DNA from: Candidatus Accumulibacter sp. ACC003 | GTDB taxonomy: Bacteria; Pseudomonadota; Gammaproteobacteria; Burkholderiales; Rhodocyclaceae | Length of the DNA stretch: 64,000 bases | Direction: 5' to 3' | Assembly: GCF_907163085.1 (NCBI RefSeq) | Contig: NZ_CAJQTX010000001.1 | Location: 1 to 64,000 of the forward strand | Shown: piece by piece, positions 1 to 64,000 of the stretch | Layout: every line of letters starts with the position of its first letter | Position numbering within the stretch: the stretch's first letter is position 1 | Notes under the pieces: generated by a model | Seen by the model: the letters and a program-made list of their open reading frames with translations, nothing else | The model's database searches: none | What the model was told of the DNA's origin: nothing | Translations under genes and position numbers: made by a program

Positions 1-381
1 CGCTATCCCTTCGTTTTCGCGAGCAGCGCCGACGGCAAGCCGACGCCCTTCGTCGACAAGGTGCTCGAATTTCTCAAGGATTATCAGGCGCAATTCGAGC
101 GCACCCGCGTTTTTTGCCGCCGCCTCAAGGAGTTTGGCGTGCTCGAACCGATGCCGGCCAAGGTGACGACGCCCAAGGGTGAGCAGCTGACGCTCGCCGG
201 CTTCCTGGTCGTCGGCCGCGACAAGCTGCGCGCGCTCTCCGGCGAGACCTTGCAGCAGCTGGCGAAGAGCGACGAGCTCGAATTGCTGTATCTGCATCTG
301 GCATCGATGCGCAACTTCAACGAGGTCAAGGACCGGCTTATCGGGACGCTGGCCGACGCGCCGCCAGCCGCCGCGGCCTAG
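1..381 (+). CDS. SapC family protein, C-terminal part (5' end outside window)
   Basis: Reading frame 1 is open from the first base to a TAG at 379-381, giving about 126 residues of a protein whose start lies upstream. The opening residues (YPFVFAS) and the mid-section with LAGFLVVGRDKL followed by LQQLAKSDELELLYLHLASMRNF are typical of the C-terminal half of SapC-family proteins. That family is named after an S-layer/peptide-related locus and its biochemical role is unclear. The tail ends in an Ala/Pro-rich stretch. It is separated from the next gene by 74 bp that contain a good promoter, so it is probably the last gene of its own unit. Confidence 0.7.
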   Translation, partial: RYPFVFASSADGKPTPFVDKVLEFLKDYQAQFERTRVFCRRLKEFGVLEPMPAKVTTPKGEQLTLAGFLVVGRDKLRALSGETLQQLAKSDELELLYLHLASMRNFNEVKDRLIGTLADAPPAAAA

Positions 382-397
382 CGCTGCGGTGGCGGCG

Positions 398-427
398 TTG
401 AGCGGCGCCGGCCTTGTCCGGTATAGT
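398..427 (+). promoter_or_regulatory. sigma70-type promoter for the PilB/GspE-like gene
   Basis: TTGAGC (398-403) and TATAGT (422-427) are separated by 18 bp, matching the consensus hexamers at 4/6 and 5/6. The site lies 29 bp upstream of the ATG at 456, directly after the SapC stop codon. Prediction only. Confidence 0.45.
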
Positions 428-455
428 GGCCGCTCAACGTCCAGGAAGCGCACCG

Positions 456-2249
456 ATGTCCGAAGCAGCGGCCAATACCATCCACGAACATCGTCTGACG
501 CTCGCCGAACTCCTCGGCTGGCTGGTCGAAGACCAGCTGGTCGGCCAGGCCGAGGCCGACCTGCTGCTCAAGGAGAGCCGCCTCAATCGCCTGGTCGCGC
601 ATCCGCTGGTGATCCTCGCCGACCAGAAATGGAAGTCGCACCAGGAGCCGCCCAGGGCGCTGACTCTCGAAGAACTCGGCGCCTGGCTGGCGCGCCGGAT
701 TGGCCTCGACTACCACCATATCGACCCGCTGAAGGTCGATTTCACGGCCGTCACCGAAGTCATGTCGAGTGCCTACGCGACGCGCTTCGGCATTCTGCCG
801 ATCAAGGTGACGACGCGTGAAGTGCTGGTGGCGACGACGCAGCCCTTCCTGCGCGACTGGGAAAAAGAGATCCGGCCGATCGTCAAGAAGGACATTCGCC
901 GGGTCCTCGCCAATCCGGTAGACGTCGCGCGCTACCTGGTCGAGTTCTACAATCTGGCGCGCTCGGTAAAAAAGGCTTCGCAACTCGGCGGCCAGGGGGG
1001 CAACCTGTCGTCGTTCGAGCAACTCGTCGAGCTCGGCCGGACCAATCGCCAGTTCGACGCCAACGACCAGCACATCGTCAATATCGTCGACTGGCTGTGG
1101 CAGTACGCCTTTGAACAGCGCGCCAGCGACATCCACATCGAACCCCGGCGCGAAGTCGGCATCGTCCGCTTCCGGATCGACGGCGTCCTGCATCAGGTCT
1201 ATCAGATTCCGATGAGCGTCATGGCGGCGATGGTCAACCGCGTCAAGATTCTCGGGCGCATGGACGTCGTCGAGAAGCGCCGGCCGCAGGACGGGCGGAT
1301 CAAGACGCGCACCGCCGACGGTCAGGAAGCCGAACTGCGGCTGTCGACCTTGCCGACCGCCTTCGGCGAAAAACTGGTGATGCGTATTTTCGACCCCGAG
1401 GTGCTGGTCCGCAGTTTCGCCGACCTCGGCTTCACTGAAGACGATCAGCAGCGCTGGAAGACGATGTCGGAAAGGCCGAACGGCATCATCCTGGTCACCG
1501 GCCCGACCGGATCGGGCAAGACGACGACGCTGTACTCGACGCTCAAGCAACTGGCGACGCCGGCGGTCAATGTGTGCACCATCGAAGACCCGATCGAAAT
1601 GGTCGAAGGCGCGTTCAACCAGATGCAGGTGCAGAACGTCATCGACCTCGGCTTCGCGCAGGGCGTCCGCGCGCTCATGCGGCAGGACCCGGACATCATC
1701 ATGATCGGCGAGATTCGCGACCTGGAAACCGCCGATGTGGCGATCCAGGCGGCGCTCACCGGCCACCTGGTGCTGTCGACGCTGCACACCAACGACGCTT
1801 CGGCGGCGGTCACCCGCATGCTCGACCTCGGCGTTCCCTCGTACCTGCTCAGCGCGACGGTGCTCGGCGTCATGGCGCAACGGCTGGTGCGCATCCTCTG
1901 TCCGCATTGCAAGCAGGAGCACAAGGCCAATGCCATCGAGGACACCATGTGGGAGCAGCTGGTCGCACCGTGGAAAGCCAACCGGCCGGCGCGCTTCTAC
2001 CGGCCGGTCGGCTGCCTCGACTGCCGGATGACCGGCTACCTCGGGCGCGTCGGCCTGTACGAGATTCTGCTGCTGTCAGCCGACGTCAAGCTGGCGATCA
2101 GCGAAAACAAGGACATCGCCAAGATCCGCGAGATGGCTTTTCGCGAAGGCATGAAACCCTTGCGCATCTCGGGAGCGATGAAAGTCGCCGCCGGCGTCAC
2201 CACCCTGGCGGAAGTCTTCAAGGTCGCGCCGCCGATCGAACACGCCTGA
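456..2249 (+). CDS. PilB/GspE-family type II secretion / type IV pilus assembly ATPase
   Basis: 597-residue hexameric ATPase of the PulE/GspE/PilB family, which drives pilus extension or type II secretion from the cytoplasmic face of the inner membrane. An N-terminal MshEN/T2SSE-N-like region (about 1-150) precedes the catalytic core. The core has Walker [11 protein letters not shown] (about residue 349), the Asp box around MRQDPDIIMIGEIRD, and the His box LSTLHTNDA. A CxxC pair (CPHC about 482, CLDC about 515) forms the usual zinc-binding C4 motif. The ATG at 456 has AGGAAG about 7 bp upstream. No pilC, pilD or gsp genes are adjacent, so this is an orphan ATPase and its apparatus cannot be told from the window. 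Family assignment is firm; the choice between pilB and gspE is not. Confidence 0.9.
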   Translation: MSEAAANTIHEHRLTLAELLGWLVEDQLVGQAEADLLLKESRLNRLVAHPLVILADQKWKSHQEPPRALTLEELGAWLARRIGLDYHHIDPLKVDFTAVTEVMSSAYATRFGILPIKVTTREVLVATTQPFLRDWEKEIRPIVKKDIRRVLANPVDVARYLVEFYNLARSVKKASQLGGQGGNLSSFEQLVELGRTNRQFDANDQHIVNIVDWLWQYAFEQRASDIHIEPRREVGIVRFRIDGVLHQVYQIPMSVMAAMVNRVKILGRMDVVEKRRPQDGRIKTRTADGQEAELRLSTLPTAFGEKLVMRIFDPEVLVRSFADLGFTEDDQQRWKTMSERPNGIILVTGPTGSGKTTTLYSTLKQLATPAVNVCTIEDPIEMVEGAFNQMQVQNVIDLGFAQGVRALMRQDPDIIMIGEIRDLETADVAIQAALTGHLVLSTLHTNDASAAVTRMLDLGVPSYLLSATVLGVMAQRLVRILCPHCKQEHKANAIEDTMWEQLVAPWKANRPARFYRPVGCLDCRMTGYLGRVGLYEILLLSADVKLAISENKDIAKIREMAFREGMKPLRISGAMKVAAGVTTLAEVFKVAPPIEHA

Positions 2250-2401
2250 TGCTGGCCGATCCCGGCCAGAGTCGCTGCGTTCGTCGCGTATGATTACGTC
2301 TGCATTGGACATTCCAGATCATCCAGGGGCCTGTCGGCTTTCTTCAAGTGACTAATTTAAATATATTAAGGACTTCTTTGTGATTGGACATCCGGTCGGA
2401 C

Positions 2402-3580
2402 ATGTTGCCGCCAACTCTGCCTGAAATTTCTCGCCGCATCGAAACCGATCGTTGTCGTCCGTTTTGCTTCCAGATTGGCGTCGACGCGGCGGCACTGGTG
2501 CTGCCGATGCAGCGCGTAGAGGATGCGCACCAACGCTTCAAGGCAACGCCACTCGCGCACGTCGCCAAGCGACTGGAGCGTGAGGTCATTGCGGGCAGCG
2601 TTTTCGGTACCAACACCATCGAAGGCGGCACCTTGAGCGAAGAAGAGACCGTCGCCGCGATGGAACTCGACCCGGCCCAGATTCAGCAGGTCGAGCAGCG
2701 TCGAGTGCTCAACATCAAGGCCGCCTACGACCGCGCCGCGCAGGCGGCAACAGACCCATCATGGCGGCTGTCAGTCGACTTCATCAAGCAAATCCACGCC
2801 CTGATTACCCACCAGTTGCCGCACGCGGACAACCGACCCGGGGTGATTCGCAACAATCCCAAGGAACGCCTTACGCACGTCGGCGACAGCAGTCACGGTG
2901 GCCGTTACAAGCCACCCCAGTACGAGGGCGACATCGTACGCTTGCTCGACGGGCTGATCGGCTGGCACTCGGAGCTCGTTGCCGGCGACGTACATCCATT
3001 GATCCGCGCCCCGCTGGTCCATTATTACTATGAGCTGATCCACCCGTTCTGGGACGGCAACGGCCGTGTCGGGCGGGTGCTCGAGGCGGCTTTGCTGCTG
3101 GCGGCGGGTTACCAGTACGCGCCGTTCGCGCTGGCACGCTACTACCTTGAACAGATCGACGTCTATTTTTCTCTTTTCAACGCTTGCCGCAAGGCGGCAG
3201 AAAAGCATCGACCACAGCCGCACACCGCATTCGTCGTCTTTCACCAGGAAGGCATGCTGACCACGATCAATCGCCTCCATGACCGCGTCGACGGTCTGGT
3301 CAGCCGGCTGCTGTTCCAGACCCGCTGCCGCGAGTTGCTCGACAGCAAGAGCATCAACGCACGCCAATACACCATCGTTTCGCAGCTGCTGGCGCAGGCG
3401 CCGATCGATCTACTGGCGCTCCGTCAAGTGCCGTGGTACGCCAGCCTCTACCTGAAGCTCAACGACAAGACGCGCAGCCGTGACCTCAGCAAGCTGCGCG
3501 ACTGCGGGCTGATCTTTCTCGATGCCGACAAGCGACTATGGCCGGGTAGCGCTCGCCCCGAGAAGCGGCCGCCACTCTGA
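2402..3580 (+). CDS. Fic/DOC family protein (AMPylator-type) with N-terminal inhibitory helix and C-terminal winged helix
   Basis: About 392 residues. The catalytic Fic motif HPFWDGNGRVGR starts at H214 and matches HxFx[DE]GNGRxxR completely, so nucleotidyl (usually AMP) transfer to a target hydroxyl is expected. A class II autoinhibitory motif, (S/T)xxxE(G/N), is visible upstream as TNTIEG (T70 to G75); its Glu normally blocks the ATP gamma-phosphate position. The last 80-90 residues (QLLAQAPIDLLALRQVP through RDLSKLRDCGLI) look like a winged helix common in chromosomal Fic proteins of this size. The start is uncertain: TTG at 2384 is better spaced from an AAGGA, while ATG at 2402 is more conventional. 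The leader 2341-2380 is distinctly AT-rich and may contain the promoter (TATATT at 2362-2367). No antitoxin partner is adjacent. Confidence 0.88.
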   Translation: MLPPTLPEISRRIETDRCRPFCFQIGVDAAALVLPMQRVEDAHQRFKATPLAHVAKRLEREVIAGSVFGTNTIEGGTLSEEETVAAMELDPAQIQQVEQRRVLNIKAAYDRAAQAATDPSWRLSVDFIKQIHALITHQLPHADNRPGVIRNNPKERLTHVGDSSHGGRYKPPQYEGDIVRLLDGLIGWHSELVAGDVHPLIRAPLVHYYYELIHPFWDGNGRVGRVLEAALLLAAGYQYAPFALARYYLEQIDVYFSLFNACRKAAEKHRPQPHTAFVVFHQEGMLTTINRLHDRVDGLVSRLLFQTRCRELLDSKSINARQYTIVSQLLAQAPIDLLALRQVPWYASLYLKLNDKTRSRDLSKLRDCGLIFLDADKRLWPGSARPEKRPPL

Positions 3581-3613
3581 AGCGGAGCATTGCTTTGCCG
3601 CTGCGGCCTTGCT

Positions 3614-4849
3614 TCAGCCCTTGACGCAAAGCACCTGCCGCAGCCTATGTACGACCTCGACCAGCGTGCGCTGGGCGTGCATCACCGCGTCGATGTCCTT
3701 GTAGGCCAGCGGGATCTCGTCGATGACTTCGGCGTCCTTGCGGCACTCGACGTGCGCGGTGGCGCGTTGCTGGTCGGCGAGCGTGAACCGCCGGCGCGCT
3801 TCGTTGCGGCTCATGACGCGGCCAGCGCCGTGGCTGCACGAGCAGAATGATTCGGCGTTGCCGAGGCCGCTGACGATGTAGCTACGGCTGCCCATCGAGC
3901 CGGGGATGATTCCCAGCTCGCCGCGGCGTGCCGAGAGCGCGCCCTTGCGGGTGACGAAGACTTCGCTGCCGAAGTGCGTTTCCTTCTGGACGTAGTTGTG
4001 GTGGCAGTTCACGGCGGCGGCGTCGATCGTGAAGCGCTTGCCGATCACCTGCCGCGCGGCGCCGACGACGTGCGCCATCATCAGCTGGCGGTTGCCGCGC
4101 GCGTAGTCCTGCGCCCAGCTGACGGCCTCGAGGTAATCGTCGAAGTGGACGCTGCCTTCCTTGAGGTAGGCCAGGTCGCGGTCGGGCAGATTCGCCAGAT
4201 GCTGACGCATGTCGGCCTGCGCCAGCGCGATGAAGCAACGGCCGATGGCGTTGCCGACGCCGCGCGAACCCGAGTGGAGCATGAACCAGACGCGCTGTGC
4301 CTCGTCCAGGCAGACCTCGATGAAGTGGTTGCCGGTGCCCAGCGTCGCCAGGTGCTGGTGATGATTGCAGTCGCGCAGCCGCGGGTATTTGTCGGCGATG
4401 CGCTTGAAGCCGGGCAGCAGGCTCGCCCACAGCGCGTCGACGGCGGCCGGCGGTTTCTGCCAGCTGCCCTGGTCGCGCTGGCCGCGGCCGACGTTGCGGC
4501 CATGCGGCACGGCGCCTTCGATCGCCGAGCGCAGGTCATACAACTGGTCGGGCAGGTCGGCGGCGGTCAGCGTGCTGCGCGTGGCGATCATGCCGCAACC
4601 GATGTCGACACCGACTGCCGCCGGGATGATCGCCGCGCGCGTCGGAATGACGCTGCCGATCGTCGAACCCTTGCCGAGATGGACGTCGGGCATCACCGCC
4701 AGGTGGTGGAAGATGAAGGGCAGGCGGGCGGTGTTGAGCAGCTGCTGGCGCGCCGCGGGCTCGACCGGGACGCCTTCGGTCCACATCCTGATCGGCGTGC
4801 CGTCGGCGACTTCGATCACTTCGCTGGCGCTGCTCGTGGTGCCTGGCAT
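3614..4849 (-). CDS. rtcB: RtcB-family RNA-splicing / repair ligase
   Basis: 411 residues. RtcB joins RNA 2',3'-cyclic phosphate or 3'-phosphate ends to 5'-OH ends using GTP and Mn2+. Conserved motifs are present in order: VGVDIGCGM (metal-binding Cys), LGTGNHFIEV, MLHSGSRGVGN, NCHHNYVQKE, GSMGSRSY and SHGAGRVMSR with the guanylylated His. The ATG at 4849 gives an N-terminus beginning MPGTTSSASEV just upstream of the first conserved block. The reading frame continues upstream but looks non-coding there. The gene runs convergent to the Fic gene (33 bp between stops) and lies 37 bp downstream of the frameshifted kinase on the same strand. No rtcA, rtcR or archease is nearby, so how it is regulated cannot be read from context. 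Confidence 0.93.
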   Translation of the reverse strand: MPGTTSSASEVIEVADGTPIRMWTEGVPVEPAARQQLLNTARLPFIFHHLAVMPDVHLGKGSTIGSVIPTRAAIIPAAVGVDIGCGMIATRSTLTAADLPDQLYDLRSAIEGAVPHGRNVGRGQRDQGSWQKPPAAVDALWASLLPGFKRIADKYPRLRDCNHHQHLATLGTGNHFIEVCLDEAQRVWFMLHSGSRGVGNAIGRCFIALAQADMRQHLANLPDRDLAYLKEGSVHFDDYLEAVSWAQDYARGNRQLMMAHVVGAARQVIGKRFTIDAAAVNCHHNYVQKETHFGSEVFVTRKGALSARRGELGIIPGSMGSRSYIVSGLGNAESFCSCSHGAGRVMSRNEARRRFTLADQQRATAHVECRKDAEVIDEIPLAYKDIDAVMHAQRTLVEVVHRLRQVLCVKG

Positions 4850-4886
4850 GCTCTGTCCGATGGCGCCGCCAGTGGAGCCGGTGGCA

Positions 4887-7827
4887 CTACCAAGTAGCCG
4901 CTGCAGAGTCCGCCGCAGCGGCCGCAACCGCCGCGGCTGGCGGCCGTTTTGCCGGCAGCAGCAAGCGGAATCGGGAGCCGACGCCGAGCTCGCTGCTGGC
5001 CTCGATGCGCCCACCGTGGCGCTTGGCGATGCCGTAGGACAGCGACAGCCCGAGGCCGGTCCCCTGGCCGACCGGCTTGGTCGTGAAGAAGGGTTCGAAG
5101 ATGCGTGGCAGGTGCTCGGGCGCGATTCCCTTGCCGCTATCCTCGACCTCGACCCAAACATCGTCGCCGGTGCAGCCGGTGCGCAGGCTGATCGTTCCCC
5201 GCTGCTCGATGGCGTGCGCCGCGTTGACCAGCAGGTTCAGCAGGATCTGGTTGATCTGCGCCGCGATGCATTCGACTTCCGGAACGCCGGCGTATTCCTT
5301 GCGGAGCTCGGCCTTGTATTTGATCTCGTTCCAGACAATGTTCAGCGTGCTATCGAGCCCGGCCTCGAGGTCGGCGAACTGCCACTCGGCGGCGTCGATG
5401 CGCGAGAAGTCCTTGAGGTCCTGGACGATCTTGCGGACGCGCTGCAGGCCGGCCAGCGATTCGTCGATCAGCGTGCCGACGTCGTCGCGCACATAGTCGA
5501 GGTCGGCGGCTTGCCGGGCTTCGTTGATTGCCGCCAGCACCGCCGGATGTTCGGCGAGGATGGCGTCGGCCTCGCGGTAGGCGTCGATTACCCGCAGCAG
5601 ACCACCGACCTCGCCCCTGAGGCTGCCGAGGTTGGAATTGACGAAGCCGACCGGGTTGTTGATTTCGTGCGCGACGCCGGCCGCGAGTTGGCCGACCGAA
5701 GCCATCTTCTCGGACTGCAGCAGCTGGTTCTGCGCTTCCTCGAGCTTGCCGTTGAGCTCGGTCAGGCGCTTGACGTGGGCGTGCATTTGCCGTTCGGCGG
5801 CGTATTGGTCGGTCACATCGACGCCGGAACTCAGCGTGCCGGTCACCGTACCTGCGGCATCACGCAGCAGGGCGTTGCTCCACGCCAGACGGCGGACCTG
5901 GCCGGCAGTGGTCAGGATCTCGTTCTGGTTCTCGGCAGCGATGACGCCGCAAGGCGCACCGGCCATCCAGCTCAAGAAACTGCGGCGCAAGGACTCACGT
6001 TGCGGCGCCGGGATATAGCGATCAACCCAGTCGTTGCCGACGATTTCGGTTTCGCTGCGGCCGAGCAGCTCACAGCCGGCCCGGTTGATCATCCGCACCG
6101 AGAGGTCGCAATCGATGACGACGATTACCGCTCGCGCCACGTCGAGGTAGCCCTGCGCCTGTTTGAGCGCGTCGCGCAAGGCCGTTTCGGCAGCCTTGCG
6201 GGTCGTGCTGTCGCGAATGATGCCACTGTAGAAACGCTCGCCGCGCACCGCATAGGCATTGATCGAGAGATCGATCGGGAAGCGCGATCCGTCGCGGCGC
6301 AGCCCCTCGAGTTCGACCGTCTTGCCGAGCACGGGCCCCTCACCGGTGGCGAGATGATGTGCCAGGCCGTGCTGATGTGCCTGGCGCAGTTCGGCGGGTA
6401 TCAACATCGCCAGGTTCTGATCGTGCAGGGCGGTGGCCGGCTGCTCGAAGATCGTGCAGATCGCCGGGTTGAACGAGCGGATCAAACCCTGCTCGTCGAT
6501 CGTGATCACGCCGTCGCGCAGGTTTTCGAGGACGCTGCGCAGTTCCTCTTCCTTGCGACGCAACTGCTCATCGGTCGCCGTCAGTTGCTGATTGCGCTGG
6601 TGCAACTCGGCCAGCAACTTCTGGCGCGCGCGCTCTGCCGTCCGTTGCTCGCTGATGTCGCGAAAGACGACGACGGCGCCAAGCGTGCGCTCGCCGGCGG
6701 CGATCGGCGACCCGGCGAAGTCGACCGGAAAGCTGCTGCCGTCCTGGCGCCAGAAGACCTCGTCGCTGGCGGCGCTCGGTTCCTGGCGAAGTCGGGCGCC
6801 GGAGAGTGGGCATTCGGCAGCCGGATACGGACTGCCGTCGGCGCGCGTATGGTGAAACATCGCGTGCGGTCGCTTGCCGAGCATCTCGGCCGCGCTCCAG
6901 CCAAGCAGGCGCTCGGCGGCCGAATTGACGTAGTTCATCCGGCCTTCGGCGTCGGTTCCGTAGAGCCCCTCGACCATCGATTCGAGGATCGACGCTTGGC
7001 GCTGCTGCAGCAGAGCGATCACCTGGCGATCGTTGTGCAACAAATCGGCGGTCTCGCCAAGCGCCACGATGATGCGCCCGAACTCGCCGCGATGACTGCC
7101 CTGGACGCGCGTTTCGAAGTCGCCGTTGCCGATCCGCTTGAGCGCCTGTTCGATAACCTCCAGCTTGTACATCACGTAGCGGAAGAGGTGGTGCGAGAAA
7201 AACAGCAGGATCGCCAGGCCGACGATGAACAGCAGGCCGCTGCCTAACAGGATATTGCGGTAGACGCTTTGCGCAGCGGCGTAGGTCTTGGCCACGTGCC
7301 CTTCCTGCAGCTCAATCAGCTGCGCGACCGGCGTCGCCACCTGCAACTGCACGGCCCACCAGTCGTCCTTCAGGAAGCCGGCGATCGCCGGCAGATCGCC
7401 AGCGGCAAGGATGGCGTCGAGGTGCGCGAAAAAAAGGCGGCAAGTCGGGAATTGCGCGGTCTATGGTTTCGCCCAGATCCTGCTCGTCGCTGCTGGCGGT
7501 TCCTTGTGCTGTCGCGCGATAGTCTGCCCAGGCCAGCGGAATGGCTCGGCCGGCAGCGCCGGCGTCGAGGCGCGCGCCCGCGGCACTGCGGTCGTCGTTG
7601 AGGACGCCGTAGAGCTGTGCGCGCAGGCGCGTGACTTGCTTGTCGATCAGAATCAGGTTCTGCGTCGGTGCGATTTCCTCTTCCAGGACCTGCCGCAAGC
7701 TCTCCTGACCGCGCCAGCTTCCCCACATGCCGAGGCCGACGACGCTGGCCAGCGTCACGCCGCCGATGCAGGTGAACAACAGCAGGCCCTGGCGGATGCT
7801 CAGTGTTCGGAGGATCGGTATGCTCAT
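4887..7827 (-). pseudogene. Membrane PAS-PAS-PAS sensor histidine kinase, frameshifted in a T7 run
   Basis: Two minus-strand frames together encode one kinase. From ATG 7827 the first frame gives a short N-terminus, a transmembrane helix (LLLFTCIGGVTLASVVGLGMW) and a periplasmic helical sensor. This frame is lost at a T7 homopolymer (A7 on the plus strand, 7429-7435). In the +1-shifted frame the sequence continues FAHLDAILAAGDLPAIAGF, then a second membrane helix, HAMP (YKLEVIEQALKRIGNGDFE), at least three PAS domains, the H-box GQLAAGVAHEINNP and an HATPase domain with GQGTGLGLS. Removing one T restores a single frame of about 980 residues. It is either a recent 1-bp expansion or a sequencing error; everything else looks intact. 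It is divergent from the kinase at 8160. The stop at 4887 lies 37 bp before rtcB. Confidence 0.8.
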
Positions 7828-8159
7828 GCCACGGAGCACCCGTAGAAAGCGTTTGCCGGTAGCGCGGCCGACCATCGCCAGTCGCCCGGTCTTGTTCTGC
7901 GATGCCTAGACCCGCCTTTCAGACTGCTCACGCTTGCCCTTTCCCGATACTCTTGTGGTATTCGCCGCGCTGCTCGGCACTTTATCAGAGCACACTCCGC
8001 TCTGCTTGTCGTCAGACGCTGCCTGGCCATGCAGCCGCGGCAAGGCATGATATCCCCTGATCGGCAATGGTTTGATGGTCTTTTGCCTGCGCTGGGCTTA
8101 TTCTCTCTCGCCACGAAGCAAAAAGTGCATTCACCCCGACCCGGAGAAGCCGCAGAGTC
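7828..8159. other. 332-bp divergent intergenic region between two sensor kinase genes
   Basis: No convincing coding sequence, RNA gene or repeat is visible. The region must carry the divergent promoters of the two flanking kinases, but I could not identify a strong -35/-10 pair on either strand. The base composition is slightly more AT-rich around 7925-8000. Confidence 0.4.
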
Positions 8160-11100
8160 ATGTCCGAGCCACGCTCGCCGACGTCGCCAGATCAACAGCC
8201 GATGGTTGCCGGAACGGCGCGGCCCGCGCCGGCCGCGCACTTCAGCCGCTATCTGGCCGCCGGAATTCTCTGCGTGAACCTCGTGGTTGCCGGTGGCGTG
8301 CTGTTTTTTCTTGACGGCTCGCGCCGCGACAAGGAAGAGAAAGCCCAGGATCGCGCCTTGAGCGTGCTGCGCCTGATCAGCAAGGACGTCGACAATCAGT
8401 ACCGGCGCATCGACGTCAGCCTGCGCGCGGTCGCCGAGGAACACGCCGGGCAGCTCGCCCTCGGTCGCGTCAGCCACGAAGACTGGCTCGCTCGCGTCGC
8501 CGGGCGGCACCCGGCGCTCAATTTCATGCGCATCGCCGACGCCGCCGGCGAAGTCATTTATTCACCCGGAGACGCTGAAAAGGACCGCGCCAACGTCGCC
8601 GACCGCGACTACTTCGTCCGCTTGCGCGACGATCCGCAGGCCGGGTTGGAGATCACCGCGCCGCTGCTCGGGCGAACGTCGGGCAAGATGGTCGTCGTGC
8701 TGGCGCGGCGGCTGGCCGATCGCGCGACGCGCTTCGACGGCGTCGTCGTGGCGTCGATACCCGTCGACTACCTGAGTGGCCTGCTCGGCGAGGTGCCGGT
8801 AGGCCCGCAGGCTTACGTCGGCCTGCTCGATTCGCAGCTCAACTGGGTCGCCTCGACGGCGCCGCCGGCGGCTCTCGGCGCGTCGGCGAAACTGCCACTG
8901 GGCGAGGCGCTGCGCCAGTCGATTGCCGGCGGAGCCAAGCACGCTTCGCTGGTCGTGACGCTTGCCGACGTCGCCTATCTGCTGAGCTACGTGCGCAGCG
9001 ATTCTTATGGCTTCTACACCGTCCTTGCCGAGCCGCGTTCAGGCCAACTGGCCGATTGGCGGCACGAGGCCTGGCTGGCCGCTGCCGGCGTCGCGCTGTT
9101 CGCGCTGCTGAGCAGCTTGCTCGGGCTGCTGTTGAGTCGCAACTGGCGCCAACACGCGGCGGCGACGGCCATTCTGCGCGAACGCGACGAATGGATCCGG
9201 CAGGCGGAGCGCATCGGCGGCCTTGGCCTCTACTCCTTCGAAATAGACCGCCAACGGTTTTTCGTCAGCGAGGCCTTGTATGAGATCGCTGGCATCGACG
9301 CCGCTTACCCGCATACCTGGGCTGGCTGGCTGGCGCTGGTGCACGCCGATGACCGCGATGCGCTCGATGCTGCCTTCAAGCAGGTGCTGGCAAGCGGACG
9401 CGATCTGCCGGGTATCGACTACCGGATCATCCGGCCACTCGATGGCCGCATGCGCTGGGTGAGAAGCTCGGCGCATCTGCGCGCCTCGGCCGAATCAATG
9501 ACAGCGGCGAAATCACCGAAAGCAACGCTGATTGGCGTGCTTCTTGATATCAGCGAGCAAAAGCGCGACGAGGAAAAGCTTCGTGAAAGCGAAGCCGACC
9601 TGAGCGCGGCGGTCGATCAGGCGGCTGCCGGCATCGCTTTCGTCGCTCCCGACGGCCGCTGGCTGCGGGTCAACGATCGCCTGTGCGAGATCGTCGCCTA
9701 CCCGCGCGCCGAGCTGCTGACGCTGCGTTTCCAGGACATCACGCATCCGGACGACCTGGCGATCGATCTGGCGCAGCTCGGGCGGGTGCTGCGCCGGGAA
9801 ATCGACAGCTACACGCTGGAGAAGCGCTACATCCGCAAGGATCGCCGCTGCATCTGGATCAACCTCAGCGTCTCGCTGATTTTCAACGACGACGGCACGG
9901 CCAATCACTTCGTCTCGATCATCGAAGACATCGACGCGCGCAAGAGCGCCGAACGCGAGCTCGGCCGCACGCGCGAACTGCTCAGGAGTTTTCTCGATCA
10001 CCTGCCCGGGCTGGCGTACATCAAGGATCAGTCGCTGCGCATGGTGCACGTCAATCGCCGTTGCCACGAACTGCTGCACCTTGACCCCGAAGACGTGATC
10101 GGCAAGACCAACGCCGAGATCTTTCCCGGTGAACGCGGCGAAGCGATCAGCGCTCGCGATCGCCAGGTGCTCGCTTCCGGCAAGGGCGAGATCGCCGAGC
10201 GAAGTTACGGGGGCAACAGGTATCAGTCGATTCGCTTCGTGATCAAGCAGAATGACGATCTGCCCCTGCTTGGCGGCATCACGATCGACGTCACGGCGCG
10301 TTACAAGCTCGAGCAGCGGACAGCGGCGCTGCTCGAAATCAACGAGCGCGGCGGTACGCTGCCCGAGAAGGAGTTCCTCGCTTACGCGCTCGAAGTTGCC
10401 GAAAAGCTGACCGTCAGCGGTGTCGGCTTTCTGCATTTCATCGACGACGAGGAGACCATCGCCCTGTCGACCTGGAGCGCGGGCGCGCTGCAGCGCTGCA
10501 GCGCGAGCTTCGACACGCACTACCCGATCAGCCAGGCGGGAATCTGGGCCGACTGCTGCCGCGAAAAACGCGCCGTGATGTTCAACGATTACGCCGCGCA
10601 TCCCGCCAGGCGCGGTCTGCCCGACGGGCACTCGCCACTGCTGCGGCTGATCTCGGTGCCGGTGCTCGATGACGGCGCGGTGCGGATGATCGTCGGGGTC
10701 GGCAACAAGGCTGGCGTCTATGACGACTTCGACGTCACCACCGTGCAACTGATAGCCAACGACGTCTGGAACGTCGTCCGCCGCGGGCGCGCCGAGGCCG
10801 CCCTGTCGCTTCGCCTCGCCGAAGTCACCGAACTCAAGGATCAGCTCGAGCAGGCACACCTGCAGTTGCTGCAATCGGAGAAAATGTCGGCGATCGGCCA
10901 GCTCGCGGCCGGCGTCGCGCACGAACTCAACAACCCGATCGGTTTCGTCTACTCCAACCTTGGGACGCTCGCCGACTACGTCGACGACCTGCTGGCGATC
11001 GACGCCGCTGCTGACCGGGTGGCGCGCTTGTCGACCGTGAGCGACGATGGCGCGGTCGACGAACTGCGCCGGCTCAAGCTCGAGTGCGATCATCGCTTTA

Positions 11101-11696
11101 TCGTCGAAGACCTGCCGAAGTTGATCGCTGAAAGCAAGGAAGGGCTCGAACGTGTGCGCCAGATCGTCATCGATCTCAAGGATTTCTCGCGTGTCGGCGA
11201 GGTCGAGTGGCAGTGGGCAGACCTCGAGCAGGGTCTCGACAGCACGATCAACATCGTCTGGAACGAGCTCAAGTACAAGGCCGACGTCGAACGTCACTAT
11301 GCCGGGCTGCCGCCGGTCAATTGCCTGCCCGCGCAGCTCAACCAGGTGTTCATGAACCTGCTGGTCAACGCCGCGCAGGCGATCGAGACGCACGGAACAA
11401 TAGTCATCCGGACGGGCAGCGAGGCCGACGCCGCCGGCGTCGTCAGCGCCGTCTGGGTGGCAGTCGAGGATAGCGGGCGCGGCATGTCGGACGAGGTCCA
11501 GAAGCGGCTGTTCGAGCCCTTCTTCACCACCAAGCCGATTGGCCAGGGGACCGGACTCGGCCTGTCGATCGCCTTCGGGATCGTCGCCAGGCATCACGGC
11601 CGTATCGACGTCGCCTCGGCGCCTGGCCGAGGGTCGACTTTTCGCATCAGCTTGCCGATCGATGGCGCCGCCAGCGTCGCGATGAGCGTAGCATGA
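8160..11696 (+). CDS. Membrane sensor histidine kinase, dCache-like sensor with PAS x3 and GAF
   Basis: 1178 residues. TM1 lies near residues 34-54 and TM2 near 305-330. Between them is a periplasmic Cache-type sensor containing the characteristic DRDYFVRLRDD segment and a GRTSGKMVVVLARRL strand. Three PAS domains follow (about 345-465, 485-600, 615-715), then a GAF-like domain (about 725-880; YDDFDVTTVQLIANDVWNVV near its end). The kinase core has H-box GQLAAGVAHELNNP with phospho-acceptor H921, an N-box MNLLVNAAQAIE and a G2 box GQGTGLGLS. Ligand unknown: Cache domains usually bind small organic molecules. No receiver is encoded beside it, so the partner is in trans or among the neighbouring REC proteins. 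Start at the ATG 8160 is preceded by GGAG at about 8144. Confidence 0.9.
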   Translation: MSEPRSPTSPDQQPMVAGTARPAPAAHFSRYLAAGILCVNLVVAGGVLFFLDGSRRDKEEKAQDRALSVLRLISKDVDNQYRRIDVSLRAVAEEHAGQLALGRVSHEDWLARVAGRHPALNFMRIADAAGEVIYSPGDAEKDRANVADRDYFVRLRDDPQAGLEITAPLLGRTSGKMVVVLARRLADRATRFDGVVVASIPVDYLSGLLGEVPVGPQAYVGLLDSQLNWVASTAPPAALGASAKLPLGEALRQSIAGGAKHASLVVTLADVAYLLSYVRSDSYGFYTVLAEPRSGQLADWRHEAWLAAAGVALFALLSSLLGLLLSRNWRQHAAATAILRERDEWIRQAERIGGLGLYSFEIDRQRFFVSEALYEIAGIDAAYPHTWAGWLALVHADDRDALDAAFKQVLASGRDLPGIDYRIIRPLDGRMRWVRSSAHLRASAESMTAAKSPKATLIGVLLDISEQKRDEEKLRESEADLSAAVDQAAAGIAFVAPDGRWLRVNDRLCEIVAYPRAELLTLRFQDITHPDDLAIDLAQLGRVLRREIDSYTLEKRYIRKDRRCIWINLSVSLIFNDDGTANHFVSIIEDIDARKSAERELGRTRELLRSFLDHLPGLAYIKDQSLRMVHVNRRCHELLHLDPEDVIGKTNAEIFPGERGEAISARDRQVLASGKGEIAERSYGGNRYQSIRFVIKQNDDLPLLGGITIDVTARYKLEQRTAALLEINERGGTLPEKEFLAYALEVAEKLTVSGVGFLHFIDDEETIALSTWSAGALQRCSASFDTHYPISQAGIWADCCREKRAVMFNDYAAHPARRGLPDGHSPLLRLISVPVLDDGAVRMIVGVGNKAGVYDDFDVTTVQLIANDVWNVVRRGRAEAALSLRLAEVTELKDQLEQAHLQLLQSEKMSAIGQLAAGVAHELNNPIGFVYSNLGTLADYVDDLLAIDAAADRVARLSTVSDDGAVDELRRLKLECDHRFIVEDLPKLIAESKEGLERVRQIVIDLKDFSRVGEVEWQWADLEQGLDSTINIVWNELKYKADVERHYAGLPPVNCLPAQLNQVFMNLLVNAAQAIETHGTIVIRTGSEADAAGVVSAVWVAVEDSGRGMSDEVQKRLFEPFFTTKPIGQGTGLGLSIAFGIVARHHGRIDVASAPGRGSTFRISLPIDGAASVAMSVA

Positions 11697-11797
11697 GCAA
11701 GCGTATCGTTCCGGCCGCTGTCGCGGCCCCAGAATGAGCATCCGCCGTCGTCGTCGACGACACGCGTTTTCCGGTTCAACCCGACGAAAGAACGAAG

Positions 11798-13321
11798 ATG
11801 GCATTCATGGACTGGAGCCGGCACTTCGTGACCGGCATCGCGGTAGTCGATAGCCAGCATCGGGGGCTGGTCGAGCTGATCAACGAGGTCGCACCGCTGC
11901 TCGGCGGCGGCGATGCGCTGGGCGCGGACACCGCCAGAAGCGTCCTCGATCGTCTCTGGGAATACGCGCTGACGCATTTCCGCGACGAGGAGCAGATCAT
12001 GCGCCACGGCGGTCTCGATCCCGACGAGCTGGCGCATCACCTGCGCAGTCATCACGGTTTCGTCGACGAGGTGAAGCTGATGCAGCGCCAGCTCGACGCC
12101 GAAGGTCTGTGCAGCGGCCACGATCTGCTGCGCTTCCTGGCCAGCTGGCTGACCTTCCACATTCTCGTCGAAGACCAGCTGATGGCGCGGCAACTGCAGC
12201 TGATCGGCGCCGGTCACAGCGCCGCCGAGGCGGCGCGGCTGGCGCACGAGGCCAAGGAGGATTCGGCGCGGGCGGTGCTCGTCGACGCGCTGGTCGAGCT
12301 CTTCGCGGTCGTCTCACGGCGCAACAAGGCGCTGCTCGGCAGCAACGAACGACTGCGCGCGACGCAGGCGACGCTGGCCGAAGTCAACGCCAACCTCGAG
12401 CGGCAGGTCGCCGATCGCACCCGCGAACTGGCCGGCACGAACGCCGAACTGCTGCGCGAGCATGACGAACTGCGTGACGCGCTGCAAGCCGTCGAACGCA
12501 GCCAGGGCCGCTTGCTGCAGTCCGAGAAAATGGCCGCCGTTGGCCAGCTCGCGGCCGGCGTTGCGCACGAGATCAACAACCCGATCGGTTTCGTCAGTTC
12601 CAACCTCGGTTCGCTCAAACTCTACGTCGCGCGCTTGCAGGATCTGGTCGACGCCGCCGCGCCGGCGCTGGCGGCGCTGCCAGCCGATCATCCGGCGCGG
12701 CTGGCTGTCGAAGCGGCATGGCAAGCCGCCGACGTCGAGTTCCTGCGCCAGGACATCCCCGAGCTGATCGGCGAGTCGGCCGACGGACTGGCGAGGGTGC
12801 GCAAGATCGTCGCCGACCTCAAGGATTTTTCGCACGTCGACGCCGCCGAGTGGCAGGACGCCGACCTCAACCACGGCCTGGAGAGCACTTTGAACGTGGT
12901 CTGGAACGAACTGAAGTACAAGGCCAAGGTGCTGCGCGAACTCGCTGAGCTGCCGGCGGTGCGCTGCCTGCCGGCGCAGCTCAACCAGGTGTTCATGAAC
13001 CTGCTGGTGAACGCCGGCCAGGCGATCGCGAGCCGCGGCACGATCACCCTGCGCAGCGGTCATCAAGGTGACTACGCGTGGGTCGAAGTCGAGGACAGCG
13101 GCAGCGGCATGTCGGCGGCCGTCCAGGCGAGGATTTTCGAGCACTTCTACACCACCAAGCCGATCGGTCAGGGGACCGGTCTGGGCCTGGCGATCGCCTG
13201 GGAAATCGTTCAACGCCACCAGGGGACGATCAGCGTCGACAGCCAACCGGGGCAGGGTAGCTGCTTTCGCGTCAGTCTGCCGATAGCCGGCCCGCAGCCC
13301 GGCGGGGAGGCGACGTCTTGA
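11798..13321 (+). CDS. Bacteriohemerythrin-histidine kinase fusion
   Basis: 507 residues, soluble. Residues 1-135 are a bacteriohemerythrin domain with the full set of di-iron ligands in order: DSQHRGLVELINE, HFRDEEQIM, HHLRSHHGF and FHILVEDQLM. It should therefore bind O2 or sense redox/NO through a diiron centre. A long coiled coil (about 175-240) links it to H-box GQLAAGVAHEINNP (H257) and an HATPase domain ending GQGTGLGLA. The stop TGA overlaps the TTG start of the next gene (TTGA at 13318-13321), showing translational coupling. The start ATG at 11798 follows GACGAAAGAACGAAG. It is the first gene of a five-gene signalling operon that ends at 18513. Confidence 0.92.
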   Translation: MAFMDWSRHFVTGIAVVDSQHRGLVELINEVAPLLGGGDALGADTARSVLDRLWEYALTHFRDEEQIMRHGGLDPDELAHHLRSHHGFVDEVKLMQRQLDAEGLCSGHDLLRFLASWLTFHILVEDQLMARQLQLIGAGHSAAEAARLAHEAKEDSARAVLVDALVELFAVVSRRNKALLGSNERLRATQATLAEVNANLERQVADRTRELAGTNAELLREHDELRDALQAVERSQGRLLQSEKMAAVGQLAAGVAHEINNPIGFVSSNLGSLKLYVARLQDLVDAAAPALAALPADHPARLAVEAAWQAADVEFLRQDIPELIGESADGLARVRKIVADLKDFSHVDAAEWQDADLNHGLESTLNVVWNELKYKAKVLRELAELPAVRCLPAQLNQVFMNLLVNAGQAIASRGTITLRSGHQGDYAWVEVEDSGSGMSAAVQARIFEHFYTTKPIGQGTGLGLAIAWEIVQRHQGTISVDSQPGQGSCFRVSLPIAGPQPGGEATS

Positions 13322-15792
13322 GCACTCCGACGCCGCAGGAATCGATCTACGACACCCTCGGCCTGCTCGTTATCCGCGTCGATCGTGAACTCAGGGTCTG
13401 GTACGTCAATTCCTTTGGCTTGCGCCTGCTTGGTTTCAGCCGCCTCGGACAGGTTTTCCGCCGCCCCCTGGTCGAGCTCTTTGGCGCCGATGCAAAGCTT
13501 GGCCCCGAGCTCCTGGCCGAGCTTCGCGACTGCAGCGCACACAGCGGCAGTCGCCAGGTCGAAGCGCCGCTGACCACCAGCGACGGCCGGCAACTGTGGT
13601 TTTCATGGTTGATCGAGTACCGCGCCAGCAGCGATTCTCTCCTGGCGCCGATTTTTCTGATCGGCACCGACGTCACGCGCGTGCACCAGAGCCTGGCATC
13701 AGCGCTGCTGTTTCGCGACATCGCCGAGAACAGTCCGCTGGCGATCGTGATTACCGACGCCGAGCTGGCGATCCTCTTCGCCAATCCGGCGGCGCTGGCG
13801 ATGTCCGGCTACGCCGTCGACGAGGTGCTCGGTCGCCAACCACAGATGTTTCGCTCGGGGCTGACTGCCGACGACACCTATCGCGAGCTGTGGAGCGCGC
13901 TCAGCGCCGGCCTGGTCTGGAGCGGCGAGTTCGTCAACCGTCGCAAGGATGGCGAGCTCTATACCGAGAAGAAGACCATTTCACCGATCTTCGACCAGGC
14001 GGGAAGGCTTTGCTTCTACTTCGCCATCGGCGAAGACGCATCGCGGCAGCGCGAGGTCGAGAAGCGCCTGCAGGCGCTGAGCACCACCGACATGCTGACC
14101 GGGCTGCGCAACCGTAGCGGTTTCCTCGCCGACCTGACGCGACTGACCCAGCAGGCGACCGCCGCCAAGACGGGCGTCGCCGTCGTCCATCTGAATATCG
14201 ATGATTTTTCGAGCGTCAACCGGCTGCTCGCGCACGAGGATGCCGACCGCGTTCTGGTCGACATCGGGCGCCGGCTTGACGCCACCGTGCGCGACGCGGA
14301 CGTCGTCGCCCGCCTGGGCAACGACGACTTCGCGCTGGTGCTGTCGGCGCCGGGCTTTAAGCTGACCGAGCACTGCGAAGACGTCTCGGAGCGTCTGCTC
14401 GCCGCCCTGCGCGCGCCGTTTGTCGTCGGCGCGCAGACCATCGAGCTGACGACGTCGCTCGGCATCGCCTGTTTTCCGGGTGACGGGCTCGACGCCGGCG
14501 AACTCCTGGCGCGCGCCACCAGCGCGACGCGAGCCGGCAAGCGCGATGGCGGCGACACCGCCGTCCGCTTCGACCAGGCGGCGATCAGCGACGACGCTGA
14601 TCGCCGCGAGTTGCTCGGCGACCTGCGCCACGCCGTCGACCGCCAGCAGCTGCGGCTGCACTATCAGCCGCAGCTGAGCCTGCAGACCGGCGTGCCGACC
14701 GGTCTCGAGGCGCTGCTGCGCTGGCAGCATCCCGACAAGGGGCTGATAGCGCCCGGGCGCTTCATACCCTGGGCCGAGGAAAGCGGGCTGATCATTTCGA
14801 TCAGCGAGTGGGTGTTCGGCGAGGCCTGCCGGCAGATGCGCGAGTGGCTCGACACCGGCTTGCCGCCGATCAAGGTTGCGGTCAATCTGTCGGCGCGTCA
14901 TTTCCGCTTTCCGAAGCTGTATGCGACCGTCGGCGACGCTCTGACCCGCTATCGCATCGACCCGCGAACGCTCGAGGTCGAGATCACCGAGGGGACCATG
15001 ATGCACGACGTGGCGATCGCCACGCGGACCTGCGAGCGACTCAAGGAAATGGGCGTGCGGCTGTCGCTCGACGATTTCGGCACCGGTTATTCGTCGCTCG
15101 CTTACCTCTCGCGCTTGCCGATCGACGTCGTCAAGATCGATCAGTCGTTTATCCGCGACGTCACCAGCAATCCGACCAACGCCGCCATCGCGCAGGCGAC
15201 GATTGCCATGTCGCACAAACTCGGCAAGATCGTCCTCGCCGAGGGTGTCGAGACCGAGGAGCAGATGCTCTACCTGCGGCGCAACGATTGCGACGAGATG
15301 CAGGGCTACTGGTTCTCACGACCGCTGCCGGCCGACGAGGTCGCCGCCTTGCGGCGCTCGGGCAAATGTCTCACTTTCGGCGCCGGCAGCGCCGCTAGCC
15401 AGCCGACGGTACTGCTGGTCGACGACGAGCCGAGTATTTTGTCGGCCTTGCGGCGGCTACTGCGCCGCGAAGGCTACCGGGTGCTGGTCGCCGATAGCGG
15501 TGCCGCGGCCTTCGTCGTCCTCGCCCGCGAGTCGGTCGAGGTGATTGTCTCCGACCAGCGCATGCCGCAGATGAGCGGTACCGAACTGCTGGAAAGAGTC
15601 AAGAAGATGTACCCGCGAACGGTTCGCCTGGTGCTCTCGGGTTATTCCGAAATTACCGCCGTTACCGACGCGATCAACAAGGGCTCGATCCACAGGTACC
15701 TCAGCAAGCCCTGGGACGACGAAGTCCTCAAGAGCGAGATCCGCGAGGCCTTCCGGGCCTGGAAGGAACGCTTTGGCCAGGATCGAGGCTGA
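13318..15792 (+). CDS. PAS-PAS-GGDEF(degenerate)-EAL-REC c-di-GMP signalling protein
   Basis: 824 residues from a TTG start overlapping the previous stop by 4 bp. Two PAS domains (about 10-110 and 125-240) precede a GGDEF domain whose signature is RLGNDDFALVL, so cyclase activity is doubtful. The EAL domain is intact: EALLRW, NLSARHF, EITEGTMM, DDFGTGYSS, KIDQSF and EGVETEEQ are all present, suggesting a c-di-GMP phosphodiesterase. A receiver domain is attached at the C-terminus (VLLVDDEPSILSALRRLLRR, acceptor Asp in VIVSDQRMPQMSG, Lys in LSKPWD). C-terminal REC on an EAL protein is less common than N-terminal. It makes this protein the natural phosphorylation target of the hemerythrin kinase and of the kinase at 17242. 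Confidence 0.9.
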   Translation: MSTPTPQESIYDTLGLLVIRVDRELRVWYVNSFGLRLLGFSRLGQVFRRPLVELFGADAKLGPELLAELRDCSAHSGSRQVEAPLTTSDGRQLWFSWLIEYRASSDSLLAPIFLIGTDVTRVHQSLASALLFRDIAENSPLAIVITDAELAILFANPAALAMSGYAVDEVLGRQPQMFRSGLTADDTYRELWSALSAGLVWSGEFVNRRKDGELYTEKKTISPIFDQAGRLCFYFAIGEDASRQREVEKRLQALSTTDMLTGLRNRSGFLADLTRLTQQATAAKTGVAVVHLNIDDFSSVNRLLAHEDADRVLVDIGRRLDATVRDADVVARLGNDDFALVLSAPGFKLTEHCEDVSERLLAALRAPFVVGAQTIELTTSLGIACFPGDGLDAGELLARATSATRAGKRDGGDTAVRFDQAAISDDADRRELLGDLRHAVDRQQLRLHYQPQLSLQTGVPTGLEALLRWQHPDKGLIAPGRFIPWAEESGLIISISEWVFGEACRQMREWLDTGLPPIKVAVNLSARHFRFPKLYATVGDALTRYRIDPRTLEVEITEGTMMHDVAIATRTCERLKEMGVRLSLDDFGTGYSSLAYLSRLPIDVVKIDQSFIRDVTSNPTNAAIAQATIAMSHKLGKIVLAEGVETEEQMLYLRRNDCDEMQGYWFSRPLPADEVAALRRSGKCLTFGAGSAASQPTVLLVDDEPSILSALRRLLRREGYRVLVADSGAAAFVVLARESVEVIVSDQRMPQMSGTELLERVKKMYPRTVRLVLSGYSEITAVTDAINKGSIHRYLSKPWDDEVLKSEIREAFRAWKERFGQDRG

Positions 15793-15829
15793 TCGGACAT
15801 TCGCCGCGTATGAGGAGGAGGAAAAGACG

Positions 15830-16129
15830 ATGTTTGTCGCCCTGAGCCGTTTTGCCGTTGCCAACGCGATGGAGGACGCCGTGCGCGCCGCCTTTGTCGC
15901 GCGTCCGCACCTGGTCGATGAGGTGGCCGGCTTCGTGCGCATGGAAGTGCTGCGCCCGCAAGGTCATCCCGAAGAGTTCTGGCTGATGACCTGGTGGCTC
16001 GACGAAGGTGCTTTCGACGCCTGGCATCACAGCCATGCCTATCATGATTCGCATGGCGGTATGCCCAAGGGTTTGAAGCTGCTGCCCGGTCGCACCGAGA
16101 TCCGTCGCCTCGAGCGGATCGCCGAATGA
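15830..16129 (+). CDS. Antibiotic biosynthesis monooxygenase (ABM) superfamily protein
   Basis: 99 residues. It is a dimeric alpha-beta barrel of the ABM/HmoA/IsdG type, recognised from MFVALSRFAVANAMEDAVRAAF at the start, EVLRPQGHPEEFWLMTWW in the middle and the F.AW..S..Y pattern (AFDAWHHSHAYHDSH). Members degrade haem or oxidise quinol-like substrates, and some only bind ligands; the substrate is not predictable here. ATG 15830 is chosen because GAGGAGGAG lies just upstream and homology begins there. It follows the c-di-GMP gene by 37 bp and precedes the B12-binding gene by 34 bp. Several His near the C-terminus (HHSHAYHDSH) could be metal or haem ligands. Confidence 0.8.
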   Translation: MFVALSRFAVANAMEDAVRAAFVARPHLVDEVAGFVRMEVLRPQGHPEEFWLMTWWLDEGAFDAWHHSHAYHDSHGGMPKGLKLLPGRTEIRRLERIAE

Positions 16130-16163
16130 TCGGCCACAGTGGCCACCGAAGCAGGAGTGCGCA

Positions 16164-17234
16164 ATGACTACCAGCAGTTGTTACCTCAGCGATGGCGAAA
16201 CCATCGAACGTTTCCTCGCCCTGCGCGACGAAGCGATTGCCCATGCCACGGCGGCGAGCGTGGCCGCCTGGCCAGAGTTGTTCGCCCGGCGCGGTCCGCG
16301 GGCGCGCGAAGCGTGTGCCGAGGACATCGCTTTTCACCTCGACTTCCTGCGGCCGGTGCTGGAGAGTGGCGATCTGTCGCCGTTCACGGCTTATCTCGGC
16401 TGGCTGGCGCAGGTCCTGTCGTCGCGCGGCATTGCCGGCGATTCGCTGCCGCGCTCGCTCGACGACCTGGCCGAGTTCTTCGGCGGGCGATTGGCTGGCG
16501 CCGCGGCGCCGGTCGTCGCGGCGCTGAGCGCCGGTCGCGCGGCGCTGGCAGGTGGCCTGCTGGCTCCGTCCTACGATCGCCCTTGTCCCGATCCCTGGGA
16601 AGAAGCCGAGCCCTTCAGCAAGGCCGTTCTCGCCGGCCAGCGGCGCCAAGCGTCGGCCTTGTTCAACACCGCCCTCGACCGCCAGCGCTCGCTGCCGGCT
16701 GCTGAAATCCACGTCATCCAGCCGGCGCTCTACGAAGTCGGCCGCGGCTGGCAGCAGAACCGCGTTTCCGTGGCCCAGGAGCACCTCGCGACGGCGATGG
16801 CGCAGAGCGTGATGGCACAAGGTTTCGCACGCTTCGCACCGGCTGCCGACAATGGTCGCAAGGCGCTCTTCGCGTGCCCGACCGGCAATCACCACAGCGT
16901 CGGCCTGCGGATGGTCGCCGACGCCTTCGAGGTCTCGGGCTGGACGGTGCATTTCCTTGGTGCCAACGTGCCGCTGCCGGCCTTGATCGACCAGATCAGG
17001 GAGCTGCAACCCGATCTGGTCGGGCTGTCGGCGTCGCTACCGCAACAGTTGCGCGGCCTGCGCGAAGCAATTGCCGCGCTACGCACGAGGCTTGCCGGCA
17101 CTGGCCCGCGCCTGGTCGTCGGCGGCCTGGTCTTCAACCAGTTCCCACTCCTCGCGCAGAGTTTTGGTGCCGAGCTGCTCGGCGCCGACGCATTGAGCGC
17201 GGCGGCAGCGGCCAGCGCGCTGCCGAGCGACTAG
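16164..17234 (+). CDS. Cobalamin (B12)-binding sensory domain protein
   Basis: 356 residues. The C-terminal two thirds match the two-part cobalamin module of methionine synthase and CarH/LitR. First comes a helical cap with VAQEHLATA (about 213-222). Then comes a Rossmann-like B12 domain with GNHHSVGLRM, where the usual DxHxxG has Asn in place of Asp, followed by LGANVP, LVGLSASLP and LVVGGLVF. There is no methyltransferase, DNA-binding or kinase domain, so it is likely a sensor or adaptor. N-terminal residues 1-150 are helical and unassigned. It sits between an ABM protein and a histidine kinase starting 8 bp after its stop, so it may present a B12- or light-dependent signal to that kinase. 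That role is inference. Confidence 0.85.
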   Translation: MTTSSCYLSDGETIERFLALRDEAIAHATAASVAAWPELFARRGPRAREACAEDIAFHLDFLRPVLESGDLSPFTAYLGWLAQVLSSRGIAGDSLPRSLDDLAEFFGGRLAGAAAPVVAALSAGRAALAGGLLAPSYDRPCPDPWEEAEPFSKAVLAGQRRQASALFNTALDRQRSLPAAEIHVIQPALYEVGRGWQQNRVSVAQEHLATAMAQSVMAQGFARFAPAADNGRKALFACPTGNHHSVGLRMVADAFEVSGWTVHFLGANVPLPALIDQIRELQPDLVGLSASLPQQLRGLREAIAALRTRLAGTGPRLVVGGLVFNQFPLLAQSFGAELLGADALSAAAAASALPSD

Positions 17235-17241
17235 CCGGCAC

Positions 17242-18513
17242 ATGCAGCAGGGCTTGCTACAGGCGCTGCGATCGGTGGCGTTTGCCGAAATCAGCGTTTC
17301 GGGACGTTTGATCTCGGCCAACGATGGCTTGCACGTGCTGCTGCAGCGTTCGTCAGGCGAAGTCGTGGACGACGTCGCGCCGTACTTCAGCAATCCGAAT
17401 TTCGCCGAATTGGTCGCCAGCTTCGAGCGCGCAGCACCCGGCGATATCTTGCACCAGGGATTGCTCACTTTTCTTGACGAGCTCGGCGAGCCGCACTCGC
17501 TGCTGGCCAGGGTCTTTCGCCATGGCGATCATCTGGCGCTGCTCGCCGAGCACGACGTCGGCGAGAATCAGCGCCTGCTGGCGACGGTGCTGGGACTCAA
17601 CGACGAGCTCGCCGAGCAGCAGCGCGTGCTGGCTCGGGCGAATCGCCAGCTGGCCGCGGAAAAGGCCGAGCAGCGGCGCCTGCTGCAAGAGCTGGCGGCC
17701 GCGCAGGCGCATTTGGTGCAGTCCGCGCAGCTCGCTTCGGTCGGCCAGCTGGCGGCCGGCGTTGCGCACGAGATCAACAACCCGATCGGTTTCGTGCGCG
17801 CCAACCTGACGACGCTCGGCAGCTATGTTGATGATCTACTGAGCGTCGTCGATGCCTATGCGGCTGGCGAAGCGCTGCTCGCCAGCGACGCCGCGCTGCT
17901 GGCCGGCATCGAGGCCTTGCGCGCGCGTTGCGATCTTGACTTCGTCCGCGCCGATGCGCCCGAACTGGTCGCCGAGTCGGCCGCCGGTATCGCGCGCGTC
18001 GCGCGCATCGTCAGCGACCTCAAGGATTTTTCGCGTATCAACGAGTCCGAATGGCAGGTCACCGACCTGCACGCCTGCCTGGAAAGTACGCTCAACGTCG
18101 CCAGTCATGCCCTGCAGAAGGTGGTGGTGGTTCGCGAGTACGGCGCTCTGCCGGCGCTCTACTGCTGCCCGAGTCAGCTCAACCAGGCGTTCATGAACCT
18201 GCTGGTCAACGCCATCCAGTCGCTGGACGGTTCCAGACCGGGGCAGATTTTCCTGCGCAGCGGTGTCGTCGGCGATCAAGGCTGGATCGAAATCGAGGAT
18301 AACGGGCAGGGCATTGCGGCGGCGAACCTGGCGCGCATTTTCGACCCCTTCTACAGCACGCGAGCGATCGGTGCCGGCACCAGGCTCGGGCTGTCGTCGG
18401 CATGGGGAATCGTCAGTGGCCACGGCGGCCGCATCGAGGTGCGCAGCGAGCCTGGCGTGGGGAGCTGCTTCCGGGTCTGGCTGCCCTTGTCGCGGACGGC
18501 GGTCAGCACCTAA
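17242..18513 (+). CDS. Soluble PAS-like histidine kinase downstream of the B12 protein
   Basis: 423 residues. An N-terminal PAS-like domain (about 10-110) and a coiled coil (about 115-160) lead to H-box GQLAAGVAHEINNP with H176. The ATPase domain has N-box MNLLVNAIQSL and G1 IEIEDNGQGI. Its G2 box reads GAGTRLGLSS, with Arg replacing the Gly of GTGLGL found in all the sibling kinases here, so nucleotide turnover may be altered. It is the last gene of the operon that begins with the hemerythrin kinase, 8 bp after the B12-binding gene. No transmembrane segment. Convergent with the CheB-CheR gene. Confidence 0.88.
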   Translation: MQQGLLQALRSVAFAEISVSGRLISANDGLHVLLQRSSGEVVDDVAPYFSNPNFAELVASFERAAPGDILHQGLLTFLDELGEPHSLLARVFRHGDHLALLAEHDVGENQRLLATVLGLNDELAEQQRVLARANRQLAAEKAEQRRLLQELAAAQAHLVQSAQLASVGQLAAGVAHEINNPIGFVRANLTTLGSYVDDLLSVVDAYAAGEALLASDAALLAGIEALRARCDLDFVRADAPELVAESAAGIARVARIVSDLKDFSRINESEWQVTDLHACLESTLNVASHALQKVVVVREYGALPALYCCPSQLNQAFMNLLVNAIQSLDGSRPGQIFLRSGVVGDQGWIEIEDNGQGIAAANLARIFDPFYSTRAIGAGTRLGLSSAWGIVSGHGGRIEVRSEPGVGSCFRVWLPLSRTAVST

Positions 18514-18537
18514 GGGCGGCTTCGCCGACGACCGCCC
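18514..18537. terminator. GC hairpin between convergent genes (possible terminator)
   Basis: GGGCGG (18514-18519) pairs with CCGCCC (18532-18537) around a 12-nt loop, immediately after the kinase stop codon and 12 bp before the convergent CheB-CheR stop. There is no T-run, so intrinsic termination is only possible. Confidence 0.3.
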
Positions 18538-18548
18538 GGTTCAGGCGC

Positions 18549-21482
18549 TCAGCCGCGCCGGGCGATTTCGATGGCCAGCAGGATCAATGGCCGTTCGCCG
18601 ATGATGCGCCGCGCGTTGAGCTGCATGTGCAGGGGGCCGACGCCGGGCAGGTCGGCGTCGACGGCAAAATCTTCGATCACCTGATCGCTCTCGAGGATCG
18701 TTCCCAGCAGCTCGCGCAAGGCCGGCAGGTCCCACTGCCCGTCGCCCAGGTCGTACAGCCGCCCGCCGATCGTTTGCTGGCTGTCGACCGCGAAGCGGCG
18801 GTAGAACGAACGACTGGCGGCGACCACCTGCAAGTCGCCGTCGAGGACCAGCAAGGGTTCGCGTAGCGTATCGACGATGCTTTCGGAAAACTGCTGCGCG
18901 CTGCGCGCGCGTGCTTCGGCGGCGACGCGCTCGCTGACGTCGGTGAAGGTAATGACCACGCCTTCGAGGTCGTCATCGAGCGCGCGATAAGGCTTCAGCC
19001 GCGCCTGGTAGCACTTGCCGGCGATGCTCTGCAGCTCGCGTTCGCCGGGCTGCTGCGTAGCGAGCATCGAGCGGACGTCGGAAAGCAGGTCGCGACCGAC
19101 GATGTTGGCCTTGATATCGGCCAGCGGCCGGCCAATGTCGCTGGCGACCAGCGGATAGAGCTCGGTCGCCTCGTGCGTGAAGCGGCGGACCCGCAGCTGT
19201 CGATCGAGGAAGATGATGCCGCCGCTGACGTTGTCGAGCAGGTTCCTGACGTCGCTCTGCGCTTTTCCCAGGTGTTCGAGGTTGGCCTGCAGCTCGCTGT
19301 TCACCGTTACCAGCTCTTCATTGATCGACTGCAGCTCCTCCTTGGACGTTTCCAGCTCCTCGATCGCCGATTGCAATTCTTCATTGGTCGACTGTAGTTC
19401 TTCGTTGGTCGACTTCAGATCCTCGTTGGTGATCTGCTGTTCCTCGATCGTTGCCTGCAGGTTCTCCCAGGTGTGCGCCAGGTCGCGTTCGAGTTCTTCG
19501 ACGCGGCGCGTCTCGGGCGACTCCCGGCCGAGCGCCTGCCTGGGCGCTTCGCTGGTTGACGCGAGATCGTGAAAACTCACCAGCAGCAGCTGTTCACTGC
19601 CGTCCGGCGTGGCCAGCGGGCGCACGCTCAGGCTGAGCGCCTGCAGCTCACCGTCGATCAGCAGCGCCAGCCGCCGCGGACTCGGCGGGACACCACAGGC
19701 GGCGCCGCTTAGAGCGGCGCGCAGTTCGGGGCGCAGATCAGCGAGCGCCATGTCGACGACGTTGAGCGTCGCCTGTCCCGGCGCCGGGCGCAGGAAGCGG
19801 CCGGTGTCGCCGTGCACGAAGATGATGTTGCCGCTGCCGTCGGTGACCACCGATGGCGGCGCGAACGACTGCAGCAGCGCTTGCCGCGCAAGGTCGCCGA
19901 GATCGTTCTGCTCGCCCTTGCGGATCAGCGCTGCGCGGGGCTTGTCGGGGCGGCCGAAGCCTGGGGCCAGGCTGGCGATCATCCAGGCGCGGCTGGTGGC
20001 ACTGTTGCCGATCGCCCGGTAGAAGCGCCACCTGCGGTTGAGCGGCGCGAACAGTTGGTCATGCCTGTCGAGCCCCTCGGCCGGCGACAGGAACAGTACG
20101 CCCTGCGGTCGCAAGGCGTGGTGCAGGATGGGAATCAGGCGGTCTTGCGCGGCCGCTTCGAGGTAGATCATGAGGTTACGGCAGCTGATCAGGTCGAGCC
20201 GGGTGAACGGCGGATCGCTGATGACGTTTTGAACGGCGAACACCAGCATGTCGCGAATCTCTTTCTTGACCCGGTAGCCGGCGTCTTCGGCAAGAAAGAA
20301 TCGTTGCAGCCGTTGCGGCGTCAGATCGGCGGCGATGTTCGGCGGATAGAAGCCGGCGCGGGCGATGGCGATCGCTTCCTCGTCAAGGTCGGTGCCGTAG
20401 ATCTGGACCTTGAACGCCCGCTGCGTCTCTTCGAAGAACTCGTGCACCACGATGGCAATCGAGTATGCCTCCTCACCGGAGGCGCAGCCGGCAACCCAGA
20501 TCCGCAGCGCGTAGTCGGCAGCCTTGCCGGCGAGCAGCGCCGGCAGGATCTCGCGTTGCAGAACGTCGAAGGCGTCCGGGTCGCGAAAGAAGGCGGTGAC
20601 GTTGATCAACAGGTCCTTGAACAGCGCCTGTGCCTCATCGGGATTCTCCCCGAGAAAAGTGCGGTAGTCGTCGATGTCGTGCAGTTGCCGCTGCATTATC
20701 CGTCGCGCGATACGCCGGCCGACGGTGCCCTTCTTGTAGTTCGAGAAATCGTGACCGGTGGCGGCGTGCAGCAGCTGCAGCACGGCGTCGATTGCGGCCT
20801 CGGGGGATTCGGGGGATTCGGGGCTCTCGACGAGCTGCTGTGCAGTGGCCAGCAGGATTGTTGCCATGCCGCCAACCGGTAGCACGTGCGTGGCATAACC
20901 CGAGGCGATGGCACTGGTCGGCATGCCGGCGAATTTTGCCGACGTCGGCTCCTGGACCAGGGTGATGCCGCCTGCGCCGTGGATGGCGCGTAGCCCGAGC
21001 GTGCCATCGCTGCCGCTTCCGGAGAGTACGATGCCAATCGCCTTGTCGCCCTGGTCGTCGGCCAGCGTACGCAGGAAAGCGTCGATCGGCATCCGCCGAC
21101 CACGTGGCAGGGCGGGAGGGGAGAGGCACAGTCGCCCCTGCTCGATGGCCATGTCGTGGTTGGGCGGAATGATGTAAACCGTGTTCGGAGTCACCGTCAC
21201 CTGATCCTTGGCCTCGAGCACCGGCATGGCCGTTGTGCGCTGCAGGATCTCGGCGAGCAGGCTGGCGTGGTCGGGATCGAGGTGCGGAACGAGAACGAAA
21301 GCCAGGCCGCTGTCGGCCGGTAGTTGCCGGAAAAACTCCTGGTAGGCCTCGAGCCCGCCGGCCGACCCGCCGATGCCGACAATGGCGAAGCGGCCGCGCC
21401 CGCTGCGCTCTGCCGGCGCGTCGGGCGCGCTCGCCGGCGCCGGCCCGGGGGGCTGATCGACTCTTGCCTGATTTTTTTCCAT
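18549..21482 (-). CDS. CheB-CheR-PAS fusion (methylesterase/methyltransferase hybrid without kinase domain)
   Basis: 977 residues from ATG 21482, which has GGAGG 7-8 bp upstream. The CheB-type methylesterase comes first, with GIGGSAGGLEA (catalytic Ser), VPHLDPDHASLL (His) and SGSGSDGTLGL (Asp). The CheR methyltransferase follows, with the SAM-binding VAGCASGEEAYS and the later FAVQNVISDPPFTRLDLISCRNLMIYLE. After that come a PAS domain, a strongly heptadic coiled coil built from repeated TNEEL/STNEELQS units (about 19270-19440) and two more PAS domains. The protein ends without HATPase or HisKA. Such fusions are usually attached to kinases or act on chemoreceptor-like partners. The repetitive coiled coil may position methyl-transfer domains relative to PAS sensing. 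No che cluster or MCP is present nearby. Confidence 0.9.
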   Translation of the reverse strand: MEKNQARVDQPPGPAPASAPDAPAERSGRGRFAIVGIGGSAGGLEAYQEFFRQLPADSGLAFVLVPHLDPDHASLLAEILQRTTAMPVLEAKDQVTVTPNTVYIIPPNHDMAIEQGRLCLSPPALPRGRRMPIDAFLRTLADDQGDKAIGIVLSGSGSDGTLGLRAIHGAGGITLVQEPTSAKFAGMPTSAIASGYATHVLPVGGMATILLATAQQLVESPESPESPEAAIDAVLQLLHAATGHDFSNYKKGTVGRRIARRIMQRQLHDIDDYRTFLGENPDEAQALFKDLLINVTAFFRDPDAFDVLQREILPALLAGKAADYALRIWVAGCASGEEAYSIAIVVHEFFEETQRAFKVQIYGTDLDEEAIAIARAGFYPPNIAADLTPQRLQRFFLAEDAGYRVKKEIRDMLVFAVQNVISDPPFTRLDLISCRNLMIYLEAAAQDRLIPILHHALRPQGVLFLSPAEGLDRHDQLFAPLNRRWRFYRAIGNSATSRAWMIASLAPGFGRPDKPRAALIRKGEQNDLGDLARQALLQSFAPPSVVTDGSGNIIFVHGDTGRFLRPAPGQATLNVVDMALADLRPELRAALSGAACGVPPSPRRLALLIDGELQALSLSVRPLATPDGSEQLLLVSFHDLASTSEAPRQALGRESPETRRVEELERDLAHTWENLQATIEEQQITNEDLKSTNEELQSTNEELQSAIEELETSKEELQSINEELVTVNSELQANLEHLGKAQSDVRNLLDNVSGGIIFLDRQLRVRRFTHEATELYPLVASDIGRPLADIKANIVGRDLLSDVRSMLATQQPGERELQSIAGKCYQARLKPYRALDDDLEGVVITFTDVSERVAAEARARSAQQFSESIVDTLREPLLVLDGDLQVVAASRSFYRRFAVDSQQTIGGRLYDLGDGQWDLPALRELLGTILESDQVIEDFAVDADLPGVGPLHMQLNARRIIGERPLILLAIEIARRG

Positions 21483-21680
21483 CGCTTTGCCTCCGATGTT
21501 TCGCGAGCCTGCTCGCGACAGGATACTACGCCAGCCCTGCGGCGGCTGTGGCTTTCTGCGCGCCGGCCGGGCGGCGCGCGCTCTGCTGGCAGAGGCGCCT
21601 GCGCGGCCGAGCTCGGATCGATTGGCGCCGCTCAGGCCGCTTGCTGCTGACCTGCCGGCGCCAGCCACGACGCCATCGCT

Positions 21681-22796
21681 TCAGGCCAGTGGCCAGGCAC
21701 CGACGGGCCAGCCGCGCGGTGCGTCGATCGGCAGTTGCGCGCGCTCGCGCAGGGCGCTGTCGGCGAGCGCGTAGCCCCAGTTGATCAGCTGCCCCTGCTC
21801 TTTGGCGGTCAATTCCCGGAGTCGCGTCGGCAGGTGCTGGAGGCAGGCGGTGGCCGCGCTGTCGTTGGCCAGCGCGTGGTAGTCGTCGTAATCGCCGATG
21901 GTCGTGCCGATTCCCCAGTAGGCGCCGCGCCGTCGACCATCTGCGAAATCGTCAAGCAGCGAGCGTTTGCGCAGCGCCCGCGCCTGGTCGATCAGGATGT
22001 CGCGGACGCGGACGAGCTGCAGGAGGTCGTCCTCGAAAGGCGATTCGTCGATTTCGAAGGGTGCCCCGCCGTCGCTGACCAGAACGATGTCCACCGTGTC
22101 GAGCAGCGCTTCGACACCCATGTTGTCATGGATGCTGCCATCGGCGAGGACGATTCGCCGGCGCAAGCTGTCGAGATTGGGCAGGTCGCGTCGCGCATCG
22201 GCCCAGCTGCCTGCTTTGGTTTTCAGCAGTAGCGGCGAAAAGATCGGCGGAAAAGCGCTGGACGCGGCGACGGCATCGGCCAGCAGCACCTCGCTGGTGT
22301 GCGAGACGCCGAGCAGGTAGTCGGCGATGTAGTTCTGGCAAAAGCGGAAGTTACGCCCGGTCTGCATGTTGGTCGCGTGCAAGGTGAAGCGTGGCGCGCG
22401 GTCGTTGGCGGGAGTTGCGATCTGCCGTAGGCGCGTGTCGCCGAAGAGATCCCTGGCGTAGCGCCTGGCGAGGAATTCAGCCGAAGTGACAAAGGGCGTC
22501 AGGTGGCCGAGCAGCGCGCTGCCAAGGTCGACGGTCTGGCTGCAGAAGGTGCGCACGGGTTGCGCGACGACCGCGTCGAAGTTGTCGGCGTGGTCGTCGA
22601 CAAAGCTGAGCTGACGCCAGCGGTGGGCGACGATGCCGGCCAGAATCGAGCCGCCGGAAACGCTGCTAATGCGCGTCAGGCGGCGCAGCAGCCCGGCGTC
22701 GTTGAGCCGCCAGAGACTGCCCAGGCCGAACAGCGCCGCCCGGAAGCCGCCGCCGGACAAGGCCAGGCCGATCGTCAGTTGCTGGTCGAGTTTCAT
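21681..22796 (-). CDS. Patatin-like phospholipase
   Basis: 371 residues. The N-terminus carries the oxyanion-hole glycines LALSGGGFRAALFGLGSLW and, about 35 residues later, the nucleophile elbow SSVSGGS. The catalytic-dyad Asp is in LADGSIHDNMGVEAL. This is the arrangement of patatin/cPLA2-type Ser-Asp acyl hydrolases that cleave phospholipid acyl chains. The start at ATG 22796 has an excellent AGGAGGAA Shine-Dalgarno. No signal peptide is apparent, so a cytoplasmic enzyme is likely. It lies 198 bp upstream of the CheB-CheR start on the same strand. Bacterial patatins of this length occur both in lipid turnover and as defence effectors. Nothing adjacent (no nucleotidyl cyclase) argues for a CBASS-like system. 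Confidence 0.87.
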   Translation of the reverse strand: MKLDQQLTIGLALSGGGFRAALFGLGSLWRLNDAGLLRRLTRISSVSGGSILAGIVAHRWRQLSFVDDHADNFDAVVAQPVRTFCSQTVDLGSALLGHLTPFVTSAEFLARRYARDLFGDTRLRQIATPANDRAPRFTLHATNMQTGRNFRFCQNYIADYLLGVSHTSEVLLADAVAASSAFPPIFSPLLLKTKAGSWADARRDLPNLDSLRRRIVLADGSIHDNMGVEALLDTVDIVLVSDGGAPFEIDESPFEDDLLQLVRVRDILIDQARALRKRSLLDDFADGRRRGAYWGIGTTIGDYDDYHALANDSAATACLQHLPTRLRELTAKEQGQLINWGYALADSALRERAQLPIDAPRGWPVGAWPLA

Positions 22797-23062
22797 GGGC
22801 TTCCTCCTGGTGATTGCTGCGAGAGCCCGTCGATGCGCTGGGTAGCGCTGCTGGCTGGCGTGCGGCGCTGGCCTGCCGGCCGCTTGACGCTCACTGAAGG
22901 ATAGGAAATTGGGCGGCGCATGGCCAGGGTAGCTGTGCTGGTCACGAGCACTGCTGGCGACGCCGGCCGGCCAGCGGATCGCAGTGGCGCCTGGGCGGGC
23001 GAGCGGTCCGAGGACACGCTTTGCGGCGAAGCTCTAGCGGATATCTCCGGCGCGAATCATGA

Positions 23063-24598
23063 TCAGGTCGCGGCGGGCAGGGGATCGACAGCCGCGCAAT
23101 TGATCGGCAGCGTGACGCGGAAACAGCAGCCTTCGGCAACGTCCGAACGCACTTCAATGCGTCCGTGGTGACGCTGAACGATGCCAAATGAGAGCGACAG
23201 GCCGAGGCCCGTACCCTGACCCACCGGCTTGGTGGTGAAAAAAGGTTCAAACACGTGCGGCAGATCCTCTGGCGCGATTCCTTGGCCGGTGTTGTGGATC
23301 TCGATCCAGACGGTCTCGGCATCGCAAGCGGTACTGATCGTGATCCGGCCATACCCTTCGATCGCCTGTGCCGCATTGACCAGCAGGTTCATCAGCACCT
23401 GATTGATCTGCGGCGGAATGCAGTAGATTTCTGGCAGCTTACCGTAGCGCTTGTCGACTTTCGACTTGTATTTGATTTCGTTCCAGACGATATTCAGCGT
23501 GCTCTCCAGCCCCTGATGCAGGTCGCACCACTGCCAATTGCTGTCGCCGGGGCGCGAGAAATCCCGCAGGTCGAGCACGATACGGCGAACACGTTCGAGG
23601 CCCTCGCGCGACTCGCCAAGCAGCGCCATGACATCCTTGCGCAGCGCGGCGTAAGCGATTTCCCCCTTGATCTCTTCGATCCGGGCGGCGCCCTCGCTGC
23701 TGCGCGAGCTGTCTTCTTCGTAGGCGTCGACCAGCCTTAGCAGCTTCATCGTGTACTCGCCCAACATCTCCAGGTTGGAGAGCACGAAACCGAGCGGATT
23801 ATTCACTTCGTGGGCAACGCCGGCGGCCAGTTGGCCAATTGCCGCCATCTTCTCCGCATGCAGCAATTGCGTGTGCGCCGCCGCGAGTTCCTCCTGGTGC
23901 TTTTTGTGCTTCGTCAGATCGGTGTAAGCGCCGACCAGATGGGTGAGCGCGCCATCGGCATCGTGAATTTTCGAAATCGCGAGCAAGGCCGGGTAGAGTG
24001 AGCCATCGCGATGTCGATTGACCACTTCTCCGCGCCAGGAACCCCTTTCGACAATCGACTGCCACATCTCGTCATAGAAAGCCGCGTCTTGCTGGTCAGA
24101 CTTGAGCAGGCGCGGCGTCATGCCGAGCACGTCGGCGGCGCTGTAGCCGGTAATCACCTCGAACGCATGATTGACACGAACGATGACGCCGTCGGGCCGG
24201 GTAACGACGATGCCTTCCTGGATGCTTTCGAATACCTGCCTGTCCAGCGCCATTTCGTCCAGCAGCGCGCGCCGTACGGTCGTGTCGCGCAGGCTGACGG
24301 CAATTGCCGCTTGCCCCAGCCACTCAAATCGCGAGGAGCGCATCTCGGCCATGCCGATGTGGCCCGCGCCATCGATATACTCGATTTCGACGTGTCGACT
24401 GCCGAGCGTGAGCGGCAGGCCAAGGTTCTCGCCAATGAGGCTACGACCGCCGAACATATGCTGAGCCGTATCGTTGGCGTAGAGAACACAGCCCGACAGG
24501 TCGAGCACCAGAAGGCCATCCGGAATCGCCGAAAACAGGCCGAGGATGGTCTCTTCCTCATGCAAGGAGACTTGCGGTGGGTGGGCGTCAGCGGTCAT
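23063..24598 (-). CDS. PAS-PAS sensor histidine kinase, last gene of the kai operon
   Basis: 511 residues, soluble. Two PAS domains (about 18-115 and 120-240) are very similar throughout to those of the PAS/helical protein at 27682-28905, for example LGLFSAIPDG, YANDTAQHMFGG, AIAVSLRDTT and EGIVVTRPDGVIV. The transmitter has H-box [14 protein letters not shown] (H263), N-box MNLLVNAAQAIEGYG and G2 GQGTGLGLSLS. Its start overlaps the stop of the diguanylate cyclase gene (ATGA at 24595-24598). The product probably reads the same signal as its PAS paralogue in the operon and passes it to the single-domain receiver or another regulator. Confidence 0.9.
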   Translation of the reverse strand: MTADAHPPQVSLHEEETILGLFSAIPDGLLVLDLSGCVLYANDTAQHMFGGRSLIGENLGLPLTLGSRHVEIEYIDGAGHIGMAEMRSSRFEWLGQAAIAVSLRDTTVRRALLDEMALDRQVFESIQEGIVVTRPDGVIVRVNHAFEVITGYSAADVLGMTPRLLKSDQQDAAFYDEMWQSIVERGSWRGEVVNRHRDGSLYPALLAISKIHDADGALTHLVGAYTDLTKHKKHQEELAAAHTQLLHAEKMAAIGQLAAGVAHEVNNPLGFVLSNLEMLGEYTMKLLRLVDAYEEDSSRSSEGAARIEEIKGEIAYAALRKDVMALLGESREGLERVRRIVLDLRDFSRPGDSNWQWCDLHQGLESTLNIVWNEIKYKSKVDKRYGKLPEIYCIPPQINQVLMNLLVNAAQAIEGYGRITISTACDAETVWIEIHNTGQGIAPEDLPHVFEPFFTTKPVGQGTGLGLSLSFGIVQRHHGRIEVRSDVAEGCCFRVTLPINCAAVDPLPAAT

Positions 24599-25833
24599 TG
24601 GACAAGCTCTTTTGGCGTTGGGTTAAACAGACGGTAGCAATTCTTGCCGTCCCGCTTGGCCTGGTACATCGCCTGATCGGCATGGCGCAAGAGCGTCTCG
24701 GCATTGGCCGGGTCGCCTGGATACAGCGTCGCGCCAATACTGGCGGACACGGAAAGAACGGCATCGCCGATATGGATCGGATCGGCGACGACGCGCAACA
24801 TCCGCGCCAGCACCGATTCGCATTCCCTGGCGTGCTCCAGGTCAATCAGCACCGCGACGAACTCGTCACCGCCGAGCCGTGCCAGCGTATCGCCCTCGCG
24901 CACGACACTCTTGAGCCGCTGCGAGACGGCTACCAGCAGCTGGTCTCCGACTTCGTGGCCGTGCGCATCATTGGCCGCCTTGAAACCGTCCAGGTCAACG
25001 AAGACCACCGCCAGCATGCGATTGCGGCGCAGACTTTGCGCGATGGCCTGCTGGATACGGTCGGTCAACACCACCCGGTTGGGTAGCTTGGTCAAAGCAT
25101 CGTAATGCGCCGCGTACTCGAGTTGCGCGACTTGCTGCTCATGTTTCTTGAGCGCGGTGACGTCGTGGAACAAACCGACGTAGTTCTGCGTCTTGATGTC
25201 AGCATCACGCACGGCACTGATGGTCAACAAAACGGCATACTCTTCACCATTCTTGTGGCGACCCCAGACTTCACCCGACCAATACCCCAAGGTCTTGAGT
25301 TCATGCCACATGGCACGGTAGTACTCGGCTGCTTGGCGCCCCGAGCTGAAGACGCGCGGGTCCTGACCCAATGCCTCTTCGCGGCTGTAGCCCGACAAGC
25401 CGACGAAGGCATCATTGAGCTGGACAATGGTGCCGCTGGCATCCGTGATGACGATCCCCTCGCGGGCGTGCGCAAAAACGCTGGCCGCCAGTCGCATTTT
25501 GGCCTCGGCCAACACCCGCTCGGAAACATCGGTAAGGACAACCAGGTAGGCATCCCGCCTGCCCCAGCGTGTCTTCTGGACTCGCACCTGCGCATGACCA
25601 GGCTCCTTGGTCGAACGTACAATCTGGATTTCGGTTGCCAGCCCTTCCTCGAGGATCGGCACGCCCAGCTCAGCGCCCAGCAAGGCCGCTGCTGGCCTGT
25701 TGAACAGTTCGCCCGCGCTGGGGTTGCAGTAAAGCACTTTTCCTCTGCTATCAAGAATCAGGATGGCGTCACGCGTCGTCTCGACAATGGCGTTGAAGCG
25801 CTGGCGGTTTCCCTGCAATTTCCGGTTATCCAC
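24595..25833 (-). CDS. PAS-PAS-GGDEF diguanylate cyclase in the kai operon
   Basis: 412 residues from a GTG start at 25833, 19 bp after the kaiC stop, with a GAGGGGG ribosome site. Two PAS domains precede a complete GGDEF domain: HYDALTKLPNR at the start, FVDLDGFKAAND, active-site RLGGDEFVAVL and the SIGATLYP strand. An allosteric RxxD I-site (REGD) sits exactly five residues before GGDEF, so a catalytically active, product-inhibited c-di-GMP synthase is expected. Its 3' end overlaps the PAS kinase start (ATGA). Placement directly behind kaiC suggests that clock or timer state influences c-di-GMP. That link is inference. Confidence 0.9.
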   Translation of the reverse strand: MDNRKLQGNRQRFNAIVETTRDAILILDSRGKVLYCNPSAGELFNRPAAALLGAELGVPILEEGLATEIQIVRSTKEPGHAQVRVQKTRWGRRDAYLVVLTDVSERVLAEAKMRLAASVFAHAREGIVITDASGTIVQLNDAFVGLSGYSREEALGQDPRVFSSGRQAAEYYRAMWHELKTLGYWSGEVWGRHKNGEEYAVLLTISAVRDADIKTQNYVGLFHDVTALKKHEQQVAQLEYAAHYDALTKLPNRVVLTDRIQQAIAQSLRRNRMLAVVFVDLDGFKAANDAHGHEVGDQLLVAVSQRLKSVVREGDTLARLGGDEFVAVLIDLEHARECESVLARMLRVVADPIHIGDAVLSVSASIGATLYPGDPANAETLLRHADQAMYQAKRDGKNCYRLFNPTPKELVQ

Positions 25834-25852
25834 GTGCGACGCCCCCTCTGGC

Positions 25853-27376
25853 CTACTCTCCCAGTTCCTCCCTGAACAGCGAGCCCATTCTTTCGATGTC
25901 CGGCTGCGAAACCTGCATCGGCTGGCCGGAAAGGATCCCCGAAATGCCGTGGAACTGCGCTCCGATATGCATCCCCTCGCCGTCGATGGAATACTCCCGG
26001 ATCCCCTTGTCATGCATCGACCCGCGCATCTTGAGCACCGTGATTCCCCGTCGCATCTCGCCGAACATCTCGACGTAGCGCAGCAGAATGATCGAGTCGG
26101 TAATGGTGGAAATATGTTCCTCGGTGATCGAGGTGCCGCCTAGCAGAGTGGGTGTTGTCGACGAAAACAGCCCGACGATTTCCTGGTGCTTGATGAACGA
26201 CGTTATGCCGATGACGAACTCTCTGAAACTCTTGCCGGTGGAAACGCGCTCGAGCGCCGAAAGACTATCCACTGCGACGCGGGTCGGTTTGAAGGCAACA
26301 ATCTCCCTCTTCATCCGGATCAGGTGGTCTTCGAGCCCCATTACCTCGGGATAGGTACAGACGACCTTCAGCTTGCCGTCGCGCTCCATCTTCTCGAAGT
26401 CCATGCCCCAGCCCGAGGCATTGCGAAAGAGCTGCTCGCGGCTTTCCTCGAAAGCAAACAGCAGGCATTTATCGTTCTGCTTTTGTCCACCGCTGACGAA
26501 AGCCGTGACCAGAAGCGTCTTGCCGCAACCGGTCGCGCCGGAAACGAGAATGATCGAGTCGCGAAAAAAGCCGCCGCCGCACATCGTGTCGAGTTCGTCG
26601 TTGCCCGAGCTGACGCGCACCGTAGACGACTTCTGCTCGAGCTTGGTCTCGGACAGGGGAATGACCACAACGCCTTCGCCGGGGATTACCGTAAAGGGGA
26701 ACTCACCCTTGCCGTGGTCGGTACCGCGAAACTTGAGAATCTCCAGCGTCCGGCGCCGCTTTTCGTCGTCGAGGACGTTGCGCAGGATGATCACGTTGTC
26801 GGCAACGAACTCCTCGACACCGAAGCGGGCCAGCGAACCGTACTCCTCGGTTCTCTCTGCGGTCAGAATCGCCGTTACACCCATTCTTTTCAGGGCTACG
26901 GCCATGCGATGGAGCTCCCGGCGGACCGTCGGCGCTTCGGAAAGCTGACTGAAGACGGCGCCCAGCGAGTCGACCGACACGCGTTGGGCGTGCACCTTGT
27001 TGACCGCATGCTCGATGCGCGCCACCAGGGCGCCGAGGTCGTAGCTGCCGGCCTCGACAACTTCCTGGTCGGGTTGTGGACTGGCGTCGACGAAGGCCAG
27101 CTTGCGCTCGACCACGAACTCTCCGAGGTCCCAGCCGAAACTGAGCATGTTGCGCATGATGTCTTCAGGGGATTCTTCGAAGGTGACAAAGACCCCCCCC
27201 TCGCCTCTGCGGATCCCCTCGAGAAGGAACTGGACGGCAAACACCGTCTTGGAACTTCCCGCCGTTCCCGACAAGAGACAGGTACGACCCTTGGGAAGCC
27301 CACCCACCGAAACATGCTCGAAACCGGGGATGCCGGTTTCAAGCTTTTCTACCGCCGTAATCGCCGAAGTTGACAT
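25853..27376 (-). CDS. kaiC: KaiC, double-domain circadian clock ATPase / autokinase
   Basis: 507 residues with two RecA-like halves. CI has P-loop GTAGSSKT (37-44) and the FEES catalytic glutamates. CII has P-loop GATGCGKT (about 280) and FEES. The autophosphorylation pair equivalent to cyanobacterial S431/T432 is conserved in EEHISTITDS as S423/T424. The KMRGSMHDKGIREY stretch near the end is also canonical. Length is close to cyanobacterial KaiC (519). This predicts an active phosphorylation cycle rather than a degenerate RecA-like ATPase. It starts 3 bp after the kaiB1 stop and is followed closely by a diguanylate cyclase. There is no canonical kaiA. Non-cyanobacterial KaiBC sets can act as hourglass timers or stress regulators. 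Confidence 0.96.
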   Translation of the reverse strand: MSTSAITAVEKLETGIPGFEHVSVGGLPKGRTCLLSGTAGSSKTVFAVQFLLEGIRRGEGGVFVTFEESPEDIMRNMLSFGWDLGEFVVERKLAFVDASPQPDQEVVEAGSYDLGALVARIEHAVNKVHAQRVSVDSLGAVFSQLSEAPTVRRELHRMAVALKRMGVTAILTAERTEEYGSLARFGVEEFVADNVIILRNVLDDEKRRRTLEILKFRGTDHGKGEFPFTVIPGEGVVVIPLSETKLEQKSSTVRVSSGNDELDTMCGGGFFRDSIILVSGATGCGKTLLVTAFVSGGQKQNDKCLLFAFEESREQLFRNASGWGMDFEKMERDGKLKVVCTYPEVMGLEDHLIRMKREIVAFKPTRVAVDSLSALERVSTGKSFREFVIGITSFIKHQEIVGLFSSTTPTLLGGTSITEEHISTITDSIILLRYVEMFGEMRRGITVLKMRGSMHDKGIREYSIDGEGMHIGAQFHGISGILSGQPMQVSQPDIERMGSLFREELGE

Positions 27377-27379
27377 GAG

Positions 27380-27685
27380 TTATTTCCCCGTTTCTTTGTT
27401 GAAACCGTCGACCCGGCTGATATCGAGGCCCAACAGCACTTTTTCCGTATCACTGAGATCGCCGATGACTCGCCGCAAGGGCGGCGGGAGTTCCTTCACC
27501 AGGGTCGGCGTCGCCAGGATCTTCAGGTCTTCGGCCAGCTGTGGCTGCTCGACGACATCGATCACGGTCATTTCGTACGTCCCTTGCAACTCTTCCGCGC
27601 AGATGCGCTGCAGGTTCCTGATGCTCCTCTCGGAGCGCGGGGTCTGCCCGGTGACAAAGAGCGTAAGTCTGAACTTCTTGTTCAT
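27380..27685 (-). CDS. kaiB: KaiB (copy 1)
   Basis: 101 residues with the thioredoxin-like, fold-switching KaiB signature: FRLTLFVTGQTPRSERSIRNL, VIDVVEQPQLAEDLKILATPTLVKELPPP and VLLGLDI. KaiB binds the CI ring of phosphorylated KaiC. The start codon overlaps the stop of the preceding PAS/helical gene (ATGA at 27682-27685) and kaiC begins 3 bp after its stop, so the three products are coupled stoichiometrically. Confidence 0.96.
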   Translation of the reverse strand: MNKKFRLTLFVTGQTPRSERSIRNLQRICAEELQGTYEMTVIDVVEQPQLAEDLKILATPTLVKELPPPLRRVIGDLSDTEKVLLGLDISRVDGFNKETGK

Positions 27686-28905
27686 GCGGATTCCTTCTTC
27701 GGCCTGCGCCTGGATGCTTTGCTGTTCGCCGCGTCAACGGGGTCGAGCGGTCTCGGTGAGCGATAGTAGTTCTTACGATAAAACGAGACCAGATATCCCA
27801 TCAACTCCAACACCAGGAAGCGCCCTTCTTCAATCATGGCTTTCGCCTTCATCGGCGGAACGGTCTTTGCATTATTTGCCAGTGTCATTGAGTGCAACTC
27901 GGCGACATCACGCGCTCCCGCCTGCAGATAGCCCATATCATCCGCCAGTTCCCGAAGCTGGTCCGAGACGGGGTTTTCGGCCTTGAGTGCGAGGTTCTCC
28001 AGTGCCAGCGCCAGAATCTCACCGTACCTCGAAACCAGTTCGGCAAAGACATCCCGGGCGGACTGCGAAAGTGGGACGACACTATACATGCTGCTGACGA
28101 CCGATAGTGAAGCGGGATTGGCGATTGCCTCCCTGCGTTCGAGTTCCTCGCGTATCTTCTCGGATTGCCGCAGCTGCAACTTCGCCGCTTCCAGTGCGGC
28201 CTCGTCGGCCTTGCGTCGGGTCAGATCGGAAAAAATGCCGACCAGATGTGTGACCTGAGCATCGGCGTCTCGAATTCGCGAGATCGAGAGCAACTCGGGA
28301 TAAAGCGATCCGTCCTTGCGTCGATTGACGACCTCGCCCTGCCAGAAGCCGTTTTTGGCAATCGCTTTCCACATCAGCGTGTAGAAGGCGCGATCGTGCT
28401 CGTGCGACTTGAGAATGCGCGGCGTACGGCCAAGCGCTTCTTCCGCGCTATAGCCGGTGATCTCGGTAAAAGAGCGATTGACGCTAACGATGACGCCGTC
28501 GGGACGGGTGACGATGATGCCTTCACGAGCGCTCTCGAACACCCGCCCGGCGAGCACCAATTGCTGCGCCAGCGCGCGTCTCTCGGTCGTGTCGCGCAGG
28601 CTGACCGCAATCGCCGGCTGGCCCAGCCAGTCGAACGCCACGGCGCGCAGCTCTGCCCAACCGATGCGGCCGGCACTATCGATAGACTCGATTTCGCTAC
28701 AGCTGTTGCCCAAATCAATCGGCAGACCGAGGTTTTTTCCAAGCAGCGGGCGGCCACCGAACATGTGATGGGCGCTGGTGTTGGCGTAGAGGACGACGCC
28801 CGCATCATCAAGCACAACGATGCCGTCCGGCATCGCCGAAAACAGACCGAGAACGGCGCCCTTGTCGAACGATGACTCTAGTTGAAGCCGTGGATCAGCA
28901 GTCAT
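27682..28905 (-). CDS. PAS-PAS protein with C-terminal KaiA/RsbU-like helical domain (no kinase)
   Basis: 407 residues. Two PAS domains (about 15-105, 115-235) are followed by a coiled coil (235-262) and an all-helical C-terminal domain (about 275-385). There is no HisKA or HATPase. The helical domain (ARDVFAELVSRYGEILALAL, LRELADDMGYLQAGARDVAE, LVLELMGYLVSFYRKNYY) has the length and hydrophobic pattern of the four-helix KaiA C-terminal / RsbU N-terminal fold. That makes it a candidate KaiA analogue regulating KaiC, or an RsbT/partner-binding module. The PAS pair is paralogous to that of the histidine kinase ending the operon. The gene sits immediately upstream of kaiB1-kaiC with a 4-bp overlap. 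The fold assignment is inference from pattern, not search. Confidence 0.75.
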   Translation of the reverse strand: MTADPRLQLESSFDKGAVLGLFSAMPDGIVVLDDAGVVLYANTSAHHMFGGRPLLGKNLGLPIDLGNSCSEIESIDSAGRIGWAELRAVAFDWLGQPAIAVSLRDTTERRALAQQLVLAGRVFESAREGIIVTRPDGVIVSVNRSFTEITGYSAEEALGRTPRILKSHEHDRAFYTLMWKAIAKNGFWQGEVVNRRKDGSLYPELLSISRIRDADAQVTHLVGIFSDLTRRKADEAALEAAKLQLRQSEKIREELERREAIANPASLSVVSSMYSVVPLSQSARDVFAELVSRYGEILALALENLALKAENPVSDQLRELADDMGYLQAGARDVAELHSMTLANNAKTVPPMKAKAMIEEGRFLVLELMGYLVSFYRKNYYRSPRPLDPVDAANSKASRRRPKKESA

Positions 28906-28952
28906 TGGGCAAGTACTTGGTCATTGGCGTGGGGGATAGCGGGCGTCATCGT

Positions 28953-29246
28953 TCAGCGGCTCTGGTTTGGCTTTCCATCGCTGGCAATGATCGAGAGGAT
29001 CTTCTCGGACTGGGCAATGCCACCGAGCAGCTTCAGGATCGGCAAAGGCACGATCCTTACCAGGGTAGGTGTGGCGAAGACGTCGCTCTGCAGCGCCTTT
29101 TCCGGCTCCTCGAGGACATCGACCACTTCCAGCGTCCAGTTTCCAGGACCGACTTCGGCGTCCATCGCCTGGCCCAGATTGGCCACCTGTTGCCGTATTT
29201 CGTCATTGGCGCCAGCGACGAACAGGCTCAATTGCAGTATGCTCAT
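28953..29246 (-). CDS. KaiB homologue (copy 2, divergent)
   Basis: 97 residues. It shares the KaiB layout (LQLSLFVAGANDEIRQQVANL, EVVDVLEEPEKALQSDVFATPTLVRIVPLP, SEKILSII) but differs at most positions from KaiB1 and lacks the charged tail. Its ATG overlaps the receiver gene stop (29243-29246). A second KaiB-type protein within one kai operon often binds other partners, such as histidine-kinase output proteins. Which partner it has here cannot be told. Confidence 0.88.
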   Translation of the reverse strand: MSILQLSLFVAGANDEIRQQVANLGQAMDAEVGPGNWTLEVVDVLEEPEKALQSDVFATPTLVRIVPLPILKLLGGIAQSEKILSIIASDGKPNQSR

Positions 29247-29650
29247 GGCTTGCTTTCCGTATCGTGGGGTGCTAAGTCGCTTGCCGTGATCGCTTTCGCG
29301 ATCATTCGAATCTGCTCCGGCGACAGGGGTTTGGCAGCCAGTTGGAAAGACATGCCGTCTTCCCTGGCCTGGCGCAGTCGTTCCAGATACTCCTGCGCAA
29401 AGGCCGTAGCGATGTACACCGCTATCGTCGCGTCCATGGCTTGCAGTCGACGCAGAGTTTCCACCCCGTCCATGCCCGGCATGTTGAGATCGAGAAATAC
29501 CAGATCGGGGCGCCGCGCAGCGGCAAGCTCCAGTCCGACCGGCCCGCTGTCGGCGAGCTGGACATCGTAGCCCTCGTCGATCAGCGCAAGCTCGAAGGCG
29601 TCACGCACCGCACGATCATCGTCGACTACCAGAATTACTTGCGCTGCCAT
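29243..29650 (-). CDS. Single-domain response regulator (CheY-like receiver)
   Basis: 135 residues, receiver only: ILVVDDDRAVRDAFELAL (acidic pocket), acceptor Asp in DLVFLDLNMPGMDG, Thr in YIATAF and Lys in LAAKPLS. There is no output domain, so it acts by protein interaction or as a phosphate shuttle. Start ATG at 29650 overlaps the stop of the upstream kinase, and its own stop overlaps kaiB2. The kinase at 29650-31170 is the obvious phosphodonor. Confidence 0.92.
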   Translation of the reverse strand: MAAQVILVVDDDRAVRDAFELALIDEGYDVQLADSGPVGLELAAARRPDLVFLDLNMPGMDGVETLRRLQAMDATIAVYIATAFAQEYLERLRQAREDGMSFQLAAKPLSPEQIRMIAKAITASDLAPHDTESKP

Positions 29651-31170
29651 CACTTTTCCTCGCGAAAAACACCAATTTCGATAGCGAAAACAGCGCCACC
29701 ACCCGGCGCATCAGCCTGCGTCAGCTGCCCCCCGGCATTGTCAATCAACTGACGAGAAACTGCCAGCCCCAGGCCGGTCCCGCTGCCGGTCGACCGGGTG
29801 GTAAAAAACGGATCGAAAATCCTGGTCCGGAGGGCTTTCGGAATCCCCGGGCCGTTGTCGGCGATGCTCAGCACGGCGCGTGCTGTCTCGGGCTGCTCGA
29901 GCAGCGTAAGAGTCACCCGATGCGGCGCCGGCGACTCTTGGCAGGCGTGGCAGGCATTGAGCAGCAGATTGAGCAGCACCTGCTGCAGGGCATCACCGGT
30001 GCAGCGCAGGCGCGGCACCAGCGCTGGCAGGCGAAGATCGAAGGCCACGTCGGCCTGACGCATCTCCCCTTCAATCAGCGCCAGAGTGTCGGCAATGACC
30101 CGTGCCGGGTCGCAGTGCTGATTGGCAGCCGCTGGCTGCATACGCGCGTACACCAGCATGTTCTTGACAATGCGGGCAACGCGCTCGACTTCTCCGACCG
30201 CACGTTCAAGCATCTCGCGCGGCCGCCCGGGTTCCAGCTTGTCGATGGCGTAGGCGAGGTAGCCGTGGATACCCATCAGAGGATTGTTGACCTCGTGGGC
30301 AACACCACCGACCAGGGTGCCCAGGGCGCTCAGCTTTTCCATCTGTACCGCTTTGGCCTGTGACTGCTTGAGTTCCTGATAGGCGGATGCCAGTTTCGCC
30401 GTGCGCTTGACCACCTTCTTTTCGAGCTCCAGGTTCAGCGTTTTCAGCGCCTCGGCTGCCCGCGCTTGCGCTGCTCGCGCCCGATTCAGCTGCGCCGACA
30501 TGTCGTTGAAAGTACGGGAAAGTCGACCAAACTCGTTGCCGCTGGTGATGGGCAAGGCGTGCTCCAGATCGCCGCTCGCCGCGCGCTCCAGTCCGGTGAG
30601 CAACAAGCTGAAACCCTGGCTTAGACGTCGCGACAAGAAACCCAGGGCCAGCACGCTGAAGAGAGACGAGGCGACCAGCACCGTGATGATCCGCGTATCC
30701 GCGGTGTGCTGGATGCGCTCCATCGACTGGCGCTGCAGATCGGCAAGTTGCTGCACCTTGAAGCGCAAGACCTGAACGTTAAGCAGCAGGGCCGCCATCA
30801 CTTCTTCACGCGCAATATCGTGGCCGTCGAGCAACAAGTTCATCAGGCGGCCATTGTCCGCAAGATCTGTGCGGATGGCATCGAGCAGCCCGGCGCTTGC
30901 CGGCTCGCTGAAGTGCGCGTCAGCCAGCAATTCGCTTACCGCGGCATGCTGTTTGCGTGCCTGCATGGCGACTCGGGGACTGGTGTAGAGCATGTGCTCC
31001 TGATTCAGGATGATCAGGCTGGCAATCTCGCGGCTAGCCTGCTCCGCTAGCTGTGCCCCGTAGCGCGACTGATCGACGTCTTTCCAGGACGCCCAAAGGA
31101 GCGCGCCGACCAGCAGGGCGAAGACCCCGGGAAGCAGCGCGGCCAGTCTGAGTTGGCTTCGGATGAGCAC
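29650..31170 (-). CDS. Membrane sensor histidine kinase (helical periplasmic sensor, HAMP)
   Basis: About 506 residues. A short N-terminus leads into TM1 ([20 protein letters not shown]), a periplasmic four-helix-type sensor of about 145 residues, TM2 ([18 protein letters not shown]), HAMP ([18 protein letters not shown]) and a coiled coil. The transmitter has H-box [22 protein letters not shown] and ATPase boxes [13 protein letters not shown] and [13 protein letters not shown]. It is a different subfamily from the GQLAAGVAHE kinases elsewhere in the window. The start is uncertain: GTG 31170 lies 4 bp after the stop of a small upstream frame, while ATGs at 31248 and 31269 would extend it by an implausible leader. 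It heads the kai operon with its receiver. Confidence 0.85.
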
Positions 31171-31174
31171 GCGA

Positions 31175-31417
31175 TCAGGCTCGGGAAATGACCGTAGCCG
31201 CTTCGTCGCGAGCCACGCTTTCGGCGCACAGGAGACGCCGCACGGCATCCGGATGTTGGCGCACGCCATCGTCTCGGCCAAGGAGCAAGAAAGGACTGAC
31301 TGCCAGCCCGGAGGCGGTCCCGAGGGCCGCGAACGGGCGTGCGACACGAAAAGCGCTGCCGATAGCAGCGACGAAATCGATCAGCGGCTCTTTCGCCGCA
31401 GCCACCGTGCCGTCCAA
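31175..31417 (-). CDS. Small hypothetical protein at the head of the kai operon
   Basis: An 80-residue frame starting TTG at 31417 with AGGAG placed 7 bp upstream and ending TGA at 31175-31177, only 4 bp before the GTG of the sensor kinase. Codon third positions are mostly G/C, as in neighbouring genes. The sequence (MDGTVAAAKEPLIDFVAAIG at the start, then ARPFAALGTASGLAVSPFLLLG) is not one I recognise, and has no clear signal peptide or full transmembrane helix. It may instead be a leader or the degraded remnant of a larger gene. Codon bias and ribosome site make translation plausible. Confidence 0.45.
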   Translation of the reverse strand: MDGTVAAAKEPLIDFVAAIGSAFRVARPFAALGTASGLAVSPFLLLGRDDGVRQHPDAVRRLLCAESVARDEAATVISRA

Positions 31418-31460
31418 TGTCTTTCTCCTTGCTTGCCACTGCCAGTGAGAGCGGGTACGG

Positions 31461-31508
31461 TCATCGCTTTCTTGATCTCGGGAATCTCGACGTGCCATGA
31501 CCGTTAGC
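31461..31508. repeat. Dispersed 48-bp repeat, copy A
   Basis: These 48 bp match 58159-58206 at about 41 of 48 positions in the same orientation without gaps, beginning TCAT(C/G)GCTTTC and ending CATGACCGTTAGC. The copy lies in the intergenic region between the kai operon (44 bp upstream of the small frame) and the caspase gene. If read as protein on the minus strand, nearly all differences are non-synonymous, so it is not a conserved peptide. Confidence 0.6.
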
Positions 31509-31710
31509 TTGCCTGGTCGCCCCCTGCCAAGAGTTCCGGGAGCCGCCGCATGGCGTTTCCCGCGACTATACGCTTAACGACGGCAGCCCGATTCGAGCAC
31601 CGGGCATCTGATCTACAACAGCCGCTCGCGAGCTCGCCATTACGAGGTCGACGGCAGTGGCGCTGGCGCCGCGCTGCAGTTCGCGACCGTGAGCAGCGTG
31701 CCGGCGACGC

Positions 31711-31738
31711 TTGTTATTCAGTCCCGGCTTGCTAGACT
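31711..31738 (+). promoter_or_regulatory. Possible sigma70 promoter of the caspase-like gene
   Basis: TTGTTA (31711-31716) and TAGACT (31733-31738) are spaced by 16 bp, each 4/6 to consensus, about 46 bp upstream of the ATG at 31785. The -10 lies inside the loop of the inverted repeat 31724-31754, which suggests an operator. Prediction only. Confidence 0.35.
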
Positions 31739-31754
31739 GAAGCCGGCAAGCCGG
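31724..31754. promoter_or_regulatory. 9-bp perfect inverted repeat in the caspase gene leader (candidate operator or RNA hairpin)
   Basis: CCGGCTTGC (31724-31732) is the exact reverse complement of GCAAGCCGG (31746-31754), with a 13-bp spacer that contains the predicted -10. It lies 30 bp before the start codon. It could bind a dimeric repressor or form a 5' hairpin in the transcript. Confidence 0.45.
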
Positions 31755-31784
31755 CAGCAAGTCATTAAACGACAGGAGACCGTG

Positions 31785-32627
31785 ATGAGCAAACGCGCAC
31801 TTTGTATGGGCATCAACAACTACCCGGGCACGCACATGGACCTGCACGGTTGCGTGAACGACGCCAACGACTGGGCCGCCGAACTGACGGCGCGCGGGTT
31901 TTCGGTCAGCAAGCTGCTCGACAGCCAGGCGACCAAGGCGGCGATGGTCAACGCCATCGAGTCGCTGATTGCCGGTGGGGTCAGCGGCGACGTGCTGGTC
32001 ATCACCTACTCGGGGCATGGCACCTACGTTCCCGATAGCAACGGCGACGAGGTCGATGGCCTCGACGAGGCGCTCTGCCCCTACGATATTCAGACCGGTG
32101 GCGGGCCGCTGATCGACGACGAGATCAATACCCTGTTCGCCGCGCGCAAGGCCGGCGTGCGGCTGCTGCTGATTTCGGACAGCTGTCATTCGGGTACCGT
32201 GACGCGCGCCGCTGCGCCCGATTCCGACGCCGCGAACGCGCCGCGCCCGCGTTTCATGCCGATGGCTAACTGGCTGCCGGCGGACAAGTTGCCGCCGGCA
32301 ATCGGCGGCCACCTGGTCAGCGCCGTGCCGGGCGTTGCCGGCGTTTCGCCTTTCGCCGGCGCGTTGTCGCCGATGCTCGGCGACCTGCTGCTGGCGGGCT
32401 GCCAGGAAGGACCAAACAACTTCAGCTACGATGCGACGATCAGCGGCCGCCCCTGCGGCGCCTTCAGCTATTACGCGATGAAGACGCTGAAGAGACTGCC
32501 GGCCAACGCCACCTACGCGCAGTGGCACGCGGCGATCAGTCCGGGGTCGCTGCCGTCGGCGTCGTATCCGCAGAGCCCGCAGATCTTTGGTAGCGCGGAC
32601 GCCTGCAGCCGGCCGATTTTTACCTGA
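31785..32627 (+). CDS. Caspase-like protease (metacaspase / orthocaspase, peptidase C14)
   Basis: 280 residues, p20-type caspase fold. MSKRALCMGINNYPG opens the first strand. The catalytic His is H78 in TYSGHGTYV and the catalytic Cys is C134 in ISDSCHSGT, both in their canonical contexts. The S1-forming acidic residues of metacaspases (DEVDGLDEALCPYD) follow the His. There is no signal peptide, transmembrane segment or added sensor domain. ATG 31785 is preceded by ACAGGAGAC. It opens a cluster with a lipase/CHAT protease and a TIR/SLOG-like protein. That company suggests a regulated cell-death or conflict role, though cyanobacterial orthocaspases also have housekeeping functions. Confidence 0.9.
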   Translation: MSKRALCMGINNYPGTHMDLHGCVNDANDWAAELTARGFSVSKLLDSQATKAAMVNAIESLIAGGVSGDVLVITYSGHGTYVPDSNGDEVDGLDEALCPYDIQTGGGPLIDDEINTLFAARKAGVRLLLISDSCHSGTVTRAAAPDSDAANAPRPRFMPMANWLPADKLPPAIGGHLVSAVPGVAGVSPFAGALSPMLGDLLLAGCQEGPNNFSYDATISGRPCGAFSYYAMKTLKRLPANATYAQWHAAISPGSLPSASYPQSPQIFGSADACSRPIFT

Positions 32628-32652
32628 AGTTCCGGGGGCGCGCTAGCGCCAG

Positions 32653-32666
32653 GCGCCGGCCGGCGC
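32653..32666. repeat. 14-bp perfect GC palindrome
   Basis: GCGCCGGCCGGCGC reads identically on both strands, 26 bp after the caspase stop codon, and contains a NaeI/NgoMIV-type GCCGGC core. It is the first of two loopless palindromes in the caspase-lipase intergenic gap. Confidence 0.5.
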
Positions 32667-32680
32667 TTGCCGTGCCCGAT

Positions 32681-32704
32681 GCTGGCGGCTGGCCAGCCGC
32701 CAGC
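32681..32704. repeat. 24-bp perfect palindrome between caspase and lipase/CHAT genes
   Basis: The 12-bp half GCTGGCGGCTGG is followed immediately by its exact reverse complement, with no loop. It lies in the 152-bp gap between the caspase-like gene and the start at 32780. It may be a dimer-binding operator, a transcription pause/termination hairpin, or simply a relic of a GC-rich repeat. There is no T-run after it. Confidence 0.6.
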
Positions 32705-32779
32705 CGCCAGCTGTCAGTCGCGTCAGCCCGTTGCTGGGCTGGCAGCGCCGCATGCAAGCAGAACCTCCTGGAGTAGACC

Positions 32780-33472
32780 ATGGCGAAAACCACCACTCTG
32801 AATCTCACGGGTCGACCGAGCGACCGCAAACAATTGCCGGTTCTGCTGCAATCGACGCGGCGTTCGGCCGATGGGGCGGAGGCGGCCGACGATCCCTTCC
32901 TGCCGCCCGACTACCTGCAGCTGCGGGCCAGTTTCGACGTCGGCGCGGCGGTCCGTGGTGGCGCTGCCAGCGCCCAGCAGTACGAAGCCCAGGACGACGA
33001 AGTGCTGGTCCTCGAACTGGCTGACGGCGGCGTGTTGATCACCAGCGCCGGCAAGCTCAAGGCGGCGCTGCAACGTAGTCGCCCCGAGCTGCTCGGTGCC
33101 GACGGTGACATTCTTTTCGATCGGCTGCGCGGCGACGCGGCGGCGCGCGGGGCCATCGGCGACGCTGTCGGTGGCCTGGTCAGCAAGGTCTTCGCCCTGG
33201 CCGTCGGCACCGGCAGCGATGCGATCATCGACGCGGCGCGCGACAAACTCGTCGAACTGGGGCAGGGCGGGGGTGGCGAAAAGCAGCAGCTGGGCGTCAG
33301 CTGGCTGGGCACCAGGGAAGCCGAAATGATAGAGGGGTTATGTAATACTGGAGTACGAGCGAGGGAAAACGTAAGCGGTGAACGGGGGATAGCGCTAGGG
33401 GGTGGGGAAGGAAGGGAAGGGGAAGGGCAGGGGGGGGGGTGCGGCAGGGGGGTGGGTGGGGTGCCTGGCTGA
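32780..33472 (+). CDS. N-terminal fragment of the lipase/CHAT protein, running into low-GC sequence
   Basis: Starts at ATG 32780 with GGAG 7 bp upstream. It is well-behaved coding sequence for about 184 residues (to about 33331, ending GVSWLGTREAEMI), including VLELADGGVLITSAGKL and a helical AIGDAVGGLVSKVFALAVG stretch. Beyond that the codon pattern collapses: the frame only stays open through a G-rich run to 33472, producing a Gly/Arg/Glu low-complexity tail. The downstream fragment starting around 34488 resumes coding without its own start or ribosome site. The two are therefore most likely parts of one gene interrupted by about 1.15 kb. The fragment itself matches no family I can name. 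Confidence 0.6.
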   Translation: MAKTTTLNLTGRPSDRKQLPVLLQSTRRSADGAEAADDPFLPPDYLQLRASFDVGAAVRGGAASAQQYEAQDDEVLVLELADGGVLITSAGKLKAALQRSRPELLGADGDILFDRLRGDAAARGAIGDAVGGLVSKVFALAVGTGSDAIIDAARDKLVELGQGGGGEKQQLGVSWLGTREAEMIEGLCNTGVRARENVSGERGIALGGGEGREGEGQGGGCGRGVGGVPG

Positions 33473-34487
33473 CATAGGTACTGGTAGGAACAAGAACGGA
33501 TGAAAAGACACGGAGGAAGGGAGAAAGTGATGACCATGGGCGACGTCAGAGGCAAAGTGACGCAAGAAGGTAGCCAGGTGAGGAGCTGATCAATCTGTGC
33601 ACGAGCGCGACAGCGGCGAGAAGGGGGGGACGGCGAGTTGACATCCTTGTGATCTCGGAGACGGCGTGGAAGGTCGCAAGTGAAGCGACACCATACTGGT
33701 ACAAAATAACTAGAAAGACGGATGGAGGGATGTATGCGTGTATACAAATGGATGGCGTGGGTAGAGTTGGAAACGCGTAAAGGTTAACAAGCTGTCATAT
33801 ATTGGTGGCAGACACAGAGAGAAGGGAAGGAGAAAGGATGTACGGCTGAACGAATCAGAGACATGCGTAATCACTACTCAGGAAATGATGTGACTGGCGT
33901 CCACAATCATGAACACTTCACTAGCAGTTACAGGCATGGCCAGTAGTGGCAGTTATACTGCCTAGGGAAGGGAAAATGACAGTGGAGCACACAGCAACCT
34001 ATATAGCCGGATAGCACCAGAGTCATCAGAGCGAAAACAGAGGACACCATAACAGAAAAATTGTCATCTGAAAAAAAACTCGCGACAATGGCGCGCCGGG
34101 ATTCAGCTCATCCTGGTTTGTCGCCGTGGTCGCGTGACAGGTGGGTCATGGATTTCCAAATACGGGTGGGTGGAGGTAGCTAGATTGTACTCAGGATAAA
34201 CTGCGGGATATGTTATGTACAAGGAACTACATACAAATGGCACGAACTGTTCAAATAATACGCAAAGAATGGCTGGTAGTGTACCTAGGTAAGGCCAGAA
34301 GGGGATGATCGAAAAACAAGAGAATCGCGCGGAACGCAAGACGGTCTCCAAGTGAACAAGCGGAGAGCGAATACAAAAAAATGAAGAAACATACAGGATG
34401 CAATCGGGAGGACAAATAACAGCGCAAAAAGCAAAGTGAAACAAAAGACAAAAGAAAGAGGAAAGAGGAATAGAAAAAAGAAAAACC
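33332..34487. other. About 1.15 kb of low-GC, purine-rich, non-coding sequence inside the lipase/CHAT gene
   Basis: GC drops from about two thirds to about 45 percent (27 of 60 in the line at 33841), stops occur in all frames, and no codon bias is visible. The left part has G-runs, including ten consecutive G near 33430-33440, and the right part has long A/G tracts up to 34490. I find no ribosome sites, transposase motifs, flanking direct repeats or terminal inverted repeats. To rejoin the flanking frames the removed length must be 1 modulo 3. It could be a mis-assembled or error-filled gap, an inserted foreign segment, or an unrecognised intervening element. The sequence alone cannot decide, but an artefact is a serious possibility. 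Confidence 0.6.
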
Positions 34488-34523
34488 GAGCAGCGCGCGC
34501 AGCTACGGCGCCTGGCCGGCGCG

Positions 34524-37500
34524 TTGGCGATCAAGAAGCTGCAGCTGCAGCGCTACGTGCGGGTGGCCAGCCCGGCGCAGGGGACGCGGCTGGCGAGTGG
34601 CAACCTCGATCTCTTCCTCTCCGGCGTGCTGACTCTGATCGGGCAGGTACCGTTCTTTTTTGGCAGTCCGTTCTTCTCGGCCTTCAAGCGGGTGGTGCTG
34701 GAAATCGCCCGCAATCGCACCAATGCCCATCTGGTGCCGGGAATCGAAGCGATGCTTCCCGATTCACCGATGGCCCGTCTGTTACGCGACGCACCGGTGC
34801 GCGCCGGCATCGAAATGGCGGTGATCGCCGGCGACAGCGAAGGCGGCAATCTGCTCAAGCGCCTGGGGGTGTTGCTGACCGATTTCCTGCTTTTCGATAA
34901 TGTCGATAACGATCTGGTCGTCGACTCCGCGTCGATGTTCGCTGGTATCGCCCCGCAGGCCGGCGCGCGCGCCCTGTTCGACCGCGGCCCGGACGTTTCG
35001 CATTTCCGCTATTTCGCCAATATTGACACCCGCGCCGCCCTGCGCGACTGGCTGGTGCTCAAGGACTTGCCAGCGCTGGCCACGTTCCAGGCGCTGCCGG
35101 GCACCTTCGGTGAAGCCGAAGCCGCGGCGGCGGCACGCACGGCCGGCGTCTTGCGCGGCAGCCCGGAGCGATTGGCCGAGCTGCCGGTGCTTGTCGTCCT
35201 GCCCGGCGTCATGGGTTCGCACCTGGCGGTGGACGGCAAGGATCGCGTCTGGTTCGATCCGCTCGACATTGCCACCGGTGGCCTGGGCAAGATCGCCTGG
35301 GGCAAGTCCGGCGTCGCAGCCGAGAAGCTCTTCGACATGTTCTACGGCGACCTCTGCAACTACCTGTCGGCCAGCCACCGCGTCGAGCGTTTCGCCTACG
35401 ACTGGCGGCAACCGCTCGACGTGCTGGCCGACCGCTTTGGCGAATTCATCGAGCGCCTGCTGCAAGAAACCAGGCAGCCGATTCGGCTGCTCGCGCACAG
35501 CATGGGCGGCCTGGTCGTTCGCGCCAGCATCCACAAGCATCAGGAGGTAATCAACGAGCTGATGGCGCGCGACGGCGCCCGGCTGGTGATGCTCGGGACG
35601 CCCAATCAGGGCGCCTACTCGATGGTCGAAAACCTGCTCGGCAAGGGCGATACGCTGCGTTCGCTGGTCCGTCTCGACGTCACCCATGACATGCGCGAAG
35701 TGCTGCAGATCGTCGCGGGTTTTCGCGGCGCGCTGCAGTTGCTGCCCAAACCCGGTTTCGTCGATACCTTCCAGGGGCAGGACGATGGTGGCCTCGCCGG
35801 CCAGCGTTTCGAGCTGGCCGCGACCTGGCAAGCGTATCAGGCCAAGGTCTTCGACTTCTGGTTCGGCAACGGCAAGTCGGCGACTCCCGACCAGCAGCAA
35901 CTCGACGCGGCGAGCTGGCTGTGGCAACAGGATGGCCCGGCGACGCCGGCACTGCCCGCGGCCTACAAGGACAAGACGACCTACGTCTATGGCGTGGCGC
36001 GCAATACCCCCTGCGGTATTCGCGAAGAAAACGGGCGGCTGAAAATGGTCGGTACGACGCTCGGTGACGGTACCGTCACCTGGGCCTCCGGACGCATCGA
36101 CAACGTCGGCAATTACTACTACCTGCCGGCCAGGCATGGCGACATGCCGTCGACCCGCGAGTATTTCCCGGCGCTTGGCGAACTGCTGCAGAGCGGTGCG
36201 ACGAGTGGGCTGCTGCGCAGCCCGCCGGCGCTACGTGACGGCGCGCAGCCACAGCCGGTGCCGGTGGTCTACGACGCCGGGCCGCCGACGCTGGATGGCG
36301 GCGAGGCGGTCGCCCGCGGCCTGCTCGGCGGTTCGCCGCGCAGTCGTATCGAGGCGCGGCCGCGACGCCGGCTGCAGGTGGCAGTGCGGGCGATGGACCT
36401 GCGCTTCCTGACGCAGCCGGTGCTGCTGGGTCATTACGAGCAGGATCCGATCGCCGGTGCCGAGGCCTTGATCGATCTTGAGCTGCTCGCTGGCGACCTT
36501 GGCCAGCGCTACGACCTCGGTCTCTACGCCGGGCCGCGCGGCACCGCGACGGTGGTCTTGCGCGTCCCCAACGAGCACGAACGTCGGCGCGGCAGCCTGA
36601 GCGGCGCCATCGTCACCGGTCTGGGCGCTTACGACGGCAACCTGAGCGTCGCCGATCTCACCGAGGCCGTGCGCACCGGCGTCCTGCGCTACCTGCTGCA
36701 GGTTATCGACGTGCTCGGCAAGGAAGATCGCGAACTGCCGCTGGCGACGCTGCTGCTTGGCTACAACTCGTCGGCCAACCTGTCGGTCGCGGCTTCGGTG
36801 GAGGCCTTGCTGTGTGGCGTGATGGAGGCCAATGCGCGCTTCCACGAGACGACGCGGCTGAATATTCGAGTCGGCCGACTCGAGATCGTCGAGTTGTATC
36901 AGGATACGGCGATAGCCGCGCTGTACGCGCTGCTGCGGATGCCCGAGCGGCTCGCCGAACTGACGCGTCGCTACGGCGTGACGCTGCTCTGCCGACCGCA
37001 ACTCGAGGAGGGCGAAGGGTGGCGCCGGCGCCTGTTCGACAGTGGCAAGCCGAGTTACTGGCCGCGTCTGATCGTCACCGACGCCGACCGGCAGGACGGC
37101 GACAGCGCTGGCGAGCGGCAGCCGGCGGTCCGCTGCCAGGACGGCGATGGCGCTGACCCCGGCCAGCCGGTCGCGCGGCGGCCACGCACGGCGATTGCCG
37201 AACGCCTGCGCTTCCTGTACGTCGGTCAGCGTGCGCGTGCCGAGTCGGTGGTCCAGCAACGGCAGCCGGGGCTGGTCGAGATGCTGGTGCGCCAGCAAAC
37301 CCAGTCGGCGGTGTGGCAGGAGGACTTCGGCCGTGTCCTGTTCCAGCTGCTGGTTCCGCACGACTTCAAGGACGCCGCCCGACAGCTCGAAAACATCGTC
37401 CTGGTGGTCGACGATTACACCGCCAACCTGCCGTGGGAACTGATGTTCGCCGACGATCGGCGCAGCAGTGGTAAAAAACTGCCATTGGCCGTGCGCACGC

Positions 37501-39512
37501 CGGTGGTCCGCCAGCTCGCGGCGACGCGATTTCGTCGGCAGGTGCGCCAGGGACTTGAGCGCAAGGCCTTCGTCGTTGGTAACCCGTCGGTCGAGGGTTT
37601 CGCCGCCGCATTCCGCGACCCGCAGCAACCCGCTGCCGGCGACCCGCCGCCGCTGGCCGGTGCCGAGAGCGAAGCCTACGCGGTGGCCGGCGTCCTGCAG
37701 GGCCTCGGCTACAAGGTGGTCGAGGCGATCGGTAGCGACTGGCGCGCTGGCGACGTATTGACCCGGCTCTACCAACAGCCGTATCGCGTGGTCCATATTT
37801 CGGCGCACGGCATTTTCGACCAGTTGCACGTCGATGGCCGGCGCCGTACCGGCGTCGTGTTGTCGGATGGCCTGTTGATCACCGCCGCCGAGATCGAGGC
37901 CATGGAAACGGTTCCCGAACTCGTTTTCCTGAGCTGTTGCCACCTCGGCAAGGTTGATAGCGGCGCGGCTGGCGCGGGCAACGGCGAGCGTACCGTGCGT
38001 GACGGCAACCGCCTGGCGGCGAGCATCGCGCGTGAGTTGATCAACATCGGCGTGCGCTGCGTGGTTGTCGCCGGTTGGGCGGTAGACGACCAGGGCGCGA
38101 TGATTTTCGGCAAGGCGTTCTACCAGCACCTCCTGCACGAAGGGCTGTCCTTTGGCCTGGCGGTCTTCGAGGCCAGGAGGGCGGTGTGGGAAGCGCGTCC
38201 GGACGATATCACCTGGGGCGCCTATCAGGCCTACGGCGAACCCGGCTGGCTGGCTGAACCGTCCCTGCCTGGCAAGCGCCGCGAGCAGGACGCTTATGTC
38301 TCGCCAGACGAGTTGCTCGACGAATTGGCGAGTCGCCGCGCCGGCCTGGCGCGCCGCACAACGCGGCTGACGCGGCGCGAGATAGACGCCCAGCGGGCGA
38401 GCGTCGAGCGTTTGCTGAACGAGCGTTGCCCGGCGGCCTGGCGGCCGCTGCCGGCCGTGCAGGCGGCACTGGCGATGTTGTGGGCCGACCTCGGCGACTT
38501 CGAACAGGCGCACGCCGCGTACATTGCTGCGCTGCAGGCTGAGGATCGTGGCGGCCAGGTGCCGATCCGGGCGATCGAGCAATTGGCCAACCTGGAAGCG
38601 CGGATGGGTGAAGAGTCCGGCCGGGAAGGACTCATCAAGAGCGCGCTGGAACGTTTGGCCGCTCTCGACGACATCCTCGCGGCGTCTGATCCGGCGGCAG
38701 CTGCAGTGGCTGCGGAGGCGCCGATCAACGCCGAGCGTTGCGCCTTGCGCGGCAGCGCGGCCAAGCGCAAGGCCAGCGTCTTCGCCCGCGAAGTTCTCAA
38801 AGCAAAAAAGACCCGCCCCGAAATCGACGCGGCGGCGGCGAAGGTGGTCGACGCCCTGCAACAAAGCGCGGCCTTTTATGGTCAGGGCGAAGGGCGGCCG
38901 GGGGCGCCCGATTTCCGGCCGTACAACGCTTTGAACCGCCTGGCTTTGACGGCGCTGTGCTTGCCGCCGGACGCCGATCGGCAGGCCGCCGTCGATCTGG
39001 CGCGCAAGGCCGGGCAAGCGGCCAGCGAGGCTTTTCGGCGCAGCGCCAGCGTCTGGGACGGCGTCATGAAGGCCGAGGCACTGCTCGTCGAGCGCCTGCT
39101 CGACGGCGAACTGAGGGACGCTGGCGACGCCGGTCAGCGGGCGCTCGACGACGTCGCGTGCGCCTACCGCGAGACCTTGGCGACGCTCGTCGTCAAGCCG
39201 AAGGACCTGGATTCGGTGGTCGCCCAGATCTGCCTGTTGTCCAGGTTCTGCGACGCCCGGCAGCTCGCCACCGGCGAACCCGGGTGGCAACTGGCGGCCG
39301 ATCGGCTGATCGATCTGGCCGGGCAGATCGGCCCCGGCTTGTGCCAGCGCAACGATCGGCCAGCCGCCGCCGATGCCGCCGATGCCGCCGATGCCGCCGA
39401 GGTCGCCGAGGCCACCGAGGCCACCGAGGCCACCGAGGCCACCGAGGCCACCGACGAGTCGCCGGCAGGCGCTGCGGCGGGCACGCGTCAACGCGGCGCA
39501 CGCAAGCGCTAG
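34524..39512 (+). CDS. Alpha/beta-hydrolase (PGAP1/LCAT-like lipase)-CHAT protease fusion, 5'-truncated
   Basis: About 1662 residues from TTG 34524, but coding sequence clearly begins earlier (EQRAQLRRLAGALAIKK from about 34488), so the true start is probably 32780. An LCAT/PGAP1-like hydrolase comes first: oxyanion segment VLPGVMGSHL (about 231), nucleophile S326 in AHSMGG, then GTPNQGAYS. A middle region of about 450 residues is unassigned. The CHAT caspase-like domain has His1095 in HISAHGIFD and Cys1139 in FLSCCHLGK (SCC instead of the usual SAC). A helical TPR-like region and an Ala/Asp/Thr/Glu repeat tail end the protein. Two separate hydrolases in one chain, next to a caspase gene, suggest a proteolytically controlled membrane-attacking effector. 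Confidence 0.82.
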   Translation: MAIKKLQLQRYVRVASPAQGTRLASGNLDLFLSGVLTLIGQVPFFFGSPFFSAFKRVVLEIARNRTNAHLVPGIEAMLPDSPMARLLRDAPVRAGIEMAVIAGDSEGGNLLKRLGVLLTDFLLFDNVDNDLVVDSASMFAGIAPQAGARALFDRGPDVSHFRYFANIDTRAALRDWLVLKDLPALATFQALPGTFGEAEAAAAARTAGVLRGSPERLAELPVLVVLPGVMGSHLAVDGKDRVWFDPLDIATGGLGKIAWGKSGVAAEKLFDMFYGDLCNYLSASHRVERFAYDWRQPLDVLADRFGEFIERLLQETRQPIRLLAHSMGGLVVRASIHKHQEVINELMARDGARLVMLGTPNQGAYSMVENLLGKGDTLRSLVRLDVTHDMREVLQIVAGFRGALQLLPKPGFVDTFQGQDDGGLAGQRFELAATWQAYQAKVFDFWFGNGKSATPDQQQLDAASWLWQQDGPATPALPAAYKDKTTYVYGVARNTPCGIREENGRLKMVGTTLGDGTVTWASGRIDNVGNYYYLPARHGDMPSTREYFPALGELLQSGATSGLLRSPPALRDGAQPQPVPVVYDAGPPTLDGGEAVARGLLGGSPRSRIEARPRRRLQVAVRAMDLRFLTQPVLLGHYEQDPIAGAEALIDLELLAGDLGQRYDLGLYAGPRGTATVVLRVPNEHERRRGSLSGAIVTGLGAYDGNLSVADLTEAVRTGVLRYLLQVIDVLGKEDRELPLATLLLGYNSSANLSVAASVEALLCGVMEANARFHETTRLNIRVGRLEIVELYQDTAIAALYALLRMPERLAELTRRYGVTLLCRPQLEEGEGWRRRLFDSGKPSYWPRLIVTDADRQDGDSAGERQPAVRCQDGDGADPGQPVARRPRTAIAERLRFLYVGQRARAESVVQQRQPGLVEMLVRQQTQSAVWQEDFGRVLFQLLVPHDFKDAARQLENIVLVVDDYTANLPWELMFADDRRSSGKKLPLAVRTPVVRQLAATRFRRQVRQGLERKAFVVGNPSVEGFAAAFRDPQQPAAGDPPPLAGAESEAYAVAGVLQGLGYKVVEAIGSDWRAGDVLTRLYQQPYRVVHISAHGIFDQLHVDGRRRTGVVLSDGLLITAAEIEAMETVPELVFLSCCHLGKVDSGAAGAGNGERTVRDGNRLAASIARELINIGVRCVVVAGWAVDDQGAMIFGKAFYQHLLHEGLSFGLAVFEARRAVWEARPDDITWGAYQAYGEPGWLAEPSLPGKRREQDAYVSPDELLDELASRRAGLARRTTRLTRREIDAQRASVERLLNERCPAAWRPLPAVQAALAMLWADLGDFEQAHAAYIAALQAEDRGGQVPIRAIEQLANLEARMGEESGREGLIKSALERLAALDDILAASDPAAAAVAAEAPINAERCALRGSAAKRKASVFAREVLKAKKTRPEIDAAAAKVVDALQQSAAFYGQGEGRPGAPDFRPYNALNRLALTALCLPPDADRQAAVDLARKAGQAASEAFRRSASVWDGVMKAEALLVERLLDGELRDAGDAGQRALDDVACAYRETLATLVVKPKDLDSVVAQICLLSRFCDARQLATGEPGWQLAADRLIDLAGQIGPGLCQRNDRPAAADAADAADAAEVAEATEATEATEATEATDESPAGAAAGTRQRGARKR
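39366..39454 (+). repeat. In-frame simple repeat encoding Ala/Asp/Glu/Thr tail
   Basis: Nine-base units of the GCCGATGCC and GCCACCGAG type repeat in tandem near the 3' end of the lipase/CHAT gene, encoding ADAADAA then EATEATEAT. It is likely prone to slippage and to length variation between strains. Confidence 0.75.
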
Positions 39513-39641
39513 CGCACCGGGATCGGCGATCATGCGGCGCGCCGGCCGTTGGCGGGACCTGAGCAGAACGGCCGACAAGGCCAGCCAGACGCCGACGCGC
39601 CGCCGCCTTGCCGATGACCCACTTTGCCGCTGGAGCACTGC

Positions 39642-41612
39642 ATGAAACCACACGCCTTCGTCGCCATGCCCTTTGGCCGCAAGCCGGGACACGATGGTCA
39701 GCCGATCGACTTCAATCGGGTCTACGCCGAATACATCCGGCCGGCGCTGGAACTGGCCGGCCTGGAGGTCTTCCGGGCCGACCACGAACAGCGCGCGGGC
39801 GACATCCGTGCCGACCTGTTCCAGGAGCTGCTGATCGCCGACCTGGTGGTCGCCGACCTGACGCTGGACAACGCCAACGTCTGGTACGAGCTCGGTGTCC
39901 GGCACGCGCTGCGGGCACGCGGCGTGGTGCTGGTGCAAGGGCCGCGGCGCGATCAACCCTTCGATCTGCATACCGACCGCAAGCTGCGCTACGCGCTACG
40001 CGACGGCGCGCCGGACCCGCTGACTCTGGAGGCCGAACGCGCGGCCTTGACGGCGATGGTTCGCGCGACCATGGCCAGCTCGACCCGGCGCCAGGTCAGC
40101 CCGGTTTTTCAGATGATTCCCGGCTTGCTGCAGCCGCCATGGCGGCAGTTGTTGCTGGCCGAGCACAACGAGTTTTCCGAAGCCTACGGCAGCTGGTCGC
40201 GGCGCCTCGAGATCGCGCGCCAGAAGGACCGCCCGGGCGATATCCTGGTCCTCGCCGACGAAACGCCAATGCGCGCCTTGCACCTGGAAGGCAAGCGCGC
40301 CGCCGGCAACGCGCTGCTCAAGCTCAAGCAGTACGCGCTGGCGCTCGAGCAGTTCGAGACGGCGCTTGGCATCGACGCCGACGACCAGAGCTGCCGCGAA
40401 AAGAAGGCCGTTTGCCTGGGCCGTCTGGGGCGTTATGAAGAGGCCCGGGTATGGGTCAGACAGCTTACCGACGATTACCCACGCGACCCCGAGTGCTGGG
40501 CGCTGGCCGGCGCCGTCGCGAAGGCAAACTGGAGCGCGCGGTGGCGACAGTCGGGTTTGACGCCGGCACAGATGCACGCCGCCGCGTGTCACGAGAACGC
40601 CGCGCTTGGCGCGGCGATCGAGCCCTACCACGGCGCCTTTGTCAGCGATCCGGCGCACCATGGTGCGGGCATCAATGCGCTGACCCTGCAGCTGTTGCGC
40701 CGGCACTGCGCCGGCACCAGCAGCCAAACGGTAATCGACGCGCTGCGCGGCGGCGTGTTGTGGGCCAGCCTGGCCGCGCAGGAGCGCGATAGCCAGGACT
40801 ACGCGGCACGCGCCAGCTACGCCGAGTGCTGCCTGCTGGGCAATTCGCTCGACAGTGTTCGCCAGGCTTACGGCGACATGGTCGCCGCCGCCAACCGGGA
40901 CTGGTTCGCTCTTGATTCGTCGCGGGAGACGCTGACGCTGCTGCGCGACGTCGATTTTCGCCCCGTCGAGACGGCCGCCGCGCTGGCCATCGTCGAGCGC
41001 GAGATGGCGCGCAGCAGTCGGCCTTTCGAGCCGCGGCTGGTGCTTCTTTTCAGCGGCCACATGATCGACGCAGCGGGCCGCGCCGAGCCGCGTTTCCCGG
41101 TCGATCGGGAAGCGCTGGCGGCCGAGAAAATAGCCCAGACGCTTGACCAGCTGGCCGTTGGCCCCGACGATCTGGCGCTGTCGCAGGCAGCCAGCGGCGG
41201 CGACCTGCTGTTCCTTGAAGCGTGTCGGGCGCGCGGCGTGCGCCTGCAACCGATGCTGCCTTTCGAGGAACCCGAGTTCATCGAGCGCTCGGTCTTGCCC
41301 GCCAGCAACGGCGAGCACTGGCGGCAGCGTTACTTCAGCCTGACCAACGACCTCGATGAGGGACCACGGATCATGCCCGCCGAACTCGGTACGCTGCCAC
41401 GCGACGTGGCCGGTGCCGACCTCAACGCCTTCGAGCGCTGCAACCTGTGGTTGCTGTACACCGCGCTGGCCTGCGGCATCGACAAGCTACGCTTCGTCTG
41501 CCTGTGGAATGGCGGTGGCGGCGACGGCCGGGGTGGAACGGCGCACATGTATCAGGAGGTCAGGCGGCGGACCGGGCGGGTGAGCTGGATAGACACGCGG
41601 ACGCTGTGGTGA
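39642..41612 (+). CDS. TIR/nucleoside-deoxyribosyltransferase-like and SLOG-like signalling protein with TPR-like middle
   Basis: 656 residues from ATG 39642 (GGAG 6 bp upstream). Residues 1-110 match the family starting with FVAMPFG, then VYAEYIRPALELAGLEVFRAD and LLIADLVVADLT, with E83 in NANVWYELGVRHAL. This Rossmann-like TIR/deoxyribosyltransferase-related module often cleaves or binds NAD-type nucleotides. A helical region with TPR-like repeats (KQYALALEQFETALGI) resembles the DUF4071 TRAFs-binding type. The C-terminal 190 residues (LVLLFSGHMIDAAGR, QAASGGDLLFLEACRARG, MLPFEEPEFIERSV) look like a SLOG-family nucleotide-binding sensor. It follows the lipase/CHAT gene by 129 bp. The combination fits a sensor-effector of a conflict system. 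Confidence 0.75.
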   Translation: MKPHAFVAMPFGRKPGHDGQPIDFNRVYAEYIRPALELAGLEVFRADHEQRAGDIRADLFQELLIADLVVADLTLDNANVWYELGVRHALRARGVVLVQGPRRDQPFDLHTDRKLRYALRDGAPDPLTLEAERAALTAMVRATMASSTRRQVSPVFQMIPGLLQPPWRQLLLAEHNEFSEAYGSWSRRLEIARQKDRPGDILVLADETPMRALHLEGKRAAGNALLKLKQYALALEQFETALGIDADDQSCREKKAVCLGRLGRYEEARVWVRQLTDDYPRDPECWALAGAVAKANWSARWRQSGLTPAQMHAAACHENAALGAAIEPYHGAFVSDPAHHGAGINALTLQLLRRHCAGTSSQTVIDALRGGVLWASLAAQERDSQDYAARASYAECCLLGNSLDSVRQAYGDMVAAANRDWFALDSSRETLTLLRDVDFRPVETAAALAIVEREMARSSRPFEPRLVLLFSGHMIDAAGRAEPRFPVDREALAAEKIAQTLDQLAVGPDDLALSQAASGGDLLFLEACRARGVRLQPMLPFEEPEFIERSVLPASNGEHWRQRYFSLTNDLDEGPRIMPAELGTLPRDVAGADLNAFERCNLWLLYTALACGIDKLRFVCLWNGGGGDGRGGTAHMYQEVRRRTGRVSWIDTRTLW

Positions 41613-41654
41613 CCCTCGGGCCAGGCGCGGCAGCGCTCGACCGCGCGCTGACGA

Positions 41655-42611
41655 TCAGTCGCAGCGCTTCGGCTGCGGAACGCCGGTCTGCGCCTGCGGA
41701 TGGTAGCCAGCGCCATCGCCCAGTGCCTGCAGTGCGGCCGGTGCCGCAGCCGCCTGCATGGCCGCCGGCAGCGCCTTGACCATTTGCGCATACTGCTTGT
41801 CGAGGCACTGCCGATCGAGCGGATCTTGCTGCGAACACGCGGCTATGCCTTGCAGTTCGGTCTGTACCGCCGGGACGCTGCCGAGGTAGTGGCCCCACTT
41901 GAATTCGAGGAAGAAGACGTTGGCGGCACAGCTCGCGGCTTTGGCAAACTGCTGCTGGCAAGTCGTTTCTTCGTCGTCCTGCTCACTTCCCGGGGCGTCG
42001 CACTTGACGTAACCGCAGCTGCCACGGACCCACGCCGACAGCGTCCGCATCGGATCATCCTGCATCGCGCCGATGCTCGCTGGCAGCTGACTGGGCTTGA
42101 TGTCCTGGTCGGCGGGATTCTTCAGCCAGGTATTGTTGTGCTTGACCATCAACGCCCAGAACGCATCCTCATGCAGTTCGGACCAGTCGGCGATCAGGTA
42201 GGCGAAGACCTTCTTTTCCTTCTCCTTGAGGTCGGCGTTCCAGATCGCGGCTGACAGGTGGTGGTGGTCGGTCAGGTAAAAGACGCCACCCGGGCCGCGC
42301 ACCAGGGGCAGCCAACGTTTTTCTGCCTGCAGGTAGCTCTTCAGTTTGCCGGCCCTGGCCTTGGCCGTGATCTTGTCCGCCTTGCACGCGGCCGCGTCCA
42401 TGCCCACGGCCGACTGCGTCGGATGCAGCGCCTTGACGGCAATGACGCAGCCTTTCTTTTTCTTCTCCTTCAGGCTGACCATGCCATCGTCCTGGTCGAC
42501 GACCTCGGTGTGCTTGCCGCATTGCTCGATCTTGCGGTCGTTCCTGGCTTCGGCCGTTCCGATCAAGCCGAGCAGCAGCAATCCGGAAAGCATGATGGTG
42601 ATCGCGCGCAT
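41655..42611 (-). CDS. Secreted ParB-like (ParBc_2-type) putative nuclease protein
   Basis: 318 residues with a Sec signal peptide (MRAITIMLSGLLLLGLIGTAEA). The central part resembles the putative ParB-like nuclease family: VGMDAAACKADKITAKA then LQAEKRWLPLVRGPGGVFYL followed by the TDHHHLSAAIWN histidine cluster. The C-terminal half contains several Cys (CGYVKCD, TCQQQF, SCAANVFF, CSQQDPLDRQCLD), consistent with a disulfide-bonded periplasmic or exported protein. ParB-like folds bind CTP or DNA in the cytosol, but the exported group is uncharacterised. The gene converges with the TIR/SLOG gene (42 bp between stops) and lies 128 bp downstream of the cytochrome b5 gene on the same strand. Function is not established. 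Confidence 0.7.
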   Translation of the reverse strand: MRAITIMLSGLLLLGLIGTAEARNDRKIEQCGKHTEVVDQDDGMVSLKEKKKKGCVIAVKALHPTQSAVGMDAAACKADKITAKARAGKLKSYLQAEKRWLPLVRGPGGVFYLTDHHHLSAAIWNADLKEKEKKVFAYLIADWSELHEDAFWALMVKHNNTWLKNPADQDIKPSQLPASIGAMQDDPMRTLSAWVRGSCGYVKCDAPGSEQDDEETTCQQQFAKAASCAANVFFLEFKWGHYLGSVPAVQTELQGIAACSQQDPLDRQCLDKQYAQMVKALPAAMQAAAAPAALQALGDGAGYHPQAQTGVPQPKRCD

Positions 42612-42739
42612 CTCTTCACTCCTTTATTGAACCAGGATGGTGCAACGGATGGCGAGCGGCCTGGCCGGCCGCCCGGATCGCCTGCAGTATCCGGGCGCCA
42701 GCAGGGCAAGTCAAATGCGTGCGCCGGTCGCGGTGCACG

Positions 42740-43153
42740 TCATGGTCGCCGCAGCGTGGCGATTCGGTATCGCGCCAGCAAGCGATCAGCGCGCACCGAG
42801 TGCGCTTTGCCCTTGCCTTTGCTCCGATACGCTTGCGTCGCCTCGCGGCCGCACCAGGCGACGATGACTTCGAGCTCGCTGGGGTGTTCGGGAAGATAGT
42901 TGCTGAGGTCGTAGACTTCGCCGTCGATCGCCATCCAGCAATCGTCGATTTGCGTGTGCCGGGCGACTTCAGCGAGCGACCGAGCGTTGTCCGGCGTGCC
43001 GACCAGGGCGCCGGGAACGGCGGCATCCAGCAGCGGAGCTGGTGCGGCGGCAGCGGTGGCGTTTTCGGCCGGCAACCACAGTGGGCTGGCGGCGAAGCCG
43101 ATTACGGCGAGCCAGAAAGCGAGCGTCGCGTAGATGAACAGCCGGCGCGTCAT
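42740..43153 (-). CDS. Membrane-anchored cytochrome b5-like haem protein
   Basis: 137 residues. The N-terminal helix (FIYATLAFWLAVIGFAASPLWL) is a membrane anchor or uncleaved signal. The C-terminal domain is cytochrome b5-like: VARHTQIDDCWMAIDGEVYDLSNYLPEHP contains the first axial His in the usual HP, and the second His is in KAHSVRADRLLARY. Start ATG 43153 overlaps the stop of the flavocytochrome reductase (TCAT at 43150-43153 on the plus strand), so the two are co-translated and probably exchange electrons. Topology would put the haem domain outside the cytoplasm. Confidence 0.85.
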   Translation of the reverse strand: MTRRLFIYATLAFWLAVIGFAASPLWLPAENATAAAAPAPLLDAAVPGALVGTPDNARSLAEVARHTQIDDCWMAIDGEVYDLSNYLPEHPSELEVIVAWCGREATQAYRSKGKGKAHSVRADRLLARYRIATLRRP

Positions 43154-44427
43154 CGGAAGTCGAAGCTTTCGCAGTGGATCGCCTGGTCGGCAACGCCGCG
43201 CTGCCGCAGAGCCGGCGTGATCGCCGCCAACAGCGCCGGCGGACCACACATCTGTACCTGCCTGTCGGCGAGCCCGGACACCCGCTCGAGCACGCGAGCC
43301 AGGTCGGGCTGGTCGTCGCCGGACGCCTCGTCGAGCAATTCAAACAGACGGTCTTCGTTGGCAAGTTCGTGCAGTTCGTCGACAAAGGCGGCGTCGCTTC
43401 GCTGGCGATACAGGTAGATCAGCGTCGTTGGCTGCTGGCAGCGCTCGGCACGCAGCCTGGCGATGAACGGCGTGATGCCGATGCCGCCGGCTACCCACAG
43501 TTGCGGTGCCGTCTGTAGCGCGTCGAGAAAGTTGCCGAAGGGGCCCTCGAGACGCACCAGCACGCCTGGCTCGAGCGCCTGGATGCGGCGCGAGCAGGGG
43601 CCCAGCGCCTTGACGGTGATCCGCAAGCGGCCCGCGTGGTCGCTGGCGCTGACGGTGAACGGATGGTATTCGCCGCAGCCGCGGTAGTGGACGCCGTCGG
43701 CGAACGCGGCGAGGACGAACTGGCCTGGCGTCACCACCAGCGCCGACGCGCAGGGCGCCAGCGACGCTTCGATGGTGTCGGCGGCCGCGGTGTCGACCTG
43801 CGTCACCCGATAGGGATGGGCGCTCAGGCCAAGGTCGCTGGCCAGCAGGCGCCAGGCCAGAGCGGCCATTGCCAGGGTCAGCAGGGCGAGAAACATCGGG
43901 TCATTGCCGAGCAGTACGTAGATGTGCGTCAGGCCGAGGAGCGCGCCGGCGCCGAGGACGAAATGAAATGCGCGCCAGCGTCGGTAGGGCAGGTGTACGG
44001 CGAAAGTCGTCGTCAGGCCGAGCATCAGCAGCAGCAGTCCGCCCCAGCCCAACCACAGCGGCCACGATTGCGCACCCGGGTCGAGCGTTTGCCAGGCCAG
44101 TTGCGGCGCTTCTGCCCAGCCGTCGAGCGCCAGCGCCAGCGGGTGGCCGAGTAGCAGCAGATAGGCGACCAGGCCGCAACGATGGTGCCAGCGATAGCTC
44201 AGCTCAAGGCCGCCGAGGAGTTTCGCCAGGTGCGCCTGACGGACCATCAGCAGCAAGCTGGCGACGAGCAGGCCGCTGGCCGCCCAGCCGCTGACGATGC
44301 CGACGCTGCGCCACGGCGTCAGGCCGCCGGGGAAGGCCCAGACGACGGCGGCGAGTGTGATCGACAGCGCCGCCAGCGGCGCCACGGCGCGGCGGATCGC
44401 GGAAACCGAGGTGGCGGCGGCGGTCAC
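43150..44427 (-). CDS. Ferric reductase-like transmembrane flavoprotein (FAD/NAD-binding)
   Basis: 425 residues from GTG 44427. About six hydrophobic helices in the first 210 residues form a ferric-reductase-like membrane domain with paired His (YRWHHRCGLVAYLLLLGHPLAL; FHFVLGAGALLGLTHIYVLL) suited to b-haem. The C-terminal half is a ferredoxin-NADP-reductase-type module: HPFTVS (flavin binding), GPFGNFL, WVAGGIGITPFIARL (NAD-binding) and QVQMCGPPALL. It should move electrons from NAD(P)H across the membrane to the cytochrome b5 partner or an extracytoplasmic acceptor. It overlaps both neighbours by 4 bp. Confidence 0.87.
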   Translation of the reverse strand: MTAAATSVSAIRRAVAPLAALSITLAAVVWAFPGGLTPWRSVGIVSGWAASGLLVASLLLMVRQAHLAKLLGGLELSYRWHHRCGLVAYLLLLGHPLALALDGWAEAPQLAWQTLDPGAQSWPLWLGWGGLLLLMLGLTTTFAVHLPYRRWRAFHFVLGAGALLGLTHIYVLLGNDPMFLALLTLAMAALAWRLLASDLGLSAHPYRVTQVDTAAADTIEASLAPCASALVVTPGQFVLAAFADGVHYRGCGEYHPFTVSASDHAGRLRITVKALGPCSRRIQALEPGVLVRLEGPFGNFLDALQTAPQLWVAGGIGITPFIARLRAERCQQPTTLIYLYRQRSDAAFVDELHELANEDRLFELLDEASGDDQPDLARVLERVSGLADRQVQMCGPPALLAAITPALRQRGVADQAIHCESFDFR

Positions 44428-44834
44428 TGCAGCCTGCCGCGGGCACGCAGCTTGTCACAAGCCGCTTCGCGCGGTGGCGCCAGTTCAGTCCCGGCACGAT
44501 GGGCGCGCGCGGCCATTTCGGCGTGGTGAGCGTTCTGGTACGTCTTGCAGTCGTCGTAGCTTGTGAAGCGGCGCATCGTTCGCTGCTGCTCGACGCGCTC
44601 GTCGGGAGTCATGAACTGCCAGCCGTAGGTGTTCTGGCGGGCGGCGTACCAGGGACCTTCGGCGAGCGCTGCAGCGAGCAAGAGCAGCCACAGCACGCTC
44701 GCCAGCAGGGTCGTGCGCAGGAGTTTGTTGATCACATCGAGCGTCCCTGGCGTCTGTTTCTCGGCGCCGGAGTTCAGGCCTTTGCCGGCTAGCGCCGAAA
44801 ATAGCTCGTCGGCCGCCGTGTCAATCATGCCCAT
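44424..44834 (-). CDS. Small membrane-anchored protein of the flavocytochrome operon
   Basis: 136 residues from ATG 44834 (or 130 from ATG 44828). One transmembrane helix (LLRTTLLASVLWLLLLAAALA, about 45-65) is followed by a polar, presumably periplasmic tail with two Cys and many Arg/His. No family is recognised. Its stop overlaps the GTG of the reductase gene, so it belongs to the same operon. An insertion sequence sits just 39 bp upstream of the ATG, separating this operon from its original promoter region. Confidence 0.65.
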   Translation of the reverse strand: MGMIDTAADELFSALAGKGLNSGAEKQTPGTLDVINKLLRTTLLASVLWLLLLAAALAEGPWYAARQNTYGWQFMTPDERVEQQRTMRRFTSYDDCKTYQNAHHAEMAARAHRAGTELAPPREAACDKLRARGRLQ

Positions 44835-44860
44835 TTCAGATCTCGCCGACAAGTCGAACA

Positions 44861-44872
44861 GCAACAAGCGCC
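44861..44872. repeat. Target-site duplication, left copy
   Basis: GCAACAAGCGCC here is identical to 46779-46790 on the other side of the insertion sequence. ISAs1-type elements usually duplicate 8-10 bp; the 12-base identity may include two chance matches. Confidence 0.85.
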
Positions 44873-44889
44873 AGGGTGGATTTGTCCTC
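44873..44889 (+). repeat. IS left terminal inverted repeat
   Basis: Pairs with 46762-46778 at 13 of 17 positions, with the shared core ATTTGT and CTC. The outermost base directly follows the target duplication. Confidence 0.75.
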
Positions 44890-44965
44890 TCAGGCAACGC
44901 ACAGGCAATCAAGCAGTTAGTTCTTCCCCCTGGACATTCGCGCCGGAAGTCCGTATAAATGGCGC

Positions 44966-46752
44966 ATGGAAAGCGTTCTTGGTGCATTGCGTGTTCGCTT
45001 GGTGGGCAAGAGCGAAGAGGCTCGCTATCGGGAGTTGATGGCAGAGCATCACTACCTGGGCGACCTGGCGAAGATCGGGCACACGCTTTGGTACGTGGCC
45101 ACCTACGGCGAAAAGTGGACGGCCTTGCTGAGTTTCTCTGCGGCGGCCTGGAAATGCGGCGTTCGTGACCGCTGGATCGGCTGGGACTATCGGCATCAGT
45201 ACGATCGCTTGGGCCTGGTCGCCAACAATAGTCGCTTTCTGATCCTTCCCGATTGGCATTACCCCAATCTCGGCTCCAAGGTGCTCTCGCTGTGCGAGCG
45301 ACGGATCGCAGAGGACTGGCAGGCGCATTTCGGGAAGCCGCTGTTACTGCTGGAGACCTTTGTGGACCCCTCGCGCTTCCAGGGGACCGTCTATCGCGCC
45401 GCGAACTGGACGCCTCTGGGGCTGACGCAAGGCTTTCGCCGCACCCGAGAAGGCTACAGCGCCCACCCGACGTCGCCCAAAGTTGTCTTTGTTCGCCCCT
45501 TGCAGGCGGACGCTCGCGGCCAACTTTCCCGCTCGATACTCAACCCCCGCTATCGCACAGGAGCGCCCAGGATGATGCTCACCGCCGAACAGATGCGCAC
45601 GCTTCCCGATTTCTTTACCGGCATCGCCGACCCGCGGCGCGCGCAAGGAAGACGCCATCCCCTGCCGGCCGTGCTGGCCATCGCCACGGCGGCGGCGTTG
45701 TGCGGAATGCAGGGCTACAAAGCCATCGCCGGGTGGGCCAAAGACCTCACACCGAAAGCACGCGAGCGTTTCCGCTGTCGTCGCGAGAAGGGCGTTTACC
45801 GCGTACCCAGCGAGTTCATCATTCGTGACGTCCTGATCCGCGTCGATCCCACGGCACTCGACCAAGCGTGTCAGCAGTGGAACAAGGCCTATGCTCAAGA
45901 CGACCCCAGTCTGGCGGTCGACGGCAAGACCATGCGCAATGCCCATGACGAGCACGGTCAGCAAACGCACATCATGAGTGTGGTCGGGCATCAGACCGGC
46001 GTCTACCACACCCAAAAAAAGTCGGCACCTTGCCCGTAAATGGCGGGGACGAGCTCAAGCAGACCAATGAAATCGGGATGTTCATACCCCTGCTCGATGC
46101 GATCGATATTCAGGGCAAGGACATCACCGCCGACGCGCTACTGACACAGCGCAAGCTGGCGACCTACCTGGTGGAGCGCAAGGCGCACTATCACTTCACG
46201 GTCAAAGGCAATCAGCCAACACTGCAAGCCGATATCGCGCTCCTCTTCCAGGATCGGAAGGGGGCAGACTTCATGGCGGTTTCGCCACCTGACCATGGTC
46301 GGATCGAGACTCGGCGTATTTGGTGCAGCAATGCCCTCAACGCCTATCTCGACTTCCCGCATGTCGGCCAGGTGTTCTTGATCGAGCGCGAAGTGCTGCA
46401 CAAGAAGAGCGGCAAGCGGACGCACGAAATCGCTCTCGGGATCACCAGTCGCCCTCCAGAACAGGCCAGCCCACAGCAAATCCTCGCCATCAATCGCGGC
46501 CATTGGTCGATAGAGAACCGCTGTCACTACGTCATCGACTGGAACTACGACGAGGACCGTAGCCGTATTCGGACTGGTTACGGACCCGAGAACATGTCAC
46601 GCCTGCGCCGCTTTGCCGTCGGAATCCTGCACCACTTCTCCGACGGCAAAACCAGCATTTCCGAAAAAATGCGCCACCTCAACCGCAACATCCGATTGGT
46701 CTTCGACTACCTGCGCATGACCAAAAATTCTACAGGCCACGTATCACCTTGA
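44966..46752 (+). CDS. DUF4338-ISAs1 transposase, expressed across a -1 slippery site
   Basis: The zero frame runs 44966-46039. Residues 1-190 are a DUF4338 domain (YRELMAEHHYLG, GWDYRHQYDRL, NSRFLILPDWHYPNLGSKVL), the domain of DruA in Druantia defence. ISAs1 transposase sequence follows (MMLTAEQMRTLPDFFTGIAD, first catalytic Asp in LAVDGKTM). Just before 46021 is A_AAA_AAG. A -1 shift there continues directly into VGTLPVNGGDELK with the second Asp (DITADALLTQ) and the Glu (HWSIENRCHYVIDW), ending at 46752. That gives about 595 residues with a full DDE triad. Without shifting, a 357-residue DUF4338 product lacking two catalytic residues would be made. Alternatives are a homopolymer indel or a pseudogene. 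Confidence 0.85.
46015..46021 (+). promoter_or_regulatory. A_AAA_AAG slippery heptamer for -1 frameshifting in the transposase
   Basis: The zero-frame codons are CAA AAA AAG, exactly the dnaX-type heptamer. The -1 frame resumes at GTC (46021) with conserved transposase sequence, and the zero frame terminates 18 bp later. A weak CCCG/CGGG stem (46033-46047) lies downstream. I see no strong upstream Shine-Dalgarno-like stimulator. Confidence 0.6.
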
Positions 46753-46761
46753 TCCCGGCAC

Positions 46762-46778
46762 GAGAACAAATTTACCGT
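46762..46778 (-). repeat. IS right terminal inverted repeat
   Basis: Reverse complement of the left end with four mismatches. The last base precedes the right copy of the 12-bp target duplication. Confidence 0.75.
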
Positions 46779-46790
46779 GCAACAAGCGCC
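46779..46790. repeat. Target-site duplication, right copy
   Basis: GCAACAAGCGCC, identical to 44861-44872. Confidence 0.85.
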
Positions 46791-47271
46791 GTGCCCACGC
46801 TTGAGCGCTGTCGGCGAGGGCGATTTGCGCCGCGTCTGACGCCTGGCCCGGCCGTGCGGCAGCGCCGCGTAGGAGCGGCTGACAATGCCGCTGGTCGCCG
46901 CCCGCTGCGGCCGCTGTCACGAGCGCTCGGGCGTCGGCGCCGGCCGTCAACGGGTTTCGACCCTTGGCGTATTGCTGTAGAATCTTGTGCTTTTCGTATG
47001 CAGTGCGGTGAGGTCACCGTACCGACATGGACGCGAAACCAGCCCGGAGAAGTTCCCCGATGGCGAGCTCGCCGGCCAGCGGATGTTTTGCAGGCACTCT
47101 TGAAGAACCATTGCCTTGTGCATGGCGCACTCGGCGGGTTTTGCAGGCTTGCTTGCCAGCCGCTTACCTGCCGCCTCTTCGGTCTGGCTGCCCGGCGCTG
47201 CCGGACCGTGCCAGCTCTCCCGGCCGACCCGGGGTCCACCTACCTTTCAGCCCGTATCACAAGGATTCTTA
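46791..47271. other. Intergenic region upstream of tig
   Basis: About 480 bp with no convincing gene on either strand. It was contiguous with the flavocytochrome operon before the IS inserted, so it should hold that operon's original promoter on the minus strand. For tig, a good -10 (TAGAAT, 46978-46983) is seen without a clear -35. The leader from there to the tig ATG would be about 280 nt. I see no RNA structure I recognise. Confidence 0.35.
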
Positions 47272-48615
47272 ATGGAAACGAATGCTGCCAATACCGACAC
47301 CGATGCACCCGCCGAAGCTGCTGTCGCAGCCGCCAACGCGCTCGAGCGGCGCATTGAGCTGTCGGTAGCCATCGCCGATCTCGAAAAAGACGTCGAGCTG
47401 CGCCTGAAGCGCCTCGGCAAAAACGTCAAGATGGCGGGCTTTCGGCCGGGCAAGGTACCGTCGCAGATTATCAGGCAGCAGTATGGCGACCAGGCGCGCA
47501 GCGATGCTCTGGGCGAGATTCTCAAGGCGCAGTTCAGCGATGCCGTGAGCGCGCAGCAATTGCGTATCGCCGGTACGCCGCAGATCGAGTCGAAGGATGG
47601 CGGCAGCACGACGCATATTGAGTTCTCGGCGGTTTTCGAAGTATTTCCCGAGATTGTTCTGAGCGCCATCGCCGATCTGCAAGTCGAGCGACCCGTCCTT
47701 GAAGTCGGCGTCACCGAAATTGACGGGACGATCGAAATCCTGCGCAAACAACGTGTCCGTTATGATCCTGTCGATCGTGCGGCGGCCACCTCTGACCGGG
47801 TGAGCATCGATTTCCTCGGCAAGAAGGACGGTGTGCCCTTCCAGGGTGGCCAGGGCCAGGACTACCAGTTTGTCCTCGGCGAAGGCCGGATGTTGCCGGA
47901 CTTCGAGAGTGCCGTCATCGGTACCCGCCCGGGCGAAAGCAAGTCCTTCGAGATGACTTTCCCGAGCGAGTATTTCTCCAAGGAATTGGCGGGTCAGACG
48001 GTGACTTTCGAGATCACCGTCAAGGAAGTCGGTGAGCCGATCCTGCCGGAAGTGGATGCCGACTTTGCCAAGGCGCTCGGCGTCGAAGACGGGGATCTGG
48101 CCAAGATGCGTTCCGAGATCGAGGACAACCTGCGGCGCGAGGTCAAGAAGCGTCTGCAGGGCAAGGTCACGACGCAGGTCATGGATTCGTTGCTGCAGGC
48201 CAACCCGATCGACGTTCCCCTGGCGCTGGTCGACAGGGAAATCGAGCGCTTGACGCAACTGGCGCGCCAGGATATGGAACAGCGCGGCATGAAGGTGAAG
48301 GACGTGCCGATGCAGCGCGAGTGGTTTGTCGAGCAGGCGACGCGCCGGGTACGCCTCGGGCTGATTCTTTCCGAGATCGTCAAGCAGAACGGACTGCAGG
48401 CCAGACCGGAGCAGGTGCGAGCGCTGGTCGAAGAGTCGGCAAAGAGTTACGAGCATCCGGAAGAGGTCGTCCGCTGGTACTATGCGCAGCCTGAACGCCT
48501 CGGTGATTTCGAGAGTGAGGCGATGGAGGTCAACGTCGTAGACTGGATGCTGGCCGGCGCGCAGGTGCTTGACAAGCCAGCGGTTTTCGCTGAGTTGATG
48601 GGCCAGGCGTCCTGA
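47272..48615 (+). CDS. tig: Trigger factor, ribosome-associated chaperone / peptidyl-prolyl isomerase
   Basis: 447 residues. The N-terminal ribosome-binding domain has the signature GFRPGKVP (about residues 55-62). The FKBP-type PPIase domain follows ([51 protein letters not shown]), then a helical chaperone domain. ATG 47272 has AAGGA at 47261-47265; the frame is open further upstream, but that sequence is not family-like. It heads the tig-clpP-clpX-lon block, 32 bp before clpP, the usual order in proteobacteria. Confidence 0.96.
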
Positions 48616-48647
48616 ATATGCAGCGGTCTGCAAGCAGAGGAGCCGAG

Positions 48648-49277
48648 ATGAGTATTGACCACGGCAGCAACTGGAATCCGCAGGGGCTCGGTTTGGTCCC
48701 GATGGTAATCGAGCAGAGTGGTCGGGGCGAACGCGCCTACGATATCTACTCGCGCTTGCTCAGGGAACGGGTGATTTTCCTGGTCGGCCCGGTGAATGAC
48801 GTCACCGCCAATCTGGTGGTTGCGCAGTTGCTTTTTCTGGAAGCCGATAATCCCGACAAGGACGTCCACTTCTACATCAACTCGCCGGGTGGCTCGGTGT
48901 CGGCTGGCCTGTCGATCTACGACACCATGCAATTCATCAAGCCGGACGTGTCTACACTGTGCATGGGACAGGCGTGTTCGATGGGCGCTTTCCTGCTTAC
49001 CGCCGGGACGCATGGCAAGCGTTTCGCCTTGCCCAATTCGCGGGTGATGATTCACCAGCCGATGGGTGGCTTTCAGGGGCAGGCTTCGGACATCGCGATT
49101 CACGCCAAGGAAATTCTGTCGCTGCGCGCCAAGCTCAACGAGTTGATGGCGCAGCACACCGGACAGCCGATCGAGCGCATCGAACGCGACACTGATCGCG
49201 ACAATTTCCTTTCGGCGCAGGAAGCGGCCGAATATGGTCTGATCGACAAGGTGCTGGCCAATCGGGACGCACTTTGA
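48648..49277 (+). CDS. clpP: ATP-dependent Clp protease proteolytic subunit
   Basis: 209 residues, the self-compartmentalising serine protease that partners ClpX. Catalytic Ser is in [12 protein letters not shown] and His in [12 protein letters not shown]. The catalytic Asp lies in the [12 protein letters not shown] region. The start at ATG 48648 has AGAGGAG upstream. The short leader [23 protein letters not shown] is the normal propeptide region. Confidence 0.97.
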
Positions 49278-49324
49278 TGTCGCGTCCAGCTAGTCTCGAT
49301 ACCGATCGACAGTGAGGTAGGCGA

Positions 49325-50599
49325 ATGTCGGAAAAGAAAAGTGGCAGCGAGAAGCTGCTGTACTGCTCATTCTGTGGCAAGAGTCAGCATGAGGTGAAGA
49401 AACTGATTGCCGGGCCGTCGGTGTTCATCTGCGATGAGTGCATCGAGCTGTGCAACGATATCGTCCGTGACGAAATCGCCGGCGATCAGGGTGGCAAGGG
49501 CGCCGATGGCGATCTGCTGCCGACGCCGAAGGAAATCGCGGCCCTCCTCGACCAGTACGTGATCGGGCAGAACCAGGCCAAGCGGATTCTGTCGGTGGCG
49601 GTGTACAACCATTACAAGCGCTTGCGTCACCACGGCAAGTCCGGCGACGACGTCGAACTGGCGAAGAGCAACATCCTGCTGATCGGCCCAACCGGGTCGG
49701 GCAAGACGCTGTTGGCGCAGACGCTCGCCCGGATGCTCGACGTGCCCTTCGTGATGGCCGATGCGACGACGCTGACCGAAGCGGGTTACGTTGGCGAAGA
49801 CGTCGAGAACATCATTCAGAAATTGCTGCAGAAAGCTGATTACGATACCGACAAGGCACAGCGCGGCATCGTCTACATCGACGAGATCGACAAGATCTCG
49901 CGCAAGTCGGACAACCCGTCGATCACCCGCGACGTTTCGGGCGAGGGCGTGCAGCAGGCGCTGCTCAAGCTGATCGAAGGGACGGTTGCGTCGGTGCCGC
50001 CGCAGGGCGGGCGTAAGCATCCGAACCAGGACTTCGTGCAGGTCGATACGACAAACATCCTGTTCGTTTGTGGCGGCGCCTTCGATGGCCTCGAAAAAGT
50101 CATTCGCGCGCGCTCGGAGCGCGGCGGTATCGGCTTCGGTGCCGAAGTGAAAAGCAAGGACAACAAGAAGGCGATCGGCGAGATCCTGCGTAGCGTCGAG
50201 CCCGAGGACCTGATCAAATTTGGCCTGATTCCCGAGTTGATCGGGCGACTGCCGGTGCTGGCGACGCTCGAGGAGCTGTCGGTCGCGGCGCTCGTCGAGA
50301 TTCTCGTTGAGCCCAAGAACGCGCTGGTCAAGCAGTACCAGAAACTTTTCGCGATGGAAGGTGTGGCACTCGAAATACGCCCGGCGGCGATGATGGCCAT
50401 CGCCAAGAGAGCGCTTGAAAGGAAGACCGGTGCGCGCGGCCTGCGTTCGATTCTCGAGTCGGTCTTGCTGGACACCATGTACGAACTGCCCGGCATGGAC
50501 AATGTCTCAGAGGTCATTGTCGACGAGAACACGATCGTTGGCGACGCCCAGCCCATCCTGATCTATGCGGGGCAATCGAAGGTATCCGGCGGCAACTGA
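49325..50599 (+). CDS. clpX: ATP-dependent Clp protease ATP-binding subunit ClpX
   Basis: 424 residues. The N-terminal zinc-binding domain has CSFCGKS and CDECIELC. The AAA+ core has Walker A GPTGSGKT, Walker [11 protein letters not shown], pore loop [11 protein letters not shown] and sensor motifs. The ClpP-contacting IGF-type loop is represented by GIGFGAE. It unfolds and delivers substrates to ClpP. GAGGTAGGCG precedes the ATG. It is 47 bp after clpP with no terminator between them. Confidence 0.97.
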
Positions 50600-50620
50600 T
50601 GTGCTGGCCGCGGCTGGCGG

Positions 50621-50648
50621 CTTGAAATATGGGTTCGTGCCACCATCT
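50621..50648 (+). promoter_or_regulatory. Sigma32-type heat-shock promoter of lon
   Basis: CTTGAAA (50621-50627), 13 bp, then CACCATCT (50641-50648) matches the RpoH consensus CTTGAAA-N11-16-CCCCATNT with one mismatch. It lies between clpX and lon, about 32 bp before the lon ATG, so lon can be induced independently of clpPX. Confidence 0.7.
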
Positions 50649-50679
50649 CGGAGCATGGACCTCAACCTAAAGGGCACAA

Positions 50680-53100
50680 ATGTCTGCAACCCCCAAGTTG
50701 GCTAGCGAGCTAGTCGAACTGCCGCTATTGCCTCTGCGCGACGTGGTGGTCTTTCCGCACATGGTGATTCCACTTTTCGTCGGACGACCGAAGTCGATCA
50801 AAGCCCTTGAAGTCGCGATGGAAGCGGGCAAGAACATCCTGCTCGTCGCCCAGAAGTCTGCCGTCAAGGACGAACCCGAAGCCGAGGATCTCTACGACAT
50901 CGGCTGTGTGGCCAATATCCTGCAGATGCTGAAGTTGCCCGATGGCACCGTCAAGGTGCTGGTCGAAGGCACGCAGCGTGCGCGTCTGGATGCCATCGAA
51001 TCGCGCGACGAAATGTTCTTCGCGCGCACCCGCCCGGTGCTCGCCGATGATGAGGTCAATCACGAGGTCGAGGCCTTGCGGCGTGCGGTGATCGCGCAGT
51101 TCGACCAGTACGTCAAGCTGAACAAGAAAATTCCGCCGGAGATCCTGACCTCGATCGCCGGCATCGAAGAGGCGGGACGGCTGGCCGATACGATCGCCGC
51201 GCACCTGCCGCTGAAGCTCGAGCAGAAGCAGGAAGTCCTCGAGATGTTCGACATCCGCGCGCGCATCGAACGACTGCTGACGCAGCTCGAAGCCGAGATC
51301 GATATTCTCCAGGTCGAGAAGCGGATCCGCGGTCGCGTCAAGCGTCAGATGGAAAAGAGCCAGCGCGAGTACTACCTCAACGAGCAGGTCAAAGCGATCC
51401 AGAAGGAGCTCGGCGAAGGCGAAGACGGCGCCGACATGGAGGATCTCGACCGCAAGGTCAAGCTGGCTGGAATGGGCAAGGAGGGGCTCGCCAAGGCGCA
51501 GGCGGAACTTCGTAAGCTCAAACTGATGTCGCCGATGTCAGCCGAAGCGACGGTGGTGCGCAATTTCATCGAAACGCTGATTGGCCTGCCGTGGCGCAAG
51601 CGGACGCGAACCAGCAAGGACCTGGCGGCGGCCGGCAAGATTCTCGACACCGATCACTGGGGCCTGGAAAAGGTCAAGGAAAGGATCATCGAGTATCTCG
51701 CCGTGCAACAACGTGTTGACCGGCTCAAGGCGCCGATTCTCTGCCTGGTTGGTCCTCCCGGCGTTGGCAAGACGTCGCTTGGCCAGTCGATAGCCAGGGC
51801 AACCGGCCGCAAATTTGTCCGCATGAGCCTCGGCGGCGTACGCGACGAGGCCGAAATTCGTGGCCACCGGCGGACCTATATCGGCTCGATGCCCGGCAAG
51901 ATTCTCCAGAACATGAGCAAGATCGGCGTCAAGAACCCCTTGTTCCTGCTCGATGAAGTCGACAAGATGGGCCAGGACTTCCGCGGCGACCCGAGTTCGG
52001 CACTGCTCGAGGTGCTCGATCCCGAGCAGAATTCGACCTTCGTCGATCACTACGTCGAAGTCGAGTACGATCTGTCGGAAGTGATGTTCGTGGCCACGGC
52101 CAATACGCTGAACATTCCGGCGCCGCTGCTCGATCGCATGGAAGTGATCAGGCTCTCGGGTTACACCGAAGACGAAAAGGTCAACATTGCGCTGCGCTAT
52201 CTGCTGCCCAAGCAGATCAAGAACAACGGCCTGCGCGCCAACGAACTGACGGTCGCCGAGAGCGCACTGCGCGACATCGTTCGCTACTACACGCGCGAGG
52301 CGGGGGTGCGGTCGCTGGAACGCGACATCTCCAAGATCTGCCGCAAGGTGGTGAAGACGCTGTTGCTGCGTCGGAGCCAGCAGAAAGTCGCGGTCAGCGC
52401 GCGCAACCTGGACAAGTTCCTCGGCGTTCGTCGCTTCAATTTTGGTGTCGCCGAGCGCGAGAACCAGGTCGGTCAGGTGACCGGGCTGGCGTGGACCGAG
52501 GTTGGCGGCGAATTACTGACCATCGAGTCGGTGGTTCTGCCGGGCAAAGGCAAGACGATCACCACCGGCAAGCTCGGCGAAGTGATGCAGGAGTCGGTGC
52601 AGGCGGCGGTTTCGGTGGTGCGCAAACGCGCCGCGTCGCTGGGAATCGACCATGATTTCTACCAGAAGAGCGACATTCACATCCATCTTCCGGAAGGCGC
52701 GATTCCCAAGGATGGACCGTCGGCCGGCGTCGGGATCTGCACGGCGCTGGTGTCGGTGCTGACCGGTATCCCGGTCCGCTGCGACGTGGCGATGACCGGC
52801 GAGATCACCCTGCGTGGCGAGGTTCTGCCGATTGGCGGGTTGAAGGAGAAACTGCTGGCGGCGGTCCGGGGCGGTCTGGCGCGGGTGCTGATTCCGGAGG
52901 AGAACGTTCGCGATCTCGCCGAGATTCCGGACAACATCAAGAACAAGCTGGAGATCATCCCGGTCAGGTGGATCGACCAGGTGCTCGAGCACGCGCTCGA
53001 ACGCAAGCCGGAAGCGCTGTCCGGCGAGGTGACGCCGACACCGGCGGCTGCCGGAGCGGCCGCCGACAGCCCTGGTGGGCAGGCGCTGATCACCCATTAG
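50680..53100 (+). CDS. lon: ATP-dependent Lon protease
   Basis: 806 residues. The N-terminal LonN substrate domain ([23 protein letters not shown]), a helical linker and the AAA+ module with Walker [12 protein letters not shown] and Walker [12 protein letters not shown] precede the Ser-Lys protease domain ([14 protein letters not shown], with the Lys about 43 residues later in [13 protein letters not shown]). A cytoplasmic quality-control protease. It is preceded by a sigma32-type promoter. hupB, which often follows lon in related bacteria, is absent; a tRNA pair follows instead. Confidence 0.97.
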
Positions 53101-53147
53101 GGCGATTGCCGGTAGCGTTCAGAGAGCGCTGCCGGCGCCGCTCGCTC

Positions 53148-53176
53148 TGGCCAAGTGGCCATGGATGCGCTAGAAT
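53148..53176 (+). promoter_or_regulatory. Promoter of the tRNA-Val/tRNA-Asp operon
   Basis: TGGCCA (53148-53153), 17 bp, TAGAAT (53171-53176), with a GC-rich discriminator CGCGCCTCCGCG after the -10, as expected for stringently controlled stable RNA genes. Confidence 0.5.
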
Positions 53177-53203
53177 CGCGCCTCCGCGTTGGGGTCTCAC
53201 GAC

Positions 53204-53279
53204 GGGTGCTTAGCTCAGTTGGTAGAGCGCTAGCCTTACAAGCTGGATGTCGGCGGTTCGAGCCCGTCAGCACCCACCA
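53204..53279 (+). tRNA. tRNA-Val (anticodon TAC)
   Basis: 76 nt including encoded CCA. Acceptor GGGTGCT pairs with AGCACCC. The D-arm is GCTC..GAGC. The anticodon stem CTAGC/GCTGG encloses loop CTTACAA with anticodon TAC. The T-arm GGCGG TTCGAGC CCGTC is complete. Confidence 0.97.
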
Positions 53280-53309
53280 GCACGCGCAAGAGAGCTGCGG
53301 TGGGTTTTT

Positions 53310-53386
53310 GGAGTGGTAGTTCAGTTGGTTAGAATACCGGCCTGTCACGCCGGGGGTCGCGGGTTCGAGTCCCGTCCACTCCGCCA
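53310..53386 (+). tRNA. tRNA-Asp (anticodon GTC)
   Basis: 77 nt including encoded CCA. Acceptor GGAGTGG pairs with CCACTCC. The anticodon loop is CTGTCAC with anticodon GTC. The T-arm is GCGGG TTCGAGT CCCGT. It is 30 bp after tRNA-Val and shares its promoter and terminator. Confidence 0.97.
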
Positions 53387-53396
53387 TCACCTACGG

Positions 53397-53420
53397 GGCG
53401 AACGCAAGTTCGCCTTTTTT
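53397..53420 (+). terminator. Rho-independent terminator of the tRNA operon
   Basis: GGCGAAC (53397-53403), tetraloop GCAA, GTTCGCC (53408-53414), then six T. A textbook intrinsic terminator 10 bp after tRNA-Asp and 69 bp before ppiD. Confidence 0.9.
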
Positions 53421-53488
53421 GTTGGTGCGTCCGGCAGGGCGCACTCACTTTTCTCGCCAATCTGCCAATGAGTTAGTGGGCTAAGACC

Positions 53489-55396
53489 ATGATTTTTGAT
53501 GCCGTTCGCAATAACAAGAGAGTCGTCCAGGTATTTCTTGCCTTGATCACCTTGCCCTTTGCGTTCTGGGGCGTCGACTCCTACGTCCGCAATGCCGGCG
53601 CAGGCCACGATCTGGCCAGTGTCGGCGACTCGAAGATCACCGCGCAGCAGTTCGATCAGGCATGGCGTAGCCAACAGGATCGTCTGCGGCAGGCCCTTGG
53701 TGCCGACTTCCGCGCCGAGGCGATGAATACGCCGGCGGCCAGGATGGCGGTTCTGAACGCGCTGATCGACCAGCGTCTGCTGTTGCTCGAAGCCGTCAAG
53801 GGACATCTTGGCGCTGGCGACGATCAGTTGCGCGAGGTGATCAGCAAGATTCCGGCGCTGCAGGAAGATGGCCAGTTCTCGATGGCGCGTTATCAGGCGG
53901 TGTTGGCCGCGCAGGGCATGTCGCAAAGCCAGTTCGAGGCCCAGATGCGCCAGGACCTGACCTTGCAGCAGTTGGTCGCTGCGGTTGGCGATACCGCGAT
54001 CGTTGGCAGCGCGATGACCGACGTGGTCCTGCGAATTCAATCCGAGGAGCGTCAGGTCGCCGCGTGGCGGATTACGCCGGAGCAGTTCGCTGGGCAGGTC
54101 AAGATCGCGCCGGCCGCGGTCGAGAAGTACTACGAAGAGAACAGCAAGCGCTTCGAGGTTCCGGAGCAGGCCAAGGCCGCGTACGTCGTCCTCTCTCTCG
54201 AAGGCTTGATGGCCAGGATCAAGCCCAGCGACGGCGAAGTGAGCGCCTGGTACGACGGCCATCGGGATCGCTATCAACAAGCCGACGAGCGACGCGCCAG
54301 CCACATCCTGATCGTCGTCGATGGCAAAACCGACAAGGCGGCGGCGAAGGCCCGGGCCGAGGAGATCCTGATCGAAGTTCGGCAGTCGCCGGCGGCGTTT
54401 GCCGAACTGGCCAAGCAGTACTCGCAGGATCCAGGGTCCGCGGGAAAAGGCGGTGATCTGGGATTTTTTGCTCGCGGGATGATGGTCAAGGCGTTCGAGG
54501 AGACCGTTTTCAAGCTTCAGGAGAACGAGATTTCCGGCATTGTCGAGTCGGATTTCGGTTATCACATCATCAAACTGACCGGCATCAAGGGCGGCAAGCA
54601 ACGCGCGCTGGCCGAGGTGCGTTCGGAGATCGAGGATGAACTGAAGCGCCAGACCGCGTCGCGGCAGTTCGCTGAGGCCGCCGAGGCGTTCAGCAACATG
54701 GTCTACGAGCAGTCCGACAGCTTGCAGCCGGTAGCCGATCGCTTTCATCTGACGATCGAGCACTCGGGCTGGTTGCCGCGAGACCCGAGTCCAGAGGTTC
54801 TGGCGACGTTGGCTACGCTCGGCAACGCCAAGGTCCTGAGCGCGCTGTTTGCCGCTGACTCGCTGAAGAATAAACGCAATACCGAAGCCATCGAGGTCGC
54901 TCCGAGCACGCTGCTGTCGGCGCGCGTAAGCGAGTATCGGCCGGCCAGCAGCAAACCCTTGGCGACCGTACGGGCGGCTATCGAAGCCGAACTGAAGGCC
55001 CAGGAAGCCGCTACTCTGGCGCGCCAGGCCGGCGAGGCAGAACTTGCCGCCTTGCGCGAAGGCAAGCCAGGCAAGCCGGACTGGGGGCCGCTGAAAACGG
55101 TGTCGAGAATGGCCAGCCAACAGTTGCCGCTGGTCGCGCTGAAAGCCATTTTCCGCGCCGATGTTCAGAAACTTCCGGCCTACCTCGGTGTTGAAGCTGC
55201 GGCTGGCGACTACACGCTGTACCAGATCAGCAAAGTCAGCCAGCCGGAAAAGCTTGACGACGGGCGGCGCCAGGCCTTGCAGCAGGAATACAGCACGATT
55301 CTAGGGCACGAGGATTTTGCGGCCTATCTGGCGGGCTTGCGGACGCGCTACAAGGTCGATATCAACAAGTCGGCACTGGACAGCAAGGAACGCTAG
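53489..55396 (+). CDS. ppiD: PpiD/SurA-type periplasmic peptidyl-prolyl isomerase chaperone
   Basis: 635 residues. A single N-terminal membrane anchor ([21 protein letters not shown]) tethers a periplasmic chaperone. The SurA-N-like helical region ([20 protein letters not shown]) and one parvulin domain follow ([46 protein letters not shown]), then a helical C-terminal portion. It assists outer-membrane protein folding near the Sec translocon. It starts after the tRNA terminator and carries the usual tig-clp-lon-ppiD context. Confidence 0.94.
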
Positions 55397-55610
55397 TCGG
55401 CGGCGGCTCTGGGCCGCTACGGCGCGCGTAGCTGTTGCGGCGAGCTATACGGCAGCGGTTTGGCTGGCGTCTGGTGGTCGGCCGCTGCGGGCTCAAGCTT
55501 GAGCCGTGGCGACTTTGCCCTGCACAGCCGTGCCTTGCTTGCCGGCGTGCTTGGGCAGCGCAGGGGCCAACAGCGAGCCTGAACGCGGTGACCATCACCG
55601 GGTAGTAGCC

Positions 55611-55641
55611 AAAAAAAACCCCGCCGAAGCGGGGTTTTTTT
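55611..55641. terminator. Bidirectional terminator between ppiD and groEL
   Basis: A8 - CCCCGC - CGAA - GCGGGG - T7 is symmetrical and would terminate transcripts from both convergent sides. It lies 26 bp beyond the groEL stop and 214 bp after ppiD. Confidence 0.92.
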
Positions 55642-55667
55642 GCGATCGGGCAAAGCCCGGACACAAA

Positions 55668-57350
<1,683 letters not shown>

Positions 57351-57429
57351 TCAATGATTTGAAATGAAAACTCAGCGCGAAAACTCGGCGCCATGGTGGG
57401 GAGGGCGCGAGCTTGCCGGCCCGGAAGCT

Positions 57430-57720
57430 TTACGCTTCGACGACGCCCATGATGTCCTCTTCACGCATGACCAGCAGTTCCTCGCCATCGACCTTGACGG
57501 TCTGGCCAGCGTACTTGCCGAACAGGACCCGGTCACCGACCTTGACGGCGAGCGCGCGAACCGAACCATCGTCAAGCACTTTGCCATTGCCGACGGCGCG
57601 GATCTCGCCCTGGTCGGGTTTTTCAGCAGCTGCATCGGGGATGACGATACCGGAAGCGGTCTTGCGCTCCTCGTCAAGACGCTTGACGATGACGCGATCA
57701 TGCAGTGGACGAATTTTCAT
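57430..57720 (-). CDS. groS: Co-chaperonin GroES (10 kDa)
   Basis: 96 residues, [20 protein letters not shown] to ILGVVEA-type end ([10 protein letters not shown]). It contains the mobile loop [12 protein letters not shown] and the roof-forming segment. ATG 57720 is preceded by AAGGAGAAACC. Earlier in-frame starts are not family-like. Expressed with groEL from a CIRCE/sigma32 region 90-145 bp upstream. Confidence 0.97.
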
Positions 57721-57809
57721 GCGGTTTCTCCTTGGGATAGGCATACAAGCAAACAAACTAAAACCAGCAAACCCCGCCGCCGCGAAGACGCGGCGCAAGG
57801 TCAGAGTTA

Positions 57810-57836
57810 TTAGCACTCAAGCTGAGTGAGTGCTAA
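57810..57836. promoter_or_regulatory. CIRCE operator (HrcA binding site) of groESL
   Basis: TTAGCACTC - 9 bp - GAGTGCTAA is a perfect match to the CIRCE inverted repeat. It overlaps the start side of the predicted promoter and lies 90 bp upstream of groES on the minus strand. Confidence 0.95.
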
Positions 57837-57865
57837 TAATAGGGGCGGATCGCTCCAATTTCAAG
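57836..57865 (-). promoter_or_regulatory. Overlapping sigma32 and sigma70 promoters of groESL
   Basis: Read on the minus strand, CTTGAAA (57865-57859), 13 bp, CCCCTATT (57845-57838) fits the RpoH consensus. TTGAAA with 17 bp to TATTAT (57841-57836) fits sigma70. Both would start transcription into CIRCE, giving positive (sigma32) and negative (HrcA) heat-shock control. Confidence 0.75.
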
Positions 57866-58114
57866 AGCTGTCTATGTCCAGGATCGTTTCGGCGGTTTGC
57901 TCGGGCCGCCAAAAACCGTTGACCGCGCGGCCCGCGCGCGGCTGCCGGCCGCGCTCCCGTGAGCGTCTTGGGGCGCCCTGGTCGAGCACATAGGCATTTA
58001 ATCGCCAGTCCGCAACAGCCGACTGTAACAAAGAGCACGAGAGGTGATACTGTTGGCAAGGCCGGCGCGGGGGTGGTAAAAAGCCGAGTTTGGCGGGCGC
58101 ACTGCGGAGCGCCG

Positions 58115-58140
58115 CCCGTGTGCCCGCCAGAGCACACGGG
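58115..58140. repeat. 9-bp perfect inverted repeat
   Basis: CCCGTGTGC (58115-58123) pairs with GCACACGGG (58132-58140) across 8 nt. No T-run follows. It immediately precedes repeat copy B. Confidence 0.5.
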
Positions 58141-58158
58141 GCACGGGCAGCGAATTGG

Positions 58159-58206
58159 TCATGGCTTTCATGATCTGGGGTATCTCGACAGGTCATGACC
58201 GTTAGC
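58159..58206. repeat. Dispersed 48-bp repeat, copy B
   Basis: Matches copy A (31461-31508) at about 41 of 48 bases in the same orientation. The internal GGTCATGACC is itself a 10-bp palindrome. It ends 36 bp before the CoA-transferase start codon. Confidence 0.6.
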
Positions 58207-58241
58207 CCGGAAATCAAGAAGGCCAGCGGGAGGAGAACAGC

Positions 58242-60194
58242 ATGCGCAGCAAAATAGTTACTGCCGACGAAGCAATCGCCCTGATCCGGGATGGTGATAC
58301 GCTGGCCAGTACCGGCTTCGTTCAGACCGGCTTCGCAGAAGCGCTACTGTCGGCGCTCGAGCGCCGTTTCCTGGCCGGCAACGGCCCCAGGAATCTGACC
58401 TTGTTCGCGGCCGCCGGCCAGGGTGACGGCAAGACCCTGGGACTCAATCACCTCGGCCATGAAGGTCTGCTGCGACGGGTCGTCGCGGGCCACTGGGGGC
58501 GGATGCCGAAGGTCGCGCAACTGGCGCTCGACAACCGTATCCAGGCCTATAACCTGCCGCAGGGAATTATTTGTCAGTTGTTCCGCGATCTGGCCGCCGG
58601 CAAACCCGGCTCGTTTTCCAAAGTCGGACTGCATACCTTCGTCGATCCCCGCTACGGCGGCAGCCGGATCAACGCCGCGACCACCAGGGACATCGTCAGC
58701 CTGGTCGAGGTCGGTGGCGAGGAGTGGCTGTTCTACAAGGTCGGCGAGGTCAACGTCGCTTTCGTTCGCGGCACCACCGCCGACACGTTTGGCAACATCA
58801 CGATGGAGCGCGAAGCGCTGACGCTCAACAACCTGGCGATGGCCATGGCGGCCAAGAACAGTAACGGCATCGTCATCGCTCAGGTCGAACGGATCGCCGA
58901 GCGCAACGGCTTGCCGCCGCGGCAGGTCAAGATTCCGGGGATCCTGGTCGATTGCGTGGTCGTCGCCGAGCCGCTGCAGCACATGCAGACGCTGGCCACC
59001 CAGTACAGCGCCGCCTATGCCGGCGAGTTTCGCGTTCCTCACCCCAGCCTGGTGTCGACGCCGCTGACCGAGCGCAAGATCATCGCCCGTCGTGCGGCGT
59101 TCGAATTGCCGCCCAACGGCATCATCAATCTGGGCGTCGGGATGCCCGAAGGCGTGGCGTCGGTGGCCAATGAGGAGCGCATTTCGCACCTGCTGACGAT
59201 GACCGTCGAATCGGGCCTGATCGGCGGGATTCCCTCGACCGGTGGTAACTTCGGGACCGGCGTCAACATGGATGCGGTGATCGATGAAAATCAGCAGTTC
59301 GATTTCTACGACGGCGGTGGTCTCGATATGGCGTGCCTGGGTATGGCCGAATGCGATGCCGCGGGCAACGTCAACGTCAGCCGCTTCGGTGGCCGCCTGA
59401 CCGGCGCCGGCGGCTTCATCAACATCAGCCAGAACGCCCGGCTGGTGGTCTTTGTTGGCACCCTGACCGGCAATGGCCTGAAGGTCGAGGTCCATGATGG
59501 CAAGCTGCGGATTGTCGAAGAGGGCCGGCACCGGAAGTTCGTCAAGCAGGTCGAGCAAATCACCTTCAACGGCCAGTACGCCTACGATAGAGACAAACCG
59601 GTCTACTACATTACCGAACGCTGTGTCTTTCGGCGGGTCAGGGGTGGGCTGGCACTGATCGAGGTGGCGCCGGGCATCGACGTCGACCGGGACATCCTGC
59701 CGAACATGGATTTCGAGCCGATCATCGGTGAATACGGCGAGATGGACGCGCGCATCTTCAATACCAACCCGATGGGCCTGGAGGCCGAGCTACTCAACCT
59801 GTCGCTGCCGGAACGTGTCATTTACGACCCGGAGCGCAACATCCTGTTCCTCAACTTCGAGGGCATGCACGTGCGCGTCGAGGAAGATGTGAAAGCGATC
59901 TGGGATATTTGCGAACTGCGCTGCAAAGCGGCCGGCAAGCGCGTCGGCGTGATCATCAACTACGACCGCTTTCGCATCAACCAGGACATGTACGACGCCT
60001 ATGCCGAAATGGATCGCTACTTCCTGGCCAACTATTTCAGTCAGATCACCCGCTACGCGACCAGTGCTTTCCTGCGTGCCAAACTCGGCGAGGCCTTCTC
60101 GGCGCGCAGCATCGCGCCGCACATTTTCGAGCGCCGCGAGGAAGCGCAGGCCTTCCTGGCCGAGCGCAGCGGCGATGCCAGCCGCCGGACATGA
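58242..60194 (+). CDS. Acyl-CoA:acetate / propionate CoA-transferase family I with C-terminal STAS-like extension
   Basis: 650 residues. Two CoA-transferase halves: the N-terminal SLASTGFVQTG-type region and the second half with catalytic Glu in ESGLIGGIPSTGG, then GGGLDMACLGMAE and GGFINIS. This resembles YdiF/propionate CoA-transferase enzymes, which swap CoA between short-chain acids. The family is usually about 520-530 residues. Here the last 120 or so (RNILFLNFEGMHVRVEEDVK, then VIINYDRFRINQDMYDAY, then ITRYATSAFLRAKLG) look like a SpoIIAA/STAS-type domain. The start has a strong GGGAGGAG site. Monocistronic by spacing; the fabI gene is convergent. Confidence 0.88.
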   Translation: MRSKIVTADEAIALIRDGDTLASTGFVQTGFAEALLSALERRFLAGNGPRNLTLFAAAGQGDGKTLGLNHLGHEGLLRRVVAGHWGRMPKVAQLALDNRIQAYNLPQGIICQLFRDLAAGKPGSFSKVGLHTFVDPRYGGSRINAATTRDIVSLVEVGGEEWLFYKVGEVNVAFVRGTTADTFGNITMEREALTLNNLAMAMAAKNSNGIVIAQVERIAERNGLPPRQVKIPGILVDCVVVAEPLQHMQTLATQYSAAYAGEFRVPHPSLVSTPLTERKIIARRAAFELPPNGIINLGVGMPEGVASVANEERISHLLTMTVESGLIGGIPSTGGNFGTGVNMDAVIDENQQFDFYDGGGLDMACLGMAECDAAGNVNVSRFGGRLTGAGGFINISQNARLVVFVGTLTGNGLKVEVHDGKLRIVEEGRHRKFVKQVEQITFNGQYAYDRDKPVYYITERCVFRRVRGGLALIEVAPGIDVDRDILPNMDFEPIIGEYGEMDARIFNTNPMGLEAELLNLSLPERVIYDPERNILFLNFEGMHVRVEEDVKAIWDICELRCKAAGKRVGVIINYDRFRINQDMYDAYAEMDRYFLANYFSQITRYATSAFLRAKLGEAFSARSIAPHIFERREEAQAFLAERSGDASRRT

Positions 60195-60253
60195 GCCGGG
60201 ACGGCGCACCAGCGCTGCCGGCCGCGTGCGGCGATGCTGCCAATCCGGGCTGT

Positions 60254-61087
60254 TTAGCCGACGACGTGGTAACCGCCGTCCACGTACAGCGTGTCGCCGG
60301 TAATCAGCTTGGCATAGTCGGTGGCGAGAAAAGCGGTCGCCATGCCGACGTCTTCGATGCTGACCAGCATCCGAGCCGGCGCGCGCGCGGCGGCTTTCTC
60401 CATCAGTTCGTCGAAACGGCCGATTCCCGACGCCGCGCGGGTGGCGATCGGTCCTGGTGAGATCGGCGTGACGCGAATTCCTTGCGGACCCAGTTCGGCG
60501 GCAAGGTAGCGCGAGGTGGCCTCGAGCGCGGCCTTCACCGGCCCCATCAGGTTATAGTTCTCGACGGCCTTTTCGGCGCCAAAGTAGCTCATGGTGAACA
60601 GCGAGCCACCGTCTTTCATCAGTGGCTCGGCCAGCCTGGCCATGCGGATGAACGAATGGCACGAGACATCCATGGCCATCAGGAAGCCGTCGCGCGAGCA
60701 GTCGGTGACGCGGCCATGCAGGTCTTCACGCGGTGCGAAGGCAATTGAGTGGAGGGCAAAGTCGAGCCGGCCCCACTCCTTTTCGATGCTCTCGAAGACC
60801 GCTTCCAGTTGTCCTTCCTGGCGAACGTCGCAGGGCAGATAGAGCGATGGTGCGACGTCGAGTGCCTGCGCCAGCGGCTCGGTGAACTTCCTGGATTTTT
60901 CGTTCAGGTAGGTGATGCACAGCTCGGCACCCAAGCCGCGAAAAGCCTGCGCGCAGCCCCAGGCGATGGACTGGTCGTTGGCGATGCCGATGACGATCCC
61001 TTTCTTGCCTGCCAATGGCAGCTGTCCCTGCTCGCTGCGCTGTCGCAAATCGCCAAGCAATTTGACGTTTATCGTTTTTTCGGTCAT
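60254..61087 (-). CDS. fabI: Enoyl-[acyl-carrier-protein] reductase (NADH), FabI
   Basis: 277 residues, a divergent short-chain dehydrogenase. The N-terminal nucleotide motif is GIVIGIANDQSIAWGCA. The catalytic Tyr-Lys of FabI is in YFGAEKAVENYNLMGPVKAALE (Tyr at about 185, YxxxxxK with the M-G-P-V-K segment). ISPGPIATRAASG and a C-terminal TLYVDGGYHVVG complete it. It carries about 25 extra N-terminal residues (MTEKTINVKLLGDLRQR) compared with the E. coli enzyme. Reduces enoyl-ACP in fatty-acid elongation; target class of triclosan-type inhibitors. Confidence 0.93.
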   Translation of the reverse strand: MTEKTINVKLLGDLRQRSEQGQLPLAGKKGIVIGIANDQSIAWGCAQAFRGLGAELCITYLNEKSRKFTEPLAQALDVAPSLYLPCDVRQEGQLEAVFESIEKEWGRLDFALHSIAFAPREDLHGRVTDCSRDGFLMAMDVSCHSFIRMARLAEPLMKDGGSLFTMSYFGAEKAVENYNLMGPVKAALEATSRYLAAELGPQGIRVTPISPGPIATRAASGIGRFDELMEKAAARAPARMLVSIEDVGMATAFLATDYAKLITGDTLYVDGGYHVVG

Positions 61088-61322
61088 CGAATTCTCTCTT
61101 TCCAGTGGGTCAGGCAGCGCCGCGGCAAAGCGTTGCCAAAGCGTAGAAACTTGTGCGTGCCGTGATGGTCAATCCAAGTCGGGCGTGCAGCGCCAACCGG
61201 GAAAACAGATGCTGCTCTCTTCCTTCCTGTCAGGCTTTGCCGGCCGTCACATCGGAGGCGGCCGTGCGGCCGCGGCACGGGTTTCGCGGCGGCGTTGCCG
61301 AGCGCCGTCGGCCTTATGCCGT

Positions 61323-61907
61323 TCAGCCGCGCATTGCTCCCCAGACGCGCACGTCACCGGTGTCGACGTGCAGGAAGTCCGATTTCGGGTAATATCCTAC
61401 GCCACCAAGGCCGAGCGCCACCGCGGCGTCGCGCAGACGGGCGGTGTTGGAGCCGACCAGGCGCACGTCGATGGCGCGAGCATCCATGTGCAGACTGTGT
61501 TTGGCGACACCGCGGCCCTTGGTCTTTCGCAGCATCGCGTTGGTCGTCGGCGAGCGGTAGGCGGAGATAATTTCGAAGGTTTCGCTACCGCAGCTTAGGC
61601 TGAGCGCGTGCAGGATGTCGAACAGGCGCGGGTCGATGCTGGCCATTTCGCCCGAGACATGGTCGCGCAACAGCCAGTTCAGGCGTTCGAGCGCCGGGTT
61701 GATGTAGCCGCTGCTGTCGCGGAAGGCGATCGCCAGGCGCTCGTCGGTGTGGGTGTGGTGAAACTTCAGTTGGCAACTGCCGACGCTGGCGGCGCTGGCT
61801 GAGGAGAAGGGCAGCGCCAGCGGCAGGGTGGCCAGGCATTTCAAGAGCAAACGACGGCGCGGCGCATCGCTGCGCCGCTGAGCACAATTAGCGGAGTTGT
61901 TGAGCAT
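61323..61907 (-). CDS. MepK/YcbK-like murein endopeptidase (DUF882, peptidase M15 fold)
   Basis: 194 residues. The N-terminus has a twin-arginine-like signal (RRRLLLKCLATLPLALPFSSASA). The mature domain has LKFHHTHTDERL, ISAYRSPTTNAMLR, and the zinc-site region KHSLHMDARAIDVRL then DFLHVDTGDVRVWG, characteristic of DUF882/MepK enzymes that cleave peptidoglycan meso-DAP cross-links. It is divergent from the L,D-transpeptidase gene. The two ATGs overlap on CATG at 61905-61908, so one of the two starts may be misplaced. Pairing with an L,D-transpeptidase fits 3-3 cross-link making and breaking. Confidence 0.88.
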   Translation of the reverse strand: MLNNSANCAQRRSDAPRRRLLLKCLATLPLALPFSSASAASVGSCQLKFHHTHTDERLAIAFRDSSGYINPALERLNWLLRDHVSGEMASIDPRLFDILHALSLSCGSETFEIISAYRSPTTNAMLRKTKGRGVAKHSLHMDARAIDVRLVGSNTARLRDAAVALGLGGVGYYPKSDFLHVDTGDVRVWGAMRG

Positions 61908-63669
61908 GAGTTGGATTGATTCCGGAAAAGTACTTGAAGGCGGCATCGTACCCGATGTAGCGCCACTGTTGAACCGCTGGCGCGGCCTTGTCGTCGCGGC
62001 GCCGCTGCTACTAATGGTTTTTTCGCCGCTTTCTGCGCGCGCAATCGACGAATCACCGGCGCTGGCGGGCAAGAGTGCCCTGTTTTCTGCTTCGCCGCGT
62101 GGTGCCGCCGCACTGCCGCTGCTGATCGAGCAGCTACTCCATGAGCAAGAGGAGGCTGGCGACGGCAGTGACCGTCTGGCCGTCGCGTCGAGCGACGCTG
62201 CGGTGGTCCGGCTGCTCTACTATGAGCGCGGCTATCGGCCGCTGTGGACCAGCCGCGCGCGCATGGCCGAGCTGATCGCCGCCGTCGGCGCCAGTTCGGA
62301 GCATGGCCTGGCGCCGGCTGATTTTGCCATCGACGCGCTGCGCCAGGCGGCGGCCGCTGGCGGCGACGATCCGGCGTTCATCGTTCGGCGGGACTTGCTG
62401 TTCACCGACGCGCTGGTGCGTTTGGCGCGGCAATTGCACTACGGCAAGGTCAATCCCAATTCGCTGTATTCGACCTGGAGCTTCTCGCCGGTGCCGGGTG
62501 CGCCGGAGCGCGCGCAGATGCTGGGCGCCTTGCTCGAAGCGGCGTCCCTGCAGAACGCCCTGACGGCGCTGGCGCCCCAGGACGAGGCCTACCGCGCGCT
62601 GCAGAAGGCGCTGTCGCGCTTGTCCGCGCTGGCGGCCGGTGGTGGCTGGGCAAGCGTGCCGGCTGGCCCGACCATTCGCCCGGGCGAGCGCGGGCCGCGC
62701 GTCCGCGCGCTACGCGCGCGGCTGCAGGCCGAGGGCTGGATGGCAGCCGCCGTTCCGGTCGTAGCGGGCGCTGACGGCACCCGCTACGACAAGGCGCTGG
62801 TTGCGGGCGTGGAGCGTTTCCAGAGCGCCCACGGCCTAAGCGCCGACGGGGTGGTCGGCAGTGCCACGCTGGCGACGCTGAACGTCAGCGCCGCCGAACG
62901 TGCCGCGCAGGTTCGCGTCAACCTCGAGCGCCAGCGCTGGGTGGCGCGTGATATGGTCGCCGACCGACTGCTGGTGGACATCACCGGCTTCAATGCCGAA
63001 CTTCGCCTCGACGGCGCGACGGTGTGGTCGTCGAAGGTCGTGGTCGGGCGCCCGGCCCGCGCAACGCCCGTGTTGCTCGACGAGGTTCAGCACCTGGTGC
63101 TCAATCCGAAGTGGGTCGTGCCGCCGACCATCCTGAAGCAGGACGTCATCCCCGGCGTGATCGGCAACGCCGGCTACCTCCAGAAGCACCGGCTGCGCGT
63201 CGTAGACCGCAGCGGGCAGGCCGTTGCGGCGGCGCAGGTCGATTGGAATGGCGTCGCCCGGACGGGTTTCCCGTATCGCGTCGTGCAGGAATCCGGAGCC
63301 GGCGGAGCGCTCGGCCAGGTCAAGTTCTCGCTGTCGAACGGCTACGCGATCTATCTGCACGACACGCCGTCGCGGGCGCAGTTCGGGAAACCGCTGCGGG
63401 CGCTCAGTTCGGGCTGTGTGCGACTCGAAAAACCGCGCGATCTGGCCTTGTTGTTACTCGGCGATCCGGATCGCTGGAGCAAGGATACGCTCGACGCGGC
63501 GATCGCCACCGGTCGGACGCAAACGCTGTCGGTCGGGCGTTACGTGCCGGTGATGTTGCTCTATCGGACGGCCGTCGCCGATCCGACCGGGCTGGTTTCC
63601 TTCCGTGCCGACATCTACAACCAGGACGGCCCGGTGCTGGCTCTGCTCGACAGGCAGCCGCGGCCCTGA
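61906..63669 (+). CDS. L,D-transpeptidase (YcbB/LdtD-like) with peptidoglycan-binding domain
   Basis: About 587 residues. A membrane anchor or signal (LVVAAPLLLMVFSPLSARA, about 25-45) precedes a scaffold domain (LLYYERGYRPLW, KVNPNSLYSTWSF). A PG-binding_1 domain follows (GERGPRVRALRARLQAEGW, VERFQSAHGLSADGVVG), then the YkuD catalytic domain with HDTPSRAQFGKPLRALSSGCVR, whose S-x-G-C-V-R Cys forms the acyl enzyme. It makes 3-3 peptidoglycan cross-links in the periplasm. ATG 61906 has GGAG about 10 bp upstream; a start nearer the signal peptide is possible. Confidence 0.9.
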   Translation: MSWIDSGKVLEGGIVPDVAPLLNRWRGLVVAAPLLLMVFSPLSARAIDESPALAGKSALFSASPRGAAALPLLIEQLLHEQEEAGDGSDRLAVASSDAAVVRLLYYERGYRPLWTSRARMAELIAAVGASSEHGLAPADFAIDALRQAAAAGGDDPAFIVRRDLLFTDALVRLARQLHYGKVNPNSLYSTWSFSPVPGAPERAQMLGALLEAASLQNALTALAPQDEAYRALQKALSRLSALAAGGGWASVPAGPTIRPGERGPRVRALRARLQAEGWMAAAVPVVAGADGTRYDKALVAGVERFQSAHGLSADGVVGSATLATLNVSAAERAAQVRVNLERQRWVARDMVADRLLVDITGFNAELRLDGATVWSSKVVVGRPARATPVLLDEVQHLVLNPKWVVPPTILKQDVIPGVIGNAGYLQKHRLRVVDRSGQAVAAAQVDWNGVARTGFPYRVVQESGAGGALGQVKFSLSNGYAIYLHDTPSRAQFGKPLRALSSGCVRLEKPRDLALLLLGDPDRWSKDTLDAAIATGRTQTLSVGRYVPVMLLYRTAVADPTGLVSFRADIYNQDGPVLALLDRQPRP

Positions 63670-63722
63670 GCGTGAGTTGCCGCCGCCAAGCCGTCGCCAT
63701 CCCTTCGACCGTCCGCTAGAAA

Positions 63723-64000
63723 ATGCCTGAGTCCGCAGCGCTATCGGCAAGCCCGGTGACTGCCAGCGCCAACGAGGCGACCGGGGACCATCAGAACCGG
63801 CGTGCTTCGCCGGGTTTCTTGCGCGTACTGTTGCTGGGGCCCAGAGCGTGGGCGCTGTGGTGGCGGGCGCTCGTTGCCGGCCTGGACCATCAGCAAATTC
63901 TCGAGCAGGTCGAGCAGGACGCCAGTTTTTCGTTCAACTTCAGTTTCATGATCGTCGTCGCTGGCGGTATTGCCACCATCGGTCTGTTGCTCAACTCGCC
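63723..64000 (+). CDS. DUF389 family membrane protein, N-terminal part (3' end outside window)
   Basis: 92 residues are visible from ATG 63723, open to the window end. After a polar leader, SFNFSFMIVVAGGIATIGLLLNS is the first conserved helix of DUF389 (TIGR00341-like) proteins, polytopic membrane proteins of unknown role. It lies 53 bp after the transpeptidase stop in the same direction. Confidence 0.75.
   Translation, partial: MPESAALSASPVTASANEATGDHQNRRASPGFLRVLLLGPRAWALWWRALVAGLDHQQILEQVEQDASFSFNFSFMIVVAGGIATIGLLLNS

Follow-up and report, generated by a model that had tools for sequence, protein, structure and literature searches.

Whether Kai proteins keep time beyond cyanobacteria is debated, partly because most bacteria are thought to lack KaiA. 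The nearest described system is KaiA3-KaiB3-KaiC3 of Synechocystis, a damped oscillator in vitro according to passages of its description, which place KaiA3-type systems in five non-cyanobacterial genera and report that the KaiA-KaiC binding residues are less conserved in KaiA3 (Koebler et al. 2024, PMC11372060). The same passages describe Rhodobacter KaiC2, with its extended C-terminus, as a KaiA-independent hourglass. A search of the open-licence literature found no report of an Accumulibacter kai operon, or of a PAS-KaiA or KaiA-protoglobin architecture.

The operon described here lies in the window, the whole 64,000-nucleotide stretch of Candidatus Accumulibacter DNA that was analysed, and consists of eight well-supported, tightly packed minus-strand genes and one doubtful small ORF:

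31175..31417, minus strand: doubtful small ORF (80 aa, TTG start)
29650..31170, minus strand: membrane histidine kinase (HAMP-HisKA-HATPase by Pfam; 65% identical protein in A. regalis)
29243..29653, minus strand: single-domain response regulator receiver (Pfam Response_reg, 82 bits; 74% in regalis)
28953..29246, minus strand: kaiB2, divergent KaiB paralogue (Pfam KaiB, 51 bits)
27682..28905, minus strand: PAS-PAS-KaiA protein, assigned to the KaiA3 family by profile searches, with tandem PAS replacing the receiver domain
27380..27685, minus strand: kaiB1, KaiB3-like, adjoining kaiC (Pfam KaiB, 97 bits)
25853..27376, minus strand: kaiC, assigned to the KaiC3 type, 507 aa (TIGR02655, 655 bits; tree; motifs)
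24595..25833, minus strand: PAS-PAS-GGDEF diguanylate cyclase (Pfam; GTG start)
23063..24598, minus strand: PAS-PAS histidine kinase; its PAS domains and those of the KaiA3-family protein are paralogous pairs

The open reading frames and the sequence bear out the gene order, strand, coordinates and tight spacing of the original prediction, and Pfam its domain assignments. Overlaps of 4 bp join membrane kinase to receiver, receiver to kaiB2, PAS protein to kaiB1 and diguanylate cyclase to PAS kinase, while gaps of 47, 3 and 19 bp separate kaiB2 from the PAS protein, kaiB1 from kaiC and kaiC from the cyclase. Where nine genes had been proposed, eight stand; the small ORF has no Pfam match and no tblastn match at E 1e-3 across 80 KaiC loci, and its status as a gene is doubtful. 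The longest ORF of the membrane kinase extends to 31347, but its start is probably at 31170, because the alignment to the regalis protein begins there. The cyclase carries a GGDEF motif and, judged by eye, an RxxD I-site motif, and the G1 box of the PAS-PAS kinase is unusual (HNTGQG instead of D.G.G). With a KaiA3-family domain and a KaiC3-type KaiC, the operon can be assigned to the kind known since 2024 from Synechocystis, as a KaiA3-KaiB3-KaiC3-like set; since the N-terminus of its KaiA-like protein has tandem PAS in place of a receiver domain, we regard it as a variant, short of a full member.

The explanation that we favour, and consider probable, is a KaiA3-KaiB3-KaiC3-type post-translational timer gated by chemistry through PAS domains, with a kinase output and lineage-specific extras. 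The C-terminal domain of the PAS-PAS protein would bind KaiC and stimulate CII autophosphorylation at S423/T424; phosphorylated KaiC would then be bound by KaiB1, KaiA would be captured, and KaiC would dephosphorylate. Gating of KaiA activity by the tandem PAS would allow the cycle, and any periodicity it has, to be reset or entrained by oxygen/redox or feast-famine state, not light. The downstream PAS-PAS kinase would sense a related cue through its paralogous sensor and, together with the state of KaiC, drive a phosphotransfer output, and the kinase-receiver-kaiB2 cassette and the diguanylate cyclase may be lineage-specific additional inputs or outputs. Accumulibacter lives in reactors that switch between anaerobic feeding and aerobic famine. 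Because relatives of cyanobacterial KaiA, KaiB and KaiC are all encoded here, that of KaiA in fusion with sensor domains, this non-photosynthetic wastewater bacterium might possess a clock or timer that takes its setting from chemistry instead of light. As a compact three-protein set with its own sensors, it is amenable to reconstitution in vitro, and a modular KaiA offers a route to ask how clocks gain new input signals.

KaiC of the operon type is present in 5 of the 28 Accumulibacter genomes searched, and all five keep the kaiA-kaiB-kaiC-PAS kinase core. The kinase-receiver-kaiB2 cassette is intact in two of the five loci and the cyclase only here, with a relic in regalis and none found in the remaining three. 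Gene order in relatives, whose absence the original prediction had named as a refutation, is thus conserved for the core and only partly for the outer genes; the proposed timing-type module, sensors included, is well supported as a genomic unit, with outputs less settled than had been stated. Since the cyclase is intact in just one genome, a c-di-GMP output is no conserved part of the system. A patatin gene flanks the operon; in the four other kai-bearing genomes the patatin relative and the kai genes lie on different contigs, so that no shared operon site was found. This patchy distribution and loss of parts would also suit a KaiABC-like switch that is no clock at all, one that senses redox or energy charge through a KaiC state that tracks conditions and has no period of its own, and that controls stress response or storage metabolism, in line with the Legionella and Pseudomonas Kai homologs that act in stress responses (cited in passages of PMC11372060). 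Against it, window-regalis dN/dS values of 0.08-0.27 for seven genes are those of purifying selection, under which the phosphosites, KaiB1 and the KaiA-like gene are kept, and the nearest reconstituted system, that of Synechocystis, oscillates, though damped (passages of PMC11372060). We regard such a switch as possible but rather unlikely.

The type of KaiC argues for the timer of KaiA3-KaiB3-KaiC3 kind. The protein shares 66-71% identity with eight cyanobacterial KaiC3, 53-55% with eight KaiC1 and 32-38% with three KaiC2-like proteins, and a tree sets KaiC1 apart with an SH-aLRT of 99 (KaiC3 side, 91), which together mark it as a KaiC3-type protein, neither canonical KaiC1 nor KaiC2. As first described, it has both FEES pairs (TFEES and AFEES) and the phosphorylation sites S423/T424, in SITEEHISTITD. 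The claim that both P-loops are kept needs qualification, as the CI loop (GTAGSSKT) departs from GxxxxGKT. Ser or Ala occupies this position in 88 of 104 aligned KaiC rows (19 Ser, 69 Ala, 16 Gly; the rows include some genes fetched twice); by type, Gly is found in 8/8 KaiC1 rows and Ser or Ala in 8/8 cyanobacterial KaiC3.

On profile evidence, the PAS-PAS-helical protein ends in a KaiA-like domain that belongs to the KaiA3 family (residues 260-380, approximately). In a set of 24,476 sequences, the KaiA3-tail profile placed canonical KaiA in the top 14 positions (13 distinct genes, E 8.5e-7 to 0.025), ahead of the first of 24,462 decoys (E 0.05). The reverse search, with a canonical KaiA profile, had two KaiA at its head, followed by 23 rows of the KaiA3 family (E 7.9e-5 to 1.1), and no decoy until rank 26. 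Alignment of the tail family to 12 canonical KaiA by hhalign gave E 1.7e-4 with 96 columns in register (probability 49), and in a PDB search with a 63-row tail profile KaiA made up 8 of the 10 matches at E <=10 (best E 0.0087), the KaiA fold being judged from sequence profiles alone. The window protein itself has no Pfam KaiA match and stays outside the E 10 limit in the search with the canonical KaiA profile, and its tail, used as a single query, did not find KaiA in the PDB; its link to KaiA therefore runs through its family. The statement that there is no canonical kaiA is thus literally true, but the gene belongs with the KaiA3 family. The original prediction had read the locus as KaiBC without KaiA, an hourglass as in Rhodobacter in which KaiC and KaiB would track ATP/ADP and the PAS-helical protein would be an unrelated adaptor. 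The missing direct match favours that reading, as does the finding that the KaiC3 proteins tested, from two cyanobacteria and two archaea, do not depend on S. elongatus KaiA for their autophosphorylation (passages of PMC5520375); but the tail family is homologous to KaiA and linked to kaiB, a KaiA-like gene stands in the operon, and the KaiC3-type KaiC ends at 507 aa with a short tail, without the extension reported for Rhodobacter KaiC2 (passages of PMC11372060). We consider the hourglass improbable and that framing unsupported.

The family extends well beyond this genome. The KaiA-like domain is present, upstream of kaiB-kaiC, in 64 of 80 KaiC loci, and when it was sought without KaiC, 25 of the 26 Pseudomonadota loci retrieved also contained kaiB. 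The single tail sequence against 150 genomes of the family, and the tail profile against 300 genomes of the order, matched the genome of origin alone, and the profile matched 22 of 398 genomes of the phylum, own included. Nitrospirota XS-1, whose published genome is described with a kaiBC-based system (passages of PMC10278575), has a locus with two KaiA3-type genes. Among the 64 KaiA3-type proteins, Pfam finds Response_reg in 44 and PAS in 23, and the fusion partners of the KaiA-like domain in other genomes are receiver, PAS, MASE3 or protoglobin domains. If KaiA serves far beyond cyanobacteria as a general clock-setting domain whose sensors can be exchanged, many 'KaiA-less' bacterial KaiBC systems would be overlooked KaiABC, and the PAS version in Accumulibacter would be a true oscillator with redox or feast-famine state, not light, as its entraining cue; we hold this broad reading only tentatively. 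The sensors plugged in would be PAS, receiver, MASE3 membrane, protoglobin and perhaps Cache domains. That the tail is instead an RsbU-N-like partner-binding domain recruiting some other switch kinase, not KaiC, is very improbable: RsbU-N shares the KaiA fold (passages of PMC11372060) and Pfam RsbU_N matches one of the 64 proteins (E 0.008), but Pfam KaiA matches five (best E 8.3e-4), kaiB is nearly always within the locus, and KaiA heads the PDB profile search, with RsbU missing among its 10 matches.

The sensors of the favoured timer may respond to chemistry. PAS2 of the KaiA3-family protein resembles 3ewk and 2gj3, which we take to hold FAD, with LOV-type proteins scoring between the two. 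LOV blue-light sensors carry a photoactive Cys within an NCRFLQ motif; PAS2 reads GRTPRILKS at the aligned site and the Cys is absent. The tandem PAS is perhaps a flavin or other redox or small-molecule sensor. The paralogous PAS pair of the downstream kinase did not evolve in concert with it, as the tree divides the KaiA3 pairs from the kinase pairs with support 0.999; the cyclase PAS row in this comparison showed 34-37% identity. Sharing of sensors between KaiA3 proteins and their neighbours is only partly a general rule: the protein's own neighbour is the best PAS match in 10 of 47 loci, five of them Accumulibacter, and this is absent in 37 (relatives inside Accumulibacter, and likewise inside the Roseiflexus group, were removed from each other's set).

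The two KaiB proteins differ in how far they can be placed in a KaiB tree (101 rows thinned to 85). KaiB1 joins the remaining Accumulibacter KaiB with support 99, in a group separate from canonical KaiB, its wider placement being weakly supported; KaiB2 sits on a long branch shared only with regalis, its remaining placement unsettled. A role for KaiB2 as a stand-alone SasA-like output domain is unsupported, its best PDB match being KaiB 8fwj (E 4.7e-11) and the SasA N-domain reaching E 0.12. The genome yielded two KaiB-family matches, both stand-alone operon genes, and no fused KaiB-domain kinase (SasA).

Among known systems, the KaiBC hourglass of Rhodobacter sphaeroides resembles this locus in having KaiB and KaiC outside cyanobacteria, and differs in its KaiC type, extended C-terminus and lack of a KaiA-like protein (passages of PMC11372060). 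Passages of the 2011 Ramlibacter genome paper describe non-cyanobacterial kaiBC followed by histidine kinase or GGDEF/EAL genes, as here, and do not mention the upstream KaiA-like gene that the Accumulibacter operon has (PMC3164672). With KaiABC of Synechococcus elongatus the operon shares the kaiA-kaiB-kaiC order, the S/T phosphosites and two ATPase domains; unlike it, the KaiA has no pseudo-receiver and is not recognised by Pfam KaiA, the KaiC is not of KaiC1 type, Ser replaces Gly in the CI Walker A, and SasA was not found. Closest, judged by its published description, is KaiA3-KaiB3-KaiC3 of Synechocystis sp. PCC 6803, where a KaiA-like C-terminal domain with a signalling domain at its N-terminus is likewise encoded upstream of kaiB and of a KaiC3-clade kaiC with S/T phosphosites. 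Unlike KaiA3, which has a receiver domain, the Accumulibacter protein has PAS-PAS, and its operon, in a non-photosynthetic betaproteobacterium, adds a diguanylate cyclase, a PAS kinase whose sensor is paralogous, and a second, divergent kaiB.

Our ORF listing and translation bore out the nine-gene order predicted for the kai operon, whose members were identified with Pfam and NCBIfam as follows.

23063-31417, minus strand: kai operon comprising, in the direction of transcription, a doubtful small ORF, HAMP histidine kinase, receiver, KaiB2, PAS-PAS-helical protein, KaiB1, KaiC, PAS-PAS-GGDEF protein and PAS-PAS histidine kinase
27682-28905, minus strand: PAS-PAS-helical protein, with a KaiA-like tail at about residues 260-380
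23063-24598, minus strand: PAS-PAS histidine kinase

The genome holding the operon (5.39 Mb, 13 contigs) was found by genome search to encode a single KaiC with two full KaiC ATPase domains, and two KaiBs. The PAS kinase has HNTGQG as its G1 box, in contrast to the DNG or DTG of three Accumulibacter orthologs, and its ATP binding may be weakened.

The original prediction saw no canonical kaiA here; a KaiA-less reading falls with the tail of the helical protein, which on sequence grounds is a member of the KaiA3 family. A profile begun from this tail finds matches in 64 of 80 KaiC loci, with the KaiA3-type gene directly upstream of kaiB and kaiC in nearly all 64; of the 16 loci without a match, ten are cyanobacterial (seven of them Microcystis). 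In Synechocystis and M. aeruginosa NIES-843, kaiC3 is described as located apart from kaiA3B3 (PMC11372060). The family profile (63 tails; L040 and L051, both incomplete, and L097, from the same genus, were excluded) matched ten PDB sequences at E ≤10, eight of them KaiA (best E 0.0087) and two others, SHERP (E 0.019) and a MarR-type regulator (E 0.6). Profile-profile comparison with 12 canonical KaiA gave E 1.7e-4 (probability 49), with 96 columns in register. When the KaiA3-tail profile was run against 24,476 sequences, consisting of real and reversed ORFs from loci without KaiA3 plus the 12 canonical KaiA, places 1-14 were all canonical KaiA (E 8.5e-7 to 0.025) ahead of the first decoy (E 0.05); these were the 12 planted sequences and two Crocosphaera ORFs, one of which duplicates a planted gene, leaving 13 distinct genes. 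The reverse search with a canonical KaiA profile returned two canonical KaiA followed by 23 KaiA3-family rows (E 7.9e-5 to 1.1), and its top decoy came at rank 26; the window protein was absent from its 44 rows at E ≤10. Among 64 full-length KaiA3-type proteins, five reached Pfam KaiA at E ≤0.01 (best 8.3e-4), the window protein being absent from the listed matches, and one reached RsbU_N. The homology of the window protein to KaiA therefore follows from that of the family, together with its clear membership in it (145 bits against the tail profile). Searched independently of KaiC, the tail profile matched 22 genomes, that of the window among them, out of 398 from Pseudomonadota, and kaiB lies inside 25 of the 26 Pseudomonadota loci fetched besides the window's own, the 26th stopping at a contig edge.

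KaiC itself is of the KaiC3 type by identity, with 66-71% to eight cyanobacterial KaiC3, 53-55% to eight KaiC1 and 32-38% to three KaiC2-like proteins. A quick tree of 75 rows, from which 29 of 104 had been removed (mostly near relatives among cyanobacterial or Roseiflexus sequences, and KaiC3 retrieved twice), grouped it with Accumulibacter, adjoining Quisquiliibacterium, on the KaiC3 side (support 91) and separate from KaiC1 (support 99). In the 104-row alignment, which includes some genes retrieved twice, S423/T424 and the two catalytic Glu pairs are kept as predicted; the CI Walker A motif, one of the two P-loops of the prediction, reads GTAGSSKT with Ser at the sixth position. This position is Ala in 69 rows, Ser in 19 and Gly in 16, with Gly in all eight KaiC1 rows and Ser or Ala in all eight cyanobacterial KaiC3 rows.

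Within the genus, this KaiC was found at 89-100% identity in 5 of 28 Accumulibacter genomes searched, own included (89-90% in Ca. Accumulibacter appositus, regalis and adiacens). The gene order expected to recur in relatives does so for its core, as PAS-PAS-KaiA, kaiB1, kaiC and PAS-PAS kinase are retained in 5/5, the adiacens kinase being cut off by a contig end, and does not for its outer parts. The kinase-receiver-kaiB2 cassette is whole in the window and regalis; adiacens keeps remnants of the receiver and apparently of the kinase, and another genome (G169) has a different kinase at this position. The diguanylate cyclase is whole in the window only, among the five; regalis retains N- and C-terminal scraps, and the other three leave no space for it (kaiC-kinase interval 110-222 bp). 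In the KaiC tree the first branch is the window's and the next that of regalis, which makes the larger operon the probable ancestral state, one that would now be undergoing trimming to its core. The window-regalis comparison gives the lowest dN/dS in kaiC and kaiB1 (0.08), followed by receiver, kaiB2 and KaiA3 (0.14-0.20) and then the kinases (0.26-0.27), rough figures because dS is 0.62-1.26. Two of the 28 genomes carry KaiC2-like proteins (36-39% identity; L092 in G172, L093 in G168) with kaiB genes nearby, apparently another type of Kai system within Accumulibacter. Accumulibacter sp. bin_122 (L023) has a distinct locus with REC-PAS-KaiA3 and REC-PAS-kinase-REC, its KaiC being 71% identical and placed with Acetobacteraceae, through either independent acquisition or a mislabelled bin.

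Sensor domains vary across the family: Pfam finds Response_reg in 44 and PAS in 23 of 64 KaiA3-type proteins, some having both. MASE3-PAS fusions to a KaiA-like domain in two Nitrospirota (L016, 6090-8057; L029, 1562-3538) would be membrane-anchored KaiA. In Methylobacter (L081, 8621-9712) the KaiA-like C-terminal domain is joined to a protoglobin and the gene lies upstream of kaiB-kaiC, a possible gas-sensing KaiA; the Kuenenia protein (L050) has HAMP-PAS with a Cache match below cut-off. In the PDB, the second PAS domain of the window protein most resembles 3ewk, then hybrid histidine kinase PAS structures, which we take to be LOV-type, then 2gj3; 3ewk and 2gj3 are presumably the FAD sensors MmoS and NifL. 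The LOV cysteine is absent at the aligned site. In the window, KaiA3 and the PAS kinase have PAS pairs with 60% identity to each other; the two kinds of pair form separate clades of the tree, and that of the diguanylate cyclase is more remote (34-37%).

The operon is most economically modelled as a KaiA3-type timer, for which we infer the action of KaiA on KaiC, the PAS ligand, the output and any period. A cytoplasmic PAS sensor would switch KaiA, and the PAS kinase would read a related cue. Accumulibacter is believed to be favoured by anaerobic feeding in alternation with aerobic famine (PMC9041414), a regime that could hypothetically entrain the operon.

Other KaiA3-type loci vary in arrangement. 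Ca. Magnetocorallium paracelense XS-1 (L063), published as carrying a kaiBC-based system (PMC10278575), has two REC-KaiA3-type genes (5751-6623 and 8714-9559), each upstream of kaiB-kaiC. A more divergent KaiA3-like class in six Pseudomonadota loci (L153-L156, L158, L160) has kaiB upstream, with a second, downstream kaiB in four (L154, L155, L156, L160) and one in-frame TGA in each of the L154 and L155 genes. Canonical kaiA lies within ~10 kb of kaiA3 in Crocosphaera (L015, 408-1367 and 8662-9567; L011, 2289-3311 and 8355-9242), making the two clock sets chromosomal neighbours.

Kinase and GGDEF neighbours of kaiBC are not new, having been described already (PMC3164672), and 14 of the 80 loci, five of them from related cyanobacteria, carry GGDEF genes on the kaiC strand at a distance of no more than 5 kb. 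For the wastewater genus Defluviicoccus, kaiC and kaiB are recorded (PMC9041414). The KaiA N-termini listed by Dvornyk and Mei (2021) are OmpR, REC, AtoC and PHA02030, PAS not being named in that list (PMC8113500). No PAS-KaiA fusion turned up in our searches of the open-licence literature. Our identification with Synechocystis KaiA3 draws on domain architecture, protein length, synteny and taxa in common rather than on direct sequence comparison. As described by Koebler et al. (2024), who coined the name, KaiA3 joins a receiver domain to a KaiA-like tail; its gene precedes kaiB3 in 15 species of cyanobacteria and is also present in five other genera, and the Synechocystis system is a damped oscillator in vitro (PMC11372060).
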